Positions 1 to 64,000 of a DNA stretch of 64,000 bases are shown here, in pieces. The notes below the pieces were generated by a model that worked only from the letters and a program-made list of their open reading frames with translations, did no database searches and was not told the origin of the DNA. The DNA comes from Amycolatopsis sp. 195334CR (lineage in GTDB: Bacteria > Actinomycetota > Actinomycetes > Mycobacteriales > Pseudonocardiaceae), in contig NZ_JAFJMJ010000002.1 of assembly GCF_017309385.1 (NCBI RefSeq), positions 1,054,001 to 1,118,000 of the forward strand, written 5' to 3'. Position 1 is the stretch's first letter; each line of letters begins with the position of its first letter. The position numbers and the translations under genes are program-made.

Positions 1-414
1 GGCGGGGTGCGCGCGGTGCACGTGGTGACGCCGGTGGGGCAGGTCACCGTCAGCGGGTACGCGGCACCGAAGTCCGGCGGTCTGTGGACCGAGGTCTGCG
101 GGGAACTGACCGAGCAGCTGCGCGCGGACGGCGCGAAGGTGCAGCCGGGCCGCGGCGAATGGGGCCTGGAGCTCTCGGCGATCGTCGGCGAGGTGGCGCT
201 GCGGTTCATCGGGGTGGACGGGCCGCGCTGGATGCTGCGCGGGGTGATCGCCGGGCCGCAGTCGCAGGCCGCCGCCGCGCCGGACGTGCTGCGGGAGATC
301 GTGCGCCACACCATCGTCGACCGCGGTGACGCCCCGATGCCGGTGCGGACGCCGCTGACCATCGAGCTGCCGGAAGCCGTGCAGCAGCACATCGCCCAGC
401 AGCAGGGCGGCTAG
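1..414 (+). CDS. DUF3710 domain protein, 3' part
   Basis: The reading frame is open from the first base of the window, so the N-terminus lies upstream and only about 137 codons are present. The visible part reads HVVTPVGQVTVSG and later ends in an amphipathic IELPEAVQQH stretch, which I recognise as the C-terminal half of the actinobacterial DUF3710 family (full proteins are roughly 200-260 residues). The family has no established activity. In actinobacteria it normally follows dut and precedes the OB-fold and DUF3159 genes found here at 1290 and 1711, so the assignment rests on both sequence and context. The small hydrolase at 479-1186 on the other strand interrupts that order. A strong inverted repeat follows the stop codon. 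Confidence 0.8.
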   Translation, partial: GGVRAVHVVTPVGQVTVSGYAAPKSGGLWTEVCGELTEQLRADGAKVQPGRGEWGLELSAIVGEVALRFIGVDGPRWMLRGVIAGPQSQAAAAPDVLREIVRHTIVDRGDAPMPVRTPLTIELPEAVQQHIAQQQGG

Positions 415-420
415 GCCGAC

Positions 421-473
421 GTCACGAAGGTGGCTTTCGGGACGCTGGATATCTCGAAAGCCACATTCGTGAC
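421..473. terminator. Convergent-gap inverted repeat, copy 1
   Basis: Arms 421-442 and 452-473 (22 bp, two mismatches) flank a 9-base loop. The core reads GTGGCTTTC on the left and GAAAGCCAC on the right. It fills the gap between the DUF3710 gene and the hydrolase, whose 3' ends face each other, so a bidirectional terminator is the simplest role. The same core recurs at 8588, 20486, 34138 and 42620. Confidence 0.7.
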
Positions 474-478
474 AGGGG

Positions 479-1186
479 CTAGAGGGCGCTCGCCCGCTGC
501 CAGGCTTCGACGGCGGCGCGGCCCAGTGCTTCCCGGGTCTCGCCCAGCGCGGCCAGCGTGGTTTCGCACACGTGCGCCCGGGGCAGCGCCGCCGCCCAGG
601 CGTGGGCGACCGCGACCGGGTGCACGGGATCGTCGGTGCAGGCCGCGATCCCCACCGGAACCCGCAGCCGTGCCAACGCTTCCAGCGTCGGCGCGGGGTG
701 GGCGCCCGCGGCCCGCAGGCCGGCCGCCAGACCGGCGCCGTGCCGGGGCCAGGCCCGCCGCAACTCCGCCGCCAGCCAGGGTGCGACGCCGTCGGTGGCG
801 GTCCGCAGGGCGTCGTCGAGACCGTCCCGCTCCACCATTTCCGCCGAAATCCGGGCCGCGACCGAAGCCGGGGCGCCGTCCGGAACGCCGTTCCACGCGG
901 GTAGCGCCAGTAACAGCCCCGAACACCGTTCAGGGTGGCGCAGGGCCCATTCGGCCGCCAGGTGCGCGCCCAGTGAAACCCCGCCGACCAGCAGTTTTCC
1001 GCCGGATTCCACCGCGGTTGCCTCGAATGCGGCCAGATACCCCTCGATCAGCGCCGTGCCGTCGGACGGCGGTGGTGGCGCGGCCAGCGTGATCCCGGCC
1101 GCGCGCAGCGGCCCGGCGAACGCCGAGCGGACGAAAAATTCGTCGGATCCGGTGCCGGGCAACAGAAGGGCGGTCGTGCAGGTCAC
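479..1186 (-). CDS. Small alpha/beta hydrolase
   Basis: About 235 residues. The N-terminus reads TTALLLPGTGSDEF, the first strand and oxyanion loop of an alpha/beta hydrolase, and the nucleophile elbow is GGVSLGAH (G-x-S-x-G) near residue 68. A His near the C-terminus completes a plausible triad, but the substrate cannot be told. I chose the GTG at 1186 because an AGGA ribosome site lies 8 bases upstream and because the longer frame would run into the start of the OB-fold gene at 1290. The gene is monocistronic, divergent from the OB-fold gene and convergent with DUF3710. It sits as an insertion in an otherwise conserved gene order. Confidence 0.75.
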   Translation of the reverse strand: MTCTTALLLPGTGSDEFFVRSAFAGPLRAAGITLAAPPPPSDGTALIEGYLAAFEATAVESGGKLLVGGVSLGAHLAAEWALRHPERCSGLLLALPAWNGVPDGAPASVAARISAEMVERDGLDDALRTATDGVAPWLAAELRRAWPRHGAGLAAGLRAAGAHPAPTLEALARLRVPVGIAACTDDPVHPVAVAHAWAAALPRAHVCETTLAALGETREALGRAAVEAWQRASAL

Positions 1187-1289
1187 GTTGCGATCCTGGG
1201 GTGAAATCGGTTTTCCTGGCCGGGAAAAGCTACGCTGGTAAGGCACGGGCCGTTCAAGTCGGGGGCCCCGGAGCACAGGAGCACCGCAT

Positions 1290-1667
1290 ATGCCCGCCAA
1301 AGACGGCGGCTACTTCAGCCGGTTGGTTCGGAAGCTGACCACCGACGTCGAGGAGCTCGACGCCGACGACCTCTCCCAGGAATCCGAGAAGTCCGGCGCG
1401 CGCCGCGCCTGCGACTGCCGGTCGGGTGAGGAAGTGACCGTGCTCGGGCGGCTCAGAAGCGTCGAGCTGTGCCCCTCCAACGAGGTGGCCACCCTGGAGG
1501 CCGAACTGTTCGACGGGACCGACGGGGTGACCCTGGTCTGGCTCGGCCGACGGCGCATCCCGGGCATCGAACCTGGGCGGACGGTGAAGGCACGTGGCAG
1601 GATGGCGGACCGCGACGGCCGCAAGGTGCTCTACAACCCGTACTACGAGTTGCAGACCACTTCCTGA
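1290..1667 (+). CDS. OB-fold nucleic acid-binding domain protein
   Basis: 125 residues; an acidic N-terminus is followed by an OB-fold barrel from about residue 45 (GEEVTVLGRLRSVEL ... LEAELFDGTDGVTLVWLGRRRIPGIEPG ... VKARGRMADRDG), typical of the small actinobacterial tRNA_anti-like OB proteins. Binding to RNA or ssDNA is expected from the fold, not shown. The ATG at 1290 follows a GGAG site. It precedes the DUF3159 gene by 43 bases, the usual pairing in actinobacteria, and the two may share a transcript. Confidence 0.85.
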   Translation: MPAKDGGYFSRLVRKLTTDVEELDADDLSQESEKSGARRACDCRSGEEVTVLGRLRSVELCPSNEVATLEAELFDGTDGVTLVWLGRRRIPGIEPGRTVKARGRMADRDGRKVLYNPYYELQTTS

Positions 1668-1710
1668 CGCCGTGCGTGTCCGTGCACCTCGAGCAGAGTG
1701 GTAACACACC

Positions 1711-2457
1711 GTGAGCGAAAACCCGCGAACCGAGCCCCAGGAAGCCGACGGCGAGGGTAAGCAGCAGGACCGCAAGATGCCCACGGTCTGGGAGGACATG
1801 GGCGGCGCGATCGGGCTGTTCTACTCGTCCTTCCCGGTGATGGTCTTCGTGCTGGTGAACTCGTTCGCCGGGCTGACGGCCGGGATCTGGAGCGCGGTCG
1901 GCGTCGGCGTCTTCTTCGTCGTCTTCCGCGCGATCCGCAAGGAGCCGCTGAAGCCGGCCATCTCTGGCTTCATCGGCATCGCCATCTCGGGATTCATCGC
2001 CTACCGCACCGGTTCGGCCAAGGGCTTCTTCCTGGTCGGCATCTGGTTCAGCCTGGTCTGCTTCGGCATCGTGGCGCTCACCATCGTGTTCCGGTACCCC
2101 CTGGTCGGGGTGCTGTGGAGCGTGATGAACCGGGTGCCGATGAAGTGGAAGAAGGACAAGTCCTCGGTCTACGGCTACGACCTGGCCACCGCCGCGCTGG
2201 CCGCGGTCTTCGGCGCCCGGTTCATCGTGCAGCGCTGGCTCTACGAGGAGGACTACACCGGCTGGCTGGCCTTCGCGAAGATCGCCATGGGCTATCCGCT
2301 GTGGGGCCTGGCGCTGATCGTGGTGGTGTGGGCGATCCGGCGCGCGGACAAGCGCATCAAGGAACGAGAGGCGCAGGAACCGCCCGAGGAGACCGACGAG
2401 CAGGCCGAGGCCCGGTTGCGGGAGAAGTACGCGCAGACGCCGGACCAGAGCTCGTAG
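1711..2457 (+). CDS. DUF3159 family membrane protein
   Basis: 248 residues. A charged cytoplasmic N-terminus of about 35 residues leads into six hydrophobic segments (around residues 42-60, 62-80, 85-102, 108-130, 150-175 and 195-215), ending in a highly charged acidic tail. The pattern and position match DUF3159, a conserved actinobacterial integral membrane family of unknown function that sits beside the OB-fold and TrkA genes. The start is the GTG at 1711. Only 7 bases separate its stop from the convergent gene at 2465, leaving no room for a terminator. Confidence 0.85.
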   Translation: MSENPRTEPQEADGEGKQQDRKMPTVWEDMGGAIGLFYSSFPVMVFVLVNSFAGLTAGIWSAVGVGVFFVVFRAIRKEPLKPAISGFIGIAISGFIAYRTGSAKGFFLVGIWFSLVCFGIVALTIVFRYPLVGVLWSVMNRVPMKWKKDKSSVYGYDLATAALAAVFGARFIVQRWLYEEDYTGWLAFAKIAMGYPLWGLALIVVVWAIRRADKRIKEREAQEPPEETDEQAEARLREKYAQTPDQSS

Positions 2458-2464
2458 GAGCGCT

Positions 2465-3700
2465 TCACACCAGCGGCTCGTGGCGCAGGCCGCGCAGCAC
2501 GCTGAGCACCTCGGTGCGGCGCTGGTGGGACAACGGCCGGAACGCGCGGGCGGCGATCCGGTCGGTCAGCGCGTCGATCCGGACGCGTTCCGGGGACCCC
2601 GCCGCCAGCCGCCGGACCGAGCGCACGGTGTGCCCGTCGGCCTGCCACGCGGCCGCGTGCCCGTCCGCCCGGTGGTGACGCAGCGCGTTCAGCCGGTGGA
2701 ACAGATCCCCGGCCACCCCGGGATCGGGATTGTGCTCGGCGAGCCTCGCCACGGCGTCGAACACCGGTCCGCCGGAGGTGCCGACGGCGCCGAGCACGAT
2801 CTCGTCGGCTAGTGACTTCCCTAGAACCGGTTCGCCCCAAAGGGTGCGGGCCGTCTGCGCCTGCGCGACCGCCAACTGGCGCAGCAGCGCCCGCCCGCGC
2901 GAGCTGACCACGACCGTTTTGGCCGTTTTGAGCAGCCAGCCGGCGGCCACCAGCGCGTCCAGCCGCGCGTCCAGCCCGGAGACGTAGCGGTGCAGCCCGC
3001 GCACCACCTCCAGCGGCACCGGTTTCGACACCCCGAGCAGGCCCAGTTCAACCAGCGTGCCCGCGTGCGGCGGCAGCCCGTGCCGGTCGAAGATGGCCGG
3101 GGCCAGCCGGGTCGCGGTGAGCTTGTGCACCGCGGGCACCAGCCGGTCGAGTTCGGCGCCCACCCTGGCCGCGGTGACCGCCGCGTCGGCGGCGTCCAGC
3201 GCCATCCTGGTGGACTCGATCAGCTCCTCGTCACCGCCGTAGAGCCGCAGCCGCATCGCGGTGGCGAACCGTTCCCGCGCCAGCACCCAGTCCCCGGCGT
3301 CGTAGGCGCACTTCCCGGCGTGCTGGTAGACCACGTGCACCTGATCACCGGCCAGGTGCGCGTCGCGCAGGCAGTGCCGGAACTCCGATTCGGCCAGGGT
3401 GAACCGGCCCTGCCACTGGTGCACGTGGGCCAGCCGGACCCGGGCCAGCACCGCGTCGCGCGGGCGGGTGGCCAGCTCGACCGCGCGCCCCAGCTGGGTT
3501 TCCGCCTCGTCGAGACGTTCCAGCAGGCGGGCGGCGACGCCGATGGCGGTGCGGTGGGCGCGCTCGTCCTCGGGATCGGCGGGCGGGGTCCGCGCCAGCG
3601 CCGCGTCGAGCCACAGGGTCAGTTCGGCCGGGTTCTCGATCGTCTCGCGCAGGCTTTCCGGGTCGATGCGGTAGCGCGCAGGCCAGACAGGTTGGGCCAT
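2465..3700 (-). CDS. TPR protein with C-terminal helix-turn-helix-like region
   Basis: 411 residues with no membrane segment. Residues about 35-165 form TPR-like helical pairs (RLLERLDEAETQLGRAVEL, VRLAHVHQWQGRFTLAESEF, AGKCAYDAGDWVLARERF). The C-terminal half has a helical region (LVELGLLGVSKPVPLEVVRG ... LVAAGWLLKTAKTVVVSSRG) that looks like a winged helix and then a RHHRADGHAAAWQADG segment resembling SalK/MarR-like actinobacterial proteins. The family is not recognised with certainty; a scaffold or regulator role is an inference. It ends 7 bases from DUF3159 and lies just downstream of the trkA pair, with a 9-base gap, so it may be the last gene of that transcript. Confidence 0.6.
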   Translation of the reverse strand: MAQPVWPARYRIDPESLRETIENPAELTLWLDAALARTPPADPEDERAHRTAIGVAARLLERLDEAETQLGRAVELATRPRDAVLARVRLAHVHQWQGRFTLAESEFRHCLRDAHLAGDQVHVVYQHAGKCAYDAGDWVLARERFATAMRLRLYGGDEELIESTRMALDAADAAVTAARVGAELDRLVPAVHKLTATRLAPAIFDRHGLPPHAGTLVELGLLGVSKPVPLEVVRGLHRYVSGLDARLDALVAAGWLLKTAKTVVVSSRGRALLRQLAVAQAQTARTLWGEPVLGKSLADEIVLGAVGTSGGPVFDAVARLAEHNPDPGVAGDLFHRLNALRHHRADGHAAAWQADGHTVRSVRRLAAGSPERVRIDALTDRIAARAFRPLSHQRRTEVLSVLRGLRHEPLV

Positions 3701-3709
3701 ATCAGCCGA

Positions 3710-4366
3710 TCAGTACCCCAGCGCCGCGCGGATCTCCGGTTCCACATCGGACTGCGAGACGAACAGCAGTTCGTCCCCCGCCTCGAGCGGGTCGTCCGGC
3801 TGCGGCACGATCACCCGCTCCCCGCGCAGGATCGTCACCAGCGCCGCGTCCCTGGGCAGCGCCAGGTCCGCCACCGGGCGACCGGCCAGCGGGGTCTCCT
3901 CCGGCAGGGTGATCTCCACCAGGTTCGCCTGGCTCTGCCGGAAGGTCATCAGCCGCACCAGGTCGCCGACGCTGACCGCCTCCTCGACCATGGCCGCCAG
4001 CATGCGCGGGGTGGACACCGCCACGTCCACCCCCCAGGCGTCGTTGAACAGCCACTCGTTGGCCGGGTTGTTCACCCTGGCCACCACCCGGCGCACGGCG
4101 AACTCGGTCTTCGCCAGCAGCGAGACCACCAGGTTCACCTTGTCGTCGCCGGTGGCCGCGATCACCACGTCGCACAGCTCGATGTCCGACTCCTCCAGGG
4201 TGGACACCTCGCAGGCGTCGCCGAGCACCCAGTCGGCCTGCTCCACGGTCTCCGGCATGAACTGGTCGGACTGGCGCTCGATCAGCATCACCTGGTGCCC
4301 GGCGTCCACCAGCTCCGCGGCGATCGACCGGCCGACCGCGCCGGCTCCGGCAATGGCGACCCGCAT
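3710..4366 (-). CDS. TrkA-type potassium regulator (CeoC-like)
   Basis: 218 residues. An RCK_N Rossmann domain starts with IAGAGAVGRSIAAELVDAGH (GxGxxG nucleotide-binding loop) and is followed by a C-terminal TrkA_C domain from about residue 140 (EITLPEETPLAGRPVADL). Such proteins bind NAD(H) or adenine nucleotides and gate potassium transporters from the cytoplasm. The ATG at 4366 overlaps the stop of the preceding trkA gene by four bases (ATGA), so the two are translationally coupled and probably form a hetero-oligomeric gating ring. This corresponds to CeoC of Mycobacterium by order and sequence. No trkH pore gene is nearby. Confidence 0.88.
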   Translation of the reverse strand: MRVAIAGAGAVGRSIAAELVDAGHQVMLIERQSDQFMPETVEQADWVLGDACEVSTLEESDIELCDVVIAATGDDKVNLVVSLLAKTEFAVRRVVARVNNPANEWLFNDAWGVDVAVSTPRMLAAMVEEAVSVGDLVRLMTFRQSQANLVEITLPEETPLAGRPVADLALPRDAALVTILRGERVIVPQPDDPLEAGDELLFVSQSDVEPEIRAALGY

Positions 4367-5031
4367 CAGTTCTCCTCCTCCGGGGCGCGCGAGGCCACGC
4401 TCGTCACGTCGCTCACCGTGCCCGAGTGCGCGGCCACGTAGACCACGTCCCCGGACTGCAGCACGGCCTTGGAATCGGGCAGCACCCCGGTGCCGAACCG
4501 CATGATGAACGCCACCCGCGCGCCGGTCTCGGTCTGGAGCTGGGCCACGCTGCGGCCGATCCAGTCCTCGTGCAGCGGCAGCTGCAGCAGGGCGACCGTG
4601 CCGGAGGGGTCCCGCCAGGCCGAGGCCACGCCGTCGGGCAGCAGGGTGCGCAGGAAGCGGTCGGTGGTCCACGGCACGGTGGCCACCGTCGGGATGCCGA
4701 GCCGCTCGTAGACCGCGGCGCGCTTGTGGTCGTAGATCCGCGCCACCACGTGCTCGACGCCGAAGTTCTCCCTGGCCACCCTGGCCGAGATGATGTTCGA
4801 GTTGTCGCCGCTGGACACCGCGGCGAAGGCCCCGGCGCGCTCGATCCCGGCCTCGATCAGCACCTTGCGGTCGAACCCGACCCCGACCACCTGCTGGCCG
4901 TGGAAGTCGCTGCCCAGCCTGCGGAACGACTGCTGGTCGCGGTCGATCACCGCGACCTCGTGCCCGAGCCGTCCGAGCGCGGCGGCCAGCGATGCGCCGA
5001 CCCGGCCGCACCCCATGATCACCACGTGCAC
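4366..5031 (-). CDS. TrkA-type potassium regulator (CeoB-like)
   Basis: 221 residues: RCK_N domain opening with HVVIMGCGRVGASLAAALGR (GxGxxG) and the acidic residue of VIDRD at the end of the second strand, then RCK_C from about residue 135. The GTG start at 5031 has a strong GGGAGG ribosome site 7 bases upstream. It is the first gene of the trkA pair and diverges from the KimA-like permease across 171 bases, so shared regulation by potassium or c-di-AMP state is plausible. It corresponds to CeoB in mycobacteria. Confidence 0.88.
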   Translation of the reverse strand: MHVVIMGCGRVGASLAAALGRLGHEVAVIDRDQQSFRRLGSDFHGQQVVGVGFDRKVLIEAGIERAGAFAAVSSGDNSNIISARVARENFGVEHVVARIYDHKRAAVYERLGIPTVATVPWTTDRFLRTLLPDGVASAWRDPSGTVALLQLPLHEDWIGRSVAQLQTETGARVAFIMRFGTGVLPDSKAVLQSGDVVYVAAHSGTVSDVTSVASRAPEEEN

Positions 5032-5104
5032 CGTTGCGCCTCCCTAATCTCACACACCAGCCGAGAACCTACCGGCAGCACCCAGCCGGGGGGAGGGCGC
5101 CTTC

Positions 5105-5151
5105 GAGGACGCGCGAGTGGGGCGTGGGCGGCGGCCTGCCCGCGCGTCCTC
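5105..5151. promoter_or_regulatory. Inverted repeat in the trkA/kimA divergent gap
   Basis: GAGGACGCGCG (5105-5115) and CGCGCGTCCTC (5141-5151) form a perfect 11-bp inverted repeat with a 25-base centre, in the only stretch between the divergent trkA and permease genes. It could be an operator or an RNA hairpin in the 5' leader of the permease. No known binding-site consensus was recognised. Confidence 0.4.
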
Positions 5152-5202
5152 TTACCGCGCGGCGCTCGGCCGGACGAGTGAAGGCTCCATTACCCTTCGG
5201 CC

Positions 5203-7224
5203 GTGTCCAAGTTCGCCACCGCGGCCAAACGGCTGGTACTCGGCCGGCCGTTCCGCAGTGATCGCCTGGCCCACAACCTGCTGCCCAAGCGCATCGCCCT
5301 GCCGGTCTTCGCCTCCGACGCGCTGTCCAGCGTGGCCTACGCGCCCCAGGAGATCTTCCTGACGCTCAGCGTCGCCGGGCTGGCCGCGTTCACCATGTCG
5401 CCGTGGATCGGGCTGGTCGTGGTGGTGGTCATGCTGGCCGTGGTGGCCAGCTACCGGCAGAACGTGCACGCCTACCCCAGCGGCGGCGGCGACTACGAGG
5501 TCGCCACGGTGAACATCGGCCCGAGAGCGGGCCTGACCGTGGCCAGCGCGCTGCTGGTCGACTACGTGCTCACGGTGGCCGTGTCCATCTCCTCGGCGGC
5601 GGCCAACATCGGCGCGCTGGTGCCGTTCGTCGCCGAGCACAAGGTGCTGTTCTGCGTCGGGGCCATCCTGCTGCTCTCGGCGGTCAACCTGCGCGGCATC
5701 CGCGAGTCGGGCAGCACCTTCGCGGTGCCCACCTACGCGTTCATGGTCGGCATCTTCCTGATGATCGGCACCGGGCTCTACCGCACCATGGTCGCCGGGG
5801 AGGAACTGCGCGCGGACAGCGCCGGGCTGCAACTGGCCGAGGACAACGAGCACCTGGCCGGCCTGGCCATGGTCTTCCTGGTGCTGCGCGCGTTCACCCA
5901 GGGCTGCGCCGCGCTGACCGGGGTCGAGGCGATCAGCAACGGGGTGCCCGCCTTCCGCAAGCCCAAGTCGCGCAACGCGGCCACCACGCTGCTGCTGCTC
6001 GGCCTGATCGCGGTGAGCATGTTCATGGGCATCATCGTGCTGGCCCGCGAGACCGGCGTGGTGCTCGCCGAGGACCCGGCGCACCAGCTGCTCAACGCCC
6101 CGCCCGGCTACACCCAGGACACGCTGATCGTGCAGCTGGCCCACACCGTGTTCGGCGGTTTCGGGGCCGGCTACTTCTTCGTCATCGTGGTCACCGGGCT
6201 GATCCTGGTGCTGGCCGCCAACACCGCGTTCAACGGGTTCCCGGTGCTCGGCTCGATCCTGGCCCAGGACCGGTTCCTGCCGCGCCAGCTGCACACCCGC
6301 GGCGACCGGCTCGCCTTCTCCAACGGCATCCTGTTCCTGGCCGGGTTCGCCATCGTGCTGGTGGTCGCCTTCGAGGCCGAGGTGACCCGGCTGATCCCGC
6401 TGTACACCGTCGGGGTGTTCGTCTCGTTCACGCTCAGCCAGTTCGGCATGCTGCGGCACTGGAACCGGCTGCTCCGCCGGACCACCGAACCGGCCGAGCG
6501 GCGCCGGATGCGCCAGTCGCAGGGCATCAACACCTTCGGCCTGGTGATGACCGGCTCGGTGCTGGTCATCGTGCTGATCACCAAGTTCCTCGCCGGGGCG
6601 TGGATCGCGATCGCCGCGATGGTGGCCATCTTCCTGGTGATGAGCGCGATCCGGCGGCACTACGACCGGGTGGCCGAGGAACTGCGCCGCGAGGACGAGA
6701 AGCCGGTCGTGCTGCCTTCGCGCAACCACGCCGTGGTGCTGGTTTCGCAGCTGCACCGGCCGACGCTGCGGGCGCTGGCGTACGCGAAGGCGACCCGGCC
6801 GGACGTGCTCGAGGCGGTCACCGTGAACGTGGACGACACCGACACCAGGAAACTGGTCTCGGAGTGGTCCAAGAAGGACTTCAAGGTGCCGCTGAAGGTG
6901 GTCGAGTCGCCGTACCGCGAGATCACCAAGCCGGTGCTGGACTACGTCAAGCGCATCCGGGGCGACAACCCGCGGCACGTGGTCACCGTGTTCATCCCGG
7001 AGTACGTGGTGGGGCACTGGTGGGAGCAGCTGCTGCACAACCAGAGCGCGCTGCGGCTCAAGGGCAGGCTGCTGTTCCAGCCGGGCATCATGGTGACCAG
7101 CGTGCCGTGGCAGCTGAAGTCCTCGGCCAAGGCCGTCGACCGGGTGGACCGGGAGCGCCCGGCCGCCGGTGACGTGCGGCGCGGGCTGATGGGCACGCCT
7201 TCTTCCGCGGAGAACGACAAATGA
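5203..7224 (+). CDS. KimA-like APC-superfamily potassium importer
   Basis: 673 residues with about 12 membrane segments (from residue 30 to 480) and a soluble C-terminal domain of about 190 residues. The N-terminus reads LGRPFRSDRLAHNL, then ASDALSSVAYA with Asp39 and Tyr46, the same spacing as the Asp36/Tyr43 pair I recall in Bacillus subtilis KimA, and a GGGDYE motif follows. KimA proteins are proton-coupled potassium importers inhibited by c-di-AMP on the C-terminal domain; older annotation calls them APC permeases. Divergence from two TrkA/RCK genes supports a potassium role. The GTG at 5203 is the likely start, with a weak ribosome site. An ATGA overlap couples it to the downstream methyltransferase. 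Confidence 0.75.
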   Translation: MSKFATAAKRLVLGRPFRSDRLAHNLLPKRIALPVFASDALSSVAYAPQEIFLTLSVAGLAAFTMSPWIGLVVVVVMLAVVASYRQNVHAYPSGGGDYEVATVNIGPRAGLTVASALLVDYVLTVAVSISSAAANIGALVPFVAEHKVLFCVGAILLLSAVNLRGIRESGSTFAVPTYAFMVGIFLMIGTGLYRTMVAGEELRADSAGLQLAEDNEHLAGLAMVFLVLRAFTQGCAALTGVEAISNGVPAFRKPKSRNAATTLLLLGLIAVSMFMGIIVLARETGVVLAEDPAHQLLNAPPGYTQDTLIVQLAHTVFGGFGAGYFFVIVVTGLILVLAANTAFNGFPVLGSILAQDRFLPRQLHTRGDRLAFSNGILFLAGFAIVLVVAFEAEVTRLIPLYTVGVFVSFTLSQFGMLRHWNRLLRRTTEPAERRRMRQSQGINTFGLVMTGSVLVIVLITKFLAGAWIAIAAMVAIFLVMSAIRRHYDRVAEELRREDEKPVVLPSRNHAVVLVSQLHRPTLRALAYAKATRPDVLEAVTVNVDDTDTRKLVSEWSKKDFKVPLKVVESPYREITKPVLDYVKRIRGDNPRHVVTVFIPEYVVGHWWEQLLHNQSALRLKGRLLFQPGIMVTSVPWQLKSSAKAVDRVDRERPAAGDVRRGLMGTPSSAENDK

Positions 7225-8384
7225 GCGAGAGCTGGCGCGGTCGCCGGATCGAACTGGAGATCGGCGCGGTGGCGCACGGCGGGCACTGCGTCGCGCGGGC
7301 CGAGGGCCGGGTGGTGTTCGTCCGCCACGGCCTGCCGGGGGAGCGGGTGGTCGCCGAGATCACCGAGGACAAGGGCGGCTCGTTCTGCCGGGCGGACGCG
7401 GTCGAGGTGCTCACCGCGGCGCCGGAGCGCGTCGAACCGCCGTGCCCGCTGTCCGGTCCCGGCCGGTGTGGTGGCTGCGACTGGCAGCACGCTTCCCCCG
7501 CGGCGCAACGGGAACTGAAGGGCGCGGTGATCGCCGAGCAGTTGCGGCGGCTGGCCGGGCTGGAGCGGTCCGTCGAGGTCGAGGAGATGCCGGGCGGGCC
7601 GCTGGGCTGGCGGACGCGGGTGCGCTTGGTGGCCGGTCGCGACGGTCGCGCGGGGCTTCGGGCGCATCGCAGCCACCGGGTGATCCCGTTGGCGGACAAC
7701 GGTTGCCCGATCACCGTGCCCGGTGCGCTCGACGAGGTGCTGGCGCGGACGTGGCGCCCCGGCAGCGAGATCGAGGTCGCCGCGGACGGCGACAGACAGG
7801 TGCATGTGGACAGTGCCGGGGTCGCCGTCCAGCACGCGGCCGGGCGGGACTGGCGCCTGGACGCGCACGGGTTCTGGCAGGTGCACCCGGCGGCCGCGGA
7901 CACCTTCGCCAGGGTGGTCGGGGAATGGGCGCGGGCGCCGCGCACCGGTCGTGTGTGGGACCTGTACGCGGGCGTGGGGTTGTTCGCCTCGGTGCTGGCC
8001 GAGCAGGTGGGCGAGCGGGGGAACGTGCTGGCGGTGGAGTCCGGTGACCGGGCGGTGGTCGACGGGACGGCGAACCTGGTGGACCTGCCGCAGGTGCACT
8101 GGCGGTCGGGCCGGGTGGAGGACGTGCTGGACTCGCTGGACCCGGACGACGAGCGGCCGGACGTGGTCGTGCTGGACCCGCCGCGCAAGGGGGCGGGGAA
8201 GGCCGTGGTGGACGCGATCGCCGAGGGGTCGCCGGAGCGGGTGGTTTATGTGGCTTGCGATCCGGCGGCGCTGGCGCGGGATGTGGCTACGTTCGGGGAG
8301 CACGGGTACGAGCTGGCGGGGTTGCGGGCTTTTGACGCGTTCCCGATGACGCATCACGTGGAGTGCATTGCTTTGTTGAGGTGA
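7221..8384 (+). CDS. TRAM-domain class I SAM-dependent RNA methyltransferase (TrmA/RlmD family)
   Basis: 387 residues. An N-terminal TRAM beta-barrel (residues 5-62, IELEIGAVAHGGHCVAR) precedes a cysteine cluster C-P-L-S...C-G-G-C-D-W-Q around residues 75-90 that fits a [4Fe-4S] site. The methyltransferase domain follows, with DLYAGVGLFASVLAEQVG for SAM binding, DPPRKGAG, and YVACDPAALARD carrying the catalytic cysteine. The enzyme makes 5-methyluridine in tRNA or 23S rRNA; which one cannot be decided from sequence. The ATG at 7221 overlaps the permease stop. A T-tract terminator and two further inverted repeats lie behind it. Confidence 0.9.
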   Translation: MSESWRGRRIELEIGAVAHGGHCVARAEGRVVFVRHGLPGERVVAEITEDKGGSFCRADAVEVLTAAPERVEPPCPLSGPGRCGGCDWQHASPAAQRELKGAVIAEQLRRLAGLERSVEVEEMPGGPLGWRTRVRLVAGRDGRAGLRAHRSHRVIPLADNGCPITVPGALDEVLARTWRPGSEIEVAADGDRQVHVDSAGVAVQHAAGRDWRLDAHGFWQVHPAAADTFARVVGEWARAPRTGRVWDLYAGVGLFASVLAEQVGERGNVLAVESGDRAVVDGTANLVDLPQVHWRSGRVEDVLDSLDPDDERPDVVVLDPPRKGAGKAVVDAIAEGSPERVVYVACDPAALARDVATFGEHGYELAGLRAFDAFPMTHHVECIALLR

Positions 8385-8385
8385 G

Positions 8386-8411
8386 GGGGGCGTGGGCCAC
8401 CCCGGTTTTTT
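8386..8411 (+). terminator. Intrinsic terminator of the methyltransferase gene
   Basis: A GC-rich hairpin (GGGGCGTGG / CCACCCC with one bulge) is followed directly by six T residues at 8406-8411, two bases after the stop codon region. This is the only canonical stem plus T-tract terminator noticed in the window. Confidence 0.65.
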
Positions 8412-8420
8412 AGTGTGACT

Positions 8421-8479
8421 ACGGCGAGGGCGCGTTAGTCAAGGCGGGAAAGATGCCTTGACTAACGCGCCCTCGCCGT
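8421..8479. repeat. Perfect 25-bp inverted repeat
   Basis: Arms 8421-8445 and 8455-8479 are perfect reverse complements of 25 bp around a 9-base loop. The core GCGCGTTAGTCAAGG is unlike the other convergent-gap repeats. It lies between the T-tract terminator and inverted repeat copy 2, so it may be a second bidirectional terminator. Its length and perfection suggest recent origin or selection. Confidence 0.7.
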
Positions 8480-8587
8480 GTTTTGGGCTGTGGACCGGGG
8501 ATGGGGGAGGGCTGGGTGGGCAGGTGGTCCCGGTTTGGTTCCCGGCTCACGTTTGTGTGGTGGGGAGGGCTCGCGCATCGCGTGTGT

Positions 8588-8640
8588 GCTGTGAATGTGG
8601 CTTTCACAGCGAAATCGGCAGTGAAAGCCACATTCACAGC
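8588..8640. terminator. Convergent-gap inverted repeat, copy 2
   Basis: Perfect 20-bp arms at 8588-8607 and 8621-8640 around a 13-base loop, core GTGAATGTGGCTTTCAC. It ends 6 bases before the stop of the convergent GMC oxidoreductase gene. Same family as copies at 421, 20486, 34138 and 42620. Confidence 0.75.
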
Positions 8641-8646
8641 GGGGGG

Positions 8647-10200
8647 TCAGGGCCGGGCGTCTTCGGCGATCATGTCGGCGCAGCGTTCGCCGATGGCCAT
8701 GGTGGTGATGCACGGGTTCACCGCGACCAGGAACGGCATGACCGAGCCGTCGCACACGCGGAGGCCCTCGACTCCCCGGACCCGCAGGCGTTCGTCCAAG
8801 GGGGCCAGCCGGTCGTCCGCGCTGCCCATCTTCACCGTGCACGAGGGGTGGTACACGGTGTTGTGCGTCTTGCGCAGGTAGTCGGCGATCTCGTCATCCG
8901 TCTGAGCCTCGGCGCCGGGGGCCAGTTCGGCGCCCGCGTACGCCGCCATCGCGGGTTGCGCGACGATCTCCCTGGCCAGGCGCACGCCGTAGGTCATCAC
9001 GCGCATGTCGTGCGGGTCGGTGAAGTAACGCGGATCCACCTTCGGCCGGTCGCGGAAGTCCCTGGTGCGCAGGCGAACCGTGCCGGTGGAGCGGCTGCGG
9101 GTGACGTTCGGCGTCAGGCAGAAGCCGTTCTCCGTGGTGGGATAACCGTGCCGCAGGGTGTTCAGGTCGAACGGCACCGAACCGTAGTGGAACATCAGGT
9201 CCGGCCGATCGAGACCGGGCTCGGTGGTGGTGAAGATGCCGATCTCCCACCACTGCGTGGATTCGGTGACCATCGGCTGCTTGGCCTCCCACTGGACCAG
9301 CCCCTCCGGGTGGTCCTGCAGGTTCTCCCCGACGCCGGGCGAGTCCACCAGCACCTCGACCCCCACCTCGCGCAGGTGCTCGGCTGGGCCGATGCCCGAC
9401 AGCATCAGCAGCTTCGGCGAGTCGATCGCACCGGCGCTCACGATCACCTCGCGACGGGCGCGAATTTCGAGGCTGTGCAACAGATCCGGCGCCTGGTACT
9501 CGACGCCGACGCAGCGCTTGCCGTCGAAGACCAGCTTCTTCGCCCGCAGGCCGGTCTTGACCTCCAGGTTCGGCCGCTTCCCGATGATCGGGTGCAGGTA
9601 CGACACCGAGGCCGAGGAACGCGTGCCGTCCTCGCGGGCGTTGATCTGGAACCAGTTCGCGCCGTGCGTCACCGTCTTGCCGGAGTTGAACTCGGTGCGC
9701 GGGATACCGGTCTGCTCACAGGCCTCCAGCAGCGCCACGCCGACCGGGTCGTGCGGTGGCACCGAGCGCAGCGTCACCGGACCGGACCGGCCGTGGTGCT
9801 CACCCGGCCCGTCATTCGTCTCGAGTTCCTTGTACAGCGGGAAGATGTCCGCCGCCGACCAGCCGGGCAGGCCGAGCGAGGCCCACTCGTCGAGGTCCTC
9901 GGCCGGCGCCCAGAACGCGATGCACGAGTTGTGCGAGGAACAACCACCGAGCACCTTCGCCCTGGCGTGGCGCAGGAACGAGTTGCCCGACTCCTGCGGC
10001 TCGACCAGGTAGTCCCAGTCGTAGGCCGACTCCAGCAGGCCCATCCACCGGTCCAGCCGCAGGATCGCGTCGTCGTCCACATCGGACGGTCCGGCTTCGA
10101 GCAGGCAGACGGTGACCGACGAGTCCTCCGACAAGCGCGCCGCCAGCACCGAACCGGCGGTCCCCCCGCCCACGATGACGTAGTCGAACTCCTCGCTCAC
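8647..10200 (-). CDS. GMC family oxidoreductase (choline dehydrogenase-like)
   Basis: 517 residues. FAD-binding N-terminus [19 protein letters not shown] with the ribose-binding Glu in LLEAGP, the GMC signature region [15 protein letters not shown] around residue 85, and the C-terminal active-site His in [10 protein letters not shown] followed by [17 protein letters not shown]. These flavoenzymes oxidise alcohols to aldehydes. With the ALDH and APC permease of the same operon the best guess is choline to betaine aldehyde, as BetA, but other amino-alcohols are possible. The GTG at 10200 overlaps the permease stop (GTGA). Confidence 0.8.
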
Positions 10201-11708
10201 GCGGTTTCCTCCTGTGTCTCCGGGACTTCCGCCCGGTGGTCGTCGAGAATGCCGGTGCGGTGGCGCAGCCGGAACCAGTAGTAGGCGAAGCCGAGCACGG
10301 CCACGCCGCCGACGAACAGCACCGCGCCCCACTCCAGGTACCAGTGGTAGGGCTCGGTCGCGTTGTAGACGTCCCGCCGCGGCCAGGCCAGGTTCACCAC
10401 GATCCCGGCCCCCCACAGCACACCGAGGATGTTCACCGGCAACCCGAACTTGCCCAGCGAGAAGTACTTCACCCCGGGCGTCTCCGGCGGCGGCCACTGC
10501 CCGCGGAACCGCTTCACCAGCATCGGCACGGTCACCAGCAGGTAGGCGATGTAGATCATGATGATGCCGATGCTGGTGATCACCGTGAAGATCTGCGGCT
10601 GGTTGATGTTGACCACCAGGATCACCAGCGCCAGCACCCCGGTCACCACCGCCGGGATCACCGGGGTCTTGGTCTTCGGCGAGATCCGGGCCAGCTTCGA
10701 CCCGGCGGGCAGCGCGTTGTCGCGCGCCATCGCGAACATCATCCGGATCGCCGCCGACTGCACCGCCAGGTTGCACACGGTGATCGCGATGACCACGGTG
10801 ATCAGGAAGATCTTGCCCACCGTGCTGCCCAGCACGTCGAGCACGATGAACTGGAGCCCGCCGGTGGCGATCTCCGGGTTGTTGATGTCGCTCACCGACA
10901 TCAGCGCGAACAGCAGGATCAGCCCGCCGATCACGAACGAGGCGATCAGCGCGCGCAGGATGGCCTTCGGCGCGTTGCGGCGCGGGTTGTGCGACTCCTC
11001 GCCGAGCGAGCTGGCCGTGTCGAAGCCGTACATCACGTAGGTCGAGGCGAGCGAAGCCACCAGGAACGCGCCGAGGTACCCCATGCTGTGCCCGGCCCCG
11101 GTGTCCTGCGTCTCCATCACCACCTCGGGCCCGCGGGTGATGTTGGCCGCCAGCAGCACGATCAGCAGCACCGCGGCGATCAGCTCGATGAACACCCCGG
11201 CGCTGTTGATCATCGCCATCAGCTTCACCCCCCAGGCGTTGACCAGGGTGGTGAACAGGATCAGCGCCGAGCCGAGGATCACCGCGTTCACCGCGGGGTT
11301 CTCCACGAACTGGAAGAAGTCCAGGATCTGCGGCAGCGTGATCTGGTACGCCAGCGCCACCGAAGCGATGGTCACGATCGACGCGGTCAGCATCATCCAC
11401 CCGGCCAGCCACGCCACGTGCTGGCTGCCGAGCCGCTTCGACCAGTTGTAGATCGAGCCGGCCACCGGGTAGTGCGCGGCCAGTTCGGCGAAGGACAGCG
11501 CCACCATCAGCTGCCCGGCGAACACCAGCGGCCACGACCACCAGTAGGCCGGGCCGCCGAAGCTGAAGCCGAAGTAGAACAGCTGGAACGTGCCGGTGAG
11601 GATGGAGATGTAGGAGATGCCGGCCGCGAAGGTGTGGAAGTTCCCGAGTGTTCTCTCCAGCTCCTGCTTGTAGCCGAAACCTGCCAGGCCGTCGTCGGTC
11701 TGACTCAT
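10197..11708 (-). CDS. APC family permease of the ACT (amino acid/choline) type
   Basis: 503 residues with about 12 membrane segments. The N-terminus [20 protein letters not shown] and the motif [21 protein letters not shown] around residue 90 match the amino acid/choline transporter branch (GABA or choline permeases). A conserved [15 protein letters not shown] loop sits near residue 245. It is the middle gene of an operon with an aldehyde dehydrogenase (36 bases upstream) and a GMC oxidoreductase (overlapping downstream), which suggests it imports the substrate of that pathway. The start at 11708 is favoured over 11717 because AAGGATGG lies at proper spacing. Confidence 0.8.
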
Positions 11709-11743
11709 CGCCACCATCCTTCTGCTAGACGTGGTAGCCGCGG

Positions 11744-13222
11744 TTAGCGCTGCTCCCCGGAGAACCAGTGCTGCGGGCCCGGGCGGGTGTTCTGGTACAC
11801 GTGCTTGGCTTCCTGGTACTCGGCGAGCCCGGTCGGGCCCAGTTCGCGGCCGAACCCGGACTGCTTGAACCCACCCCACTCGGCCTGCGGCAGGTACGGG
11901 TGGTAGTCGTTGATCCAGACGGTGCCGTGCCGCAGGCGGTTCGCCACGCGCTGCGCCTTGGACACGTCCGCGGTGAACACCCCGCCGGCCAGGCCGTAGT
12001 GCGTGTCGTTGGCGATGCGGATCGCGTCGTCCTCGTCGGTGAAGGTCTCCACGGTCAGCACCGGCCCGAACGACTCCTCGCGGACCGCGTAACTGCCCTG
12101 CGCGACGCCGTCCAGCACGGTCGGCAGGTAGTAGTGGCCACCGGTGAACTTCTCGCCCTCGGGCCGCTTCCCGCCGGTGCGCAGCACGGCGCCCTCGGCG
12201 ATCGCCTTGGCCACGTAGTCCTCGACCTTGGCCAGGTGCGCGGCGGAGATCAGCGGCCCGGTCTCGGCGTCCGGGTCGAACGGCCCGCCGATCCGGATCT
12301 GCTCGGCGCGGCGCACGATCTCGTCGACCAGCCGGTCGTGCAGCTCCTCCTGCACGATCAGCCGCGCCCCGGCCGAGCAGACCTGGCCGGAGTGCAGGAA
12401 CACCGCGGTCAGCGCGAAGTCCACCGCGGTGTCGAAGTCGGCGTCGGCGAAGACCACGTTCGGGTTCTTGCCGCCGAGTTCCAGCGCCACCTTCTTGACC
12501 GTGGCCGCGGCGGCCGCGGCGACGATCCGGCCGGTGGCCAGCCCGCCGGTGAACGAGACCAGGTCCACGTCCGGGTGCTCGGACAGCGGCGCGCCCGCCT
12601 CGGGCCCGGCGCCCAGCACCAGGTTGGCCACCCCGTCCGGCACGCCGGCCTCCATCAGCAGGCGCATCAGCATGATCGAGGTGTGCGGGGTCAGCTCGCT
12701 CGGCTTGAGCACGAAGGTGTTGCCCGCGGCCAGCGCCGGGGCCACCTTCCAGGCGGTCTGCAGCAGCGGGTAGTTCCACGGCGTGATCAGCCCGCACACC
12801 CCGACCGGCTCGTAGGTGATCCGGCTGATCGCGTCGGGGTTGCCGGTGTCGACCACCCGGCCGGCGTCCTGCCCGGCGAGCTTGCCGAAGTAGCGGAAGC
12901 AGGCGGCGATGTCGTCCATGTCGTACTCGCTCTCCACCAGCCGCTTGCCGGTGTCGAGCGATTCCGCCCTGGCGAAGCTCGCCTTGTCGCGCTCCAGCAG
13001 CTGCGCCACCCGGAGCAGGACGTCACCGCGTGCCCAGCTCGGCGTGGACGGCCACGGCCCGTTGTCGAAGGCGTCGCGTGCGGCGGCGATGGCCGCCTCG
13101 GTGTCCTCGCGGGTGCCTTCGGCGACCTCGGCGACCAGTGAACCGTTGGCCGGGCACCGGATCTCCCTGGTGTTCCCCGCCTGCGAGGCCACCCACTGCC
13201 CACCGATGAAGAAGTCCGCCAT
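11744..13222 (-). CDS. Betaine-aldehyde dehydrogenase-like ALDH
   Basis: 492 residues, the normal length for NAD(P)-dependent aldehyde dehydrogenases. Visible are [14 protein letters not shown], the glutamate motif [14 protein letters not shown] near residue 255, and the catalytic cysteine in [11 protein letters not shown] near residue 290. Together with the GMC oxidoreductase it would form a two-step alcohol to acid oxidation, most simply choline to glycine betaine. ATG at 13222 is preceded by AGAGGG. It is the first gene of the operon; the 103 bases upstream must hold the promoter, and no betI-type regulator is adjacent. Confidence 0.82.
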
Positions 13223-13325
13223 CTGCCCTCTTTCGACCTGTGTCCCGTGTTCGCGCGCGTGCGAGGGGGAATCCTACGCCGATCGGGCGGTTTGGCTATC
13301 CGGCCGAGACGGACCGGTGATTTCT

Positions 13326-14486
13326 CTAACGCGGTGTGGGCTCCCAGGTGGACAGTCGATCGAGTTCCGGGTAGTAGTTCCGCGCCCGGCCCCGGCCGTC
13401 GATCGTCGCGGCCAGCTTCATGCCGACCTTCTCGATCGCGTGGTAGCTGAAGATCGCCAGCGGGATCACCACCAGCAGCAGGCAGAGCGCGGTGACCACG
13501 AAGGCGAGCGGGGTACCGCGGGCGGGCAGCAGCCCGCTGGACCCGAGCACCCGCAACACCGGTTCGTGCCACAGGTACACGCTGTAGCTGGCGACACCGA
13601 CGGTCACCAGCGGGCGCCAGCTCAGGAACCGCGGCGGGGCGGCGGTGGTCATCGTGGTGCTGGTGATCACCAGCGCGCAGCCGAGGCCGACCACGGTGTG
13701 CGCGAAGGCTTCCGAGAGCCCGGCCGTGTGTGCCAGATAGACCAGTGCCGCGCCGGTGAGCGCGAACCCGGCGCGCTGCCAGCGCGCGGCGAGCCGGAAC
13801 CCGGCCGCCGACGCGACCGCCATCAGCAGGCCGATGGCGAACAGGTCCAGTTTGGCCAGTGGGCCGAACCAGACCGACCACCGGTCGGACGGCACGTCCC
13901 AGGCGTACTTCGCCAGGACCTTGTACCCCAGGCTGATCGCGACCAGGGTGCCGGCACCGGCGCACAGCACGGCCAGTTTCGTCCGCGCACCGGCGAATCG
14001 CGCGCACAACCGGTAGGCGAGCGGGCCGAGCACGGCCAGCAGCAGGTAGAAGTGCATCTCGTCGGCGAGCGACCAGGCCGGGCCGTTGGTCCAGAAGATG
14101 TAGTCGTCGCTGTAGACGTGCGTGAAGGTCAGGTGCAGCACCAGATCCCGCCAGTTCCCGGGGAACTCGGGATTGGTCAGCGTCCAGACCAGCAGCACCA
14201 CCAGGAAGTACAGCGGCACCAGGCGGGCGATCCGCTTCACCAGGAACACCCTGGCGGGTCTGGGTTCGCTGTGCCCGAGCGCGGCGCGGGCAACCGGGAT
14301 GCCGAGCAGGAAACCGGAGAGCACGAAGAACATCGCCACGAACAGGTCGGTGGCGAGCAGGACCTCGTGCCACACCGTGCCTTCCAGCGGCCAGTGCGCG
14401 GTGCGGTTGGACTGGTAGGCGTGGAACACCGCGACCGCGACCGCCGCCAGCGCGCGGTAGACATCGAGCTGGTAACGCTGCTTCAC
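13326..14486 (-). CDS. Acyltransferase family 3 membrane protein (OafA/YrhL-like)
   Basis: 386 residues with about ten membrane segments. It opens with LDVYRALAAVAVAVFHAYQS, the family's conserved Arg and His region, followed by FVLSGFLLGIPVARA. These proteins move acetyl or other acyl groups onto cell-surface or secreted sugars. The GTG at 14486 overlaps the stop of the glycosyltransferase gene (GTGA), so the two products are likely made together and may build and decorate one extracellular polysaccharide. No SGNH domain is fused. Confidence 0.85.
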   Translation of the reverse strand: MKQRYQLDVYRALAAVAVAVFHAYQSNRTAHWPLEGTVWHEVLLATDLFVAMFFVLSGFLLGIPVARAALGHSEPRPARVFLVKRIARLVPLYFLVVLLVWTLTNPEFPGNWRDLVLHLTFTHVYSDDYIFWTNGPAWSLADEMHFYLLLAVLGPLAYRLCARFAGARTKLAVLCAGAGTLVAISLGYKVLAKYAWDVPSDRWSVWFGPLAKLDLFAIGLLMAVASAAGFRLAARWQRAGFALTGAALVYLAHTAGLSEAFAHTVVGLGCALVITSTTMTTAAPPRFLSWRPLVTVGVASYSVYLWHEPVLRVLGSSGLLPARGTPLAFVVTALCLLLVVIPLAIFSYHAIEKVGMKLAATIDGRGRARNYYPELDRLSTWEPTPR

Positions 14487-16387
14487 GCGTTCTCACCCCG
14501 CACCGGTACCTGCCGCGGGGTGATCGCCCACTTGCGCTCCCCGGTGAGTTCCTTCAGCTGCGCCACGCGCGCCACGTGGTTCTTGAATTCGGTGTAGAAC
14601 ACCAGCGAAACCACGAGGTAGGCGAGGAACCACCGCGGGTGCTTGCGCACTTCGGGGGCGGCCAGCCGCCACGCGAACAGCACCTGGCTCGGCCCGGCGG
14701 AGAAGGTGTAGAGCGTGCACAACACGAACGTGGGCACGAACCAGTCCATTTCGGTGATCCCGCCTTCGCGCCAGGCGATGTAGCCGATCACCGGGATCAT
14801 CTGCAGCGCCAGCCACGGGAACACCTCGCGCCAGCCGAGCAGGAAGGTGATGCCGAGCTTGTTGCGCGCGGTCAGTTCGTCCGACCTGAGCGCGTTGCGC
14901 AGGTGCCGCCGCGACACCTGGAACCAGCCCTGCGCCCAGCGGATCCGCTGCTTCCACAACGCCGAAAGCGTGGCGGGCGCCAGTTCCCGGCTCACCAGCG
15001 CCGGATCGTTGCGCACGGTCCGGCCCGACAGCAGCACGCGCATCGAGGAGTCGATGTCCTCGGTCAGCATCTGGCCGTGCATCCGGGTCTCGTGCAGCAC
15101 CTGCGTGCGCCAGAACCCGTTGGAGCCACCGAAGATGCCGAACCCGTGGAGCTTGGTGCGGCCGGGGTGGCTGACCGCGTAGATCGACTCGAACTCCACC
15201 GCGACCGTGCGCGAAACCCAGGAGGCCGAACCGTTGCGGATCACGCAGTGGCCCTGCACCACGTCGGCGCCGTGCGAGATCCACCGCCAGGCGCGGTCGA
15301 AGGCGTTGGGCGCCGGGTGGTGGTCGGCGTCGAACACGCCGACGAACTCCCCGGTGACCACCTCGAGGGCGGCGTTGACGTTCTGCGCCTTGGAGGTCGA
15401 GTACGGCACCTCCATCACCACCAGCCGCGGGTCCTCGGCGGCCAGCGCCCGCAGGTCGTCCTCGACCGGCAGCGGCTGCGGGGTGTTGTAGGCCAGGATG
15501 ATCTGCAGCGGGGCGTCGTAGTCCTGGCGCAGGAACGCGTGCAGGGTGTCGACGATGGTGGCGGCCTCGTTCGGCAGGTAGGCCGGGATGATCGCGGACG
15601 CGGCGGGCTGCGGCGAGGCGGGGGAGTCCGGTGGCCGGTCCGGGTCGAGCGCGTGCAGGTTCTCCACCCAGATCACCACCGAGGTGACCACCAGCGAGAC
15701 GGTCACCAGCAGGTAGGCGGGCGTGCCGAGGTCGACCCCGGCGCGGTAGGCCAGGATCAGCCCGGCGAACGGCGCCACCACGCCGATCAGCACGGTGGCC
15801 AGCGCCTGCAGCACGGTCCGCAACGGCCCGCCGGAGGAGCGCTTGGCGTGCCGGGCGGGTGGTGCCGGGGTCCACCGGCGCGGGATCAGGTCGACCTGGC
15901 CGGTGGCCAGCTCGACCGCTTCGGTGGCGCGCCGCACCAGCTGGTCGGGATCGGTGCAGGCGGGCCGGTCGGCGGCGTCGGCCCAGCCGATCACCGGGGT
16001 GACCGCGAGGTGGTCGTCGCCGAGGCGGACCGGCAGCCGGGCCAGCCGGGTGGACACGCCCTCCAGCCGGGCGCGGACCTGCCAGGCGGCCGCGCCGCGC
16101 AGGGTGAGCACCAGCCCGCCGTGCCCGTCCGGGGCCAGGTGCTCCTGCTCGGACAGCTCCGGCCGCAGCATCCAGGCGACTTCCTCGAGCACGCGGTCCA
16201 CGCCCTTGTGCCCGAAGCGGGATTCGATGCGCGGCGCCTCGACGAACCGGACCACCGCGACCACCGGCGGGCGCCGGTGCGCGGCCGGTCCGCTGAGCGC
16301 GCGTGCGGTCTGGTGGTGCCAGTGTTCGGCCGGCGCCAACGCCGGCAGCGATCCGCGAGCAGCGGGAATCGGCACGGTAAAGCTCAC
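14483..16387 (-). CDS. Family 2 membrane glycosyltransferase with degenerate GGDEF-like N-terminus
   Basis: About 634 residues from the GTG at 16387; the frame is open to 16516, but that part is less GC-rich and probably leader. Residues 45-175 look like a worn GGDEF fold: RFGHKGVDRVLEEVAWMLR matches the GH..GD.vL helix, DGHGGLVLTL takes the place of the GGDEF turn, and DPDQLVRRATEAVELA matches the closing helix. Two membrane segments follow, then a GT-A domain with DADHHP, TEDID and the processive QRIRWAQGW motif, and three or four C-terminal membrane segments. It probably makes a beta-linked polysaccharide. It is translationally coupled to the acyltransferase. Confidence 0.8.
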   Translation of the reverse strand: MSFTVPIPAARGSLPALAPAEHWHHQTARALSGPAAHRRPPVVAVVRFVEAPRIESRFGHKGVDRVLEEVAWMLRPELSEQEHLAPDGHGGLVLTLRGAAAWQVRARLEGVSTRLARLPVRLGDDHLAVTPVIGWADAADRPACTDPDQLVRRATEAVELATGQVDLIPRRWTPAPPARHAKRSSGGPLRTVLQALATVLIGVVAPFAGLILAYRAGVDLGTPAYLLVTVSLVVTSVVIWVENLHALDPDRPPDSPASPQPAASAIIPAYLPNEAATIVDTLHAFLRQDYDAPLQIILAYNTPQPLPVEDDLRALAAEDPRLVVMEVPYSTSKAQNVNAALEVVTGEFVGVFDADHHPAPNAFDRAWRWISHGADVVQGHCVIRNGSASWVSRTVAVEFESIYAVSHPGRTKLHGFGIFGGSNGFWRTQVLHETRMHGQMLTEDIDSSMRVLLSGRTVRNDPALVSRELAPATLSALWKQRIRWAQGWFQVSRRHLRNALRSDELTARNKLGITFLLGWREVFPWLALQMIPVIGYIAWREGGITEMDWFVPTFVLCTLYTFSAGPSQVLFAWRLAAPEVRKHPRWFLAYLVVSLVFYTEFKNHVARVAQLKELTGERKWAITPRQVPVRGENA

Positions 16388-16670
16388 CCCCGAGTGTGAA
16401 TCGATCGAGCCTTTCGCGGGGGTCACGCTACGAGCAGTGACCACCCGGCTGGCTAGAGCAACCGGATCAAGTGAGAGGCGCTTCACATACTTTCGATATT
16501 GATGGTTTGTTTCCAACCATTGACGGCCAGGTGAAGCGGGTTGCTCCGCCGCAGGCCAGGGCCCGGATCACCCGGTCGTGACGTGATGCCAGCCGCGTGG
16601 CGGATCCGGCGGTCACCCGGCTCCGTAGACTGGGCGGTCGACGGACTTGGTCGAGCGGGCGAGGTGGAGC
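16388..16670. promoter_or_regulatory. Divergent promoter region of the glycosyltransferase operon and dxs
   Basis: These 283 bases contain no convincing gene. They are less GC-rich than their surroundings near 16480-16525 and include a small palindrome, ATGGTT (16502-16507) and AACCAT (16515-16520). A GAGGTGGAG ribosome site precedes dxs at 16671. Which strand the palindrome serves is unclear. Confidence 0.4.
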
Positions 16671-18581
16671 GTGACGTTGCTGGATTCCGTGCACGGACCG
16701 GCGGACCTGAAGCGGCTGGAACCCGGCGAGCTGGAGCAGCTGGCCGGGGAGATCCGGGACTTCCTGGTCGAGAAGGTGTGCCGGACCGGTGGTCACCTCG
16801 GCCCGAACCTGGGCGTGGTGGAGCTGACCATGGCCCTGCACCGGGTGTTCGACTCGCCGTCCGACGCGATCGTCTGGGACGTCGGGCACCAGAGCTACGT
16901 GCACAAGATCGTCACCGGCAGGCACCCCGGCTTCGACGGGCTGCGCCAGCAGGGCGGGCTGACCGGCTACCCCTCGCGCGCCGAGAGCGAGCACGACCTG
17001 GTGGAGAACAGCCACGCCTCGGCCGCTTTGTCCTATGTGGACGGCCTGGCGAAGGCGTTCGAGCTGGGTGGCGGCGGCAGGCACGCGGTGGCCGTGGTCG
17101 GCGACGGCGCGCTGACCGGCGGCATGTGCTGGGAGGCGCTGAACAACATCGCCGCCGCCCCGCACCGGCCGGTGGTGATCGTGGTCAACGACAACGGCCG
17201 CTCCTACTCGCCGACCATCGGCGGGCTCGCCGAGCACCTGGCCTCGCTGCGCCTGCGCCCCGGGTACGAGCGGCTGCTCGACGGCGGCCGCGAACTGCTG
17301 CGGCGCACCCCGATCGTGGGCAAGCCGATCTACGCCGCGCTGCACGCGGCCAAGGCCGGGCTCAAGGACGCGGTCAGCCCGCAGCGCATGTTCGCCGACC
17401 TCGGCCTCAAGTACGTCGGCCCGGTCGACGGCCACGACCTGCCCGCGCTGGAGAAGGCGCTGCACAGCGCGAAGGCCTTCGGCGGGCCGGTGATCGTGCA
17501 CGCGGTGACCGAGAAGGGCCACGGTTACCCGCCCGCGGTCAACCACGAGGCCGACCAGATGCACCAGACCGATCCGCTGGACCCGGAGACCGGGCTGCCG
17601 CCGGTCAAGGGCCCGAGCTGGACCGGGGTGTTCGGCGACGAGCTGGCCGCGATCGGCGAGGAGCGCGAGGACGTGGTGGCGATCACCGCGGCCATGCTGC
17701 GCTCGACCGGGCTGCACAAGTTCGCCGAGGCCCACCCGGACCGCTGGTTCGACGTCGGGATCGCCGAGCAGCACGCGGTGGCCTCGGCCGCCGGGCTGGC
17801 GATGGGCGGGATGCACCCGGTGGTGGCCATCTACGCCACCTTCCTCAACCGCGCGTTCGACCAGGTGCTGATGGACGTGGCGCTGCACCGGCAGGCGGTC
17901 ACCTTCGTGCTGGACCGGGCCGGCATCACCGGCCCGGACGGCGCCAGCCACCACGGCATGTGGGACCTGTCGCTGCTCGGCCTGGTGCCCGGGATGCGGG
18001 TGGCCGCGCCGCGTGACGCGGTGACCCTGCGGGAGGAGTTGCGCGAGGCGGTGGCCGTGTCCGACGGGCCGACCGCGCTGCGGTTCTCCCGTGGTGGCGT
18101 GATCGAGTCGGTGCCCGCGGTGGACCGGCTCGGCGTGGTCGACGTGCTGCGCCGCCCGGCCGACGGGGCCGGGGCAGACGTGCTGCTGGTGGCCGTCGGT
18201 GCCTTCGCCAAGCTCGGGCTGGCCGCCGCGGACCGGCTGGCCGACCAGGGCATCGGCGTCACCGTGGTGGACCCGCGGTGGGTGCTGCCGGTGCCCGGTG
18301 AGCTGACCGCGCTGGCCGAGGCGCACCGGCTGGTGGTCACCGTGGAGGACAACGGGCGCCACGGCGGCTTCGGCTCGCTGCTGGCCGCCGCCTTCCGGGA
18401 CGCCGACTGCGCGGTGCCGGTGCGGGATCTCGCCGTGCCGCAACGCTTCCTGGAGCACGGCACGCGGGACGAGGTGCTGGCCGAGGTCGGGCTGACCGCG
18501 CAGGACGTGGCGCGCAAGGTCACCGAATGGGCCTCGAACCTGGTCGGCCAGGACGCTCGCGTCAACGCCCCGCAGGACTGA
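16671..18581 (+). CDS. dxs: 1-deoxy-D-xylulose-5-phosphate synthase
   Basis: 636 residues, the family's usual length. It carries [13 protein letters not shown], the thiamine diphosphate motif [16 protein letters not shown], and the C-terminal transketolase halves with [10 protein letters not shown] and [12 protein letters not shown]. The enzyme joins pyruvate and glyceraldehyde 3-phosphate to DXP, the first step of the MEP isoprenoid route and a precursor for thiamine. The GTG at 16671 has a GAGGTGGAG site and was preferred over the upstream TTG at 16647. It stands alone as a transcription unit, divergent from the glycosyltransferase operon and followed after 59 bases by a sigma factor gene. 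Confidence 0.97.
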
Positions 18582-18640
18582 CTCAACCTTCCCGCGCTCC
18601 CCGGTGTGATGCCTCGTGAGGACACCACCAAGGGGGTTCG

Positions 18641-19150
18641 GTGAAGGACACGGGAGATTTCGAGGGCTTCGTCTCCGCCCGCTCCCCGGCGCTGCTGCGC
18701 ACGGCGTACCTGCTGTGCGGCGGCGACCGGGGTGCGGCCGAGGACCTGCTCCAGGACGTGCTGGAGCGGATGTACCCGCGCTGGCGCCGCATCCGGGGTG
18801 AACCGGAGGCGTACGCGCGGGCCGCGCTGGCGAACGCGTCGGCGAACCGGTGGCGGCGCCGCTCGCGCCGCGTCGCCGAGGCCCCGTTGCACGACACGGC
18901 CGCGCCTTCCGTGCGCGGGCCGGAAGAGTCCGTTGTGGACCGAGATCATGTGGTGCGCGCGCTGGCCGCACTGCCCGAGAAGATGCGGGCGGTGCTGGTG
19001 CTGCGTTTCTTCGACGACCTGTCCGAAGCGGACACCGCGGCGGCGATGAGCTGCTCGCCGGGCACGGTCAAGAGCCAGACCTCGCGGGGGCTGGCCAGGC
19101 TGCGCGAACTGCTGGGGACGAGCGACGACGTGCTGAACGGGAGCCGATGA
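18641..19150 (+). CDS. SigE-family ECF-type RNA polymerase sigma factor
   Basis: 169 residues. Region 2 is present (FEGFVSARSPALLRTAYLLCGG, AAEDLLQDVLERMYPRW) and region 4 ends with YTHH-like recognition helices (LRFFDDLSEADTAAAMSCSP, GTVKSQTSRGLARLRELL). This is the short actinobacterial SigE/SigM-like class (SigE70). The GTG at 18641 follows AAGGGGG. Its ATGA stop overlaps the next gene, whose product is a single-pass membrane protein, so that partner probably works as the anti-sigma factor. Target promoters are unknown. Confidence 0.9.
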   Translation: MKDTGDFEGFVSARSPALLRTAYLLCGGDRGAAEDLLQDVLERMYPRWRRIRGEPEAYARAALANASANRWRRRSRRVAEAPLHDTAAPSVRGPEESVVDRDHVVRALAALPEKMRAVLVLRFFDDLSEADTAAAMSCSPGTVKSQTSRGLARLRELLGTSDDVLNGSR

Positions 19151-20478
19151 TGGAGACCGAGGAACTGGGCCGGGCGCTGCGCGCGGCGACGGGGGAGGTG
19201 GAGCCGCGGCCGGGGTTCACCGCCGGGGTGCTGCGAGGCGGCAGGCGGCGGCTGGCGCGTCGCCGGATGACGGTGGCCGGTGGCGTGCTGGTGGCCGGGG
19301 CGCTGGCCGGCGGGGTGGCGTTCGGGAGCTGGCAACCGGGCTCGGTCCAGGTGGCCGCGGCCTCGCTGCTGGACCAGCCGACGCGCGGGGACCTCGCCGG
19401 CGACGACGGGTTCCTGGCCGGTGCGGCCGGTGCCTGGAAGTCCGGTTTGGACACTTCTCCGTACAATGTGGACGGAATGCTGAACGACCGGGCCGGTGAA
19501 CCGCACGTCTACTGGGCGGGCAACACCCCGGACGGGCCCGCGGCGGTGCTCGCGCAGGCGGTCCGGCTGCCGGCGGGCTCGGCCAGGACGCTGTACGGCG
19601 TGGTCGGCCGGGATCCCGGGGACGGGGCGGTGAAACTGCTCGACATGGCCCACCCGGAGGCGGGACTGGCCGACACCGGCGCCTTCCGGTTCGGGCGCGA
19701 CGATCGCACCGTGCTGGCCATCGACCAGGGCACCCCGCTGTACCTGTCGGCGAAGCCGGTGTTCGGGCCGGATGGCAAGGCCCGCCGGGAATGGCGGGAG
19801 CTGCGGGTGGCCGACGGGGTGGCGATCACCACCGTGCCCGAGGACACCGGGCCGATCGACGCCAGGCTGATCAACCGGGCGCCGGGGGCGGACGCCGGGC
19901 TGCGGGACGTGGTGCCGGTGTCGTCGTCCGGCGCGTACCTGCGGCTGCCGGCGGGGCAGGGGCTGCCGAAGGTGCCGGAGGGCCTGCCGTGGCGGGTCGC
20001 CGGTGAGCCGTTCGTGGCTCGGGTCGGGGGCGCGCGGGACAGCGGGGTGTTCGAGTTCGGGCAGGGACTGGCGTCGTCCGGGCTGTTCGACCAGTACACG
20101 GCGATGCCGTTCGACGGCTCGGTGCCGTGGCTGGTGGTCGCCGGTCTCGGTGACGGCCGGACGGCGCTGGTCGGCGAGCACGCCCACGCCGGCAGCAACC
20201 CGAGCCGGGTGTACGCGGTGCTCCAGCGGGCGGACGGTTCGGTGGAGACCGCGCTGGCGGGCGACCCGGTGGACCCGGCGGCGACGCTGCCGGTGCGCTT
20301 CCGGCTGCCGGACGGGCAGGGCTGGGTGGTCGCGGCGAAGGGCGCGCAGCTGAGCTACCGCACCGGGGAGACCTGGGAAGGCAACTTCACCGACGCCGCC
20401 CTGCTGCCCGACACCGCGGTGCAGGTGCAGGTGCGGCTACCCGGCCAACCCCCGGTGACCGTCGACCTGGCGAAGTAG
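19147..20478 (+). CDS. Single-pass membrane protein, probable sigma partner
   Basis: 443 residues (or 442 from the second of two adjacent ATGs). A cytoplasmic stretch of about 38 residues ends in the basic RGGRRRLARRRM, a membrane segment follows at about 40-62, and the remaining 380 residues are predicted to be outside. The exported part is rich in beta-type sequence with no motif I recognise. Overlap with the sigma factor gene argues for an anti-sigma or sensor function; there is no zinc-finger (ZAS) motif, so the mode of binding is unknown. Inverted repeat copy 3 lies just after the stop. Confidence 0.65.
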   Translation: MMETEELGRALRAATGEVEPRPGFTAGVLRGGRRRLARRRMTVAGGVLVAGALAGGVAFGSWQPGSVQVAAASLLDQPTRGDLAGDDGFLAGAAGAWKSGLDTSPYNVDGMLNDRAGEPHVYWAGNTPDGPAAVLAQAVRLPAGSARTLYGVVGRDPGDGAVKLLDMAHPEAGLADTGAFRFGRDDRTVLAIDQGTPLYLSAKPVFGPDGKARREWRELRVADGVAITTVPEDTGPIDARLINRAPGADAGLRDVVPVSSSGAYLRLPAGQGLPKVPEGLPWRVAGEPFVARVGGARDSGVFEFGQGLASSGLFDQYTAMPFDGSVPWLVVAGLGDGRTALVGEHAHAGSNPSRVYAVLQRADGSVETALAGDPVDPAATLPVRFRLPDGQGWVVAAKGAQLSYRTGETWEGNFTDAALLPDTAVQVQVRLPGQPPVTVDLAK

Positions 20479-20485
20479 CCCGAGG

Positions 20486-20537
20486 ACACGAATGCGGCTT
20501 TCGGGGGCGAAATCGGCCCCGAAAGCCACGTTCGTGT
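20486..20537. terminator. Convergent-gap inverted repeat, copy 3
   Basis: Arms 20486-20506 and 20517-20537 (21 bp, two mismatches, one of which is a G-U wobble in RNA) around a 10-base loop. The core is GCGGCTTTCGGGG / CCCCGAAAGCCAC. It spans nearly the whole gap between the membrane protein and the convergent permease. Confidence 0.7.
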
Positions 20538-20540
20538 GCC

Positions 20541-21971
20541 TCAGGCGGGGACCGGGGCCCGGTCGTCGGGGGCGAGGACCTCGCGCGGTTCCGGGAAGAG
20601 GCGCAGCAGGACCGGGTAGGTGACCGCCGCGGTGAGCAGGGTGACCGGCAGGCTGATGTCCACCCCGCCCGCGACCTCGCGCAGCGGCCCGGCGATCATC
20701 GGCGTGTTCGCGGTGAGCAGGCCGAGCGTGGTCGCCGGGAGCCAGGCCGCCATCGCCCGCCAGTTCACCCCGCGGGTGAACCAGTACCGCCCGCCCTTGC
20801 GCCCCTCGTTGAACACCTGCAGGTCCACCGGGTCGTAGTAGCCGCGCCGGATCAGGTAGCCGATCATCATGATCACCATCCACGGCGAGGTGCACAGCAC
20901 GATCAGCGTGGCGAAGGCGTTGATGCTCGAGACCATGTCCAGCGCGAAGTTCCCGACGAAGATGAACACCACCGAGAGCGAGCCGATCAGCAGCGTCGCC
21001 CGGACCCGGCTCAACCGCACGAAGATCGAGCTGAAGTCCAGCCCGGTGCCGTACAACGCGGTGGTACCGGTGGACAAGCCGCCGATCAGCGCCACCACGA
21101 TGAGCGGAATGGCGTACCACAGCGGGGAAATCGCGGTCAGCCCGGCGATGTAGTCGCCCGCGTCGGTGACCAGGGTGGCGGTGGCGATGCCGAACCCGAA
21201 CGGCAGCAGCGTGGCCACCTGCGCCAGGAACGGCGCCGCCAGCAGGGACCGGCGGCTGTGCGTGGCCGGGATGTAGCGCGACCAGTCACCGAGGAAGGCG
21301 CCGAACGAGATCGGGTTCGCCATCACGGTCAGCGCGGCCAGGATCCACGTCGGCCAGAAGGTGCCGAGCGCGTACTCGCCGGTACCGGCGAACGACGGGT
21401 CGAACTTCCCACCATATGCGAAAATCCCGAGCAGCATGATGAGCGTGCCGAGGCTGACCGCGATCCGGTTGATCAGCAACATGAACCGGTAGCCGTAGAT
21501 GCAGACCACCAGCGTGGCCACGGCGATCACGCCGTACGCCACGCCCCGCAGCACCGCGCCGCCGTCGAAGCCGAACAACCGTTGCGCCGCACCGGCGACC
21601 GCGTCCCCGCTGACCCACACCGAGATGGCGAAGAAGGTGATCGCGGTGAGCAGCGACAGGAACGAGCCGACGCACCGGCCGACCACGCCGAAGTGCGCGC
21701 CGGAGGACACCGCGTTGTTCGTCCTGGTCACCGGCCCGAACAAGCCCATCGGCGCCAGCACGCACGCGCCGGCCAGCACCCCGGTGACCGTCGCCGCGGC
21801 GGCGGCCCAGAACCCCAGCCCGTAGGCGATCGGCAGCGTGCCGAGAATGATGGTGGCGAACGTGTTCGCGCCACCGAAGGCGAGCCGGAACAGGTCGCGC
21901 GGCCGGGAAGTTTGCTCCCGCACCGGGATCGGCGCGATGCCGTTGTGCTCCACCGTGGTGATCTTGGGCAT
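20541..21971 (-). CDS. Purine-cytosine permease family (NCS1) transporter
   Basis: 476 residues with about 12 membrane segments. The N-terminus PRDLFRLAFGGANTFATIILG and the later GPVTRTNNAVSSGAHFGVVGR are NCS1 features (CodB and allantoin/hydantoin permease relatives). Substrate could be cytosine, a purine or another ring-type nitrogen source. The ATG at 21971 follows GAAGGACGGG. It is divergent from a small membrane protein and convergent with the sigma partner. No deaminase or amidohydrolase is adjacent to fix the substrate. Confidence 0.82.
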   Translation of the reverse strand: MPKITTVEHNGIAPIPVREQTSRPRDLFRLAFGGANTFATIILGTLPIAYGLGFWAAAAATVTGVLAGACVLAPMGLFGPVTRTNNAVSSGAHFGVVGRCVGSFLSLLTAITFFAISVWVSGDAVAGAAQRLFGFDGGAVLRGVAYGVIAVATLVVCIYGYRFMLLINRIAVSLGTLIMLLGIFAYGGKFDPSFAGTGEYALGTFWPTWILAALTVMANPISFGAFLGDWSRYIPATHSRRSLLAAPFLAQVATLLPFGFGIATATLVTDAGDYIAGLTAISPLWYAIPLIVVALIGGLSTGTTALYGTGLDFSSIFVRLSRVRATLLIGSLSVVFIFVGNFALDMVSSINAFATLIVLCTSPWMVIMMIGYLIRRGYYDPVDLQVFNEGRKGGRYWFTRGVNWRAMAAWLPATTLGLLTANTPMIAGPLREVAGGVDISLPVTLLTAAVTYPVLLRLFPEPREVLAPDDRAPVPA

Positions 21972-22025
21972 CTCGCACCCGTCCTTCGTTGTCTGCGCGT
22001 TATCCGCCGCTGCCACAGTGGAACG

Positions 22026-22451
22026 GTGACCCGACAGCTGGTGGTGGCCGGTCCGTCCCGCACCGTGGTCGCGCTCGGCGTGGCCGGTGCCGGGCTGGGT
22101 ACCGCCGTGTCCTGGCTGGACCTCTACCTGCTGTCCTCGGCCCGTGATCTGTGCGTGGTCGGCATGTCCGCCTTCGAGAACTCCGGTCTGCTCGTGTTCT
22201 CCGTGCAGCCGGTGTTGTGGGCGGTGAACTTCCTCGCGTTCACCCTGCTCTACGCCGGGCTGTTCCCGTTGTTCCTCAACGGGGACACCGCCGCGGCGCG
22301 GTTCGCCGGGGTGCTCGCCTGCCTGCTGCTGACCGCGGTGCTGGTGGCCGCGTCGGTCTGGATCAGCATGGCGGTGTGGTCGCCGGAGCAGGTGGCCCCC
22401 GGTTGTGCTGGGGGCCATCCGCCCTGGTGGCCGTCGTGGGCCGTGCTGTGA
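22026..22451 (+). CDS. Small integral membrane protein
   Basis: 141 residues from the GTG at 22026, with three or four hydrophobic segments (about 14-32, 58-80, 92-115). Two Cys residues lie near residue 45 and in the PGCAGGHPPWWP tail. I do not recognise the family. It diverges from the permease across 54 bases, and its stop directly abuts the stop of the aldehyde dehydrogenase on the other strand with no spacer. The start is uncertain because no clear ribosome site is seen. Confidence 0.55.
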   Translation: MTRQLVVAGPSRTVVALGVAGAGLGTAVSWLDLYLLSSARDLCVVGMSAFENSGLLVFSVQPVLWAVNFLAFTLLYAGLFPLFLNGDTAAARFAGVLACLLLTAVLVAASVWISMAVWSPEQVAPGCAGGHPPWWPSWAVL

Positions 22452-23846
22452 CTACTCGTACCGCGTCATCACGTGCTTGACCCGGGTGTACTCGGCGAAC
22501 GAATAGGCCGAAAGGTCCTTGCCGTGGCCCGAATGGTCGAAACCGCCGTGCGGCATTTCGGCGGCCAGTGGCCCGTGCGTGTTGATCCACACGCAGCCGA
22601 AGTCGAGTTCACCGGAGACGCGTACCGCCCGTGAGTGGTCGTTCGTCCACACCGAGGACGCCAGCCCGTACGGCACGCCGTTGGCCAGTTCGACGGCTTC
22701 GGCCTCACCGCCGAACCGCTGCACGGTGATCACCGGGCCGAAGATCTCCTCCTGCACGATCTCGTCGTCCTGGCGCAGCCCGGAAACCACGGTGGGCTCG
22801 AAGTAGTACCCCGGGCCGTCGGGACTGGTGCCGCCGGTGTGCACGGTGGCGTGCGACGGCAACCGGTCGATCAGCCCGCGCACCCGGTCCAGCTGGGCCG
22901 CGCTGTTCAGCGGGCCGAAGTCGATGCCGGGCCGGTTCGCCGAGGCCGCTTTCGCCAGCACGGCGGTGAACTCGTCGTGGATGGACTCGTGCACCAGCAC
23001 CCGGCTGCCCGCGGTGCAGTCCTGGCCCGCGTTGTAGAACGCGGCACCGACGATGCCGTCGGCGGCTTCTTCCAGGTTGACGTCCTCGAAGACCAGGAGT
23101 GGCGCGTTGCCACCGAGTTCGAGGTGCGTGCGCTTGAGGTCGGCGGCCGCGACGGTGGCCACGTCGATCCCGGCGCGGGTGGAGCCGGTGATCGAGACCA
23201 GTTCCGGGATCGGGTGGCGGACCAGCGCGCGCCCGGTGTCGCGGTCACCGCAGAGCACGTTGAACGCCCCGGCGGGCAGGAACTCGGCCGCCACCTTCGC
23301 CAGCAGCACCGCGCTGCCCGGCGTGGTCTCGGCCGGTTTCAGCACCACGGTGTTCCCGGCGGCGAGCGCGGGGGCGATCTTCCAGACCCCCATCATCAGC
23401 GGGTAGTTCCACGGCGCGATCTGCGCGCACACGCCCACCGGCTCCCGCCGGATCGAGGAGGTGTGCCCCGGCAGGTACTCCGCGGACGCGGTGCCGTCGA
23501 GCTGTCGCGCGGCACCGGCGAAGAACCGCAGCGCGCTCACGCTTTCCGGGATCTCCTCTTCGAGCACCACACGGCGGATCTTGCCGGTCTCGCGGACCTC
23601 GGCGTCGGCGAACTCCTCGGCGCGGGCCTCCAGCGCGTCGGCGATCTTCAGCAGGGCCAGCTGCCGCTGGGCCGGGGTGCTGCGGCGCCACGCGCGGAAC
23701 GCCAGCTTCGCCGACTCCAGCGCGGCGTCCACATCGGACTGTTCGGACAACGGGCTGGTGCCGAACACCTCGCCGGTGGCGGGATCGGTCAGGTCCAGCG
23801 TCCGCCCGCCCGCGGCGGGTACTTCCTTGCCGTCGACGAAGTTCAT
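22452..23846 (-). CDS. Gamma-aminobutyraldehyde / guanidinobutyraldehyde dehydrogenase-like ALDH
   Basis: 464 residues. Motifs seen are IAPWNYPLMMGVWK, THLELGGNAPLLVF with the general-base glutamate, and AGQDCTAGSRVLV with the catalytic cysteine. It resembles PatD/KauB-type enzymes acting on amino- or guanidino-aldehydes. It is the last gene of a four-gene operon (transporter, ureohydrolase, TPP enzyme, ALDH), 8 bases after the TPP enzyme, so its likely job is to oxidise the aldehyde made by that decarboxylase. It is a different protein from the betB-like ALDH at 11744. Confidence 0.82.
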   Translation of the reverse strand: MNFVDGKEVPAAGGRTLDLTDPATGEVFGTSPLSEQSDVDAALESAKLAFRAWRRSTPAQRQLALLKIADALEARAEEFADAEVRETGKIRRVVLEEEIPESVSALRFFAGAARQLDGTASAEYLPGHTSSIRREPVGVCAQIAPWNYPLMMGVWKIAPALAAGNTVVLKPAETTPGSAVLLAKVAAEFLPAGAFNVLCGDRDTGRALVRHPIPELVSITGSTRAGIDVATVAAADLKRTHLELGGNAPLLVFEDVNLEEAADGIVGAAFYNAGQDCTAGSRVLVHESIHDEFTAVLAKAASANRPGIDFGPLNSAAQLDRVRGLIDRLPSHATVHTGGTSPDGPGYYFEPTVVSGLRQDDEIVQEEIFGPVITVQRFGGEAEAVELANGVPYGLASSVWTNDHSRAVRVSGELDFGCVWINTHGPLAAEMPHGGFDHSGHGKDLSAYSFAEYTRVKHVMTRYE

Positions 23847-23854
23847 GCGTTCCC

Positions 23855-25489
23855 TCACTGGTCGAGGTGGGTGGGTTCGAACATGCGCAGCAGTGCGGGC
23901 AGCACCACCACGCTCGGCCCCGGCGCGGCCAGCGCCCCGGCGAGGTCCGCTCGCAGGCTGTCCACTGTGGATAGCTGGGCAGGCACGCCGAAGGACTGGG
24001 CCAGCGCGACGAAGTCCGGCCGGGAGAGCTCGGTGGCGTGCGCCTGGCCGAAGGCGCCGGTCATGTACTCGCGGAGGATCCCGTACCCACCATCGTCGAC
24101 GATGAGCCAGGTGACGTCCAGCCCGTGCTGGGCGGCCGTGGCCAGTTCCGCGATGCCGTACATCGCGCCGCCGTCGCCGGACACCGCCAGCGCCGGCCCG
24201 CGGCGGGCGGCGGCCGCGCCGAGCGCGCCCGGCAGGCCGTAGCCCAGCCCGCCCGCGCCCTGCGCGGTGTGGATCGGGGCGCCGTCGGCGTTCCAGGCCG
24301 ACCAGGCCCAGTACCCGAGCACGGTCATGTCCCAGAAGCTCGGGGTGCCTTCGGGCAGGGCGGCGCGGACCTCGGCGAGCACGCGTTGCTCCAGTTCGAG
24401 AGACTGCCCGCCGATGCGGTCGCGAACCTTGCCCAGCAGGTCGGCGACCACCGCTTCGGCGCGTCCGTCCGCTTCCCTGGCCGGGGTCGCCTCCAGCAGC
24501 GCGGCCAGCGCCAGCCGGACGTCGGCGTGGATGCCCAGCGCCGGGTGGTTGGACTCCAGCTTCCCGGCGTCGGCCTCGATCTGGATCATCCGGCCGCGCG
24601 GGGTGAACCGGTGGTAGTTGCTGGTCAGCTCGCCGAGCCCGGAACCGAGCACCAGCAGCACATCGGCGCCGGCCAGCAGCTCGGTGGAATGCCAGTCCTC
24701 CAGCCAGGACTGCCCGGACAGCGGGTGGTCCCAGGCGATGGATCCCTTGCCACCGAAGGAGGACAGCACCGGCGCGCGGACGAGTTCGGCCAGCGCCCGG
24801 AGTTCCGCCTTGGCGCCGGAGCGCACCACACCGCCGCCCGCGAGGATCACCGGGTTCTGCGCCGCGCCCAGCAGGCGAGCCGCTTCGGTGATCAACTCCG
24901 GCAGCGGCGCGAGCGGTTTCGGCGTGGCGGTCACCGAGGTGATCGGCGGCAGCGCGGCCGGGGCCAGCAGCACGTCCTGTGGGATCTCCACCCACACCGG
25001 GCCGTACGGCACGGTGGCCGCCGACTCCCACGCCTCGCGCAGGGCGGTCGGGATCTGGCTCGCCGTGCGCGCCACGTGCACCGACTTCACCACGTCGCGG
25101 AAGCTCGCCGCCTGGTCGGGGAGTTCGTGCAGGTAACCGTGCCGCCCGCCGCCGAGCCCGGCCGCCGGGACCTGGCTGGAGATGCCCAGCACCGGGACCG
25201 AGGACGCCCGGGATTCCTGCAGCGAAGCCAAGGTCAGCAACGCGCCCGGCCCGGTGGAGACGATCATCGGGGTCACCGGCACCGGTCCGCCGGCATCGAG
25301 CCGCGCGCGGGCGTGGCCGTCGGCGGCGAAGGCGAGGTTGTTCTCCACGCGCGCGCCGACCAGCCGCAGCTCCGGTGTCCGCCGCAGCGCCTCGAACAGG
25401 CCGAGCGCGTGCTGGCCGGGCAGCCCGAACACGGTGTCCGCGCCGAGCGCCCGCAGCGTCTCGACCACCAGGTCGCCGCCGATCCTCAT
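23855..25489 (-). CDS. Thiamine pyrophosphate enzyme, acetolactate synthase-like (AruI-like?)
   Basis: 544 residues in the three-domain acetohydroxyacid-synthase layout. The N-terminal PYR domain reads [20 protein letters not shown] with the activating glutamate in [15 protein letters not shown]; the C-terminal PP domain has [13 protein letters not shown] and a DDGGYG end in place of the usual NNGGYG. Partner genes suggest a 2-oxo acid decarboxylase rather than acetolactate synthesis: with a ureohydrolase and an amino-aldehyde dehydrogenase it fits 2-ketoarginine decarboxylase (AruI) of the arginine transaminase pathway. That function is inferred from context. The ATG at 25489 overlaps the preceding gene (ATGC...TGA region, 4 bases). 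Confidence 0.75.
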
Positions 25490-26439
25490 GCGGACTTCCC
25501 GAGCGCGAGCAGGCTGACCAGGTCGTAGGCCACGTGCGAGGCGGCGATCGCGGTGATCTCCGCGTGGTCGTAGGCCGGGGCCAGTTCCACCACGTCACCG
25601 CCGATCAGGTTGAGCCCGCGCAGGCCGCGCACGATCTCCAGCAGCTCCCGGCTGGTCATGCCGCCGGCCTCGGGGGTGCCGGTGCCGGGGGCGTGCGCCG
25701 GGTCGAGCACGTCGATGTCGATGGAGACGTACAGCGGCCGGTTGCCGATCCGCTGCCGCAGCGCGTCCACGGTTTCCGCCACCCCACGCCGCATGACGTC
25801 GCCGGAGGTGACGATGCCGAAGCCGAGCCTGCGGTCCTCTTCGAGATCCCGCTTGCCGTACAACGGACCCCGAGTGCCCACATGGGACAGTGCGCTGGTG
25901 TCGAGAATGCCTTCCTCGGACGCCCGGCGGAACGGCGTGCCGTGCGTGTACGGCTCGCCGAAGTAGGTGTCCCAGGTGTCCAGGTGCGCGTCGAAGTGCA
26001 GCAGCGCCACCGGCCCGTGCTTCTTCGCCGCCGCGCGCAGCAGCGGCAGCGCGATGGTGTGGTCACCGCCGACGGTGACCAGCTTCGTGCCGTCCGCGGT
26101 GAGCGCTTCCGCCTCGTGCTGCAGGGTTTCGATCGCCTCGCCGATGTTGAACGGGTTGATCGCGATGTCCCCGGCGTCGACCACCTGCGCGGTGGCGAAC
26201 GGCGACACGTCCAGTTCCGGGTGGTACGGCCGCAGCAGGCGGCTGGCCTCGCGCAGCGCGGCGGGGCCGAACCGCGCGCCCGGCCGGTAGGACACCCCGG
26301 CGTCGAACGGCACCCCGACCACGGCCACGTCGGCGCGGTCGACCTGGTCCGCCCTCGGCAGCCGGGCGAAGGTGGCGAACCCGGCGAACCTCGGCACCCG
26401 GGACGAATCGACGGGACCGATCGGGGACTGCTGCGTCAC
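25486..26439 (-). CDS. Agmatinase/guanidinobutyrase family ureohydrolase
   Basis: 317 residues. The two-manganese ligands are all visible: [19 protein letters not shown] and [12 protein letters not shown]. Such enzymes release urea from agmatine (giving putrescine) or from 4-guanidinobutyrate (giving GABA). The neighbouring TPP enzyme and aldehyde dehydrogenase favour guanidinobutyrate, but agmatinase cannot be excluded. The GTG at 26439 has a GAAGGAG site and overlaps the stop of the sodium symporter gene (GTGA). Confidence 0.88.
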
Positions 26440-27899
26440 TGCGTGAACTCCTTCTCTGCTGCAACGGTTTCGCGGCCGGCGAGCCGGTCGCTCCAGTGGC
26501 CGAGCACGGCGGCCGGGGTGGGCGGGGTGGCCAGGCTGACCACCAGGTAGACCAGCAGGCTGCTGCCGAGGCCCCAGTAGATCGGCGAATTCGCGTCCAT
26601 GCCGTCGACGATCATCAGCACGATCGCGGCCAGCGCGCCGACCGCCATCGAGGCGACCGCGCCCTGCCGGGTGCCGCGCTTCCAGAACAGCCCGCCGAGG
26701 ATCGCCACCAGCAGGCCGCCGACCAGGATGTTGTAGGCGATGGTCAGCGCGGCCACCACGTCGGTGACCACCATCGCGATGCCGATCGCGACCAGGCCGA
26801 GCACCAGCGTGGTGACCCGGTTCTTGCTCACCTCGGCGTCCTCGGCGTTGTTGCCCGACGACGCGGCCTTCCCGCGCAGCTTCGCCATCAGGTCGGTGGT
26901 GCTCACCGTGGAGCAGGCGATCAGCGCGCCGCTGGCGGTGGACATCATCGCCGACAGCGCCGCGGCCAGCACCAGCCCGCGCACCCCGGCGGGCAGCAGG
27001 TCCTCCACGATCGTGGCGAAGGCGTCCTGCGCGCTGGCGAGCGTGGGGTACAGCACCTTCGCCGCCGCCCCGATCAACGCGCCCGCGAGCCCGTAGATGA
27101 GGCAGTAGACGCCGGAGCCGATGCCGCCGCCGGTCGCCACGCGCGGGGTCCGCGCGGTGAACACGCGCTGCCAGATGTCCTGACCGATCAGCAGGCCGAA
27201 GCCGTAGGTCAGCACGTAGGTGATGATCGAACCGGTGCCGATGCTGGTGAAGTCGAAGAAGCTGGCGTCGAGCCGGTCGGCCATGCCGCCGAAGCCGCCC
27301 GCCGCGCTGACCGAGACCGGCAGCAGCACCAGCAGGATGCCGATGGTCTTGATGACGAACTGCGCGATGTCGGTCAGGGTGATCGACCACATGCCGCCGA
27401 GCACCGAGTAGAGCACCACGATGCCGCCGCCGATGGCGATGCCGGTCCACTCCGGGATGTCCAGCAGCACCTTGAACACGGTGGCGAAGGCCAGCGTCGA
27501 GGTGACCGTGAGCATCAGCGTGTACGCCCACATCACGATGCCCGAGATGGTCGAGGCGGACTTCCCGCCGTAGCGCAGGTCGAGCATCTCGCTGACGGTG
27601 TAGACCTTCAGCTTCACCAGCCGCCGCGCGAACAGCGCGTGCAGCACCAGGATGCCGAGCCCGATCGAGACCACCAGCCAGGCGCCGGAGATGCCCCAGG
27701 TGTAGCCGAGCTTGACCCCGCCGACGGTGGAGGCGCCGCCCAGCACCACCGCCGACATCGTGCCCGAGTACATGAACCAGCCGAGCCTGCGGCCGGCCAC
27801 CAGGTAGTCGCTCTTGGTCCTGGCCAGGCGCAGCCCGTACCAGCCGATGCCGAGCATGCCGGCGATGTAGAGCGCGATCACCACATAGTCCGCGACCAC
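26436..27899 (-). CDS. Sodium:solute symporter (SSS) family transporter
   Basis: 487 residues with about 13 membrane segments. SSS features include [36 protein letters not shown] and [19 protein letters not shown] sequence after the second helix. As first gene of the catabolic operon it probably brings in the guanidino or amino compound the downstream enzymes use. Divergent from the PucR regulator across 135 bases. The charged stretch [19 protein letters not shown] near residue 345 is a cytoplasmic loop. Confidence 0.85.
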
Positions 27900-28034
27900 G
27901 GGTTCCTCCTAGGACAGGGGCGTGTTCGGGCCACCGTAGGTCCGGATTCCGATCGCCTGAATGGGATGATCTGTCTCAATGTCGAGTACTCTCTGGTCGT
28001 TGTGGCCAGGAATTCGGAAACCTTCGGCACTCCG

Positions 28035-29498
28035 GTGAACATTCCGTTACGGGCCGTCGTCGGCAACTCGGAGCTGGCGGTGGAGGCGGTGCTGGAGACG
28101 CTGCGGCCGGGTGCGCTCGACCGGCCGGTCCGGTGGGCCCACGTGTGCGAGCTGCGCGACCCGTCGCCCTACCTGCTGGGCGAGGAACTGCTGCTCACCG
28201 CGGGCGTGAACTTGCCGTCCGAGCAGGGCGAGGTGGACCGGTACGTGCGCGGGCTGCGGGCCGCGGGCATCACCGCGCTCGGGTTCGGCATCACCCCGCC
28301 GATGCACGAGGAACTGCCGGAGACGCTGCGCCGCGCCTGTGCCCGCGCGGGCCTGCCGCTGCTGGTGATCGGCGTGCGGACGCCGTTCATCGCGGTGAAC
28401 CGGGTGGTCGCGGTGGCGCTGGCCGAGGCCACCCAGCGCGAGCAGCGGCGGATCACCCAGGCGCGGGAAGCGCTGACCAGGGCCGCCGCCGGCGGGCTTG
28501 CGGAACTGGCGCGCGGGCTGGCCAAGCACGTGTCCGGCTGGGTGGCGCTGGTCGGCAAGCGGGACGCGCTGGCCGCCGAGCACGAGGTGCCCTCGCCGTT
28601 CCCGCCGGAGCTGGCCGACCTGTTCGCCCGGTTGCGCGGGGGAACCGGGATCCGCAGCGCCACCACGGAACTGCCCGACGGCACGTTCGTCGTCGCCCAG
28701 CCGGTCTACCCCCAGGCCACCGCGTCACACCTGGTGGTGGTCGGCAGGCGGGAGCGGTTCGACGGCACCGACCGGGCCATCGTGGCGGTCGGCGCGGCCC
28801 TGTTCGGGCTGGCCAGCCGCGCGGGCTCGGACACCGCCGGGCTCGGCGGCGCGGTCACCGCGCTGGTGCTGGCCGAGCACCCGCCCGCCGCGCCGCTGGC
28901 CGAACTGCTCGGCGAAGGCGACTACCGGGTGGTCGCCGGGATGGCCCATGGCGCCGGGCCGGGCGACGTCGCCGCCGGGTACGACTGGCTGCGGACCCGG
29001 CTCGACACCCCGCTGGTGGAGCTGAAACCCGGGCCGCGGTTCACCGCCGTGGTCCGCACCCCGCCGGACGCGCGGGCCCGCGACGAACTGCTCGCCGCGG
29101 GCTGGCTGGTGGTGGTGAGCGCGCCGCACCCGGTCGAGCGGCTGCCCGACACCGCGGCCGAACTGGCGGCGCTGGAGCAACGCGCGCTGGTGCTCGGGCG
29201 GCCGGTGGTGGCCGACGGCAGCGGGCTGGCCGCGCTGGTGCCGCCGGGGCACGCCGCCGACTACGCCGAACGCACCCTGGCCCCGTTGCGCGCGCTGGGC
29301 GACGACGGACTGCTCGACACCCTGCGCGCCTGGCTCGCCCACCACGGCGGCTGGGACCGGACGGCCTCGGCGCTGGGTGTGCACCGCAACAGCGTCCGGC
29401 ACCGGATCGCCAGGGTGGAACGGGTGCTGGGGGTGGACCTCGCGGACGCGGAAACGCGGATGGAGCTGTGGTTCGCGCTGCGGTGGGCGGACCGCTGA
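28035..29498 (+). CDS. PucR family transcriptional regulator
   Basis: 487 residues from the GTG at 28035; in-frame ATG 27966 and GTG 28002 are alternatives, but the conserved PucR N-domain begins only at VNIPLRAVV. The N-terminal sensory domain shows RPVRWAHVCELRDPSPYL and GEELLLTAG; the C-terminal HTH_30 domain reads LAHHGGWDRTASALGVHRNS, then RHRIARVERVLG. PucR proteins activate nitrogen-compound catabolism in response to a pathway metabolite. It diverges from the symporter-ureohydrolase-TPP-ALDH operon and is its most likely regulator. Confidence 0.85.
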   Translation: MNIPLRAVVGNSELAVEAVLETLRPGALDRPVRWAHVCELRDPSPYLLGEELLLTAGVNLPSEQGEVDRYVRGLRAAGITALGFGITPPMHEELPETLRRACARAGLPLLVIGVRTPFIAVNRVVAVALAEATQREQRRITQAREALTRAAAGGLAELARGLAKHVSGWVALVGKRDALAAEHEVPSPFPPELADLFARLRGGTGIRSATTELPDGTFVVAQPVYPQATASHLVVVGRRERFDGTDRAIVAVGAALFGLASRAGSDTAGLGGAVTALVLAEHPPAAPLAELLGEGDYRVVAGMAHGAGPGDVAAGYDWLRTRLDTPLVELKPGPRFTAVVRTPPDARARDELLAAGWLVVVSAPHPVERLPDTAAELAALEQRALVLGRPVVADGSGLAALVPPGHAADYAERTLAPLRALGDDGLLDTLRAWLAHHGGWDRTASALGVHRNSVRHRIARVERVLGVDLADAETRMELWFALRWADR

Positions 29499-29549
29499 GG
29501 GGGTCTGTCCGATCAGGTCACTCTCAGGATCGTGTGGGATTGTGTATCC

Positions 29550-30221
29550 GTGCGGATTCTGGTAGTCGAAGACGAAGAACCCCTCGCCGAGGCCATCGCC
29601 AGGGGCCTGCGGCGCGAGGGCATGGCGGTGGATGTCGCCTTCACCGGCGACGAGGGCCACGAGAAGTCCACCATCACCCGGTACGACGTGGTCCTGCTCG
29701 ACCGCGATCTGCCCGGCATGTCCGGCGACGAGCTGTGCAAGGAGATCGTCGAGTCCGGTGAGCTGACCCGGGTGCTGATGCTGACCGCCAGCGGCACGGT
29801 CGAGGACCGGGTGGCCGGGCTGTCGCTCGGGGCCGACGACTACCTCGCCAAGCCGTTCGCCTTCCCCGAACTGGTCGCCAGGGTGCGGGCGCTGGGCCGC
29901 CGCGCCACTCCCGCCGCGCCGCCGCTGCTGACCGCGGGCGACGTCCGGCTCGACCCGGCCAAGCGCACGGTCAGCCGGGCGGGCGGGCCGGTGGAGCTGA
30001 CCCGCAAGGAGTTCGGCGTGCTGGAGGTGCTGCTCTCCGCCGGTGGTTCGGTGGTCAGCAGCGAGGAGCTGCTGGAGCGGGTCTGGGACGAGAACGCCGA
30101 CCCGTTCACCACGACCGTGCGGGTCACCGTGATGACCCTGCGCAAGAAGCTGGGCGAACCTGGGATCATTGAGACCGTGGTGGGATCTGGCTACCGGGTA
30201 CCCGGTGCCGGTCACGGGTGA
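29550..30221 (+). CDS. OmpR-family response regulator
   Basis: 223 residues. Receiver domain with VVEDEEP acidic pair, phospho-acceptor Asp in LLDRDLPGMSG near residue 52, and the KPF lysine in DYLAKPFAFPELVARV; C-terminal winged helix (LTRKEFGVLEVLL, TTVRVTVMTLRKKLG, GSGYRVP). The GTG at 29550 was chosen because the receiver starts immediately with RILVVEDE. GTGA overlap with the sensor kinase gene shows a coupled two-component pair. The signal is unknown. Confidence 0.93.
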   Translation: MRILVVEDEEPLAEAIARGLRREGMAVDVAFTGDEGHEKSTITRYDVVLLDRDLPGMSGDELCKEIVESGELTRVLMLTASGTVEDRVAGLSLGADDYLAKPFAFPELVARVRALGRRATPAAPPLLTAGDVRLDPAKRTVSRAGGPVELTRKEFGVLEVLLSAGGSVVSSEELLERVWDENADPFTTTVRVTVMTLRKKLGEPGIIETVVGSGYRVPGAGHG

Positions 30222-31375
30222 ACCGGCACCTCCAGTTGATCCCGGTGCGCACCCTGCGCGCCCGGATCACGCTGCTGGCGACCGCGCTGTCCGCGGCGGT
30301 CAGCCTTGTGCTGCTCTACCTGGCCTGGTCGCTGGTCGGCGATTCGGTGGCCGCGGTGCCGCAGCTGCCGCCCGGCACCAAGGTCCGGGTGGACGGGGTG
30401 AACGTGGATTCCACCGTGCTCGCCGCGCACCTGCGCGAGCACGCGCGGGACAAGGTGCTCATCGCCGGTGCGGTGGCGTTCTGCTGCGTGGTCGCGGCGA
30501 CCGCGGTGCTGGCGTGGACGCTGACCTCGCGGGTGCTGCGCCCGCTGCGCGAGATGACCACCACCGCGCGGCGCCTGTCGATCGAGTCGATGGGGGAGCG
30601 GATCGGCGTCCGCGGCGCGCGGGACGAACTCGGTGAGCTCGGCGCGACCCTGGACGCGATGCTCGACCGGCTGCAGGCCGCTTTCGACACGCAGCGCCGG
30701 TTCGTCGCCAACGCCAGCCACGAACTGCGCACCCCGCTCGCGGTGATCCGCACCGAACTGGACGTCACGCTCGCCGACGACCAGGCCGACGAGGCCGAGC
30801 TCCGGCGGATGGCCGGGGTGGTCCGCGACGCCACCGAACGCGCCGAGCAGCTGGTCAGCTCGCTGCTGCTGCTCGCGCGCACGGACGGTGCCGGGGTTGG
30901 CCCGACCGAGCCGGTGGACCTGGCCGCGGTGGTCGGCAGCGCCTGGGACGCGGTGTACCGCGAAGCCGAGCGCCGCAAGCTGCGCACCGACTTCCAGCTG
31001 GTGCCGTCTTACTCGATCGGGGATCCCGCGCTGCTGGAACGGATCGCCGGGAACCTGCTGGAGAACGCGGTGCGGCACAACGTCGACGGCGGCTGGATCG
31101 AGGCGGTGACACAACCGGGATCGCGGTGGACCACGCTGCGCGTGCGGTCCTCGGGCGGGCTGGTCGATCCGGCGACGGTGGCCGAGCTGTTCGAGCCGTT
31201 CCGGCGGGAGGGCGTGGCCCGCACCGCGCGGACCGGGGCCGGGCTGGGGCTGTCGATCGTGCGGGCCGCGGTGCAGGCGCACGGCGGCGTGGTGTCGGCG
31301 GAACCCGTGGTGGGCGGCGGTCTTTCGGTGACCGTGCACCTGCCCGCGCTGACCAGGACCGGGGTGCCGACGTGA
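30218..31375 (+). CDS. Membrane sensor histidine kinase
   Basis: 385 residues. Membrane segments at about 17-40 and 85-107 flank a short external loop of about 45 residues; HAMP follows (RPLREMTTTARRL), then the HisKA dimer helix with the phosphorylated His in FVANASHELRTPLAVIRTE, the N box NLLENAVRHN and the G box GAGLGLSIVRA. The small loop suggests membrane-state sensing or a small ligand. It partners the regulator encoded just upstream, and its own stop overlaps the next gene (GTGA). Confidence 0.93.
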   Translation: MNRHLQLIPVRTLRARITLLATALSAAVSLVLLYLAWSLVGDSVAAVPQLPPGTKVRVDGVNVDSTVLAAHLREHARDKVLIAGAVAFCCVVAATAVLAWTLTSRVLRPLREMTTTARRLSIESMGERIGVRGARDELGELGATLDAMLDRLQAAFDTQRRFVANASHELRTPLAVIRTELDVTLADDQADEAELRRMAGVVRDATERAEQLVSSLLLLARTDGAGVGPTEPVDLAAVVGSAWDAVYREAERRKLRTDFQLVPSYSIGDPALLERIAGNLLENAVRHNVDGGWIEAVTQPGSRWTTLRVRSSGGLVDPATVAELFEPFRREGVARTARTGAGLGLSIVRAAVQAHGGVVSAEPVVGGGLSVTVHLPALTRTGVPT

Positions 31376-32400
31376 CCGACGTCCCGTTCGCGCGAGCGCA
31401 CGCGCAGCTGCTCGCCGGGCCAAGGGGCGGTGATGTGGCCGAGGTGGTGCGCAAGGTGGTTGCCTTGCAGGCACAGGACATCCGGGCGAACCGGCTGGGC
31501 GTGCGGGTGCGCTCGGCCGGGCTGACGGCGTCCGATGTGGACGCCGCGTGCGCATCGGGGGCCGTGGTGCGCACCTGGGCGATGCGCGGCACGCTGCACA
31601 TGCTGGCCGCCGAGGACGTGGCGTGGATCGTCGGGTTGCTCGGCCCGCGGTTCGCCGCGGCGGGCCGGCCCCGGCGGCTCCAGCTGGGACTGGACGACGA
31701 GACCACCGCACGCGGGGTGGCGGCGCTCCGGTCCATTGTGGCCGGACGGTCCCTGCCGCGCGGGGAGATCGTCGCGGAACTGGCCTCCCACGGGGTGGTG
31801 CTGGACCCGAAGTCGCAGGCACCGGCGCACCTGCTCGCGTTCGCCGCGCTGACCGGGGTGCTCTGCCGGGGCGGGGACGACGGCGACGAGCCGACCTACG
31901 CGTTGTTCTCCGACTGGGTCGGTCCTTTTGAGACACTTCCGGAAGAGGAAGCGCTGGCGCGGTTGGCGGCGCGTTATCTGGCCGCTTACGCCCCGGCCAC
32001 CGCCGAGGATTTCGCGGCCTGGTCCGGATTGACCTTGCGTCAGGCGCGCGCCGGTTTCGCCGCCATTGATCCAGTCGAAGCGCCCATTGTGGACGAATTG
32101 TCGGTGCGGTTGCTCGGCCATTTCGACACCTATCTGCTCGGGTACCGCAGCCGCGAACTCGCCGTGCCCGCCGAACACGACCGGCGCGTCCAGTCGGGTG
32201 GCGGGTTCATCATGCCGGTCGTGCTGGTGAACGGCCGGGCGGTCGGAACCTGGCGCCAGGAAAGGAAAAAGGGCACTCTGGCGGTGCGGGTCGAACCGTT
32301 CGGCGAGCTGCCCGGCGGCCTGGGCGACGCGCTGCTCGCCGAGGTCGAGGACCTCGGCCGCTTTCTGGGCATTCCCGCGCACTTCCATTCAGCGGGCTAA
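31372..32400 (+). CDS. Winged-helix DNA-binding domain protein (HTH_42/YcaQ-like)
   Basis: 342 residues. It has the pattern of the HTH_42 family, relatives of the E. coli crosslink-repair glycosylase YcaQ: KVVALQAQDIRANRLGVRVR, VVRTWAMRGTLHML with the conserved R-G-T-x-H, and a C-terminal LLGHFDTYLLGYRSREL plus FIMPVVLVNGRAVGTW. YcaQ unhooks DNA interstrand crosslinks; many actinobacterial paralogues sit beside natural-product genes, but none is present here. The gene overlaps the histidine kinase stop and so is in the same transcript; why is not clear. Confidence 0.8.
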   Translation: MTDVPFARAHAQLLAGPRGGDVAEVVRKVVALQAQDIRANRLGVRVRSAGLTASDVDAACASGAVVRTWAMRGTLHMLAAEDVAWIVGLLGPRFAAAGRPRRLQLGLDDETTARGVAALRSIVAGRSLPRGEIVAELASHGVVLDPKSQAPAHLLAFAALTGVLCRGGDDGDEPTYALFSDWVGPFETLPEEEALARLAARYLAAYAPATAEDFAAWSGLTLRQARAGFAAIDPVEAPIVDELSVRLLGHFDTYLLGYRSRELAVPAEHDRRVQSGGGFIMPVVLVNGRAVGTWRQERKKGTLAVRVEPFGELPGGLGDALLAEVEDLGRFLGIPAHFHSAG

Positions 32401-32433
32401 CCCGCTCGGCCAGTGGTGGTAGGCTCGGTTTCA

Positions 32434-32481
32434 CCGGCATTGGGGAGATGCCGGAAAGCTGAGAATCCGAGGGGGGATTCT
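32434..32481 (+). promoter_or_regulatory. Double-hairpin leader of the peroxidase gene
   Basis: Two small perfect stems precede the peroxidase ATG. CCGGCAT (32434-32440) pairs with ATGCCGG (32448-32454). AGAATCC (32462-32468) pairs with GGATTCT (32475-32481), and the GAGGGG loop plus the first stem bases form the purine-rich ribosome site 5-12 bases from the ATG. Folding of the second stem would affect ribosome access. No known riboswitch class was recognised. Confidence 0.45.
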
Positions 32482-32485
32482 AATA

Positions 32486-34129
32486 ATGCACAGACATTCC
32501 CGGGAAAGCTATTACGTGGTGGGCGAAGGTGATCTTTCCTTCGACGCCGAGCGCAACCCGATGAGCAGCCGCCCGTCCGCGCGGTCGGAGCTGCGGCGGT
32601 TCCGGTTCTCCCGGCTGGGCCCGGTGGGGGAGCCGGTGGACCCGGCGCTCGGCCAGGAGCTGGCCGCGGCGATGACGGTGGAGCAGGACACCGACGGCGC
32701 GGCCGGGCTGGAGCCGGTCCCGGCCGGGTTCACCTACCTCGGCCAGTTCGTCGACCACGACCTCACCCTGGACCGCACCGCGGTGGACTTCGGCGAGGAC
32801 GTGTCGCTGGAGGACCTGATCGCTGGCCGCTCGCCGGCGCTCGACCTGGACGCGCTCTACGGCCGGGGGCCCGAGCGGGACGCGCACCTCTACGCCGACG
32901 GCACGCACCTGAAGGTCGGCACCACCGCGGCGGTGCCGCTGGACGGCGCGAACAACAACCGCACCGGGTTCGACCTGCCGCGCAAGGGCACCGGCGAGAC
33001 CAAGGCCGACGAGCGCGCGGCGGTCATCCCGGACGCGCGCAACGACGAGAACCTGGCCGTGGCGCAGACGCACCTGGCGTTCATCCACTTCCACAACAAG
33101 GTGGCCGACGTGCTCGCCGCCGAGGGCGTGCCGCCGGCGCAGCTGTTCGAGCGGGCCAGGGCCGAGGTGGTGAAGCACTACCAGTGGCTGCTGCGCACCG
33201 ACTACCTGCCGCGCATCGCGCACCCGGCCGTGGTCACCGAGGTGTTCACCCAGGGGCGGCGCTTCTTCGAGCCGGCCCCGGACGCGCACGACGCGGCGAC
33301 CATGCCGATCGAGTTCTCCGTGGCCGCCTTCCGGCTCGGGCACAGCATGGCGCGCGCGACCTACCAGTGGAACCGGTTCTTCCGCGCGGGCGCGCCCGCC
33401 GGGATCGCCACCATGCTGCAGCTGTTCATCTTCAGCGGCACCTCGGGCACGCTGTCGCCGACCGGGAACCCGGCCGACCTCGACGACCCGAACGCGGGCA
33501 CGTTCCTGCGCCTGCCGACCAACTGGATCGTCGACTGGCGGCGGCTGCACGACTTCCCCGGTGCCGGGCGGCCGGATCTCGGTGTGCCCGAGGGCGAGGG
33601 CAACGTCGCGCGGCGGATCGACACGCTGCTCACCAACCCGCTCGCCACCCTGCCCGCGGGCACCTTCGCCGGGCGCGGGCAGAACCTGGCGCCGGACGAC
33701 ATCCAGCGGAACCTGGCCTACCGCAACCTGATCCGGGCGAACATGGTCAAGCTGGCGTCCGGGCAGCAGATGGCGGCGTTCTTCGGGGTGAAGGAACTGA
33801 CCGCGGACGAACTGCTGACCGGCGACGGCCAGGGGGCGAACCTGGGCGCGCTGAGCGAGGAGCACCGGGAGGCGCTGGCGCTCCGGACGCCGCTGTGGTT
33901 CTACATCCTGCGCGAGGCCGAGGTGAACGGCGGCAAGCTCGGCGCCGTCGGGGCCACGATCGTGGCGGAGGTGTTCAGCCGGTGCATGGACGCCGCGCGC
34001 CACTCGATCCTGCGGGAGCCGGAGTGGCGCCCGCGGTTCGGCACCCCGGAGGGCCGCTTCGGCATGGCGGACCTCCTGCTGTTCGCCTTCGACGGTGACC
34101 CAGCCCGGCTCAACCCCCTGGGCGACTGA
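32486..34129 (+). CDS. Animal-type heme peroxidase family protein
   Basis: 547 residues, no signal peptide. The distal heme His lies in LGQFVDHDLTLDRT near residue 91; further family marks are DARNDENLAVAQTHLAFIHF, HYQWLLRTDYLP and the proximal-side helix FSVAAFRLGHSMARATYQWN with its His near residue 287. These are the bacterial relatives of the myeloperoxidase-cyclooxygenase superfamily (peroxicins and peroxidockerins); the substrate is unknown. The ATG at 32486 follows the purine-rich hairpin loop described separately. It forms its own transcription unit, ended by inverted repeat copy 4. Confidence 0.88.
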   Translation: MHRHSRESYYVVGEGDLSFDAERNPMSSRPSARSELRRFRFSRLGPVGEPVDPALGQELAAAMTVEQDTDGAAGLEPVPAGFTYLGQFVDHDLTLDRTAVDFGEDVSLEDLIAGRSPALDLDALYGRGPERDAHLYADGTHLKVGTTAAVPLDGANNNRTGFDLPRKGTGETKADERAAVIPDARNDENLAVAQTHLAFIHFHNKVADVLAAEGVPPAQLFERARAEVVKHYQWLLRTDYLPRIAHPAVVTEVFTQGRRFFEPAPDAHDAATMPIEFSVAAFRLGHSMARATYQWNRFFRAGAPAGIATMLQLFIFSGTSGTLSPTGNPADLDDPNAGTFLRLPTNWIVDWRRLHDFPGAGRPDLGVPEGEGNVARRIDTLLTNPLATLPAGTFAGRGQNLAPDDIQRNLAYRNLIRANMVKLASGQQMAAFFGVKELTADELLTGDGQGANLGALSEEHREALALRTPLWFYILREAEVNGGKLGAVGATIVAEVFSRCMDAARHSILREPEWRPRFGTPEGRFGMADLLLFAFDGDPARLNPLGD

Positions 34130-34137
34130 CCGATGCG

Positions 34138-34188
34138 GTGAAGGTGGCTTTCACGGCAGCTTCCGGGCGCCGGGAAAGCCACCTTCAC
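34138..34188. terminator. Convergent-gap inverted repeat, copy 4
   Basis: Perfect 15-bp arms GTGAAGGTGGCTTTC (34138-34152) and its complement (34174-34188) around a 21-base centre. It fills the gap between the peroxidase and a small membrane protein on the other strand and belongs to the same family as the copies at 421, 8588, 20486 and 42620. Confidence 0.7.
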
Positions 34189-34190
34189 GG

Positions 34191-34538
34191 CTACCAGTAG
34201 ACGGCGATGCCGACGTTCAGCAGGGCCAGGGCGCCGACCACGGGCAGCCCCGCCCGCGGCAGCTTCTCCGGTTTGTGCGCCTCGAAGGCGACCACCAGCA
34301 CGGCGAGCGCGATCACCAGCTTCACCGCGACCTTGACGTTGTTCGGTTCCACCGCGACCAGCCCGCTCGAAGCGATGCCGACCAGCGCCACGCCGGTCAG
34401 CACCTGCAGGCCCGAACTGTGCAGCACCAGGGTCGGCACCCCGGTCCGCTTGGCGATCACTTCCGCGGCGACCCCGCCGAGAATGCCCGCCATGCCGATC
34501 AGGTGCAGCACCACCAGGGTGCTGTACAGCACGTTCAT
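34191..34538 (-). CDS. Small four-helix membrane protein
   Basis: 115 residues with four hydrophobic segments (about 2-24, 40-62, 66-90, 95-114). It starts MNVLYSTLVVLHLIGMAGIL, with His13 inside the first helix, a layout like DUF2269 or CopD-type small membrane proteins, but the family is not certain. The ATG at 34538 has ACGGAG upstream. It is monocistronic: the preceding beta-oxidation operon ends 80 bases upstream with an inverted repeat in between. Confidence 0.7.
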   Translation of the reverse strand: MNVLYSTLVVLHLIGMAGILGGVAAEVIAKRTGVPTLVLHSSGLQVLTGVALVGIASSGLVAVEPNNVKVAVKLVIALAVLVVAFEAHKPEKLPRAGLPVVGALALLNVGIAVYW

Positions 34539-34571
34539 CTCCGTCAGCTCCTTCGCTCCCGCCGCGGCACA

Positions 34572-34609
34572 GCCTACTACGCGACGTCGTATGACATCGC
34601 GTAGTAGGC
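34572..34609. terminator. Perfect 13-bp inverted repeat after the beta-oxidation operon
   Basis: GCCTACTACGCGA (34572-34584) and TCGCGTAGTAGGC (34597-34609) pair perfectly around 12 bases. On the minus strand it lies 9 bases after the stop of the fadB-like gene, as a terminator should. It is also 34 bases upstream of the small membrane protein start, so an operator role for that gene is an alternative. Confidence 0.55.
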
Positions 34610-34617
34610 CGTGACGG

Positions 34618-36726
34618 TCAGGCCGAAGGCACCGAAGCGACCCCGGGCGCCAGGAACGGCTTGCCGTTGACCTTCTCCGAGACCCCGCTCCGGTCCAGGT
34701 ACGGGGTGATCCCGCCGAGCCAGAACGGCCAGCCCGCACCGAGGATCAGGCACAGGTCGATGTCCTGCGCCTCGGCGACCACGCCCTCGTCGAGCATGAT
34801 CCGCACCTCCTCGGCCAGCACCGACAGCGCCCGCTCCCGCAGCTGCTCCTCAGTGGACGGACGATCGCCCTGCTCCCACAGCGCGGCGACCTCCGGGTCG
34901 ACGGTGGCGTTGCCCTGGTCGTCCCACTGCCACACCGCGGACTTGCGCGCCTCGACGAACTTCGCCAGGTTCTGGCTCACGCCGAACCGGTCCGGGAACG
35001 CCCGGTGCATGGTCTCCGCCACGTGCAGCGCCACCGGCGGCCCGACCAGCTGCAGCAGGGTCAGCGGCGACATCGGCAGGCCGAGCGGGTCCAGCGCGCG
35101 GTCGGCCACCTCGAACGGCGTGCCCTCGTCGACCGCGGCCAGCACCTCACCGAGGAAGCGGGTGAGCAGCCGGTTCACCACGAACGCGGGCGCGTCCGAG
35201 ACCAGCACGCTCGACTTCTTCAGCTGCTTGCCGACCGCGAACGCGGTGGCCAGCGAGGCGTCGTCGGTCTTCTCGCCGCGCACGATCTCCAGCAGCGGCA
35301 GCACCGCGACCGGGTTGAAGAAGTGGAAGCCCACCACGCGTTCCGGGTGCGCCAGCTTCGAGGCCATCTCGGTGATCGACAGCGACGAGGTGTTCGTCGC
35401 CAGGATCGCCTCGGGCTTGACGTGCGCCTCGACCTCGGCGAACACCTGCTGCTTGACGCCCAGCTCCTCGAACACCGCCTCGATGACGAAGTCCGCGTCG
35501 GCGAAGGCGGCCTTGTCCAGCGAGCCGGACACCAGCGCCTTGAGCCGGTTCGCCGCGTCGGGGGAGACCCGCTTCTTCGCGAGCAGCTTGTCGATCTCGC
35601 CGTGCACGTAGCCGACGCCCTTGTCCACGCGCTCCTGGTCGATGTCGGTGAGCACCACCGGCACCTTCAGCCGCCGCACGAACAGCAACGCCAGCTGGCT
35701 GGCCATCAGGCCCGCGCCGACGATGCCGACCTTGTTCACCGGCCGCGCCAGCGACCTGTCCGGCGCACCGGCCGGCCGCTTGGCGCGCTTGTTGACCAGG
35801 TTGAACGAGTACAGCCCGGCCCGCAGCGTGTCGGTCATCAGCACGTCGGCCAGCGCCTCGGTCTCCGCGGCGTACCCGCGGTCGAGGTCGTTGGCCCGCG
35901 CCAGCTCCAGCAGCTCCACGGCCTTGTTCGCGCCCGGCGACGCGCCCTTGGTCTTGCCGTCCACAATGGACTTCGCACGGGCGACCGCGGCGTCCCACCC
36001 GGCACCGCGGTCGATCTCGCGGCGGGCCGGGGTGACCTCGCCGCGGACCACCTTCGCCAGCCACAGCAGCGACTGCTCCAGGTAGTCCGCCGAGCCGAAC
36101 ACCTCGTCCACGATGCCCAGCTGCGCGGCCTGCGCCGGCTTGAGCATCTTGTTCTGGCTCAGCGCGTTCTCGATGGTCACGGTGACCGCCGCGTCCGGCC
36201 CGATCAGGTTCGGCAGCAGTTGCGTGCCGCCCCAGCCGGGGAACAGGCCGAGGAAGACCTCGGGAAAGGCGATCGCCGCGGTGTTCTCCGACAGCGTCCG
36301 GTAGTGGCACGAGAGCGCCAGCTCCAGGCCGCCACCCATCACCGCGCCGTTGACGAAGGCGAAGGTCGGGATCTTCGACTCGGTGAGCCGCCGGAACACG
36401 TCGTGCCCGGTCTGCGCGATCTGCAGCGCCAGGTCGCGCCCGGCGATCTGCTCCACCCCGGACAGGTCCGCGCCGACGGCGAAGATGAACGGCTTGCCGG
36501 TCACCGCGATCGCCACCGGCTCGGCCGCGAAGGCCTCGTCGATCGCCGAGTTCAGGCTGACCAGGCTCTGCGGGCCGAAGGTCGACGGCCGCGTGTGGTC
36601 GTGGCCGTTGTCGATGGTGATCAGCGCGACCCGGCCGTCCAGGCCCGGCACGGTGATCAGCCGGGTGACCGCGCGGGTCACCACCTCGTCGGGGAAGGCC
36701 GCTTCGGCCTCTGCCGCGGAAATCAC
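34618..36726 (-). CDS. Fatty-acid oxidation complex alpha subunit (enoyl-CoA hydratase / 3-hydroxyacyl-CoA dehydrogenase)
   Basis: 702 residues. The N-terminal crotonase domain shows VGADLSGVEQI (oxyanion loop) and GGGLELALSCHYR; the dehydrogenase half starts near residue 325 with VGIVGAGLMASQLALLFV and continues with NTSSLSITEMASKLAHPERV, GFHFFNPVAVLPLLEIV (catalytic His) and the C-terminal 3HCDH domain. It performs hydration and NAD-dependent oxidation of acyl-CoA in beta-oxidation. The GTG at 36726 has GGGAGGGG upstream and overlaps the thiolase stop (GTGA), so thiolase and this protein form a stoichiometric pair. Confidence 0.93.
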   Translation of the reverse strand: MISAAEAEAAFPDEVVTRAVTRLITVPGLDGRVALITIDNGHDHTRPSTFGPQSLVSLNSAIDEAFAAEPVAIAVTGKPFIFAVGADLSGVEQIAGRDLALQIAQTGHDVFRRLTESKIPTFAFVNGAVMGGGLELALSCHYRTLSENTAAIAFPEVFLGLFPGWGGTQLLPNLIGPDAAVTVTIENALSQNKMLKPAQAAQLGIVDEVFGSADYLEQSLLWLAKVVRGEVTPARREIDRGAGWDAAVARAKSIVDGKTKGASPGANKAVELLELARANDLDRGYAAETEALADVLMTDTLRAGLYSFNLVNKRAKRPAGAPDRSLARPVNKVGIVGAGLMASQLALLFVRRLKVPVVLTDIDQERVDKGVGYVHGEIDKLLAKKRVSPDAANRLKALVSGSLDKAAFADADFVIEAVFEELGVKQQVFAEVEAHVKPEAILATNTSSLSITEMASKLAHPERVVGFHFFNPVAVLPLLEIVRGEKTDDASLATAFAVGKQLKKSSVLVSDAPAFVVNRLLTRFLGEVLAAVDEGTPFEVADRALDPLGLPMSPLTLLQLVGPPVALHVAETMHRAFPDRFGVSQNLAKFVEARKSAVWQWDDQGNATVDPEVAALWEQGDRPSTEEQLRERALSVLAEEVRIMLDEGVVAEAQDIDLCLILGAGWPFWLGGITPYLDRSGVSEKVNGKPFLAPGVASVPSA

Positions 36727-37928
36727 TTGTTCCCCTCCCATGCCGGGTTCTCCCAGATGACCGTGCCGCCCATGCCGATGCCGATGCACATGGTGGTCAG
36801 GCCGTACCGCACGTCCGGGCGCTCGGCGAACTGCCGCGAGAGCTGCGTCATCAGCCGCACGCCGGACGAGGCGAGCGGGTGCCCGCAGGCGATCGCGCCA
36901 CCCCACTGGTTGACCCGGGGGTCGTCCTCGCTGATGCCGAAGTGGTCGAGGAAGGCCAGCACCTGCACGGCGAAGGCCTCGTTGATCTCGAACAGGCCGA
37001 TGTCCGAAATGGACAGCCCGGTGCGGGCGAGCAGCTTCTCGGTGGCCGGCACCGGGCCGATGCCCATCACCTCGGGCTCGACCCCGGCGAAGGCGTAGCT
37101 GACCAGGCGCATGCCGACCGGCAGACCCAGCTCCCTGGCCACCTCCTCGGCGGCCAGGATGGCGCCGGTGGCGCCGTCGTTCAGCCCGGCCGCGTTGCCC
37201 GCGGTGACCCGGCCGTGTGGCCGGAACGGGGTCTTCAGCCCGGCGAGCTGCTCGACCGTGGTGCCGGGGCGGGGCGGCTCGTCCTCGGTGGCCAGGCCCC
37301 AGCCCAGCTCGGCGTGGCGGGTGGCGACCGGCACCAGTTCGGGGCCGATCTTGCCCGCCTTCACCGCGTCGGCGTAGCGCTCCTGGCTACGCGCGGCGTA
37401 GGCGTCGGTGCGCTGCTTGGTGATCTCCGGGAAGCGGTCGTGCACGTTCTCCGCGGTCTGGCCCATCACCAGCGCGGTCGGGTCGACCAGCTTGTCGGCG
37501 ATGATGCGCGGGTTCGGGTCCACGCCCTCGCCCATCGGGTGGCGGCCCATGTGCTCGACCCCGCCGGCGATGGCGATGTCGTAGGCACCGAAGCCGATGC
37601 CGCTGGCGGTGGTGGTGACCGCGGTCATCGCGCCGGCGCACATCCGGTCGATGGCGAACCCGGGCACCGACTTCGGCAGCCCGGCCAGCAGGGCCGCGGT
37701 CCGGCCGATGGTCAGCCCCTGGTCGCCGGTCTGGGTGGTGGCCGCGACGGCCACCTCGTCCACGCGCTCCGGCGGCAGTTCCGGGTGGCGCCGCAGCAGT
37801 TCCCTGATGACCTTGACCACCAGGTCGTCGGCGCGGGTACCCGCGTAGATGCCCTTGTCGCCTGCCTTGCCGAACGGTGTGCGCACCCCCTCGACAAACG
37901 CCACCTCGCGCACTGCTCGTGCTGACAC
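36723..37928 (-). CDS. Acetyl-CoA C-acyltransferase (thiolase)
   Basis: 401 residues. The nucleophile cysteine lies in IDRMCAGAMTAV near residue 91, and the C-terminal active-site motifs are NEAFAVQVLAF, GGAIACGHPLASSGVR and TMCIGIGMGG. It cleaves 3-ketoacyl-CoA in beta-oxidation. It opens the operon with the multifunctional subunit downstream. The intergenic stretch upstream of the GTG at 37928 contains a palindrome GGTTACCC-GT-GGGTAACC that could be the operator for a fatty-acid-responsive repressor. Confidence 0.94.
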   Translation of the reverse strand: MSARAVREVAFVEGVRTPFGKAGDKGIYAGTRADDLVVKVIRELLRRHPELPPERVDEVAVAATTQTGDQGLTIGRTAALLAGLPKSVPGFAIDRMCAGAMTAVTTTASGIGFGAYDIAIAGGVEHMGRHPMGEGVDPNPRIIADKLVDPTALVMGQTAENVHDRFPEITKQRTDAYAARSQERYADAVKAGKIGPELVPVATRHAELGWGLATEDEPPRPGTTVEQLAGLKTPFRPHGRVTAGNAAGLNDGATGAILAAEEVARELGLPVGMRLVSYAFAGVEPEVMGIGPVPATEKLLARTGLSISDIGLFEINEAFAVQVLAFLDHFGISEDDPRVNQWGGAIACGHPLASSGVRLMTQLSRQFAERPDVRYGLTTMCIGIGMGGTVIWENPAWEGNK

Positions 37929-37979
37929 GGGTGCTCCTCACTCGGATCGGGTACTTGGGATACCCGTGACCATAGCGCC

Positions 37980-37997
37980 GGTTACCCGTGGGTAACC
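37980..37997. promoter_or_regulatory. Operator-like palindrome upstream of the thiolase operon
   Basis: GGTTACCCGTGGGTAACC is a perfect palindrome with 8-bp arms, centred about 60 bases upstream of the thiolase start. A related GGGTA...TACCC pair lies nearer the gene at about 37949-37965. The form suits a dimeric TetR- or GntR-type repressor of fatty-acid genes; the protein is not encoded nearby. Confidence 0.5.
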
Positions 37998-38030
37998 AGT
38001 GCTGTGGTCCGGTCGAGTGGCGCACACCAC

Positions 38031-38068
38031 GCGGTCCGGCGAGTCCGGGGCGGAACTCGCCGGACCGC
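38031..38068 (-). terminator. Terminator hairpin of the chitin operon
   Basis: Perfect 14-bp arms GCGGTCCGGCGAGT (38031-38044) and ACTCGCCGGACCGC (38055-38068) around a 10-base loop, 3 bases after the DUF305 stop codon on the minus strand. No T-tract follows, as is usual in such high-GC genomes. Confidence 0.65.
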
Positions 38069-38070
38069 GC

Positions 38071-38613
38071 TCAGCCGAGCAGGGTCAGCATCTGCTCGAT
38101 CTGCGCGGAGCGGGACCGGTCGATCCGGCTCGCCAGTTCCTTGGTCGCCGGGTCCTGACCGGCCAGGACTTCCTGGCGCGCCAGCTGGATGGCGTCGTCC
38201 TGGTGGGCCAGCATCAGGTTCAGGAACCGCCGGTCGAACTCGGCGCCGGTGGCCTGCTCCAGCGAGGTCAGCTCGGCGGGTGCCGTGCTCGGCCGTTCCT
38301 CGTGCCGGTGGTGCTCGTCCGGCGGCGGGGTCGCCGGTTGCCGCCACTCGGCGAGCTGGTTCGACATCGTCTCGATCTCGGCCACCTGCGTCGCCTCGAT
38401 CGCCCCGCCGAGCAGCCGCACCTCCTCTCGTTCCGACCGCTCCGCCAGCACCGCGATCCGCACCCCTTCCTCGTGGTGCGGCACCATCGACCGCAGGAAT
38501 TCGACGTCGGCGGCGTTGTACGGAGTGGGTTCACCCGGCGCGGGTTCCGCCGCGCCGGAGGGACCGCACGCGCCCAGCAGGGCGAGCGCGAGCACCGCGA
38601 GGGCGTACCGCAT
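38071..38613 (-). CDS. DUF305 lipoprotein, possible copper-binding partner of the LPMO
   Basis: 180 residues. A lipoprotein signal ends in LLGAC with the modified Cys at 16. The DUF305 helical domain has two repeats: NAADVEFLRSMVPHHEEGVR and FLNLMLAHQDDAIQLA, each with the Met/His pattern that can hold metal; a His-rich loop DEHHRHEE lies between. DUF305 proteins include CopM, a periplasmic copper-binding protein in Synechocystis (recalled). The ATG overlaps the stop of the copper-dependent LPMO gene (ATGA), so a role in copper supply to that enzyme is a reasonable inference. Confidence 0.82.
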   Translation of the reverse strand: MRYALAVLALALLGACGPSGAAEPAPGEPTPYNAADVEFLRSMVPHHEEGVRIAVLAERSEREEVRLLGGAIEATQVAEIETMSNQLAEWRQPATPPPDEHHRHEERPSTAPAELTSLEQATGAEFDRRFLNLMLAHQDDAIQLARQEVLAGQDPATKELASRIDRSRSAQIEQMLTLLG

Positions 38614-39509
38614 CAGACCGGCAGCCACAGCGCGGGCACCACGGGCGGTTCCCAGCCCGCGATGGTGGTGTGCGCCTGGCGGCAGCGGTAGGTCGTGCCC
38701 TCGAAGGTGACCTCGTCGCCGACGCGGTAGGTGGTGCCCGCCGCCCAGCCGCCACCCGGCTGCTGGGGTTCGGGTTCGGGCTGCTGCGGCTCCGGCTGCG
38801 GTGGCTCGGGCTGCTGTGGCTCTGGTTCGGGTTCGGGTTGCGGCGGGGGTTCCTGCGGTGGCGGTGTGCTGGTGCCGCCGCCGAAGTCCACATCGGAACA
38901 GGTGTAGAAAGCCTCCGCGCTGCCCTGCACCCGCTGCCAGATCGAGTAGAGGAGGTGGCGCCCACTGCGCTGCGGCAGCGTCACCGTCCAGTTCGTGAAC
39001 GTGGTGGGGTTCTGGTTCGGGAACGATTCCAGCGGCACCAGATCGGCCCACGCCAGCGGTTTGTCCGGGCTCCAGCCCTCGCGGGTCACGTAGAACTCGA
39101 AGTTGCTGTTCGCGTGCGGCGCGGTCGCGTGGTAGGTCACGGTCAGCGGTCCCGGCGCGACCGCGGTGGCCGGCCAGTCCGCGCGCGGAAGGTCCAGACC
39201 ACGGTACTTCGCCCGCCCGGCACTGCAGAGCTCGCCGTCCGGGATGATCTCCTGGTGCCGCCCGCCCGCGTCGAGCAGCGACACCTCGTTCCAGTCGTAG
39301 AACGGCTGCGTGCCGCCCGCGGCCACGGCGGCCTTGCAGGCAGCCGATTTCGGCGTCTCCGGACCCTCCTCCTTGCACGTGTAGACCCGGCTCGGCGGAT
39401 TCGACAGCGTGCCGTGCGCACTGGCCGGTGTGGACGGAAGCGCCACCAACAGGGTTGCGGCCGCCGCGCCCGCGAAGGACGCGGCGGCAGTACGTCTAGT
39501 GTTCACCAC
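38613..39509 (-). CDS. AA10 lytic polysaccharide monooxygenase with chitin-binding module
   Basis: 298 residues. The signal peptide ends ASA at 31, so mature protein begins with His32, the first ligand of the copper histidine brace; the second is probably His132 in ATAPHANSNFEFYV. The catalytic domain runs to about 212, followed by a Pro/Glu/Gln-rich linker and a CBM5/12-like module (WAAGTTYRVGDEVTFEGTTY ... GWEPPVVPALW). It cleaves crystalline chitin (or cellulose) oxidatively outside the cell. It is 28 bases downstream of the chitinase and coupled to the DUF305 lipoprotein, one secreted chitin-degradation operon. Confidence 0.92.
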   Translation of the reverse strand: MVNTRRTAAASFAGAAAATLLVALPSTPASAHGTLSNPPSRVYTCKEEGPETPKSAACKAAVAAGGTQPFYDWNEVSLLDAGGRHQEIIPDGELCSAGRAKYRGLDLPRADWPATAVAPGPLTVTYHATAPHANSNFEFYVTREGWSPDKPLAWADLVPLESFPNQNPTTFTNWTVTLPQRSGRHLLYSIWQRVQGSAEAFYTCSDVDFGGGTSTPPPQEPPPQPEPEPEPQQPEPPQPEPQQPEPEPQQPGGGWAAGTTYRVGDEVTFEGTTYRCRQAHTTIAGWEPPVVPALWLPV

Positions 39510-39537
39510 CCTTTCTACGAAGCACTTCCGCGGTGGT

Positions 39538-41790
39538 TCACTTGAGCCCGTTGTCCGTGGCGCTCATCAACACGCCGGTGTCGCCGGACATCTCCCAGAT
39601 CATCGCGCCGAGCAGGCCCTTGCTCTTGATCCACGCGGTCTTCTTGCCGATCGACCACGCGTCGTCGAAGGTCCACCACTGCCCGCCGTTGCCGGTGAAG
39701 CAGGACGTCGCCACGGCGGCTTCGTCGTGGCGCACCGTGCAGTTCGGCACGCTGGCCACCAGGTTCGAATACCCGCGTGTCCCGGCTTCCTCGGCGAACT
39801 GGCCCGGGGCGGCGCCGTTCGCCTGTTGCCACTCACCAGCCTTGCCGCCGTCGGTCACGCCCTGCCAGCCACGGCCGTAGAACGCCAGTCCGACGGTCAG
39901 CTTCCGCGGGTTGACCCCCGCGTCGAGGTACGGCTTGATCGCGTTCTCCACGCTGAAGTGGAAGTTGTACGGGTCGTCGGGATCGGTGTACAGGTTGCCC
40001 TGGTGCCCGGTCCGGTTCGGCTCCCACGAGTTGTCGCTGCCCGCGCCGTGGAAGTCGTAGCCCTGCACGTTGAAGATGTCCAGCGAGTTCGCCACCGGAC
40101 CGAGCTCCCAGCCCGCCTCGATCTTCGCCGGGTCGGCCGGGGTGAACGCGGTCAGCTGGTACCGCTTCCCCTGCGTCGCGCCGAGTTCGTCGAGCTGCTT
40201 GCGGAACTCGTTGATCAGCAGGGTGTTGTTGACCTTGTCGGCCGGGCTGACGTGGTTGCCCGGGTGGCCTTCCGCGCCCGGCCACTCCCAGTCGAGGTCG
40301 ATGCCGTCGAAGATGCCCGCCGCGGTGCCCGGGCCGCCCGCGCCGTTGTACACCGGCAGGTTGCCCTTGATGTAGATGTCCAGGCAGGAGCTGACGAACT
40401 TCTTGCGCGCGGCGTCGGTGGCGGCCACGTCGGAGAAGTACTTCGAATAGGTCCAGCCGCCGAGCGAGATGAGCACCTTCAGGTTGGGGTGCTTGGCCTT
40501 GAGCTTCTTGAGCTGGTTGTAGTTGCCGCGCAGCTTTTCCCAGCCGGTGTCGGCCACGCCGTCGACCGACTGCGCCGCGGACATCGGCCTGCTGTAGTCG
40601 GCTTCCGCGTCGCCGGCGCCGTCGCCCTGGTTCGGGTCCTGCGGGTTCGGCGAGGTGCCCTTGGTGACCCCGTGCAGGCAGGTCAGGTTCACCGGGTCGA
40701 TGTTGCCGAAGGCGTAGTTGAGGTGGGTCAGCTTCGCCGCCGCGCCGTTGGTGTCGAGGTTGCGCACGAAGAACTGGCGGCCGTAGATGCCCCACTGCAC
40801 GAAGTAGCCGATCTTGGCGTACCCGCCGACGATGTCCCCGGTCTTCGCGGTGACCGTGTTGCTCGGCGCCGAGGTGTTGTCGTAGCCGTCACGGGCGAGC
40901 ACCGAGAAACTGTACGAAGTGGACGGTGTGAGGCCGCCGATCTTCGCGCTGGTGGTGGTCACCGTGGCGGCGAGGGTGGTGCCGCGGTAGACGTCGTAGG
41001 CGGCCACGCCGGTGTTGTCGGTGCTCGCGGTCCAGGCGAGGGAAACGCTGCCCGCGTCGGTCGCGGTCGCCTGGAGGTTCCCCGGTGCGGTCGGGGCCTG
41101 GGTGTCGTCGGAGGGGTTGTTCGTGCGCACGGCCAGCGGCGCGGAGGCGGGGGAGGCGAGTCCGGCGGTGTCCTTGGCGACCACGGTGAACGAGTAGTCG
41201 GTGTTCGGGGTAAGCCCGGAGATCGTCGCCGTCGGGCTGGTCACCGTGGCGGCCTTCGTGCTGCCGTTGAACACCTCGTAGCTCGCCACCGGCAGGGAAC
41301 CGGGGGCCGAAGCGGTCCAGGTGAGCGTCACGGACTTGGTGGTCTTCACCGTCGCCTGGACGTTGCCGGGTGCGGTGGGCGGGGTGTCGGGGGAGCCGTC
41401 GCAGTTCGCGCCCGCGACCCGGCAGGCGGTCGGGGTGGCCGCCGCGCTGAGCTGGAAGGTGGGGTTGTACGGGTAGGTGGTCCGGCCGGGCTGCAGGGTG
41501 TTCAGGTAGTAGGCCGGGGTGAGGGTGACCTCGGTGCCGTTCTGGGTGACGGTGGCGTGCTGGCCGCTGGTGGCGGTGACGCCGGCGGGCAGCCGGAAGG
41601 TGAGCGTCCAGCCGGTGACCGCGGTGCTCCCGGAGTTGGTCACCTGGTACTGGCCGGTGGTGCCGGTCAGGGTGTACGCCGCGGTCAGCGGACCGGCGGC
41701 GGCCGCGGGTCTGCCGAGTGCCGCCGAGACGGTGATGGCCAGCAGGAAGGCGAGGAATGCGCTGAGCAGTCGGCGAGGGGTGTGCCGCAT
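39538..41790 (-). CDS. Secreted GH18 chitinase with CBM2 and two fibronectin III domains
   Basis: 750 residues. Signal peptide 1-32 (LLSAFLAFLLAITVSAALG ... AAA), CBM2-like module to about 130 with the Cys pair near 115-122, FnIII domains at about 133-225 and 230-320, then the GH18 barrel. The catalytic motif DGIDLDWEWP contains the acid/base glutamate, and SLGGWTYSKYF, FNVQGYDFHGA and GAMIWEMSGD are further barrel strands. It hydrolyses chitin with retention of configuration. ATG 41790 follows AAGGAAC. DasR-like operators lie just upstream, so N-acetylglucosamine control is likely. Confidence 0.95.
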   Translation of the reverse strand: MRHTPRRLLSAFLAFLLAITVSAALGRPAAAAGPLTAAYTLTGTTGQYQVTNSGSTAVTGWTLTFRLPAGVTATSGQHATVTQNGTEVTLTPAYYLNTLQPGRTTYPYNPTFQLSAAATPTACRVAGANCDGSPDTPPTAPGNVQATVKTTKSVTLTWTASAPGSLPVASYEVFNGSTKAATVTSPTATISGLTPNTDYSFTVVAKDTAGLASPASAPLAVRTNNPSDDTQAPTAPGNLQATATDAGSVSLAWTASTDNTGVAAYDVYRGTTLAATVTTTSAKIGGLTPSTSYSFSVLARDGYDNTSAPSNTVTAKTGDIVGGYAKIGYFVQWGIYGRQFFVRNLDTNGAAAKLTHLNYAFGNIDPVNLTCLHGVTKGTSPNPQDPNQGDGAGDAEADYSRPMSAAQSVDGVADTGWEKLRGNYNQLKKLKAKHPNLKVLISLGGWTYSKYFSDVAATDAARKKFVSSCLDIYIKGNLPVYNGAGGPGTAAGIFDGIDLDWEWPGAEGHPGNHVSPADKVNNTLLINEFRKQLDELGATQGKRYQLTAFTPADPAKIEAGWELGPVANSLDIFNVQGYDFHGAGSDNSWEPNRTGHQGNLYTDPDDPYNFHFSVENAIKPYLDAGVNPRKLTVGLAFYGRGWQGVTDGGKAGEWQQANGAAPGQFAEEAGTRGYSNLVASVPNCTVRHDEAAVATSCFTGNGGQWWTFDDAWSIGKKTAWIKSKGLLGAMIWEMSGDTGVLMSATDNGLK

Positions 41791-41818
41791 GGCCTGTTCC
41801 TTTGCGCGAGGACGGGAT

Positions 41819-41834
41819 AGTGGTCCAGACCATT
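41819..41834. promoter_or_regulatory. DasR-responsive-element-like site 1
   Basis: AGTGGTCCAGACCATT agrees at 13 of 16 positions with the DasR consensus ACTGGTCTAGACCACT as I recall it from Streptomyces, and contains TGGTCCAGACC, the direct-repeat element known from Streptomyces chitinase promoters. It lies 29 bases upstream of the chitinase start, where it could overlap the promoter or leader. Confidence 0.7.
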
Positions 41835-41858
41835 CCACGCTAGCTGGCGGTCGGTGAT

Positions 41859-41872
41859 AGGTATAGACCATT
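41859..41872. promoter_or_regulatory. DasR-responsive-element-like site 2
   Basis: AGGTATAGACCATT matches 11 of the 14 central and right-hand bases of the DasR consensus and shares AGACCATT with site 1, about 39 bp away centre to centre. The pair recalls the paired 12-bp repeats in Streptomyces chitinase promoters. It is also close to the divergent TetR gene. Confidence 0.55.
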
Positions 41873-41924
41873 GTTCAACTGGGTCGATCCAGCCCACCCG
41901 GCGCGCACCTGGCACCATTCCGAT

Positions 41925-42605
41925 GTGCGGAATACGGGCAAGGTGGGCAGACCGCGAGCCACCGGAGCGGCGGCGAGCCGCCACGACGCCCGCGAGGCCG
42001 TGCTCGACGCGGCCGCCGAGCTGTTCACCACCACCGGCTACACCGCCACGACCACCCGCGCGATCGCCGAACTCGCCGGGCTGCGCCAGGCCTCGCTCTA
42101 CTACCACTTCCCGGCGAAGGAGGACCTGCTCGCCGCCCTGCTCGCGGAGACCGTGGACCCGTCGCTGGCGGTGGCCAGGGAACTGCTGGGGGAGCTGGCG
42201 CCGGCCGAGGTCCGGTTGTGGGCGCTGAGCTACTCCGACATCCGGTTGCTCGGGCTGGCCAGGCACAACCTCGGCGTGCTGTGCGTGCTGCCGGAGGTCA
42301 AGGCGCTGAACCTGACCGCGTTCCGGGCCGCGCGGGCGGAACTCAAGGACTGCTACCGCGCGCTGATCGCCGAGGCCGGGGCGGACCCGGCGTCGCTGGA
42401 CATCTGCACCAGCCTCGCGTTCGGCCTGGTGGAAAGCGTCGCCTCGGCCCGCCGCGACGACCCGGGACTGGACGTGGAAGCCCACGCCCGCCACGGCGCG
42501 GACGCCGTGCTCCGGCTGGCGGGCCTGCCGGGCGCCAGCGGCTCGGTCCGCGCGGCGGGCCTGGACCTGCTGCACGCCGCCGAACTCGAATGCTCCCGCG
42601 GGTAG
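41925..42605 (+). CDS. TetR/AcrR family regulator
   Basis: 226 residues from the GTG at 41925; GTG at 41943 is equally possible. The N-terminal HTH reads EAVLDAAAELFTTTGYTATT then TRAIAELAGLRQASLYYHFP, a clear TetR DNA-binding domain; the C-terminal ligand domain is all helical and unassigned. It is divergent from the chitinase across 134 bases that also contain the DasR-like sites, so it could act on itself, on the chitinase operon, or on distant genes. Inverted repeat copy 5 follows its stop. Confidence 0.88.
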   Translation: MRNTGKVGRPRATGAAASRHDAREAVLDAAAELFTTTGYTATTTRAIAELAGLRQASLYYHFPAKEDLLAALLAETVDPSLAVARELLGELAPAEVRLWALSYSDIRLLGLARHNLGVLCVLPEVKALNLTAFRAARAELKDCYRALIAEAGADPASLDICTSLAFGLVESVASARRDDPGLDVEAHARHGADAVLRLAGLPGASGSVRAAGLDLLHAAELECSRG

Positions 42606-42619
42606 CTCGGGTCGCTGCA

Positions 42620-42666
42620 GTGAATGTGGCTTTCACTGCGGAATGCGCTGTGAAAGCCACATTCAC
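42620..42666. terminator. Convergent-gap inverted repeat, copy 5
   Basis: Perfect 16-bp arms GTGAATGTGGCTTTCA (42620-42635) and its complement (42651-42666) around 15 bases, nearly identical in sequence to copy 2 at 8588 although 34 kb away. It lies between the TetR gene and a 20-bp tandem array that leads into the RNase D gene. Confidence 0.75.
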
Positions 42667-42694
42667 AGCGCTCGGCGGGCAGGGTGGGCCGCAC

Positions 42695-42836
42695 GGTCAG
42701 GTGTCCGGCGCCTCGGTCATGCGTCCAGCGTCGCGGTCAGGCGTTCGGCGTCGCGGTCATGCGTCCGGCGTCGCGGTGAGGCGGTCGGCGTCTCGGTCAT
42801 GCGTCCAGCGTCGCGCGGTCAGGCGTCCGGAGTGGC
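42695..42836. repeat. 20-bp tandem repeat array entering the RNase D 3' end
   Basis: Seven units of about 20 bp (GGTCAKGCGTCCRGCGTCGC) start at 42695, 42715, 42735, 42755, 42775, 42795 and 42817; the sixth has a 2-bp insertion. Units alternate between GGTCAT and GGTCAG/GGTGAG at the start. The last unit contains the RNase D stop codon (42819-42821) and its last codons. There are no spacers of unrelated sequence, so this is a slippage or duplication array and not a CRISPR. Confidence 0.85.
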
Positions 42837-44075
42837 GGTGAGGGCCTTCGCCAGTACGGGGCTGGTCAGCTCGACCTGCCACGGCCGGGCCCCGCCCGCC
42901 CGCAGCACTTCGGCCACCCCGGCCTCGCCGCGGTCCTCCGGCGGGCGCCAGCAGGTGCGCCGCACCAGTTCCGGCAGCAGCAGGTTCTCCACCGGCAGGC
43001 GGTGGTGCTCGGCCAGCGCGGTGAGCGCGGTCCGCGCCGCAGACAGCCGCGCGGCGGCCTCCGGGTCCTTGTCGGCCCAGCGGTTCGGCGGCGGCGGGCC
43101 ATCGGTGGGCTGGGCGGGCAGCGGCAGCTCCGCCTTCGGCAGCGAGCGCGCCACCTGCAACGGCCGCAGCCAGGTCGAGGCGAACTTCCGCTGGACGCGC
43201 CCGCTGAACACCGGCAGCGCCTGCAGTTCGGCGGTGGTCTTCGGATCGGCGACCACGGCGCTGACGATCGCGCTGTCCGGCAGCACCCGGCTCGGCGCGC
43301 GGTCGCGCTTGCGGGCCATCTCGTCGCGGATCTGCCAGAACTCCCTGACCGCGGCGAGCCCGCGCGGGGAGCGGATCTTGTGGATGCCGGAGACGCGGCG
43401 CCACGGTTCGGCCCGCGGAGCGGGCGGGGGAGCGGTGCGCACGGCCTCGAACTCCTGCCGCGCCCAGTCGAGCTTGCCCTGGGCCTCGAGTTCGGCTTCG
43501 AGCTTCTCCCGCAGCGGGATCAGCAGTTCCACGTCCAGCGCCGCGTAGTTCAGCCAGTCGACCGGCAGCGGGCGGCGGGACCAGTCGGCCGCGCTGTGCC
43601 CCTTCTCCAGCTGGTACCCGAGCAGCTTCTCGACCAGCGTGCCGAGCGCCACCCGGTCGTACCCGGCCAGGCGGCCCGCCAGTTCGGTGTCGAACAGGGC
43701 AGTCGGCCGCAGCTCCAGCTCGGCGAGGCAGGGAAGGTCCTGGGAAGCCGCGTGCAGCACCCATTCGGCACCGTTGAGCACGTCGGCTAGCGGCCCCAGC
43801 TGCCCGCTCAGCGGGATGGGGTCGACGAGGAAGGAGCCCACGCCCTCCCGGCGCAACTGCACCAGGTAGGCCTTGGGCCAGTAGCGGTACCCGGAGGCCC
43901 GCTCGGTGTCCACCGCGATCGCGCCGGCCCCGTCGGCGAGCCGAGCGCAGGCGCGCTCCAGCTCCTCCGGGTCGGCGATGACCCCGGGGGTGCCTTCGGC
44001 CGGTTCCCTCAGCGGAATCGGCGGCGGCGAGTCCGGCGTACCGGGCGTCGCGCCGTCCTGATCAGCGGTATCCAC
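42819..44075 (-). CDS. Ribonuclease D family 3'-5' exonuclease with HRDC domain
   Basis: 418 residues. DEDD motifs: IAVDTERASGYRYW (Exo I, D and E), VLHAASQDLPCLAEL (Exo II), and LNYAALDVELLIPL (Exo III). An HRDC domain follows at about 230-310 (REFWQIRDEMARKRDRAPS), then a second helical part. It trims structured RNA 3' ends. The C-terminus (LTATPDA) lies within the 20-bp tandem array, so the last residues may vary between strains. Position near DUF3000 and hemE is conserved in actinobacteria, but here the polyamine-type operon and a response regulator intervene. Confidence 0.9.
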   Translation of the reverse strand: MDTADQDGATPGTPDSPPPIPLREPAEGTPGVIADPEELERACARLADGAGAIAVDTERASGYRYWPKAYLVQLRREGVGSFLVDPIPLSGQLGPLADVLNGAEWVLHAASQDLPCLAELELRPTALFDTELAGRLAGYDRVALGTLVEKLLGYQLEKGHSAADWSRRPLPVDWLNYAALDVELLIPLREKLEAELEAQGKLDWARQEFEAVRTAPPPAPRAEPWRRVSGIHKIRSPRGLAAVREFWQIRDEMARKRDRAPSRVLPDSAIVSAVVADPKTTAELQALPVFSGRVQRKFASTWLRPLQVARSLPKAELPLPAQPTDGPPPPNRWADKDPEAAARLSAARTALTALAEHHRLPVENLLLPELVRRTCWRPPEDRGEAGVAEVLRAGGARPWQVELTSPVLAKALTATPDA

Positions 44076-44087
44076 TCCACGACCCTA

Positions 44088-44123
44088 CGGTAAGGGCCGG
44101 CCGCGCCTGGTCGGCCCTTACCG
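44088..44123 (-). terminator. Terminator hairpin of the LuxR regulator gene
   Basis: CGGTAAGGGCCG (44088-44099) and CGGCCCTTACCG (44112-44123) form a perfect 12-bp stem with a 12-base loop, 14 bases after the stop of the response regulator on the minus strand and just upstream of RNase D. Confidence 0.65.
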
Positions 44124-44137
44124 CAGAACGGTCCTGA

Positions 44138-44854
44138 CTAGCGGATGACGCCCGCGCGCATGGCCAGTGCGACCATCTGCGCCCGGTCACCGGTGCCGAG
44201 CTTGCGGCCGATCCGCGACAGGTGGGATTTCACCGTGAGCGCGGAGAGGCTGAGCTCCTCACCGATTTCCTTGTTGGACTGACCGTCCGCCACGAGCTGG
44301 AGCACCTCCACCTCGCGAGCGGACAGCTCGCGCGGGGTGTTGTCGGTGCCCGCCACCCTCGTGCCGGTGGCCAGCACCGGAGCGACGCTGGGATCGGCGT
44401 AGACGCCGCCCTCGAGCACCCTGCGCACGCCGTCGGTGACCACCACCGGCGACGCGGACTTCAGCAGGTATGCCTGGGCGCCCGCCTGGAACGCCGAACG
44501 CACCGCGTACGGGTCGTCCGAGGACGCGAGCACCACCACGCGAGGCCAGCCGTGGCTACGGAGTTCCGTAACCAGCTCGATGCCACTGCCATCGGGCAGG
44601 CCGAGATCGAGGATGGCCAGGTCGCACGGCCCGGTGGCCGTCGCCCTCGCCCTCGCCTCGGCCACCGTGGCGGCCTCGTGAACGGTGCCCGCACCCATCT
44701 GTGCGAGTCTTGCTGCGATTGCCTCCCTCAACAACGGGTGGTCATCGACCACCAGTACGGAAAAAAGTTCTTCCCGCGGGTGCGGAACCATGCTCGCCGG
44801 CAATGCACCGGCTGGCGTGGAACGGACGGCCTGAGATAAGCCGACGGCAGCCAC
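44138..44854 (-). CDS. NarL/LuxR-family response regulator
   Basis: 238 residues from the GTG at 44854, chosen for its GGGAGG site 7 bases upstream. Receiver domain: VLVVDDHPLLREAI, phospho-acceptor Asp in LAILDLGLPDGSG near residue 85, and the lysine in AYLLKSASP. The C-terminal GerE-type HTH reads LSAREVEVLQLVADGQSNKE, IGEELSLSALTVKSHL. A flexible 30-residue extension precedes the receiver. No histidine kinase gene is adjacent, so it is an orphan here. The transcript probably ends at the hairpin at 44088. Confidence 0.88.
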   Translation of the reverse strand: MAAVGLSQAVRSTPAGALPASMVPHPREELFSVLVVDDHPLLREAIAARLAQMGAGTVHEAATVAEARARATATGPCDLAILDLGLPDGSGIELVTELRSHGWPRVVVLASSDDPYAVRSAFQAGAQAYLLKSASPVVVTDGVRRVLEGGVYADPSVAPVLATGTRVAGTDNTPRELSAREVEVLQLVADGQSNKEIGEELSLSALTVKSHLSRIGRKLGTGDRAQMVALAMRAGVIR

Positions 44855-45501
44855 GTCACTACCTCCCTGGAGTCGGTCGTGCCCCCCGACCGGCACCGGG
44901 ACTTTCGGCCAATCAGCCGCGCCAGCTTTAGACCGAAAGTGGTGTCGTCGAAGGCACTCTAGCCGCCCGAGAGGGTCAGTGGGGGGATCGAACGGGTACG
45001 GATCTGGATCGAGTCGTCACTCCATGGCATCGCTGTCACACGATCGGGGTAGTAATGCCCAAGTGGCTAACGGATGCGTGGAGACCGGCGATGAACAGAG
45101 ATTGCTGCCACCCGGATGGGCGTGCATTCGCTACGTGCATCCGCAGAGGAACACTCTCGCGGGTACTCCGGGGCCTCCGCTACGGCCGGTCGGGGGAGGC
45201 GCGCGGCCGGTTCCCGGCGGACCACCGGCGGTGAGTTGTCCGGTGGCCAACCGGACAAACGGTCGTTAAACGGACATAACGCACGTATCGCGGAAGTGCT
45301 GTGTGACCCGCTGCGGAGTTCCGGCAGTCGGCCGCCGGGGTTGTCCCCCATCCGCCAGTGCCCGGTTCCGGGATCGCCGGCGCCTCTCCGGGCAAACCGC
45401 CCACAAAGATCCGGACGGCTGGTTACAGTGTGCCCGGTCCGCCGGGCAATGACCGGTTCCGCCGAAATCCGGTTGCCGGGCGTAATGGGGGTTTCACTCG
45501 A
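44855..45501. other. Long intergenic region without a recognised gene
   Basis: These 647 bases separate the divergent response regulator and DUF4178 genes. Short frames are present, but none has both a ribosome site and a recognisable product. The region is somewhat less GC-rich than the genes around it and contains the 23-bp palindrome at 45236. It must hold promoters for both flanking genes; a small RNA is possible but nothing specific supports one. Confidence 0.5.
45236..45258. promoter_or_regulatory. 9-bp-arm palindrome upstream of the DUF4178 operon
   Basis: TTGTCCGGT (45236-45244) and ACCGGACAA (45250-45258) form a perfect inverted repeat around GGCCA. A related ACGGACA follows within 20 bases. 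It is 244 bases upstream of the DUF4178 start and 382 bases from the response regulator start; operator or small-RNA hairpin are both open. Confidence 0.45.
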
Positions 45502-46110
45502 ATGGTTGACGCACTCGTGGTGGTGCTGCTTGTCCTCGTACTGGTCGCGCTCGTGGTGGTCGGCGTGCTGTTGGCCCGCCGCGGCTGGGCGAAACCGGCG
45601 GAGCCCGCACCCGGTACCGACCCCTTCGGCTCGGCCGACGTGGACGCGGTGCGCGGGGATCCGCGCGAGCTGGCGCCCGGCGCGCTCGTCGAGATCCGCG
45701 GCGAGTCCTACGGCGTCCGCGGCACGCTGCGGCTGACCGAGGACGGCTGGTCGTGGACCGAGCACCTGCTGGAGAACGCCGCCGGCCGCCGGTTCTGGCT
45801 GTCCGTGGAAGAGGACCCCGAGCTGGAGCTGGTGCTGTTCACCGCGTTGTCCGACGTGACGGTGACCCCGGGCAAGACGATCGAGCTGGACGGCCGGAGC
45901 TACCGCCACCAGGAGTCCGGGACCGCCACCTTCACCGCCGAGGGCACCACCGGCCTCGATTCCGGCGGGACCGTGCACTACCAGGACTACGCCGCGGGTG
46001 ACGACGCCCGGCTGTCGCTGGAGTCCTACGGCGAGAGCGGCAAGTGGGAGGTCAGCCGCGGCGAGGTGCTGTCGCGGTACGAGGTGCGGACCTACCCCGC
46101 GGGGAACTGA
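45502..46110 (+). CDS. DUF4178 domain membrane-anchored protein
   Basis: 202 residues. An N-terminal membrane segment (about 4-24) is followed by a beta-rich domain with PGALVEIRGESYGVRGTLRL, EDGWSWTEHLLEN, RFWLSVEEDPELEL, YRHQESGTATFTAEGTTG, VHYQDYAAGDDARLSLESYG, as in DUF4178. Function of the domain is unknown; it recurs next to DUF350 and spermidine-synthase-like genes. ATG 45502 opens a five-gene operon with 20 bases to the next gene. The weak ribosome site leaves the start slightly uncertain. Confidence 0.82.
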   Translation: MVDALVVVLLVLVLVALVVVGVLLARRGWAKPAEPAPGTDPFGSADVDAVRGDPRELAPGALVEIRGESYGVRGTLRLTEDGWSWTEHLLENAAGRRFWLSVEEDPELELVLFTALSDVTVTPGKTIELDGRSYRHQESGTATFTAEGTTGLDSGGTVHYQDYAAGDDARLSLESYGESGKWEVSRGEVLSRYEVRTYPAGN

Positions 46111-46130
46111 GGACTGGGGAAGAGGAAGAA

Positions 46131-46562
46131 GTGAAATACCGGCTGTGGTTCGTGCTGGGCGGGATCCTGGCGGTGATCGCGCTGATCATCGCGGTGAACC
46201 TGCTGTTCTTCGGCGGGACGAGCGTGGCGAACTTCGTGGACAACGAGTTCGACCGCGACACCTCGCAGGACTTCGACGACGACGTGCGCTCCTACACCTC
46301 GGGGGAGAAGCCGAGCGCGGTGTCCACGCTGATCGTCACCGACTGGAAGCCGCTGGCGCAGTCGGCCGACAATTCGGGGATCTACCTGCGGTACAACTCC
46401 GACGCCGTGGTCATCACGCCGAGGGGAACCGGCTCGACCATCCAGGTGATGGACGTCGACCGGGCCTACCGGCGGTACGGCGGGCACACCAGTGGGTCGT
46501 GGGGCTGGACCTCCACGCACGGCGGTGACTTCCGCGGCCGCGGACCGGGGGCGGGCAAATGA
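46131..46562 (+). CDS. DUF4247 domain protein
   Basis: 143 residues. One membrane segment at about 6-26, then an external domain reading RDTSQDFDDDVRSYTSGEKP, GIYLRYNSDAVVITPRGTGS, IQVMDVDRAYRRYGGHTSGS and a Gly/Trp-rich end. This fits DUF4247, a small actinobacterial family of unknown function. The GTG at 46131 follows GAAGAGGAAG. The stop overlaps the next gene (ATGA), so it is part of the DUF4178-to-aminopropyltransferase operon. Confidence 0.8.
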   Translation: MKYRLWFVLGGILAVIALIIAVNLLFFGGTSVANFVDNEFDRDTSQDFDDDVRSYTSGEKPSAVSTLIVTDWKPLAQSADNSGIYLRYNSDAVVITPRGTGSTIQVMDVDRAYRRYGGHTSGSWGWTSTHGGDFRGRGPGAGK

Positions 46563-47857
46563 GCGAGGACAAGCAGAAGAAGCCCGGCGCCGGGTGCGGC
46601 TGGTTCCTGCTGGTGCTGATCGCGGTCGGCGCGGTGTGGGCGGGGATCAGCGAGTTCGGCGGGTCGGCGCCGCCCGAGCCGGGGGCGTTCCACAACGCGG
46701 ACACCACCACGTACTCGGACAGCATCCGGTACGACGGCGGGCCGCTGCCGGTTTTCGGCCCGGACGCGTCGCAGCAGCTGACCGAGAGCCTCGCCGAACT
46801 GGAGAAGGCGTACGGCATCTGCTTCGGGTGGAGCCTGGAAGACGGTTCGACGAAGAGGGTCGTGTTCGGTTCGAGCCGGGGTCCGGGCGTCGCGGCGAAG
46901 ACGTGCCCGCGGTGGCTGGAGACGCAGGTCGCGGTGGGGTACACGGGCGACAGCTCGGAGACCCTGGAAGGCGTGCGGATCTGGGTCACCGGCTCGGCCG
47001 ACTTCCCGAAGGTGCCCCGAGAAGAGGACTTCGCCCGGCTGGGGGTGACCGCGCCGGCGCTGGTCGAGGACCCGGTCGGCGGCACCGGCCACGCGGCGCT
47101 CGGGTTGCCGTTGCTGATGGTGGAGTCGGGTGCGCTGCAGGCAGTGCCGACCCCACCCCCGGCCGACGCGCCCACCCCGCGCCCCCTGGGCCCGGCGGGC
47201 AGTTCGGACTTCCCCCTGAGCACGACGCTGACCTTGTCGGGGCTGGGTGCCGGGGTGCTGCTGTGCGTGGGACTCGGGTTCTGGATGAGGGCACGCGCGA
47301 AGAAAAAGGCACGGCAGGCGCCGGATGGCTCCCCGGGCTCCTCTGGTTCCTCGCCAGCACCCGGCACACCACCGGGCTCCCCGGCGAATCCGCTGGCGCA
47401 GCCTCCGCACCTCCAGCAACCGCCGCCCGGCTATCAGCCGCCGCAGCCGCCGGGGCACCAGCCGCCGCCCGCGCCGGGCCAGCAGCCGGGGCAGGTACCT
47501 GGCCAGCAACAACCCGGCCAGCAGCCGGGGCAGCAACCGTCGGGGCAGCAGCCGTGGCCGGGGCAGCACCAGCCCGGGCCACAGCCTCCGCACCAGTCCG
47601 GCTACCAGCCGGGGCCACCGAACTGGCCGGGCCAGCAGCCGAACCCGGGCCAGCAGAGTCCCGGGCACCAGCAGAACCCGGGCCAGCAGCAGAACCCCGG
47701 GCAGCAACCAAGCGCGGGCCAGCCGAACCCGGGGCACCAGCAGTACCCCGGCCAGCCGAACCCCGGCCAGCAGTACCCGCCCCAGCAACAAAACCCCGGC
47801 CAGCAGTACCCGCCACCACAACCGCCGCCGGCGGGGCAGTGGCCGCAGGGGCGTTGA
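46559..47857 (+). CDS. Two-pass membrane protein with long Pro/Gln/Gly tail
   Basis: 432 residues. First membrane segment at about 14-31 and second at about 224-245, enclosing an external domain of about 190 residues with three Cys (one near the first membrane entry, CFGW and TCPRW). After the second segment a basic RARAKKKAR stop-transfer leads into about 180 residues of PGQQ, NPGQQ and YPGQP repeats, low complexity and disordered, ending in WPQGR. The tail should be cytoplasmic. I do not recognise the family. It is fused to nothing known and lies between DUF4247 and DUF350 in the operon. Confidence 0.75.
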   Translation: MSEDKQKKPGAGCGWFLLVLIAVGAVWAGISEFGGSAPPEPGAFHNADTTTYSDSIRYDGGPLPVFGPDASQQLTESLAELEKAYGICFGWSLEDGSTKRVVFGSSRGPGVAAKTCPRWLETQVAVGYTGDSSETLEGVRIWVTGSADFPKVPREEDFARLGVTAPALVEDPVGGTGHAALGLPLLMVESGALQAVPTPPPADAPTPRPLGPAGSSDFPLSTTLTLSGLGAGVLLCVGLGFWMRARAKKKARQAPDGSPGSSGSSPAPGTPPGSPANPLAQPPHLQQPPPGYQPPQPPGHQPPPAPGQQPGQVPGQQQPGQQPGQQPSGQQPWPGQHQPGPQPPHQSGYQPGPPNWPGQQPNPGQQSPGHQQNPGQQQNPGQQPSAGQPNPGHQQYPGQPNPGQQYPPQQQNPGQQYPPPQPPPAGQWPQGR

Positions 47858-47889
47858 GCACTCCTTCCACCAAGCACTGAAAGGCGACC

Positions 47890-48312
47890 ATGTCTGAACT
47901 CGTTCTCGGCCTGCTGGCCACGCTGGCCTACGGCGCGGCCGGCACCATCCTGATGGCGCTCGGCTTCGTGCTGGTCGATCTCGCCACGCCCGGCAAGCTC
48001 CGCGAGCTGATCTGGGTCCAAGGCAACCGCAACGCCTCCGTGCTGCTGGCCTCCGGCCTCCTCGGCGTCGGCGTCATCGTCACCACGGCGATCATCACCA
48101 GCGACAGCGATCTCGGCACCGGCCTGATGTCCACCGTGGTCTTCGGCCTGGCCGGGCTCGCGCTGATGTCGATCGCCTTCGTGCTGCTGGACCTGGCCAC
48201 GCCCGGCAAGCTCGGCGAGATCCTGGCCCGCCCCGAACCGCACCCCGCGGTGTGGGTCTCGGCCGCGGTGCACGTCGCGGTGAGCGCGATCATCGCCGCC
48301 GCCATCACGTGA
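47890..48312 (+). CDS. DUF350 (YjfL-like) membrane protein with internal duplication
   Basis: 140 residues and four membrane segments. Two copies of one unit are plain: MALGFVLVDLATPGKL around residue 22 and MSIAFVLLDLATPGKL around residue 92, each followed by a glutamate-containing turn and another hydrophobic helix. DUF350 proteins are small membrane proteins of unknown transport or scaffold role; in enteric bacteria YjfL is linked, as I recall, with PspA-like YjfJ and a glutathionylspermidine-synthetase-like protein. Here the GTGA overlap ties it to the aminopropyltransferase homologue. Confidence 0.85.
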   Translation: MSELVLGLLATLAYGAAGTILMALGFVLVDLATPGKLRELIWVQGNRNASVLLASGLLGVGVIVTTAIITSDSDLGTGLMSTVVFGLAGLALMSIAFVLLDLATPGKLGEILARPEPHPAVWVSAAVHVAVSAIIAAAIT

Positions 48313-49892
48313 CGGCCAGCGACGAGGCCATCGACGAGGCCACCGCCGAGAAGGCACCCCGCACCCGGCTGGCCAGGGCCGCGGTCCTGCTCGCCGTGTT
48401 CGTCTGCGCGGCCTGCGGCCTGGTCTACGAACTGGCACTGGTCGCGCTCGGCAGCTACCTGATCGGCGACACCGTCGGCCAGGCGTCGATCGTGCTGTCG
48501 GTGATGGTGTTCGCGATGGGCGTCGGCGCGCTGCTGGCCAAACCGCTCCAGCGCCGCGCCGAGGCCGCCTTCGCCGGCATCGAGATCGCGCTCGCCCTGC
48601 TCGGCGGCCTCAGCGTGCTCCTGCTCTACGCCGCCTACGCCTGGCTCAGCCTGTACGTGCCCGCGCTGGTGGTGATCGCGCTCCTGCTCGGCATGCTGAT
48701 CGGCGCGGAGATCCCGCTGCTGATGGTGCTGCTGCAGCGCATCCGCAAGCAGGACGCGGGCAGCGCGGTGGCCGACCTGTTCGCCGCGGACTACGTCGGC
48801 GCGCTGCTCGGCGGCCTGGCCTTCCCGTTCCTGCTGCTGCCGGTGTTCGGCCAGATCCGCGGCGCGCTGCTGGTCGGCGCGGTGAACGCGATCGCCGGGC
48901 TCGGCCTGGTGCTGACCGTGTTCCGCAAGCGGCTGCGACGGCGGACGCAGGGCGTGCTGGCGGTGGCCGCGGTCGGCGTGACCGTGGTGCTCACCACCAC
49001 CTTCGCCTTCGCCGGGCAGTTCGAACTCTCCGCCCGGCAAGCCCTCTACGCCGACCCGGTCGTGCACGCCGAACGCACGCCCTACCAGGAGATCGTGCTC
49101 ACCGAGTCGGTCACCCTGAGCGGCCCCGGCGACGTGCGCTTCTACCTCAACGGCGACCTCCAGTTCAGCTCGGTCGACGAGTACCGCTATCACGAGGCCC
49201 TGGTGCACCCGGTGCTCGCGGGCCCGCACGAAAGCGTGCTGATCCTCGGCGGCGGTGACGGCCTCGGCCTGCGCGAAGTGCTGCGCTACCCGGACGTCCG
49301 GCGCGTGACGCTGGTCGAACTCGACCCCGAGGTGGTGCGCCTGGCCAGGACGCAACCCGATCTCCAGGCGATGAACCAGGGCGCGTTCAACGACCCGCGC
49401 GTCCAGGTGGTCACCGCGGACGCGTTCACCTGGCTGCGCGAGAACGCCGCCCGCTACGACGCGATCATCGTCGACATGCCCGACCCCGACTCCACGGCGA
49501 CCGCGAAGCTCTACTCGGTGGAGTTCTACGCGCTGGTCCGGCGCGCGATGGCGGACGGCGGGCGCATGGTCGTGCAGGCCGGTTCGCCGTACTTCGCGCC
49601 GCGGTCGTACTGGTGCGTCGAGGCCTCACTACGCGAGGTCGGCCTGCGTAATACGCCGTATTACGTCTCAGTCCCCAGTTTCGGCGATTGGGGATTCCAC
49701 CTCGCGTCGGACACCGAACCCGAACTACGGCTCTCGCCCAGCGTTCCGGCGTTGCGCTCGCTGGACGCCGAATCGCTGCGCGCGGCCGGGGTCTTCCCGG
49801 TGGACCGGCGGCGCATCCCGGGCGTGCCGTCGTCCTCGCTGATGCAGCCGCGCGTGCTGGACTACGCGAAAGAAGAGTGGCGCAACTACTAG
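48309..49892 (+). CDS. Membrane-bound polyamine aminopropyltransferase-like protein
   Basis: 527 residues. Seven membrane segments in the first 230 residues (ARAAVLLAVFVCAACGLVYE, SIVLSVMVFAMGVGALL and so on) precede a spermidine synthase domain. That domain has YQEIVL, FYLNGDLQFSSVDEYRYHEA, the decarboxy-SAM site LILGGGDGLGLREVLRYP, LVELDPEVV and the catalytic region VDMPDPDSTATAKLYS. The Asp-rich D-x-P-D loop is kept. It probably transfers aminopropyl groups or a related moiety at the membrane; the acceptor is unknown. Its stop codon overlaps that of the convergent DUF3000 gene in a single CTAG. Confidence 0.87.
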   Translation: MTASDEAIDEATAEKAPRTRLARAAVLLAVFVCAACGLVYELALVALGSYLIGDTVGQASIVLSVMVFAMGVGALLAKPLQRRAEAAFAGIEIALALLGGLSVLLLYAAYAWLSLYVPALVVIALLLGMLIGAEIPLLMVLLQRIRKQDAGSAVADLFAADYVGALLGGLAFPFLLLPVFGQIRGALLVGAVNAIAGLGLVLTVFRKRLRRRTQGVLAVAAVGVTVVLTTTFAFAGQFELSARQALYADPVVHAERTPYQEIVLTESVTLSGPGDVRFYLNGDLQFSSVDEYRYHEALVHPVLAGPHESVLILGGGDGLGLREVLRYPDVRRVTLVELDPEVVRLARTQPDLQAMNQGAFNDPRVQVVTADAFTWLRENAARYDAIIVDMPDPDSTATAKLYSVEFYALVRRAMADGGRMVVQAGSPYFAPRSYWCVEASLREVGLRNTPYYVSVPSFGDWGFHLASDTEPELRLSPSVPALRSLDAESLRAAGVFPVDRRRIPGVPSSSLMQPRVLDYAKEEWRNY

Positions 49893-50443
49893 GAGCCCGA
49901 GCGCTGTTCGAACAGCGAGACCCCGACCGGCGGCAGGCCGACCACACTGGACATCAGCTGGACGAACGCCTCGCCGTGCGGGCGCAGGGCGGCATCGTCC
50001 GGGGTCCAGGAAGCGCGCAGTTCGAGGTCGTCGGTGCGGGACGGGCCGGCGATGTCGCCGAAGCGGGCCGACGAGGTTTCGGTGACCGTGCCGCCGAGCG
50101 AGGTGAACGCGGCGCCGTTGTGCTCCAGCGCGTCGGTCAGCCAGGACCAGCCGACGGCGGGCAGGAACGGGTCGGTGGCCAGTTCGCGGTCGAGTTCGGC
50201 GCGGACGTAGATGACCATGCGGAGCACGCCGTTCCAGCCCTCCTGGCCATCCGGGTCGTGCAGCAGCACCAGTCTGCCCGAAGCGAGCACGTCGGCCGGG
50301 CCGGTGACCTCGCAGCTCAGTGCGTAGGCCCAGGGGGCGAGCCGCTGCGGGGCGCGCATCGGCTCGAGAAGCACCTCCGGGCGGGCGCGCACGGAATCCA
50401 GTGCCGCCACCGCCTCGCGGAAGAGATCTGGCGCATGCGTCAT
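49889..50443 (-). CDS. DUF3000 domain protein
   Basis: 184 residues from the ATG at 50443 (a GTG three codons upstream at 50452 is possible). It opens FREAVAALDSVRARPEVLLE, with PLAPWAYALSCEV and LVLLHDPDGQEGWNGVLRMV further on, the typical actinobacterial DUF3000 sequence next to hemE. Function is unknown. It diverges from hemE across 108 bases and is convergent with the aminopropyltransferase homologue, with stop codons overlapping in CTAG. Confidence 0.88.
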   Translation of the reverse strand: MTHAPDLFREAVAALDSVRARPEVLLEPMRAPQRLAPWAYALSCEVTGPADVLASGRLVLLHDPDGQEGWNGVLRMVIYVRAELDRELATDPFLPAVGWSWLTDALEHNGAAFTSLGGTVTETSSARFGDIAGPSRTDDLELRASWTPDDAALRPHGEAFVQLMSSVVGLPPVGVSLFEQRSGS

Positions 50444-50551
50444 CGCGGTCACGCTCTGGACTGTAAGCCGGAAAGTGCCCGCTGAGCTGGCGGACGCGCC
50501 GTCGGGTGCCTGGAAATCGGCCCTGACCTCGTGCGTGGCACGATGTATCCG

Positions 50552-51631
50552 ATGTCTTCCTCTGCCTCAGCGCCCGCGACCGCCACCGCGCGTCGCGCGC
50601 TGCCCGATGCCCCGTTCCTGCTGGCCGCGCGGGGTGAGCGGCCCGCGAGGCTGCCCGTGTGGTTCATGCGCCAGGCCGGGCGTTCGCTGCCCGAGTACCG
50701 CGAACTGCGCGCGGGCACCGCGATGCTCGACGCCTGCTTCGACCCGGAGATGCTCGCGGAGATCACCCTGCAGCCGGTGCGGCGGCACGGGGTGGACGCG
50801 GCGATCCTGTTCAGCGACATCGTGGTGCCGCTCAAGGCGGCCGGCCTGGACATCGACATCGTGGCGGGCACCGGGCCGGTGGTCGCCAGCCCGGTGCGCG
50901 ACGCCGCCGCCGTGGCCGCGCTGCCCGAACTGGACGCCGAGCAGGTCGTCCCGGTGGCCGAGGGCATCCGCCTGCTGGTCGAGCGGCTCGGCGACACCCC
51001 GCTGATCGGGTTCGCCGGCGCGCCGTTCACGCTGGCCTCCTACCTGATCGAGGGCGGGCCGAGCCGCAACCACGAGCGCACCAAGGCGCTGATGCACTCC
51101 GAGCCCGCGGTGTGGCACGCGCTGGCGGGCAAGCTCGCCGACATCGCGCTCGCCTTCCTGCGCGTGCAGATCGCCGCCGGGGTCGACGCGATCCAGCTGT
51201 TCGACTCGTGGGCGGGCGCGCTCTCGCCGCGTGACTACCGCGAGTTCGTGCTGCCGCATTCGGCGAAGGTGTTCGCCGGGGTGGCCGACGCGGGCGTGCC
51301 GCGCATCCACTTCGGGGTGGGCACCGGGGAACTGCTGTCCGACCTGCGCGACGCCGGTCCGGACGTGGTGGGGGTCGACTGGCGGGTGCCGCTCGACGAG
51401 GCCGTCCGCAGGCTGACCGCCACGCGGCCCGGTTCGGCGCCGGTGGTGCAGGGCAACCTGGACCCGGCGCTGCTGTTCGGCTCGTGGCCGGTGCTCGAGG
51501 CCGAGGTGCGCCGGATCGCCGAGGAGGGCCGCGCGGCCGCCGGGCACATCTTCAACCTGGGGCACGGCGTGCTGCCCGACACCGATCCCGAGGTGATCAC
51601 CCGGGTCGTCGAACTCGTGCACTCGCTTTGA
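50552..51631 (+). CDS. hemE: Uroporphyrinogen decarboxylase
   Basis: 359 residues. The signature [19 protein letters not shown] and the Asp of [17 protein letters not shown] are present, as are [17 protein letters not shown] and [13 protein letters not shown]. It turns uroporphyrinogen III into coproporphyrinogen III in the cytoplasm. I took the ATG at 50552, close to a run of Ser and Ala; ATG at 50543 is an alternative. It leads the operon hemE-hemY-hemQ, with the hemY start overlapping its stop (TTGA). Confidence 0.97.
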
Positions 51632-53046
51632 GCACTCGGGTCGCGGTCGTCGGTGGCGGCATCTCCGGGCTGGCCGCGGCCTACCGGCTGCGGTGCCTGC
51701 TTGGGGCGGACGCCGAGCTGACCGTGTTCGAGTCGACCGGGGCGCCCGGCGGCAAGCTGCGGACCGGCTCCCTGGCGGGACGGCCGTTCGACCTCGGGGC
51801 CGAGGCGTTCCTGGCCCGCCGTCCGGAAGCGGTGGCGCTGGCGCGCGAACTGGATTTCGAGGTGGTGCACCCGACCGGGGCGCGCGCGACCGTGCGGGCC
51901 GGTGGGCAGGCGCGGCAGCTGCCGCCCGGCACGGTCATGGGGGTGCCCGCGAGCGCCGACGCGGTGGCCGGTGTGCTTTCGGCGGAGGGGCTGGCGGCGG
52001 TGGCGGCCGAAGCCGGGTTGCCGCCGGTGGGGTTGCCCGCCGGGGACGTGCCGCTGGGTGGGTTGCTGCGGTCGCGCTTCGGGGACGAACTGGTGGACCG
52101 CCTGGTCGATCCGCTGCTCGGCGGGGTGTACGCCGGGGGAGCGGACGGGCTCGGGCTGCGGGCGACCATGCCGGGGCTGGCGGGCGCGCTCGACCGGGGT
52201 GTGCCGACGCTGACCGAGGCAGCCGCTTCGCTGCTGCCCGCGTCGCCGAGCAGCGCGCCGGTGTTCGGCACGCTCAGTTCCGGGTTGGGCGCGTTGATCG
52301 ACCGGCTGGCCGAGGCGTCGGGTGCGCGGGTGCGGACCGGGACGACGGTCCGCGAGCTGCACCGGCTGGACGGCGGCTGGCGGCTGGTGGTCGGGGCGGC
52401 GGCCGCCGCGCACGCGCCCGAGGAGTCCACTGTGGACTTCGACGCGGTGCTGCTGGCGGTGCCCGCGCCCTCGGCGAGGCGGTTGCTGGACGGGGTCGCC
52501 CCGGCGGCTTCGGCGGCGTTCGGGCAGGTGGAGCTGGCTTCGATGGCGGTGATCGGGCTGGCCCTGCCGCCGGGGACCGAGCTGCCTGACGCGTCGGGCG
52601 TGCTGGTCGGGGCGTCGGAGCGGCGGGCGGACGGCAGGCCGTTCGCGGTCAAGGCGTTCACCTTCTCGGCCAGGAAGTGGGCGCACCACGGGGGCGAGGC
52701 GGTGCTGCTGCGCGGATCGGTCGGCCGGTTCCGGGAGCCGGGCGCGCTGCACGCGGACGACGACGAACTCGTGCGGTTGGTGCTCGACGACCTCGCCGAA
52801 CTGACCGGGGTGCGGGCCGAACCGGTGGACACCGTGGTCACCCGCTGGGGTGGCGGGCTGCCGCAGTACGGCGCGGGGCACACCGAGCTGGTGGCGTCGA
52901 TCGACCGGGCCGTCGGCGAGCTCCCTGGCCTGGAAGTGGCGGGCGCCACGCTGCGCGGCGTCGGCATTCCCGCCTGCGTCGCCACCGCGGACGCCGCCGC
53001 CACGAGGCTCGCGGAGTTTGCGAAGATGGACGCATGGCGCGGCTGA
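51628..53046 (+). CDS. hemY: Coproporphyrinogen III / protoporphyrinogen oxidase, FAD-dependent
   Basis: 472 residues from a TTG start that overlaps the hemE stop (TTGA); no other start lies before the FAD motif [18 protein letters not shown]. It continues with [24 protein letters not shown] and ends with the second FAD contact ([20 protein letters not shown]). In actinobacteria this HemY-type enzyme (also named CgoX) oxidises coproporphyrinogen III to coproporphyrin III, feeding ferrochelatase and then HemQ. A 13-base overlap with hemQ shows tight translational coupling. Confidence 0.93.
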
Positions 53047-53726
53047 ACTACAACGAGCTCAACGACACCATTCGCTACACCGCCTGGTCGGTGTTCCGGG
53101 CCGAACCGGGCCGGTTGCCCGAGGACCGCGGCCCCGCCGCGCGCGAGACCACCGAGTTCCTCGACGGTCTCGAGAGCAAGGGCGTGGTGGTGCGCGGGGT
53201 GTACGACGTGGCCGGCCTGCGGGCCGACGCGGACTACCTGATCTGGTGGCACGCCGAGGAGATCGAGCAGGTCCAGGCCGCCTACAGCGGGTTCCGGCGG
53301 ACGCCGCTGGGCCGGGCTTCGGTGCCGGTGTGGAGCCAGGTCGCGCTGCACCGGCCGGCCGAGTTCAACCGCAGCCACATCCCGGCGTTCCTGGCCGGGG
53401 AGGAGCCGCGGAAGTACGTCTGCGTGTACCCGTTCGTGCGGTCTTACGAGTGGTACCTGCTGCCGGACGAGGAGCGGCGCAAGATGCTCGCCGACCACGG
53501 CAAGGAGGCGCGCGACTACCCGGACGTGCGCGCGAACACGGTGGCTTCGTTCGCGCTGGGTGACTACGAGTGGATCCTCGCCTTCGAGGCGGATGAGTTG
53601 CACCGGATCGTGGACCTGATGCGCCACCTGCGTGGCACGGAGGCCCGGCTGCACGTGCGCGAGGAGATCCCGTTCTACACCGGCACGCGCGTGCCGCCGG
53701 CGGAACTGGTGCAGAACCTGCCGTAG
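53034..53726 (+). CDS. hemQ: Coproheme decarboxylase (HemQ)
   Basis: 230 residues in the chlorite-dismutase fold. Features include [34 protein letters not shown], the catalytic Tyr region [18 protein letters not shown], and the heme-ligand His in [13 protein letters not shown]. HemQ (ChdC) uses peroxide to decarboxylate coproheme III to heme b, the last step of the coproporphyrin-dependent pathway. ATG 53034 lies inside the hemY 3' end. Ferrochelatase is not in this window. Confidence 0.95.
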
Positions 53727-53775
53727 TCAAGGGGTGGCATAGGCCACTTGGTCGGAGGGGCGGTAGGGTTTCCGC

Positions 53776-54273
53776 ATGGCATTTCTCGAGTTCCACCGCA
53801 AGCATCGCCAGCACCGCAATGACATCGAGGCGCTGTACACGATCTCGACCAAGACGAACCAGCGGGTCGATGTCATCGACCGGAAGGTGTCGTCGGTTCT
53901 TGAGGTTCAGCACGAGCACAGCGCGCAGTTGCGCGGTGTGCAGGCGACGCTGGAGACCCACACGGAGCTGCTGGCCGCACACGAGGCCCGCTTCGACCGC
54001 ATCGACGCCCGCCTCGATGGCCACGACGCTCGCTTCGATCGGATCGACGCCCGGCTCGACCGGATGGACGCCCGCCTCGACGGCCACGACGCCCAGTTCA
54101 AGGCCATCAACGACCGGCTGGATGGCCACGACACGCAGTTCGAGACCATCAACGCCCGCCTGGACGGCCAGTCGGCCATGCTCGACAAGCAGGGCAAGCA
54201 GCTCAACAAACAGGGCGAGCAGCTGAACCAGATCCTCGATCTGTTGCGCACTCAACGGCCCGAAACCAACTGA
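53776..54273 (+). CDS. Coiled-coil protein with 14-residue repeats
   Basis: 165 residues without a membrane segment or signal. After about 65 residues a string of heptad-paired repeats begins: RFDRIDARLDGHDA, RFDRIDARLDRMDA, RLDGHDAQFKAIND, RLDGHDTQFETINA, RLDGQSAMLDKQG, ending in KQLNKQGEQLNQILDLLR. Hydrophobic residues fall at heptad positions, giving a trimeric or dimeric rod, with buried polar residues as in phage-type or DUF1640-like stalks. No catalytic domain is seen. The gene lies 49 bases after hemQ and 6 bases before a CoA-transferase gene. Confidence 0.7.
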   Translation: MAFLEFHRKHRQHRNDIEALYTISTKTNQRVDVIDRKVSSVLEVQHEHSAQLRGVQATLETHTELLAAHEARFDRIDARLDGHDARFDRIDARLDRMDARLDGHDAQFKAINDRLDGHDTQFETINARLDGQSAMLDKQGKQLNKQGEQLNQILDLLRTQRPETN

Positions 54274-54279
54274 GGGAAT

Positions 54280-55650
54280 GTGATCGAAGAAGAACTAGCC
54301 GCGGTCTGGCGGCAGGTGAGTGGTGACAGCCTGCCGCCGGATGCGGGGCCGGTTGGTGGCGGAAGCTCGCCCGGGCTGGTCACCTTCAGTGGTGACGAGT
54401 CTGTGCTGCCCGGGCCGTTCCGGGTGGCGGCGGCCGCGGCGGTGAGTGTGGGGGCGGCAACGCTCGCCGCGGGGGAGTTGCTTCGGGTCCGCGGGATCGA
54501 GCCGCCTTCCGTTGAGGTGGAGTTGCGCCATGCGGCCGCCGCGTTCCACAGTGAGCGCCACCTCAAACTGGACGGCGAGGCGCCCGGCGAGCTCTGGGCG
54601 CCGCTGACCGGGGACTACCTCGCGGCCGACGGGTGGGTTCGGCTGCACTGCAACTACCCGCGCCACGTCTCGGCCGTCTGCTGGGGGCTCGGCGCCGCCG
54701 CCACCAAGGAGGCCATCACCGAGGCGGTCGCCAAGCGGCGCGCCCGGGAGGTGCAGGAGGCGGTGGTCGCGGCCGGTGGCGCCGCGGCGCTCATGCGCAC
54801 CCGCCAGGACTGGCTCAACCACCCGCAGGGCGAGGCCGTCGCCGGGCAGCCGCTCGTCGAGCTCCGGCAGACCGGGGACGCGCCGCCGAAGCGGCTGTTC
54901 GACTCCGACCGCCCGCTCGGCGGGGTCCGCGTGCTCGAACTGACCCACGTCATCGCCGGGCCGGTGGCCGGCCGGGTGCTCGCCGCGCACGGGGCCGACG
55001 TGCTGCACCTCGGCGCCGCGCACCTGCCCCGTATCGATCCACTGTGGATGGACACCGGACTGGGCAAGCGCTCCGCCTTCACCGACCTCACCCAGGACGC
55101 CGGCCGCGCCCGGCTGCGCAAGCTGCTGGCCAGGGCGGACGTCTTCGTCCAGTCCTTCCGCCCCGGCGCGCTGGCCCGCTGGGGCTTCTCGCCCGAGGAG
55201 CTGGCCGACGAGTTCCCCGGTCTGATCACGCTCGACCTCTCCGCCTACGGCTGGCACGGCCCGTGGCGCAACCGCCGCGGGTTCGACAGCCTGGTGCAGC
55301 TGGCCACCGGCATCGCCGCGCACGCCGGGCTCGACCAGCCCCGCCCGCTGCCCGCGCAGGCGCTCGACCACGCCACCGGCTGGCTCGCCGCGGCCACCGT
55401 GATGACCGCGCTGCGCCGGGCGGCCACCGACGGCGGCGGCTGGCGCGGCCAGGTCGCGCTCGCGCACACCGCGGAATGGCTGGAATCACTGGGACGCCGG
55501 GAAATCACCGACACCGGCTACTCGACGGACGGCCTGCTGGCGACGCTGCCCAGCCCGTACGGCGAACTCACCCACGTCACCGTGCCCGGCGCGAATCCAC
55601 AGTGGACGGAGGGCACCCGGCTACCGGGAACGGACCGGCCATCGTGGTAA
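54280..55650 (+). CDS. Class III (CaiB/BaiF) CoA-transferase family protein
   Basis: 456 residues. The N-terminal third is a helical extension not in typical CaiB proteins; the CaiB core begins near residue 210 with LGGVRVLELTHVIAGPVAGR, VLAAHGADVLHLG, then ADVFVQSFRPGALARWGFSP and the probable catalytic Asp in RRGFDSLVQLATGIA near residue 335. It moves CoA between carboxylic acids by a covalent Asp mechanism; substrates unknown. The enzyme is shorter after the catalytic Asp than usual. Its last 30 bases overlap the convergent gene at 55621-55962. Confidence 0.82.
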   Translation: MIEEELAAVWRQVSGDSLPPDAGPVGGGSSPGLVTFSGDESVLPGPFRVAAAAAVSVGAATLAAGELLRVRGIEPPSVEVELRHAAAAFHSERHLKLDGEAPGELWAPLTGDYLAADGWVRLHCNYPRHVSAVCWGLGAAATKEAITEAVAKRRAREVQEAVVAAGGAAALMRTRQDWLNHPQGEAVAGQPLVELRQTGDAPPKRLFDSDRPLGGVRVLELTHVIAGPVAGRVLAAHGADVLHLGAAHLPRIDPLWMDTGLGKRSAFTDLTQDAGRARLRKLLARADVFVQSFRPGALARWGFSPEELADEFPGLITLDLSAYGWHGPWRNRRGFDSLVQLATGIAAHAGLDQPRPLPAQALDHATGWLAAATVMTALRRAATDGGGWRGQVALAHTAEWLESLGRREITDTGYSTDGLLATLPSPYGELTHVTVPGANPQWTEGTRLPGTDRPSW

Positions 55651-55962
55651 CCACCGGCGCGGCCGCTTCAGCTCGCCCCTGGCGGTGAGCCAGGCCGCGA
55701 AGTCCTCCGCGTCCTGCCGCATGCGCACCCCTTCTTCGCGGGGGTGCGCCTCCGCGTATTCGCCGAACAGCGGGACGAAGCGATCACCCAGTTCCCGCGC
55801 CAGTTCGGGCCGCAGGTACTCGACGATCCGGCGCCGCTTCCCGCGCAGCGCCCGCACCTCGACCTCCACCCGGCCCGGATCGAACCCGGCCGGGGCGGCG
55901 CCCCCGGCGAGCAGCGCCCGCAGCAGCTCGGCCTGCTGCGCCGCCAGCCGTTCCCGGCTCAC
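55621..55962 (-). CDS. Small DUF692-partner protein (SCO6045-like?)
   Basis: 113 residues from the GTG at 55962, which overlaps the DUF692 stop (GTGA). It is helical and charged: RLAAQQAELLRALLAGG, FDPGRVEVEVRALRGKRRRI, YLRPELARELGDRFVPLFGE, GVRMRQDAEDFAAWLTARGE. The pattern recalls the C-terminal DUF2063-type helper that pairs with DUF692 enzymes (MbnC, BufC), and the Streptomyces protein SCO6045; both identifications are from memory. The role may be to bring substrate to the enzyme. Its 3' end overlaps the CoA-transferase gene by 30 bases on the other strand. Confidence 0.65.
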   Translation of the reverse strand: MSRERLAAQQAELLRALLAGGAAPAGFDPGRVEVEVRALRGKRRRIVEYLRPELARELGDRFVPLFGEYAEAHPREEGVRMRQDAEDFAAWLTARGELKRPRRWLPRWPVRSR

Positions 55963-56768
55963 GCCTCGACCACCGCGCGGATCGCCGCCAGCTCGGCGGC
56001 CAGTTCGGCGTCGGTGGGGTAGGCGTCGTCGCGTTCCAGCAGCACGCCCGGCGGGTCCACTCTGGACCGCAGCTCGCCGAGCAGGTCGAGCACCTGCGGC
56101 GGCACCGCCTCGGCGTGCGTGTCGTGGTAGACGCCGTGGTGCTCCTCGCCACCGGCCACGTGCACGTAGGCCAGCCGGTCCAGCGGGATCTCGTCCAGGA
56201 AGGACACCGGGTCGCTGCCCAGGTTCCGCGCGTTCGCGTACAGGTTCGCCACGTCCACGATGAGCAGGCAGCCGGTGCGGTCGGTCAGCTCGGTCAGGAA
56301 CCGCGCCTCGCTCAGCTCCGGATCGGGCCACTCCAGCAGCGCCGCGATGTTCTCCAGCGCGAACGGCACCCCGAGGATCGACTGCGCCAGCTTCACGTTG
56401 TCCACCAGCACGTCCAGCGCCTCGCGCGTGCGGGGGAGCGGGATCAGGTGCCCCGCGTCCAGCCCGCCCGCGCGCACGAAGCACACGTGGTCGCTGGCCA
56501 CCGGCGCGCCGAGCGCCGCGGTCAGCTCGGCCAGGTGCTCGACCCGCCGGGTGTCCAGTTCCTCGGCGCCACCAAGGGAAAGCGACACCGCGTGCGGCAG
56601 CACCGGCATCCCGCGATCGCGCAGCGCGGTCAGCGTCGCGGGCAGGGCGCCCGGCTGGAGGTTCTCGGCGATCACCTCGACCCAGTCGACCCCGGGCAGG
56701 CGCGGCACGGAGAGGTCGAGTTCGGGCCGCCAGCCGATCCCGACGCCGAACCGGGGCAGCTCAGCCAC
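55959..56768 (-). CDS. DUF692 (MNIO) multinuclear iron enzyme
   Basis: 269 residues in a TIM barrel. The metal-ligand set of the family is complete: His59 in LPHAVSLSLG, His94 in SDHVCF, Glu139 in LENIAALL, Asp172 and Asn175 in LIVDVANLYANARNLG, His203 in YVHVAGG, Asp216 and His218 in HDTHAEAV, and Glu245 in LLERDDAYP. Known members (MbnB, TglH, ChrH, BufB) oxidise Cys or other residues in peptides with two or three irons. The GTG at 56768 lies inside the last codons of the Cys/Gly-tailed membrane protein gene (GTGGCTGA), so the two are made together. Substrate is inferred to be those tails. Confidence 0.85.
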   Translation of the reverse strand: MAELPRFGVGIGWRPELDLSVPRLPGVDWVEVIAENLQPGALPATLTALRDRGMPVLPHAVSLSLGGAEELDTRRVEHLAELTAALGAPVASDHVCFVRAGGLDAGHLIPLPRTREALDVLVDNVKLAQSILGVPFALENIAALLEWPDPELSEARFLTELTDRTGCLLIVDVANLYANARNLGSDPVSFLDEIPLDRLAYVHVAGGEEHHGVYHDTHAEAVPPQVLDLLGELRSRVDPPGVLLERDDAYPTDAELAAELAAIRAVVEA

Positions 56769-57663
56769 CGCAGCCGCCACAGCCACCGCACCCGCCGCCA
56801 CCGCCGCCGCACGACGAGCCGCCGCCACCGCCGTCCCCGCCGGACGAACCGCCCGCGGACGGGGCCGCCAGCGCGGTCCGCATCTCCTCGTCCGGGTACA
56901 TCATCATGCCGCCCAGCGCGACCGCGCCCGCCGCACCGGCGAGCATCGGCACCGCGGCCGAGGACCGGGCCGGGCCGCCGCCGGCCGAAGCGGACTGGCG
57001 CGACTGCCAACTGCGGGCGCTCGCCAGCTGTACCGAACCCTGTGCGGTCGGCCGGACCGGCGGCGCCGACTTGGCCACCTTGGCCGCGACGAAGGTGGCG
57101 ATCGCGGCCGCCACCACCAGGAAGACCAGGAAGCCGACCGGACGGTCCCGCACGATGCCGTTGACCAGGCGGAGCACGCCGAGCGCGAGGATCAGGAGGT
57201 AGAGCACGTACACCGCGCGCCGCAGGACGACGCGCCCGCCCGTGGGCCGGATCAGGCCCGCGTCGGTCAGGTGCTTGGTCATCCCGCGGAGCACCTGTGA
57301 CTTGCGCAGTTCCCGGCGCAGGTCGGGCATCTTCGAACTGCTCCGGCGCACGATCACCTTGTGCACGGCCAGTTCCACCGGATCGGCGGGCGGATTGCCC
57401 ACCCCGCGGACCCGGCCGGTGCTGTCCGCGCGGGCCAGCCCGCGTTCGAGCAGCGACGCCACCGCGGTGTCGACGACCCGGTCGGCGCCACCGGCCAGGA
57501 ACGCCACCTCGTAGACGTTGCCGGGGGTGTACGCGGTGGCCGCGCGGTTCCCGCCGGACGCGAGCGCGAGGCGGCCCACCAGGGCCACCGCCAGCGGCAG
57601 GGCCAGCAGGAACGCGTACAGCACCAGGAAGTCCGGACCAGAGAGTCCCCAGGGTTCGTCCAT
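56761..57663 (-). CDS. TIGR04222-type membrane protein with Cys/Gly tail, copy 1
   Basis: 300 residues. It opens with PWGLSGPDFLVLYAFLL, shared in pattern with the two copies upstream. Membrane segments lie at about 10-33, 155-176 and 181-203, with a soluble domain between the first two (VAFLAGGADRVVDTAVASLL, RGLARADSTGRVRGVG) and a short conserved YPDEE near residue 255. The C-terminus is 30 residues almost wholly Gly and Ser with four Cys spaced CGGCGGC plus one earlier Cys. The ATG at 57663 has GGAGG upstream. The last codons overlap the DUF692 start, suggesting the tail is its substrate. Confidence 0.85.
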   Translation of the reverse strand: MDEPWGLSGPDFLVLYAFLLALPLAVALVGRLALASGGNRAATAYTPGNVYEVAFLAGGADRVVDTAVASLLERGLARADSTGRVRGVGNPPADPVELAVHKVIVRRSSSKMPDLRRELRKSQVLRGMTKHLTDAGLIRPTGGRVVLRRAVYVLYLLILALGVLRLVNGIVRDRPVGFLVFLVVAAAIATFVAAKVAKSAPPVRPTAQGSVQLASARSWQSRQSASAGGGPARSSAAVPMLAGAAGAVALGGMMMYPDEEMRTALAAPSAGGSSGGDGGGGGSSCGGGGGGCGGCGGCGG

Positions 57664-57742
57664 CACTCGGCCCTCCAACCGATCGAAGCTGCTCGGAGAT
57701 TAGGCCACCGCACGGCGGCGCAGGGCCGTATTTCCGCCGACG

Positions 57743-58666
57743 TCAGCCGCCGCCTCCGCCACCGCCGCCACAACTGCCGCCGCAGCCGGAACCGCAGCCG
57801 CCACCGTCACCGCCGAGGCCGCCCTCGCCGGGTGTTCCCGGGCCGAACGCCCCGACGGCCAGCGTCCCGGCGATCACCGCGGCGCTGCTGGTGCCCGGGT
57901 AGCGGCGGCGCGAGCGGTTGAACGTCAGCGCCACCGCCTCCGCGACCTCGGGATCGGGGTAGGCGCCCAGCCCGCCGTTCAGCGCGACCTCGCGGGTGAC
58001 CCCGGTGAGCGTCTGCCGCGAGGCACGCAGCACCTGCTTGCCCAGCGCGGTCTTGCGCAGTCGCGGTCGCCGCCGGGCGGGCGCCAGCGCGGCGAAGGCG
58101 CCCCCGGCCGCGACGAAGATCAGGAAGCTGAGGAAGCCGATCGGCGTGCTCGTGGTGACCACGGCGAACCAGCGCACCAGGCCGAACAACGTGATCACGC
58201 CGTAGAGCACGGTCACGCCGAACCAGATCACGTGCGTGGGCAGCTCCGGCTCGATCAGCCTGCGGAGTTCGAGTTCGCGGCGGATCTCGGTCAGCTCCGG
58301 CGACTTCAGCGCGGTGACGGCGGCGTCGTTCGGGGTGGTGCCGAGGTAGCCGGTCTCGAAGATGACGCGCTCGAGATCGTCCTCCGGCTCGCTGCCGACC
58401 GACCGGAGGGTTCCGGCGCTCTCGGCACGCAGGCTGCCGCGGTCGAGCAGGGCGGCGATGGCCGTCTCGACCGCGCGCAGCGGCCCGCGGGCCAGGTAGG
58501 CGACGTGGTAGTCGCTGGGCAACGGCGAGTCGTCCGGTTCGGAACCGTGCCGGCGCACCTGCCGGACGGCCAGCGTGGCCAGCACGCCCAGCAACGCCGG
58601 TGCCACCAGCAGCGCCAGGTACAACCCGAGGAACCCGGATCCGGACAGGCCCCAGGTCTCGTTCAT
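57743..58666 (-). CDS. TIGR04222-type membrane protein with Cys/Gly tail, copy 2
   Basis: 307 residues with the same N-terminus (TWGLSGSGFLGLYLALL), the same soluble domain (VAYLARGPLRAVETAIAALL, RAESAGTLRSVG) and membrane segments near 8-28, 150-172 and 178-198. Near the end are YPDPEVAEA and RYPGTSSAAVIAG, then a Gly-rich tail with three Cys (CGSGCGGSC) and eight final Gly. It is 3 bases after copy 3 (TGAGAGATG) and 79 bases before copy 1. It differs clearly from its paralogues in the middle, so the duplication is old. Confidence 0.85.
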   Translation of the reverse strand: MNETWGLSGSGFLGLYLALLVAPALLGVLATLAVRQVRRHGSEPDDSPLPSDYHVAYLARGPLRAVETAIAALLDRGSLRAESAGTLRSVGSEPEDDLERVIFETGYLGTTPNDAAVTALKSPELTEIRRELELRRLIEPELPTHVIWFGVTVLYGVITLFGLVRWFAVVTTSTPIGFLSFLIFVAAGGAFAALAPARRRPRLRKTALGKQVLRASRQTLTGVTREVALNGGLGAYPDPEVAEAVALTFNRSRRRYPGTSSAAVIAGTLAVGAFGPGTPGEGGLGGDGGGCGSGCGGSCGGGGGGGG

Positions 58667-58669
58667 CTC

Positions 58670-59572
58670 TCAGCCTCCTCCGCCGCCACCACCGCAACCG
58701 CCGCCCCCGCCACCGCAGCTGCTGCCACCCGACGAGGACGAACAGCCGCTGCCGCCCGACGACGAGCAACCACCACTCACGATGGCACCACCGGCGTAGC
58801 CACCGCACGAAGAATTCGACCGCCGCCGCCGCGGCGGCCGGGGCGGCGAAGTCAGTCCCAGCACCAGCGCACTGGCGATCTCGCGGTCCGGGTACGACGC
58901 CAGGCCGCGCTCGGCCACCGCGCCCGCTGCGCCGGGGAAGTCGTCGGTCCGGGCCCGCGCGCCCGCCCGCGTCGGCTTGTCCTTGCCGCGTCCCCGCAGC
59001 ACCGACGAGACCACCAGCCCGACTCCGACCGCCAGCAGCATCAGCACCAGATAGCCGACCGGGAAGCCCCCCTCGACGCCGTCGGCGAACCGGATCAGGC
59101 CGAGCAGCAGCACGGCACCGTACAGACCGGCCGCGGCGAGGCACACCGCCCGGTGCCGCCCGGCGTCGACCAGCAGGCCCCGGGTGACCAGGCCCTTCCG
59201 CAGGGAGCGCATCGCGGCGGTGTCGGCGAGGACGGTGACCAGTGCTCCCGATCGCCGCCCCGACGCACCGGTGGTGCTGGCCAGCGCAAGCCGTTCCAGC
59301 TGGGTCGCGCCCGCCCGGCCGGTGGCGTGCAGGGTGCCCGACGAGTCGACCCGCAGCAGACCGCGGTCGACCAGCCCGGCGAGCACGGTTTCGGCGGCGC
59401 GCCGCGGCCCGCCGCGCAGGAAGGCGGCCTGGTGCACGTTGAGCTGCCCGGTCTCGCCGCCGCCCGAGCGAACCCGCAGGAGTCCGACGACCAGCACGAG
59501 TGTGGGCACGACGATGCACCCGGCGTACAACGCGAGAAAAGCCGGGCCCGAAAGCCCCCACGGATCACCCAT
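58670..59572 (-). CDS. TIGR04222-type membrane protein with Cys/Gly tail, copy 3
   Basis: 300 residues; first gene of the MNIO operon. N-terminus PWGLSGPAFLALYAGCIV, soluble domain (AAFLRGGPRRAAETVLAGLV, RVDSSGTLHATG), membrane segments near 8-30, 150-170 and 178-195, YPDREIASA near residue 240. The tail is the longest of the three, about 40 residues of Gly and Ser with four Cys and a run of seven terminal Gly. The ATG at 59572 is 72 bases after msrB, both on the minus strand, so readthrough from msrB is possible. Confidence 0.85.
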   Translation of the reverse strand: MGDPWGLSGPAFLALYAGCIVVPTLVLVVGLLRVRSGGGETGQLNVHQAAFLRGGPRRAAETVLAGLVDRGLLRVDSSGTLHATGRAGATQLERLALASTTGASGRRSGALVTVLADTAAMRSLRKGLVTRGLLVDAGRHRAVCLAAAGLYGAVLLLGLIRFADGVEGGFPVGYLVLMLLAVGVGLVVSSVLRGRGKDKPTRAGARARTDDFPGAAGAVAERGLASYPDREIASALVLGLTSPPRPPRRRRSNSSCGGYAGGAIVSGGCSSSGGSGCSSSSGGSSCGGGGGGCGGGGGGG

Positions 59573-59644
59573 TCGGCGCCCCTCCCCACCCGAAGCGTGT
59601 TCGCCAAGGTATCGGGCGGGGGAGGCGCTTGTCCCTGGAACGGG

Positions 59645-60067
59645 TTACGGGTTGGGTACCAGTTTCAGCGAGATCGAGTTGATGCAGTACCGCTGGTCGG
59701 TCGGCGTGTCGTAGCCCTCGCCCTCGAACACGTGCCCGAGGTGGCTGTGGCACGAGGCGCACAGCACCTCGATGCGCACCATGCCCATGGTGCGGTCCTC
59801 GCGGAGCAGCACCGCGTCGGAGTCGGCGGGGTCGTAGAACGACGGCCAGCCGCAGTGGCTCTCGAACTTGGTGTCGCTGCGGAACAACTCGGCTCCACAG
59901 GCACGGCACTCGTAGACGCCGGTGGTCTTGGTGTCGGTGTACTCGCCGGTGAACGGGCGTTCGGTGCCGGCCTCGCGGAGCACCTGGTACTCCTCGGGAC
60001 CGAGCTGCTCCCGCCACTCCTGCTCGGACTTCACCACGCGGGGAGTCGCGCCGACGACGGGTTTCAT
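59645..60067 (-). CDS. msrB: Peptide-methionine (R)-S-oxide reductase
   Basis: 140 residues from the ATG at 60067 (GTG starts at 60076 and 60085 are alternatives, the former with GGAG). Zinc is held by CRACG and CASCH; the catalytic Cys lies in QRYCINSISL, and the family motif RSDTKFESHCGWPSFYDP is intact. It reduces R-methionine sulfoxide with thioredoxin. It is conserved in this hemQ-region neighbourhood of actinobacteria. 19 bases separate it from the small membrane protein gene upstream. Confidence 0.93.
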   Translation of the reverse strand: MKPVVGATPRVVKSEQEWREQLGPEEYQVLREAGTERPFTGEYTDTKTTGVYECRACGAELFRSDTKFESHCGWPSFYDPADSDAVLLREDRTMGMVRIEVLCASCHSHLGHVFEGEGYDTPTDQRYCINSISLKLVPNP

Positions 60068-60086
60068 ACCTTTCACGTTCTCCACG

Positions 60087-60395
60087 TTACTCGGCGAGCC
60101 AGGCCAGCGTCCGCAGCACGATGTCCCACGAGGCGACGATCACCCCGATCAGGATCAGGCAGACCACCGCCACCGCCGTCCACCAGCGCAAACCGCCGGC
60201 GCGGTGGCTGGAGTCGGCGAAGTCGGCCACGCCGTCGATCGAGGCCTCCACCGTGAACGCGGGCCCGCAGCGCTCGATCCGGTCGAGGTGGCGGGCGAAC
60301 TCCTGGGCTTCGGGGTCGGCCGGGTCCAGGCCCACGAGGTCCTCGTGGAACCGGGGGTTCGGCTCGTTGCCCGAGCTGTCCGACGCGGCGGCCAT
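60087..60395 (-). CDS. Small single-pass membrane protein
   Basis: 102 residues from the ATG at 60395; an in-frame ATG at 60425 would overlap the glutamine synthetase end. A hydrophilic N-terminal part (FHEDLVGLDPADPEAQEFAR, HLDRIERCG) precedes one membrane segment near 78-97 and a short C-terminus ending in TLAWLAE. No family was recognised. It lies between the glutamine synthetase-like gene and msrB, all on one strand with short gaps, so it is likely in the same transcript. Confidence 0.65.
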   Translation of the reverse strand: MAAASDSSGNEPNPRFHEDLVGLDPADPEAQEFARHLDRIERCGPAFTVEASIDGVADFADSSHRAGGLRWWTAVAVVCLILIGVIVASWDIVLRTLAWLAE

Positions 60396-60412
60396 GGCCT
60401 CACGGTATCGCG

Positions 60413-61774
60413 TCAGTACCGCCATCGGGTGCGCGCCACGATTTCTTCGGCGGACCGCCCGTCGAAGAGGGCGGCCTCACCGCGGCGCACGGTGACCACG
60501 GTGTCCACCAGTTCCTCGCCGAGCGCCTTGCGCAGCGCGGGGTCCGCCTCGAACGCGGCGACCGCGGCGTCGAGCTGGGTGGGCAGCCGCTGCACCGTGC
60601 CCTCCGGCAGGGACGCCGGGTCGACCTGGATCGGCTCGGGCAGGGCCGCCTGCTCGTCGAGCCCTGTGGTGCCCGCGACCAGCAGCGCGGCCACCACCAG
60701 GTACGGGTTCGCGGCGCCGTCGAAGGCCTTGATCTCCAGGTTCGCCGCGCGCTGGCCGTGCCCGGCCACGCCGGAGACCAGGCGCAATGCGGCCTCCCGG
60801 TTCTCCCAGCCCCAGCAGCGGAACGGGCCGGCCCAGTGCGACGGCACCAGGCGCAGGTAGCTGGCCACCGAGGGCGCGCCGATGGCGAGCAGGCCGGGCA
60901 GCCGGTCGAGGATGCCGCCGGCGAAGGCCTCGCCCTGCTCGGTGAGCCCGTGCCAGCCGTCACCGTCCGACATCAGGTTCGTGCCGTCGCGCCACAGGCT
61001 CAGGTGCACGTGCCCGCCGTTGCCGACCCCGCCGGCCACCACCTTGGGCGCGAAGGTGGTGCGGAGGCCGTGGTGGCGGCCGACCGCGCGGATGGTCTCG
61101 CGCACCAGCACCTGCAGGTCCGCCGCTCCGACCGGGTCGGTGGCCGCCACCGACACCTCGAACTGGCCGACGGCGTACTCGGGGTGCAACTGCTCGACCG
61201 CGATGCCCTGCGCGCTCAGCGCCTCCAGCAGTTCACGCAGGTAGTCCGGCAGATCGGTGATCCGGGACATGCCGTAGGCCGGGCCGGAGGTGGCCGGGAC
61301 GAACTCGTCGCCGTCACCGCGGGAGACGCACCATTCGACCTCGAAGGCCACCTGCGCGGTCAGCCCGCGCTCGGCGAGCCGGGCCACGGCCTGGCGGGCG
61401 AGCAGCCGCGGATCGGCGGGGTGGGGCGTGCCGTCCTGCTGGTAGCGGTCGGCGGGGGCCCACGCCCAGCCGGGCTGCGCGGCCAGCGCGGTCAGCCGGT
61501 CCAGATCGGGGTGCAGCCGGAGATCGCCGGCCGGGCCGCCGGCGAACCGGCCGGTCACCGAGGAGTCGTCGACCAGGAAGGCGTCGAACACGGGGGAGGC
61601 GCCGATGCCCCAGGCGGCGGCGTGCCCGAGCCGGGGCGTGGGCACCGCCTTGGCCCTGGTGATGCCGCTGGTGTCCACCCAGGTCACCACGACGGCGGCG
61701 ATCCCGCGCTCGCCGAGGTCCGCGGCGATGCCGCGGGCCTGCTCGGCACGCGCGTCGCGATCGTGCTGGTCCAT
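60413..61774 (-). CDS. Glutamine synthetase-like enzyme (FluG C-half / gamma-glutamylpolyamine synthetase type)
   Basis: 453 residues, the length of type I GS-like proteins. The beta-grasp N-terminus (VVVTWVDTSGITRAKAVP) is followed by the catalytic domain with EVEWCVSRGD, EQLHPEYAVGQFEVSV, GNGGHVHLSLW (ammonium/metal region), CWGWENREAALRLVSG and FDGAANPYLVVAALL. It lacks the adenylylation loop of GlnA1, so it is a GlnA3/GlnA4 or FluG-like ligase that couples glutamate to an amine. The divergent amidohydrolase at 61867 is the other half of FluG, making that assignment the more likely one. The 92-base gap holds both promoters. Confidence 0.85.
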   Translation of the reverse strand: MDQHDRDARAEQARGIAADLGERGIAAVVVTWVDTSGITRAKAVPTPRLGHAAAWGIGASPVFDAFLVDDSSVTGRFAGGPAGDLRLHPDLDRLTALAAQPGWAWAPADRYQQDGTPHPADPRLLARQAVARLAERGLTAQVAFEVEWCVSRGDGDEFVPATSGPAYGMSRITDLPDYLRELLEALSAQGIAVEQLHPEYAVGQFEVSVAATDPVGAADLQVLVRETIRAVGRHHGLRTTFAPKVVAGGVGNGGHVHLSLWRDGTNLMSDGDGWHGLTEQGEAFAGGILDRLPGLLAIGAPSVASYLRLVPSHWAGPFRCWGWENREAALRLVSGVAGHGQRAANLEIKAFDGAANPYLVVAALLVAGTTGLDEQAALPEPIQVDPASLPEGTVQRLPTQLDAAVAAFEADPALRKALGEELVDTVVTVRRGEAALFDGRSAEEIVARTRWRY

Positions 61775-61866
61775 CCCTCAAACCCCTTCAACGGCTCTCT
61801 GGACAGGGGACCAGTTTCGCGTGAACGATCAACTTTGTCGTCGGCTATCCGGTCGAGAGAGGACAG

Positions 61867-62970
61867 ATGTACACCGAACTTCCGCTGGTCGATCACCACT
61901 GCCACGGAGTGGTGCGCCGCGACCTGGACCGCCGCGCCTTCGAAGGGCTGCTCACCGAGGCACCCGAGCCGAGCGCGCTCGGCGGGTCGCTGTTCGACTC
62001 GCGCGTCGGGCTCGCGGTCCGGCGCTGGTGCGCACCCCTGCTGGACCTGGAAATTCATGCACCCGCTGACGAATACCTCGAACGGCGAAGCGAACTGGGC
62101 CATGCCGAAGTGGACCGCCGGTTCCTCGGCGCGGCCGGGCTGAGCGCGCTGCTCGTCGACACCGGCTTCGAGCCGGAACCGCTGCTGGGGCCCGCGGAAC
62201 TCGGCGCACTGGCCGGGGCACCCGCGCACGAGATCGTCCGGTTGGAACAGGTCGCCGAACAGGTGCTCACCGAGGGCGTGGCCGCCGCCGGGTTCGCCGA
62301 GGCCTTCCGCATGCGACTGGCCGAGCGCACACGCGACGCCGTCGGCGTGAAGTCCATCGCCGCCTACCGCACCGGGCTGGACCTGGCGCCGGAACGCCCG
62401 ACCCCAGCCGAAGTCACCGCCGCGGCCGGGCGGTTCCTGCGTGCGGGCGGTCACCGGCTCGCGGACGAGGTGCTGCACCGGTTCGCCATCTGGTGCGGAG
62501 TGGACCTCGGCCTGCCCGTGCAGTTCCACATCGGCCTCGGCGATCCGGACATCCGGCTGCGTGACTGCGATCCGCTGCTGCTCATGCCCTTGCTGCGGGC
62601 ACTGCAACCTTCCGGGATTCCGTTGCTACTGCTGCACAACTACCCGTTCCACCGGGAAGCCGGGTACCTGGCGCAGGTGTTCGGCACGGTCTTCGTCGAC
62701 ATCGGACTGGCCACGCACAACCTCGGCGACCGGGCGGGCACGCTGCTCGCCGAACTCACCGAACTGGCACCGTTCGGCAAACTGCTCTACTCCTCCGACG
62801 CCTTCGGCCTGCCGGAGCTGTACTTCCTCGCCGCGACGCTGTTCCGGCGCGGCCTGACCGAGGTGCTGGAAGGCGGCGTCGAAGCCGGCTCGTGGACCGC
62901 GGCGGACGCCGCGCGCTTCGGCCGGATGGTGGCCGGGGAGAACGCGCGGCGGGTCTACTTCCCCGGCTGA
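61867..62970 (+). CDS. Amidohydrolase family protein (FluG N-half-like)
   Basis: 367 residues in the metallo-hydrolase barrel. Metal-site motif DHHCHG at residues 9-14, FHIGLGDPD with the next His, LLHNYPFHREAGYLA, and the C-terminal catalytic Asp in YSSDAFGLPELYF. It matches the N-terminal part of fungal FluG and its bacterial free-standing homologues. Together with the divergent GS-like gene it would act on a gamma-glutamyl compound. ATG 61867 follows AGAGAGGAC. Its stop is 7 bases from the convergent kinase gene. Confidence 0.82.
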   Translation: MYTELPLVDHHCHGVVRRDLDRRAFEGLLTEAPEPSALGGSLFDSRVGLAVRRWCAPLLDLEIHAPADEYLERRSELGHAEVDRRFLGAAGLSALLVDTGFEPEPLLGPAELGALAGAPAHEIVRLEQVAEQVLTEGVAAAGFAEAFRMRLAERTRDAVGVKSIAAYRTGLDLAPERPTPAEVTAAAGRFLRAGGHRLADEVLHRFAIWCGVDLGLPVQFHIGLGDPDIRLRDCDPLLLMPLLRALQPSGIPLLLLHNYPFHREAGYLAQVFGTVFVDIGLATHNLGDRAGTLLAELTELAPFGKLLYSSDAFGLPELYFLAATLFRRGLTEVLEGGVEAGSWTAADAARFGRMVAGENARRVYFPG

Positions 62971-62977
62971 ACCGCGG

Positions 62978-64000
62978 TCACTGCTGCGGGGCGCCGTCGA
63001 GCTTGGTGTCGGAGTCGATGAAGAGCTGGCCGTTCACCGCGACCACGCGCAGCGCCTTCTCGGTCGAGCCGCCGCTGTGGCTGACGGTGACCTTGATGTC
63101 GACCGAGCCGTCGTCGTTGTTCGCCCGCTTGTAGGCGGTGGCGCCCTTCGAGCTGACCGACTTGAACTGCGACCAGTACTGCGCGAAGGCGCCGGCGTCC
63201 CCGTAGGCGGCCTGCGCGGCCGGGGTGAGCATGGCCCAGGTGGGGGCCCCGCCCACGGACGAGTTGTAGAAGTCGATCACCAGGGTGCCCGCCGGGCCCC
63301 ATTCGACCTTGCCGGAGCTGGTGGTGTTCTGCTGCGACGGCTTGGCCGAGGACTCGGGGGGCGCCGAGGACTGCGGTGGCGCCTCCGACTGGCTGACCAC
63401 CGGCGGGGTGCCCTGCGCGTTGTCTTCGCCACCGTTGCCACTGCTCGAGGACAGCACGATGAACACGACAACCGCGACGACCAGCACCGCGGCGCCACCG
63501 GCGCCGAGCATGAGCGCCTTGCGCTTGGCCTCGGACTGCTGGGCCGGGGTCCGGCCGGAGCTCAGTGCGGGCGGCGGCGCGGCGGCCGCCACCGGCTGGG
63601 GCGCGGGCGCCGCCGGTCTCTGCGGTGGGAACGAGGACGTCGGGTTGACCGGCTTCGGCGCGGTGACCGCGGCCGGGCCGGGGGTGGCCACCTTCTCGGT
63701 CCGCTGCCACGGGGTTCGCGAGACCGGGTTGCCGCCGGCGGGGGTGACCGGCTGGCGGCCGGCCCCGGCGACGCCCAGCGCGGGGGAAACCGCGGCCGCG
63801 CGCGTGTCGCCCTCGCCCCTGGCCAGCGCGGCGAGCCGCTCGCGGGTCTCCGGCATGGTCGGCCGTTCCTCCGGCTCGACCTGCAGCATGCTCATCAGCA
63901 GCGCGGTGGCCGCACCCGACTTGCGCGGGGGCTCGACCTTGCCGTTGGCCGCCTTGTAGAGCAGCGCGAGCTGGTTCGTGGAGTTGCCGTAGGGCGCGAC
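62978..64000 (-). CDS. Serine/threonine protein kinase, C-terminal part
   Basis: Open to the right edge of the window, so the N-terminal kinase lobe lies outside. The first codons read YKAANGKVEPPRKSG and EPEERPTMPETRERLAAL, the end of a Hanks-type kinase domain. A long Pro/Ala-rich cytoplasmic linker follows, then a membrane segment (ALMLGAGGAAVLVVAVVVFI, preceded by KRK) and a Ser/Pro-rich stalk. The exported domain of about 120 residues (LVIDFYNSSVGGAPTWAMLT, TVSHSGGSTEKALRV) is a DUF4878/NTF2-like fold by look. It is not a PASTA sensor. The signal is unknown. Confidence 0.85.
   Translation of the reverse strand, partial: VAPYGNSTNQLALLYKAANGKVEPPRKSGAATALLMSMLQVEPEERPTMPETRERLAALARGEGDTRAAAVSPALGVAGAGRQPVTPAGGNPVSRTPWQRTEKVATPGPAAVTAPKPVNPTSSFPPQRPAAPAPQPVAAAAPPPALSSGRTPAQQSEAKRKALMLGAGGAAVLVVAVVVFIVLSSSSGNGGEDNAQGTPPVVSQSEAPPQSSAPPESSAKPSQQNTTSSGKVEWGPAGTLVIDFYNSSVGGAPTWAMLTPAAQAAYGDAGAFAQYWSQFKSVSSKGATAYKRANNDDGSVDIKVTVSHSGGSTEKALRVVAVNGQLFIDSDTKLDGAPQQ

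Follow-up and report, generated by a model that had tools for sequence, protein, structure and literature searches.

The TIGR04222 proteins, the MNIO and its probable partner

The window, a stretch of 64,000 nucleotides from Amycolatopsis sp. 195334CR, carries on its minus strand (59572-55621) three successive genes for TIGR04222 membrane proteins, followed by an MNIO gene and the gene for a 113-amino-acid partner. These genes and the neighbors discussed below are:

50531..53726, plus strand: hemE, hemG-type oxidase and hemQ genes, names checked by family search
55621..55962, minus strand: DUF2063-like MNIO partner, 113 aa
55959..56768, minus strand: MNIO (DUF692, PF05114), 269 aa from a GTG at 56768, nine iron ligands aligned
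56761..57663, minus strand: TIGR04222 membrane protein C, 300 aa counted from the ATG at 57663 (the listed ORF begins at TTG 57678), tail with four Cys, ending CGGCGGCGG
57743..58666, minus strand: TIGR04222 membrane protein B, 307 aa, tail with three Cys
58670..59572, minus strand: TIGR04222 membrane protein A, 300 aa, Gly/Ser tail with five Cys
59645..60085, minus strand: msrB (TIGR00357, 163.9 bits, cut-off 113), 72 bases upstream of A

In the organism's own 9.9 Mb genome, these three proteins are the sole TIGR04222 matches over the cut-off (NCBIfam scores of 117, 98, and 124 bits for A, B, and C; cut-off 43), and the window's MNIO is the sole MNIO match. An earlier note on this DNA had described an 8-base overlap of the last paralogue with the DUF692 gene and a GTGA overlap of that gene with one for a small helical partner. 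Both are present: plus-strand positions 56761-56768 read tcagccac, corresponding to GTGGCTGA, and the 4-base overlap at 55959-55962 reads tcac, or GTGA. The WGLSG N-terminus ascribed to all three paralogues falls at residues 5-9 in each, counted from the given starts, and the three membrane segments proposed for them match the three long helices (9-36, 142-171, 177-199) in an AlphaFold2 model of protein C, the paralogue modeled (mean pLDDT 85.4; mostly <50 in the tail, 269-300). The count of three or four tail Cys stands for B (three in the last 75 residues) and C (four) and falls one short for A (five).

The MNIO matches PF05114 with 273.8 bits (cut-off 25). The nine iron ligands given for TglH in passages of PMC10880893 (H71, H107, E151, D184, N187, H216, D229, H231, and E258) align through chain 8hci_D with H, H, E, D, N, H, D, H, and E of the window enzyme, and none of the nine columns varies across 15 aligned sequences, the window MNIO among them; the full ligand set noted earlier is thus confirmed. 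Of the MNIO models in NCBIfam, BufB gives the highest score, 196.4 bits against a curated cut-off of 310; the MbnB model reaches 45.9 bits against a cut-off of 325. The ranking of BufB agrees with passages of PMC12452194 in which enzymes of the TIGR04222-associated kind lie near those of bufferins. In one sampled genome (G533:C1:396224-396998) the MNIO match is split into three pieces and looks like a broken gene or the product of sequencing errors.

The small partner is helical as first described: its model (113 aa, pLDDT 90.1) has four helices and may resemble MbnC. No Pfam family matches the window partner, and weak DUF2063 matches occur in 29 of 71 of its relatives. A gene placed after that of the MNIO, encoding a DUF2063-like product below the Pfam signature, fits the definition of PME-type 2, the class in which PMC12452194 shows a 115-aa Saccharothrix partner. 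Several indirect lines, namely family, fold, and the natural partner-MNIO gene fusions present in sampled loci, indicate that this protein is likely the partner of the MNIO. It is present in 55/55 and 78/80 sampled loci, chosen for closeness to the window MNIO, whereas passages of PMC12452194 report a partner for at least 10% of TIGR04222 clusters, with many appearing to have none; its near-constancy in the sampled loci, with natural fusions, is an addition to the published prediction. In three loci (L082-L084) the partner match spans about the first half alone, roughly 45-50 residues.

The locus shares its three parts, its mostly Actinomycetota distribution, and its Cys-rich C-terminal tail with the TIGR04222-MNIO-PME-type 2 clusters, as these appear in passages of PMC12452194. 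Bufferins and captophorins represent the closest MNIO branch by score and likewise have Cys followed by a small residue; however, their precursors carry Sec signal peptides and their partners are of the DUF2063-RRE type (passages of PMC12452194 and PMC12668002), whereas here the tails belong to membrane proteins and the partner has 113 residues. The precursors of MbnB/MbnC and TglH/TglI (TglH sharing its aligned ligands with the window MNIO) also differ in being short and free.

Co-occurrence and a second carrier of a similar tail

TIGR04222 proteins and MNIOs co-occur strongly among relatives, and more than by chance. In an order-level sample of 298 genomes, 101 contain both, five an MNIO alone, 18 TIGR04222 over the cut-off alone, and 174 neither; a further 12 genomes of this sample have a TIGR04222 match below the cut-off and lack an MNIO. 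A phylum-level sample of 296 genomes yields 10 with both, five with an MNIO alone, one with TIGR04222 alone, and 280 with neither. The p values of these associations are inflated by relatedness of the sampled genomes, and TIGR04222 matches could be missed, as the best nine candidates were scored in most genomes. At least one tail with two or more Cys is found in 46/46 picked MNIO loci of the order sample, which represent 45 of its 106 MNIO genomes, all drawn from outside the five with an MNIO alone.

The expectation that DUF692 genes accompany Cys-tailed proteins elsewhere is therefore borne out overall by the genome counts, with exceptions in both directions. Five Streptomyces genomes have an MNIO and partner and no TIGR04222 match (G193 and G023, assigned to the genus by inference, and G584-G586, reached from named loci). 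Of the 18 TIGR04222-only genomes in the order sample, 17 belong to one family, f84, and four of the 18 (G468, G511, G555, G570) retain two tail Cys. Cys-free TIGR04222 paralogues occur inside some MNIO loci, and in L072-L075 the nearby TIGR04222 protein has no Gly/Cys tail; outside the MNIO loci, additional Cys-tailed copies occur in some genomes (e.g., L054-L060, L085) and Cys-free ones in others (L046-L053).

Across a set of 195 tails, not dereplicated, the median length is 40 residues with five Cys; the residue before a tail Cys is S or G in 967/992 cases and the residue after it G or S in 974/995, a spacing of 6 is the most frequent, and 88 tails end in CGG. The proposal that these tails are MNIO substrates gains from the co-occurrence, the Cys tails of all 46 picked loci, and the likely partner, but is not new: passages of Antoine et al. 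(2025; PMC12452194) already propose subsets of TIGR04222 proteins as MNIO substrates. This core reading is plausible.

A similar tail also occurs on a different protein. In G023, a pattern match led to a 111-aa protein (L252:2218-2553) that combines a single hydrophobic helix with an Arg-rich stretch, His/Gly repeats, and a tail ending SSCGGGGGCGGGS; searches of Pfam and NCBIfam returned no match for it. Matches to this protein appear in 69/199 genomes from a single genus, taken to be Streptomyces, a count that misses relatives, since the best 23 candidates were scored per genome, and that includes at least one match (G622) lying at Cys-tailed TIGR04222 proteins (L286). The 30 best matches all have four to six tail Cys. 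This second carrier of a like tail is an addition to the published prediction. A WWAGG-like motif is present in most members of the family (L252, L254-L283), together with His/Gly repeats and a Gly/Ser/Cys tail. MNIO matches are found in 187/199 sampled genomes of the genus, so presence and absence cannot test a link between the enzyme and the single-helix protein (p 0.22).

Alternatively, plain tail Cys could bind metal or serve in redox reactions, with the MNIO acting elsewhere as a mere genomic neighbor. The five genomes in which the MNIO persists without TIGR04222 would suit this, as would the paired Cys of four MNIO-less genomes and two further genomes that encode a single-helix protein with a Cys tail but show no MNIO match (G684, 1420 contigs, 95% complete; G748, 95% complete with 6% contamination). 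However, tight TIGR04222/MNIO co-occurrence, overlapping genes, and the presence of a Cys tail in all 46 picked MNIO loci speak against it, and we consider a bystander MNIO improbable.

Side of the membrane

The TIGR04222 domain and hairpin appear to be remotely related to DUF2207_C, which is matched by 7 of 59 TIGR04222 members (best 1.1e-5); profile comparison of the two families gives 93.4% one way and 93.2% the other, and a DUF2207_C search also recovered a TIGR04222 protein (L213, E 9e-4, below cut-off). The window proteins stay under the DUF2207_C cut-off of 33, with just A listed, at 11.1 bits. DUF2207 proteins differ in having an extra N-terminal domain and, by eye, a signal-peptide-like start; in the DUF2207 protein of the organism's own genome, the N-terminal DUF2207 domain precedes the shared part. 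Many of them likewise end in Gly-rich tails, as might be expected if the Gly/Ser/Cys tail were low-complexity drift on a DUF2207-like tail, devoid of special function. Such drift seems to us very improbable, given that two Cys columns of the tail persist in no fewer than 90% of 59 sequences, that 12 of 13 DUF2207 relatives ending in GGSW have no Cys in their last 30 residues (the other, L208, has one), and that an anchor of unrelated type bears a similar tail.

Passages of PMC12452194 place TIGR04222 domains and tails outside, in the periplasm. The present data suggest instead that the tails point into the cytosol, a change of side that would add to the published prediction. Several indirect lines support this orientation. 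Lys and Arg counts around the three helices favor an outer N-terminus with domain and tail inside in 48/48 evaluable proteins, and in 56/56 of a second, partly overlapping set; by these counts the first helix, which K/R residues follow in number but hardly ever precede, looks unlike a signal peptide. Kinship with DUF2207_C points the same way, as do the f84 homologues: in the 13 located of 17, the hairpin is found in none, and seven show a single, weakly hydrophobic stretch (average 1.38-1.64), which in six lies at the first helix of the domain and in one at the pre-tail motif. The Gly-rich tail is kept in some of these homologues and absent from others. In the single-helix proteins of Streptomyces type, K+R after the helix exceeds K+R before it in 30/30 of the best matches (averages 7.2 vs. 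0.3), and the tail of these proteins is probably inside as well.

A moderately hydrophobic stretch precedes the tail in 35/56 sequences. Were it a fourth membrane segment, with which the charge counts are compatible, the tail would lie outside, and the proteins could resemble bufferins, being modified before or during insertion and buffering metals outside, on the side given in the published passages. Against this, the hydrophobicity is missing in 21/56 sequences, the model of protein C shows at that point just one helix of eight residues (244-251), a like motif occurs in homologues without the hairpin, and the charge bias of the single-helix carriers is that of an inner tail. We regard extracytoplasmic tails as unlikely. 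The question matters, as the side on which the tails lie determines whether the product would protect the cytosol or the exterior.

Proposed modification of the tails and neighboring genes

In the reading that we prefer, the disordered Gly/Ser/Cys tails of the three membrane proteins would be the substrates of the MNIO. From an N-terminus outside, each chain would pass to a small folded DUF2207_C-like domain inside, then through a two-helix hairpin to a cytosolic tail, in the compartment that also contains the enzyme and its partner. The MNIO could then oxidize tail Cys that stand in S/G-Cys-G/S contexts; a 5-thiooxazole-type group, the kind known from the bufferin branch, would be the likeliest outcome, and the modified tail may bind copper or another soft metal at a site tethered to the membrane. 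Taken whole, this explanation has in our estimation an even chance of being correct. The order of the genes, their families, the iron ligands, the co-occurrence, the partner fusions, and the Cys contexts are observed; modification of the tails, its kind, and metal binding are inferred. Were the tails modified in the cytosol, permanent membrane proteins would count among the targets of this enzyme family.

The product itself is a guess by analogy. FonB forms 5-thiooxazole (PMC12668002), and the small residue after Cys in these tails would fit it, but the Cys contexts of its substrates differ from those seen here. A metal or redox role is likewise conjectural; gene starts scanned by eye in four loci, two of them from Mycobacteriaceae, included no recognized metal-resistance gene.

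A broader possibility, which we offer tentatively and hold to be short of probable, is that actinobacteria use the Cys tail as a movable unit, attached to two or more inner-membrane anchors of unrelated origin (TIGR04222/DUF2207_C-like proteins and the His/Cys-tailed single-helix protein of about 111 aa in Streptomyces-type genomes) and modified by MNIOs in the cytosol, both in cis and in trans. If so, MNIOs would reach beyond secreted peptides to resident membrane proteins with a cytosol-facing metal site.

The neighboring msrB, which the earlier note had linked to a stress theme, is confirmed in identity and adjacency. It lies near the MNIO in 43/50 Pseudonocardiaceae loci and 0/30 others, and is thus a family-level neighbor and not part of the core. 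Near the MNIO system, hemE/hemG/hemQ genes are frequent in Pseudonocardiaceae and hemQ/hemG in Streptomyces (the window, L071-L077, L155-L185): hemQ or hemG falls within the fetched stretch in 27/45 full-length Pseudonocardiaceae loci, 18/19 Streptomyces loci, and 0/4 others. Between hemQ and a CoA-transferase gene, the window also encodes a 165-aa protein of repeated segments (53776-54273) with weak matches to coiled-coil families.
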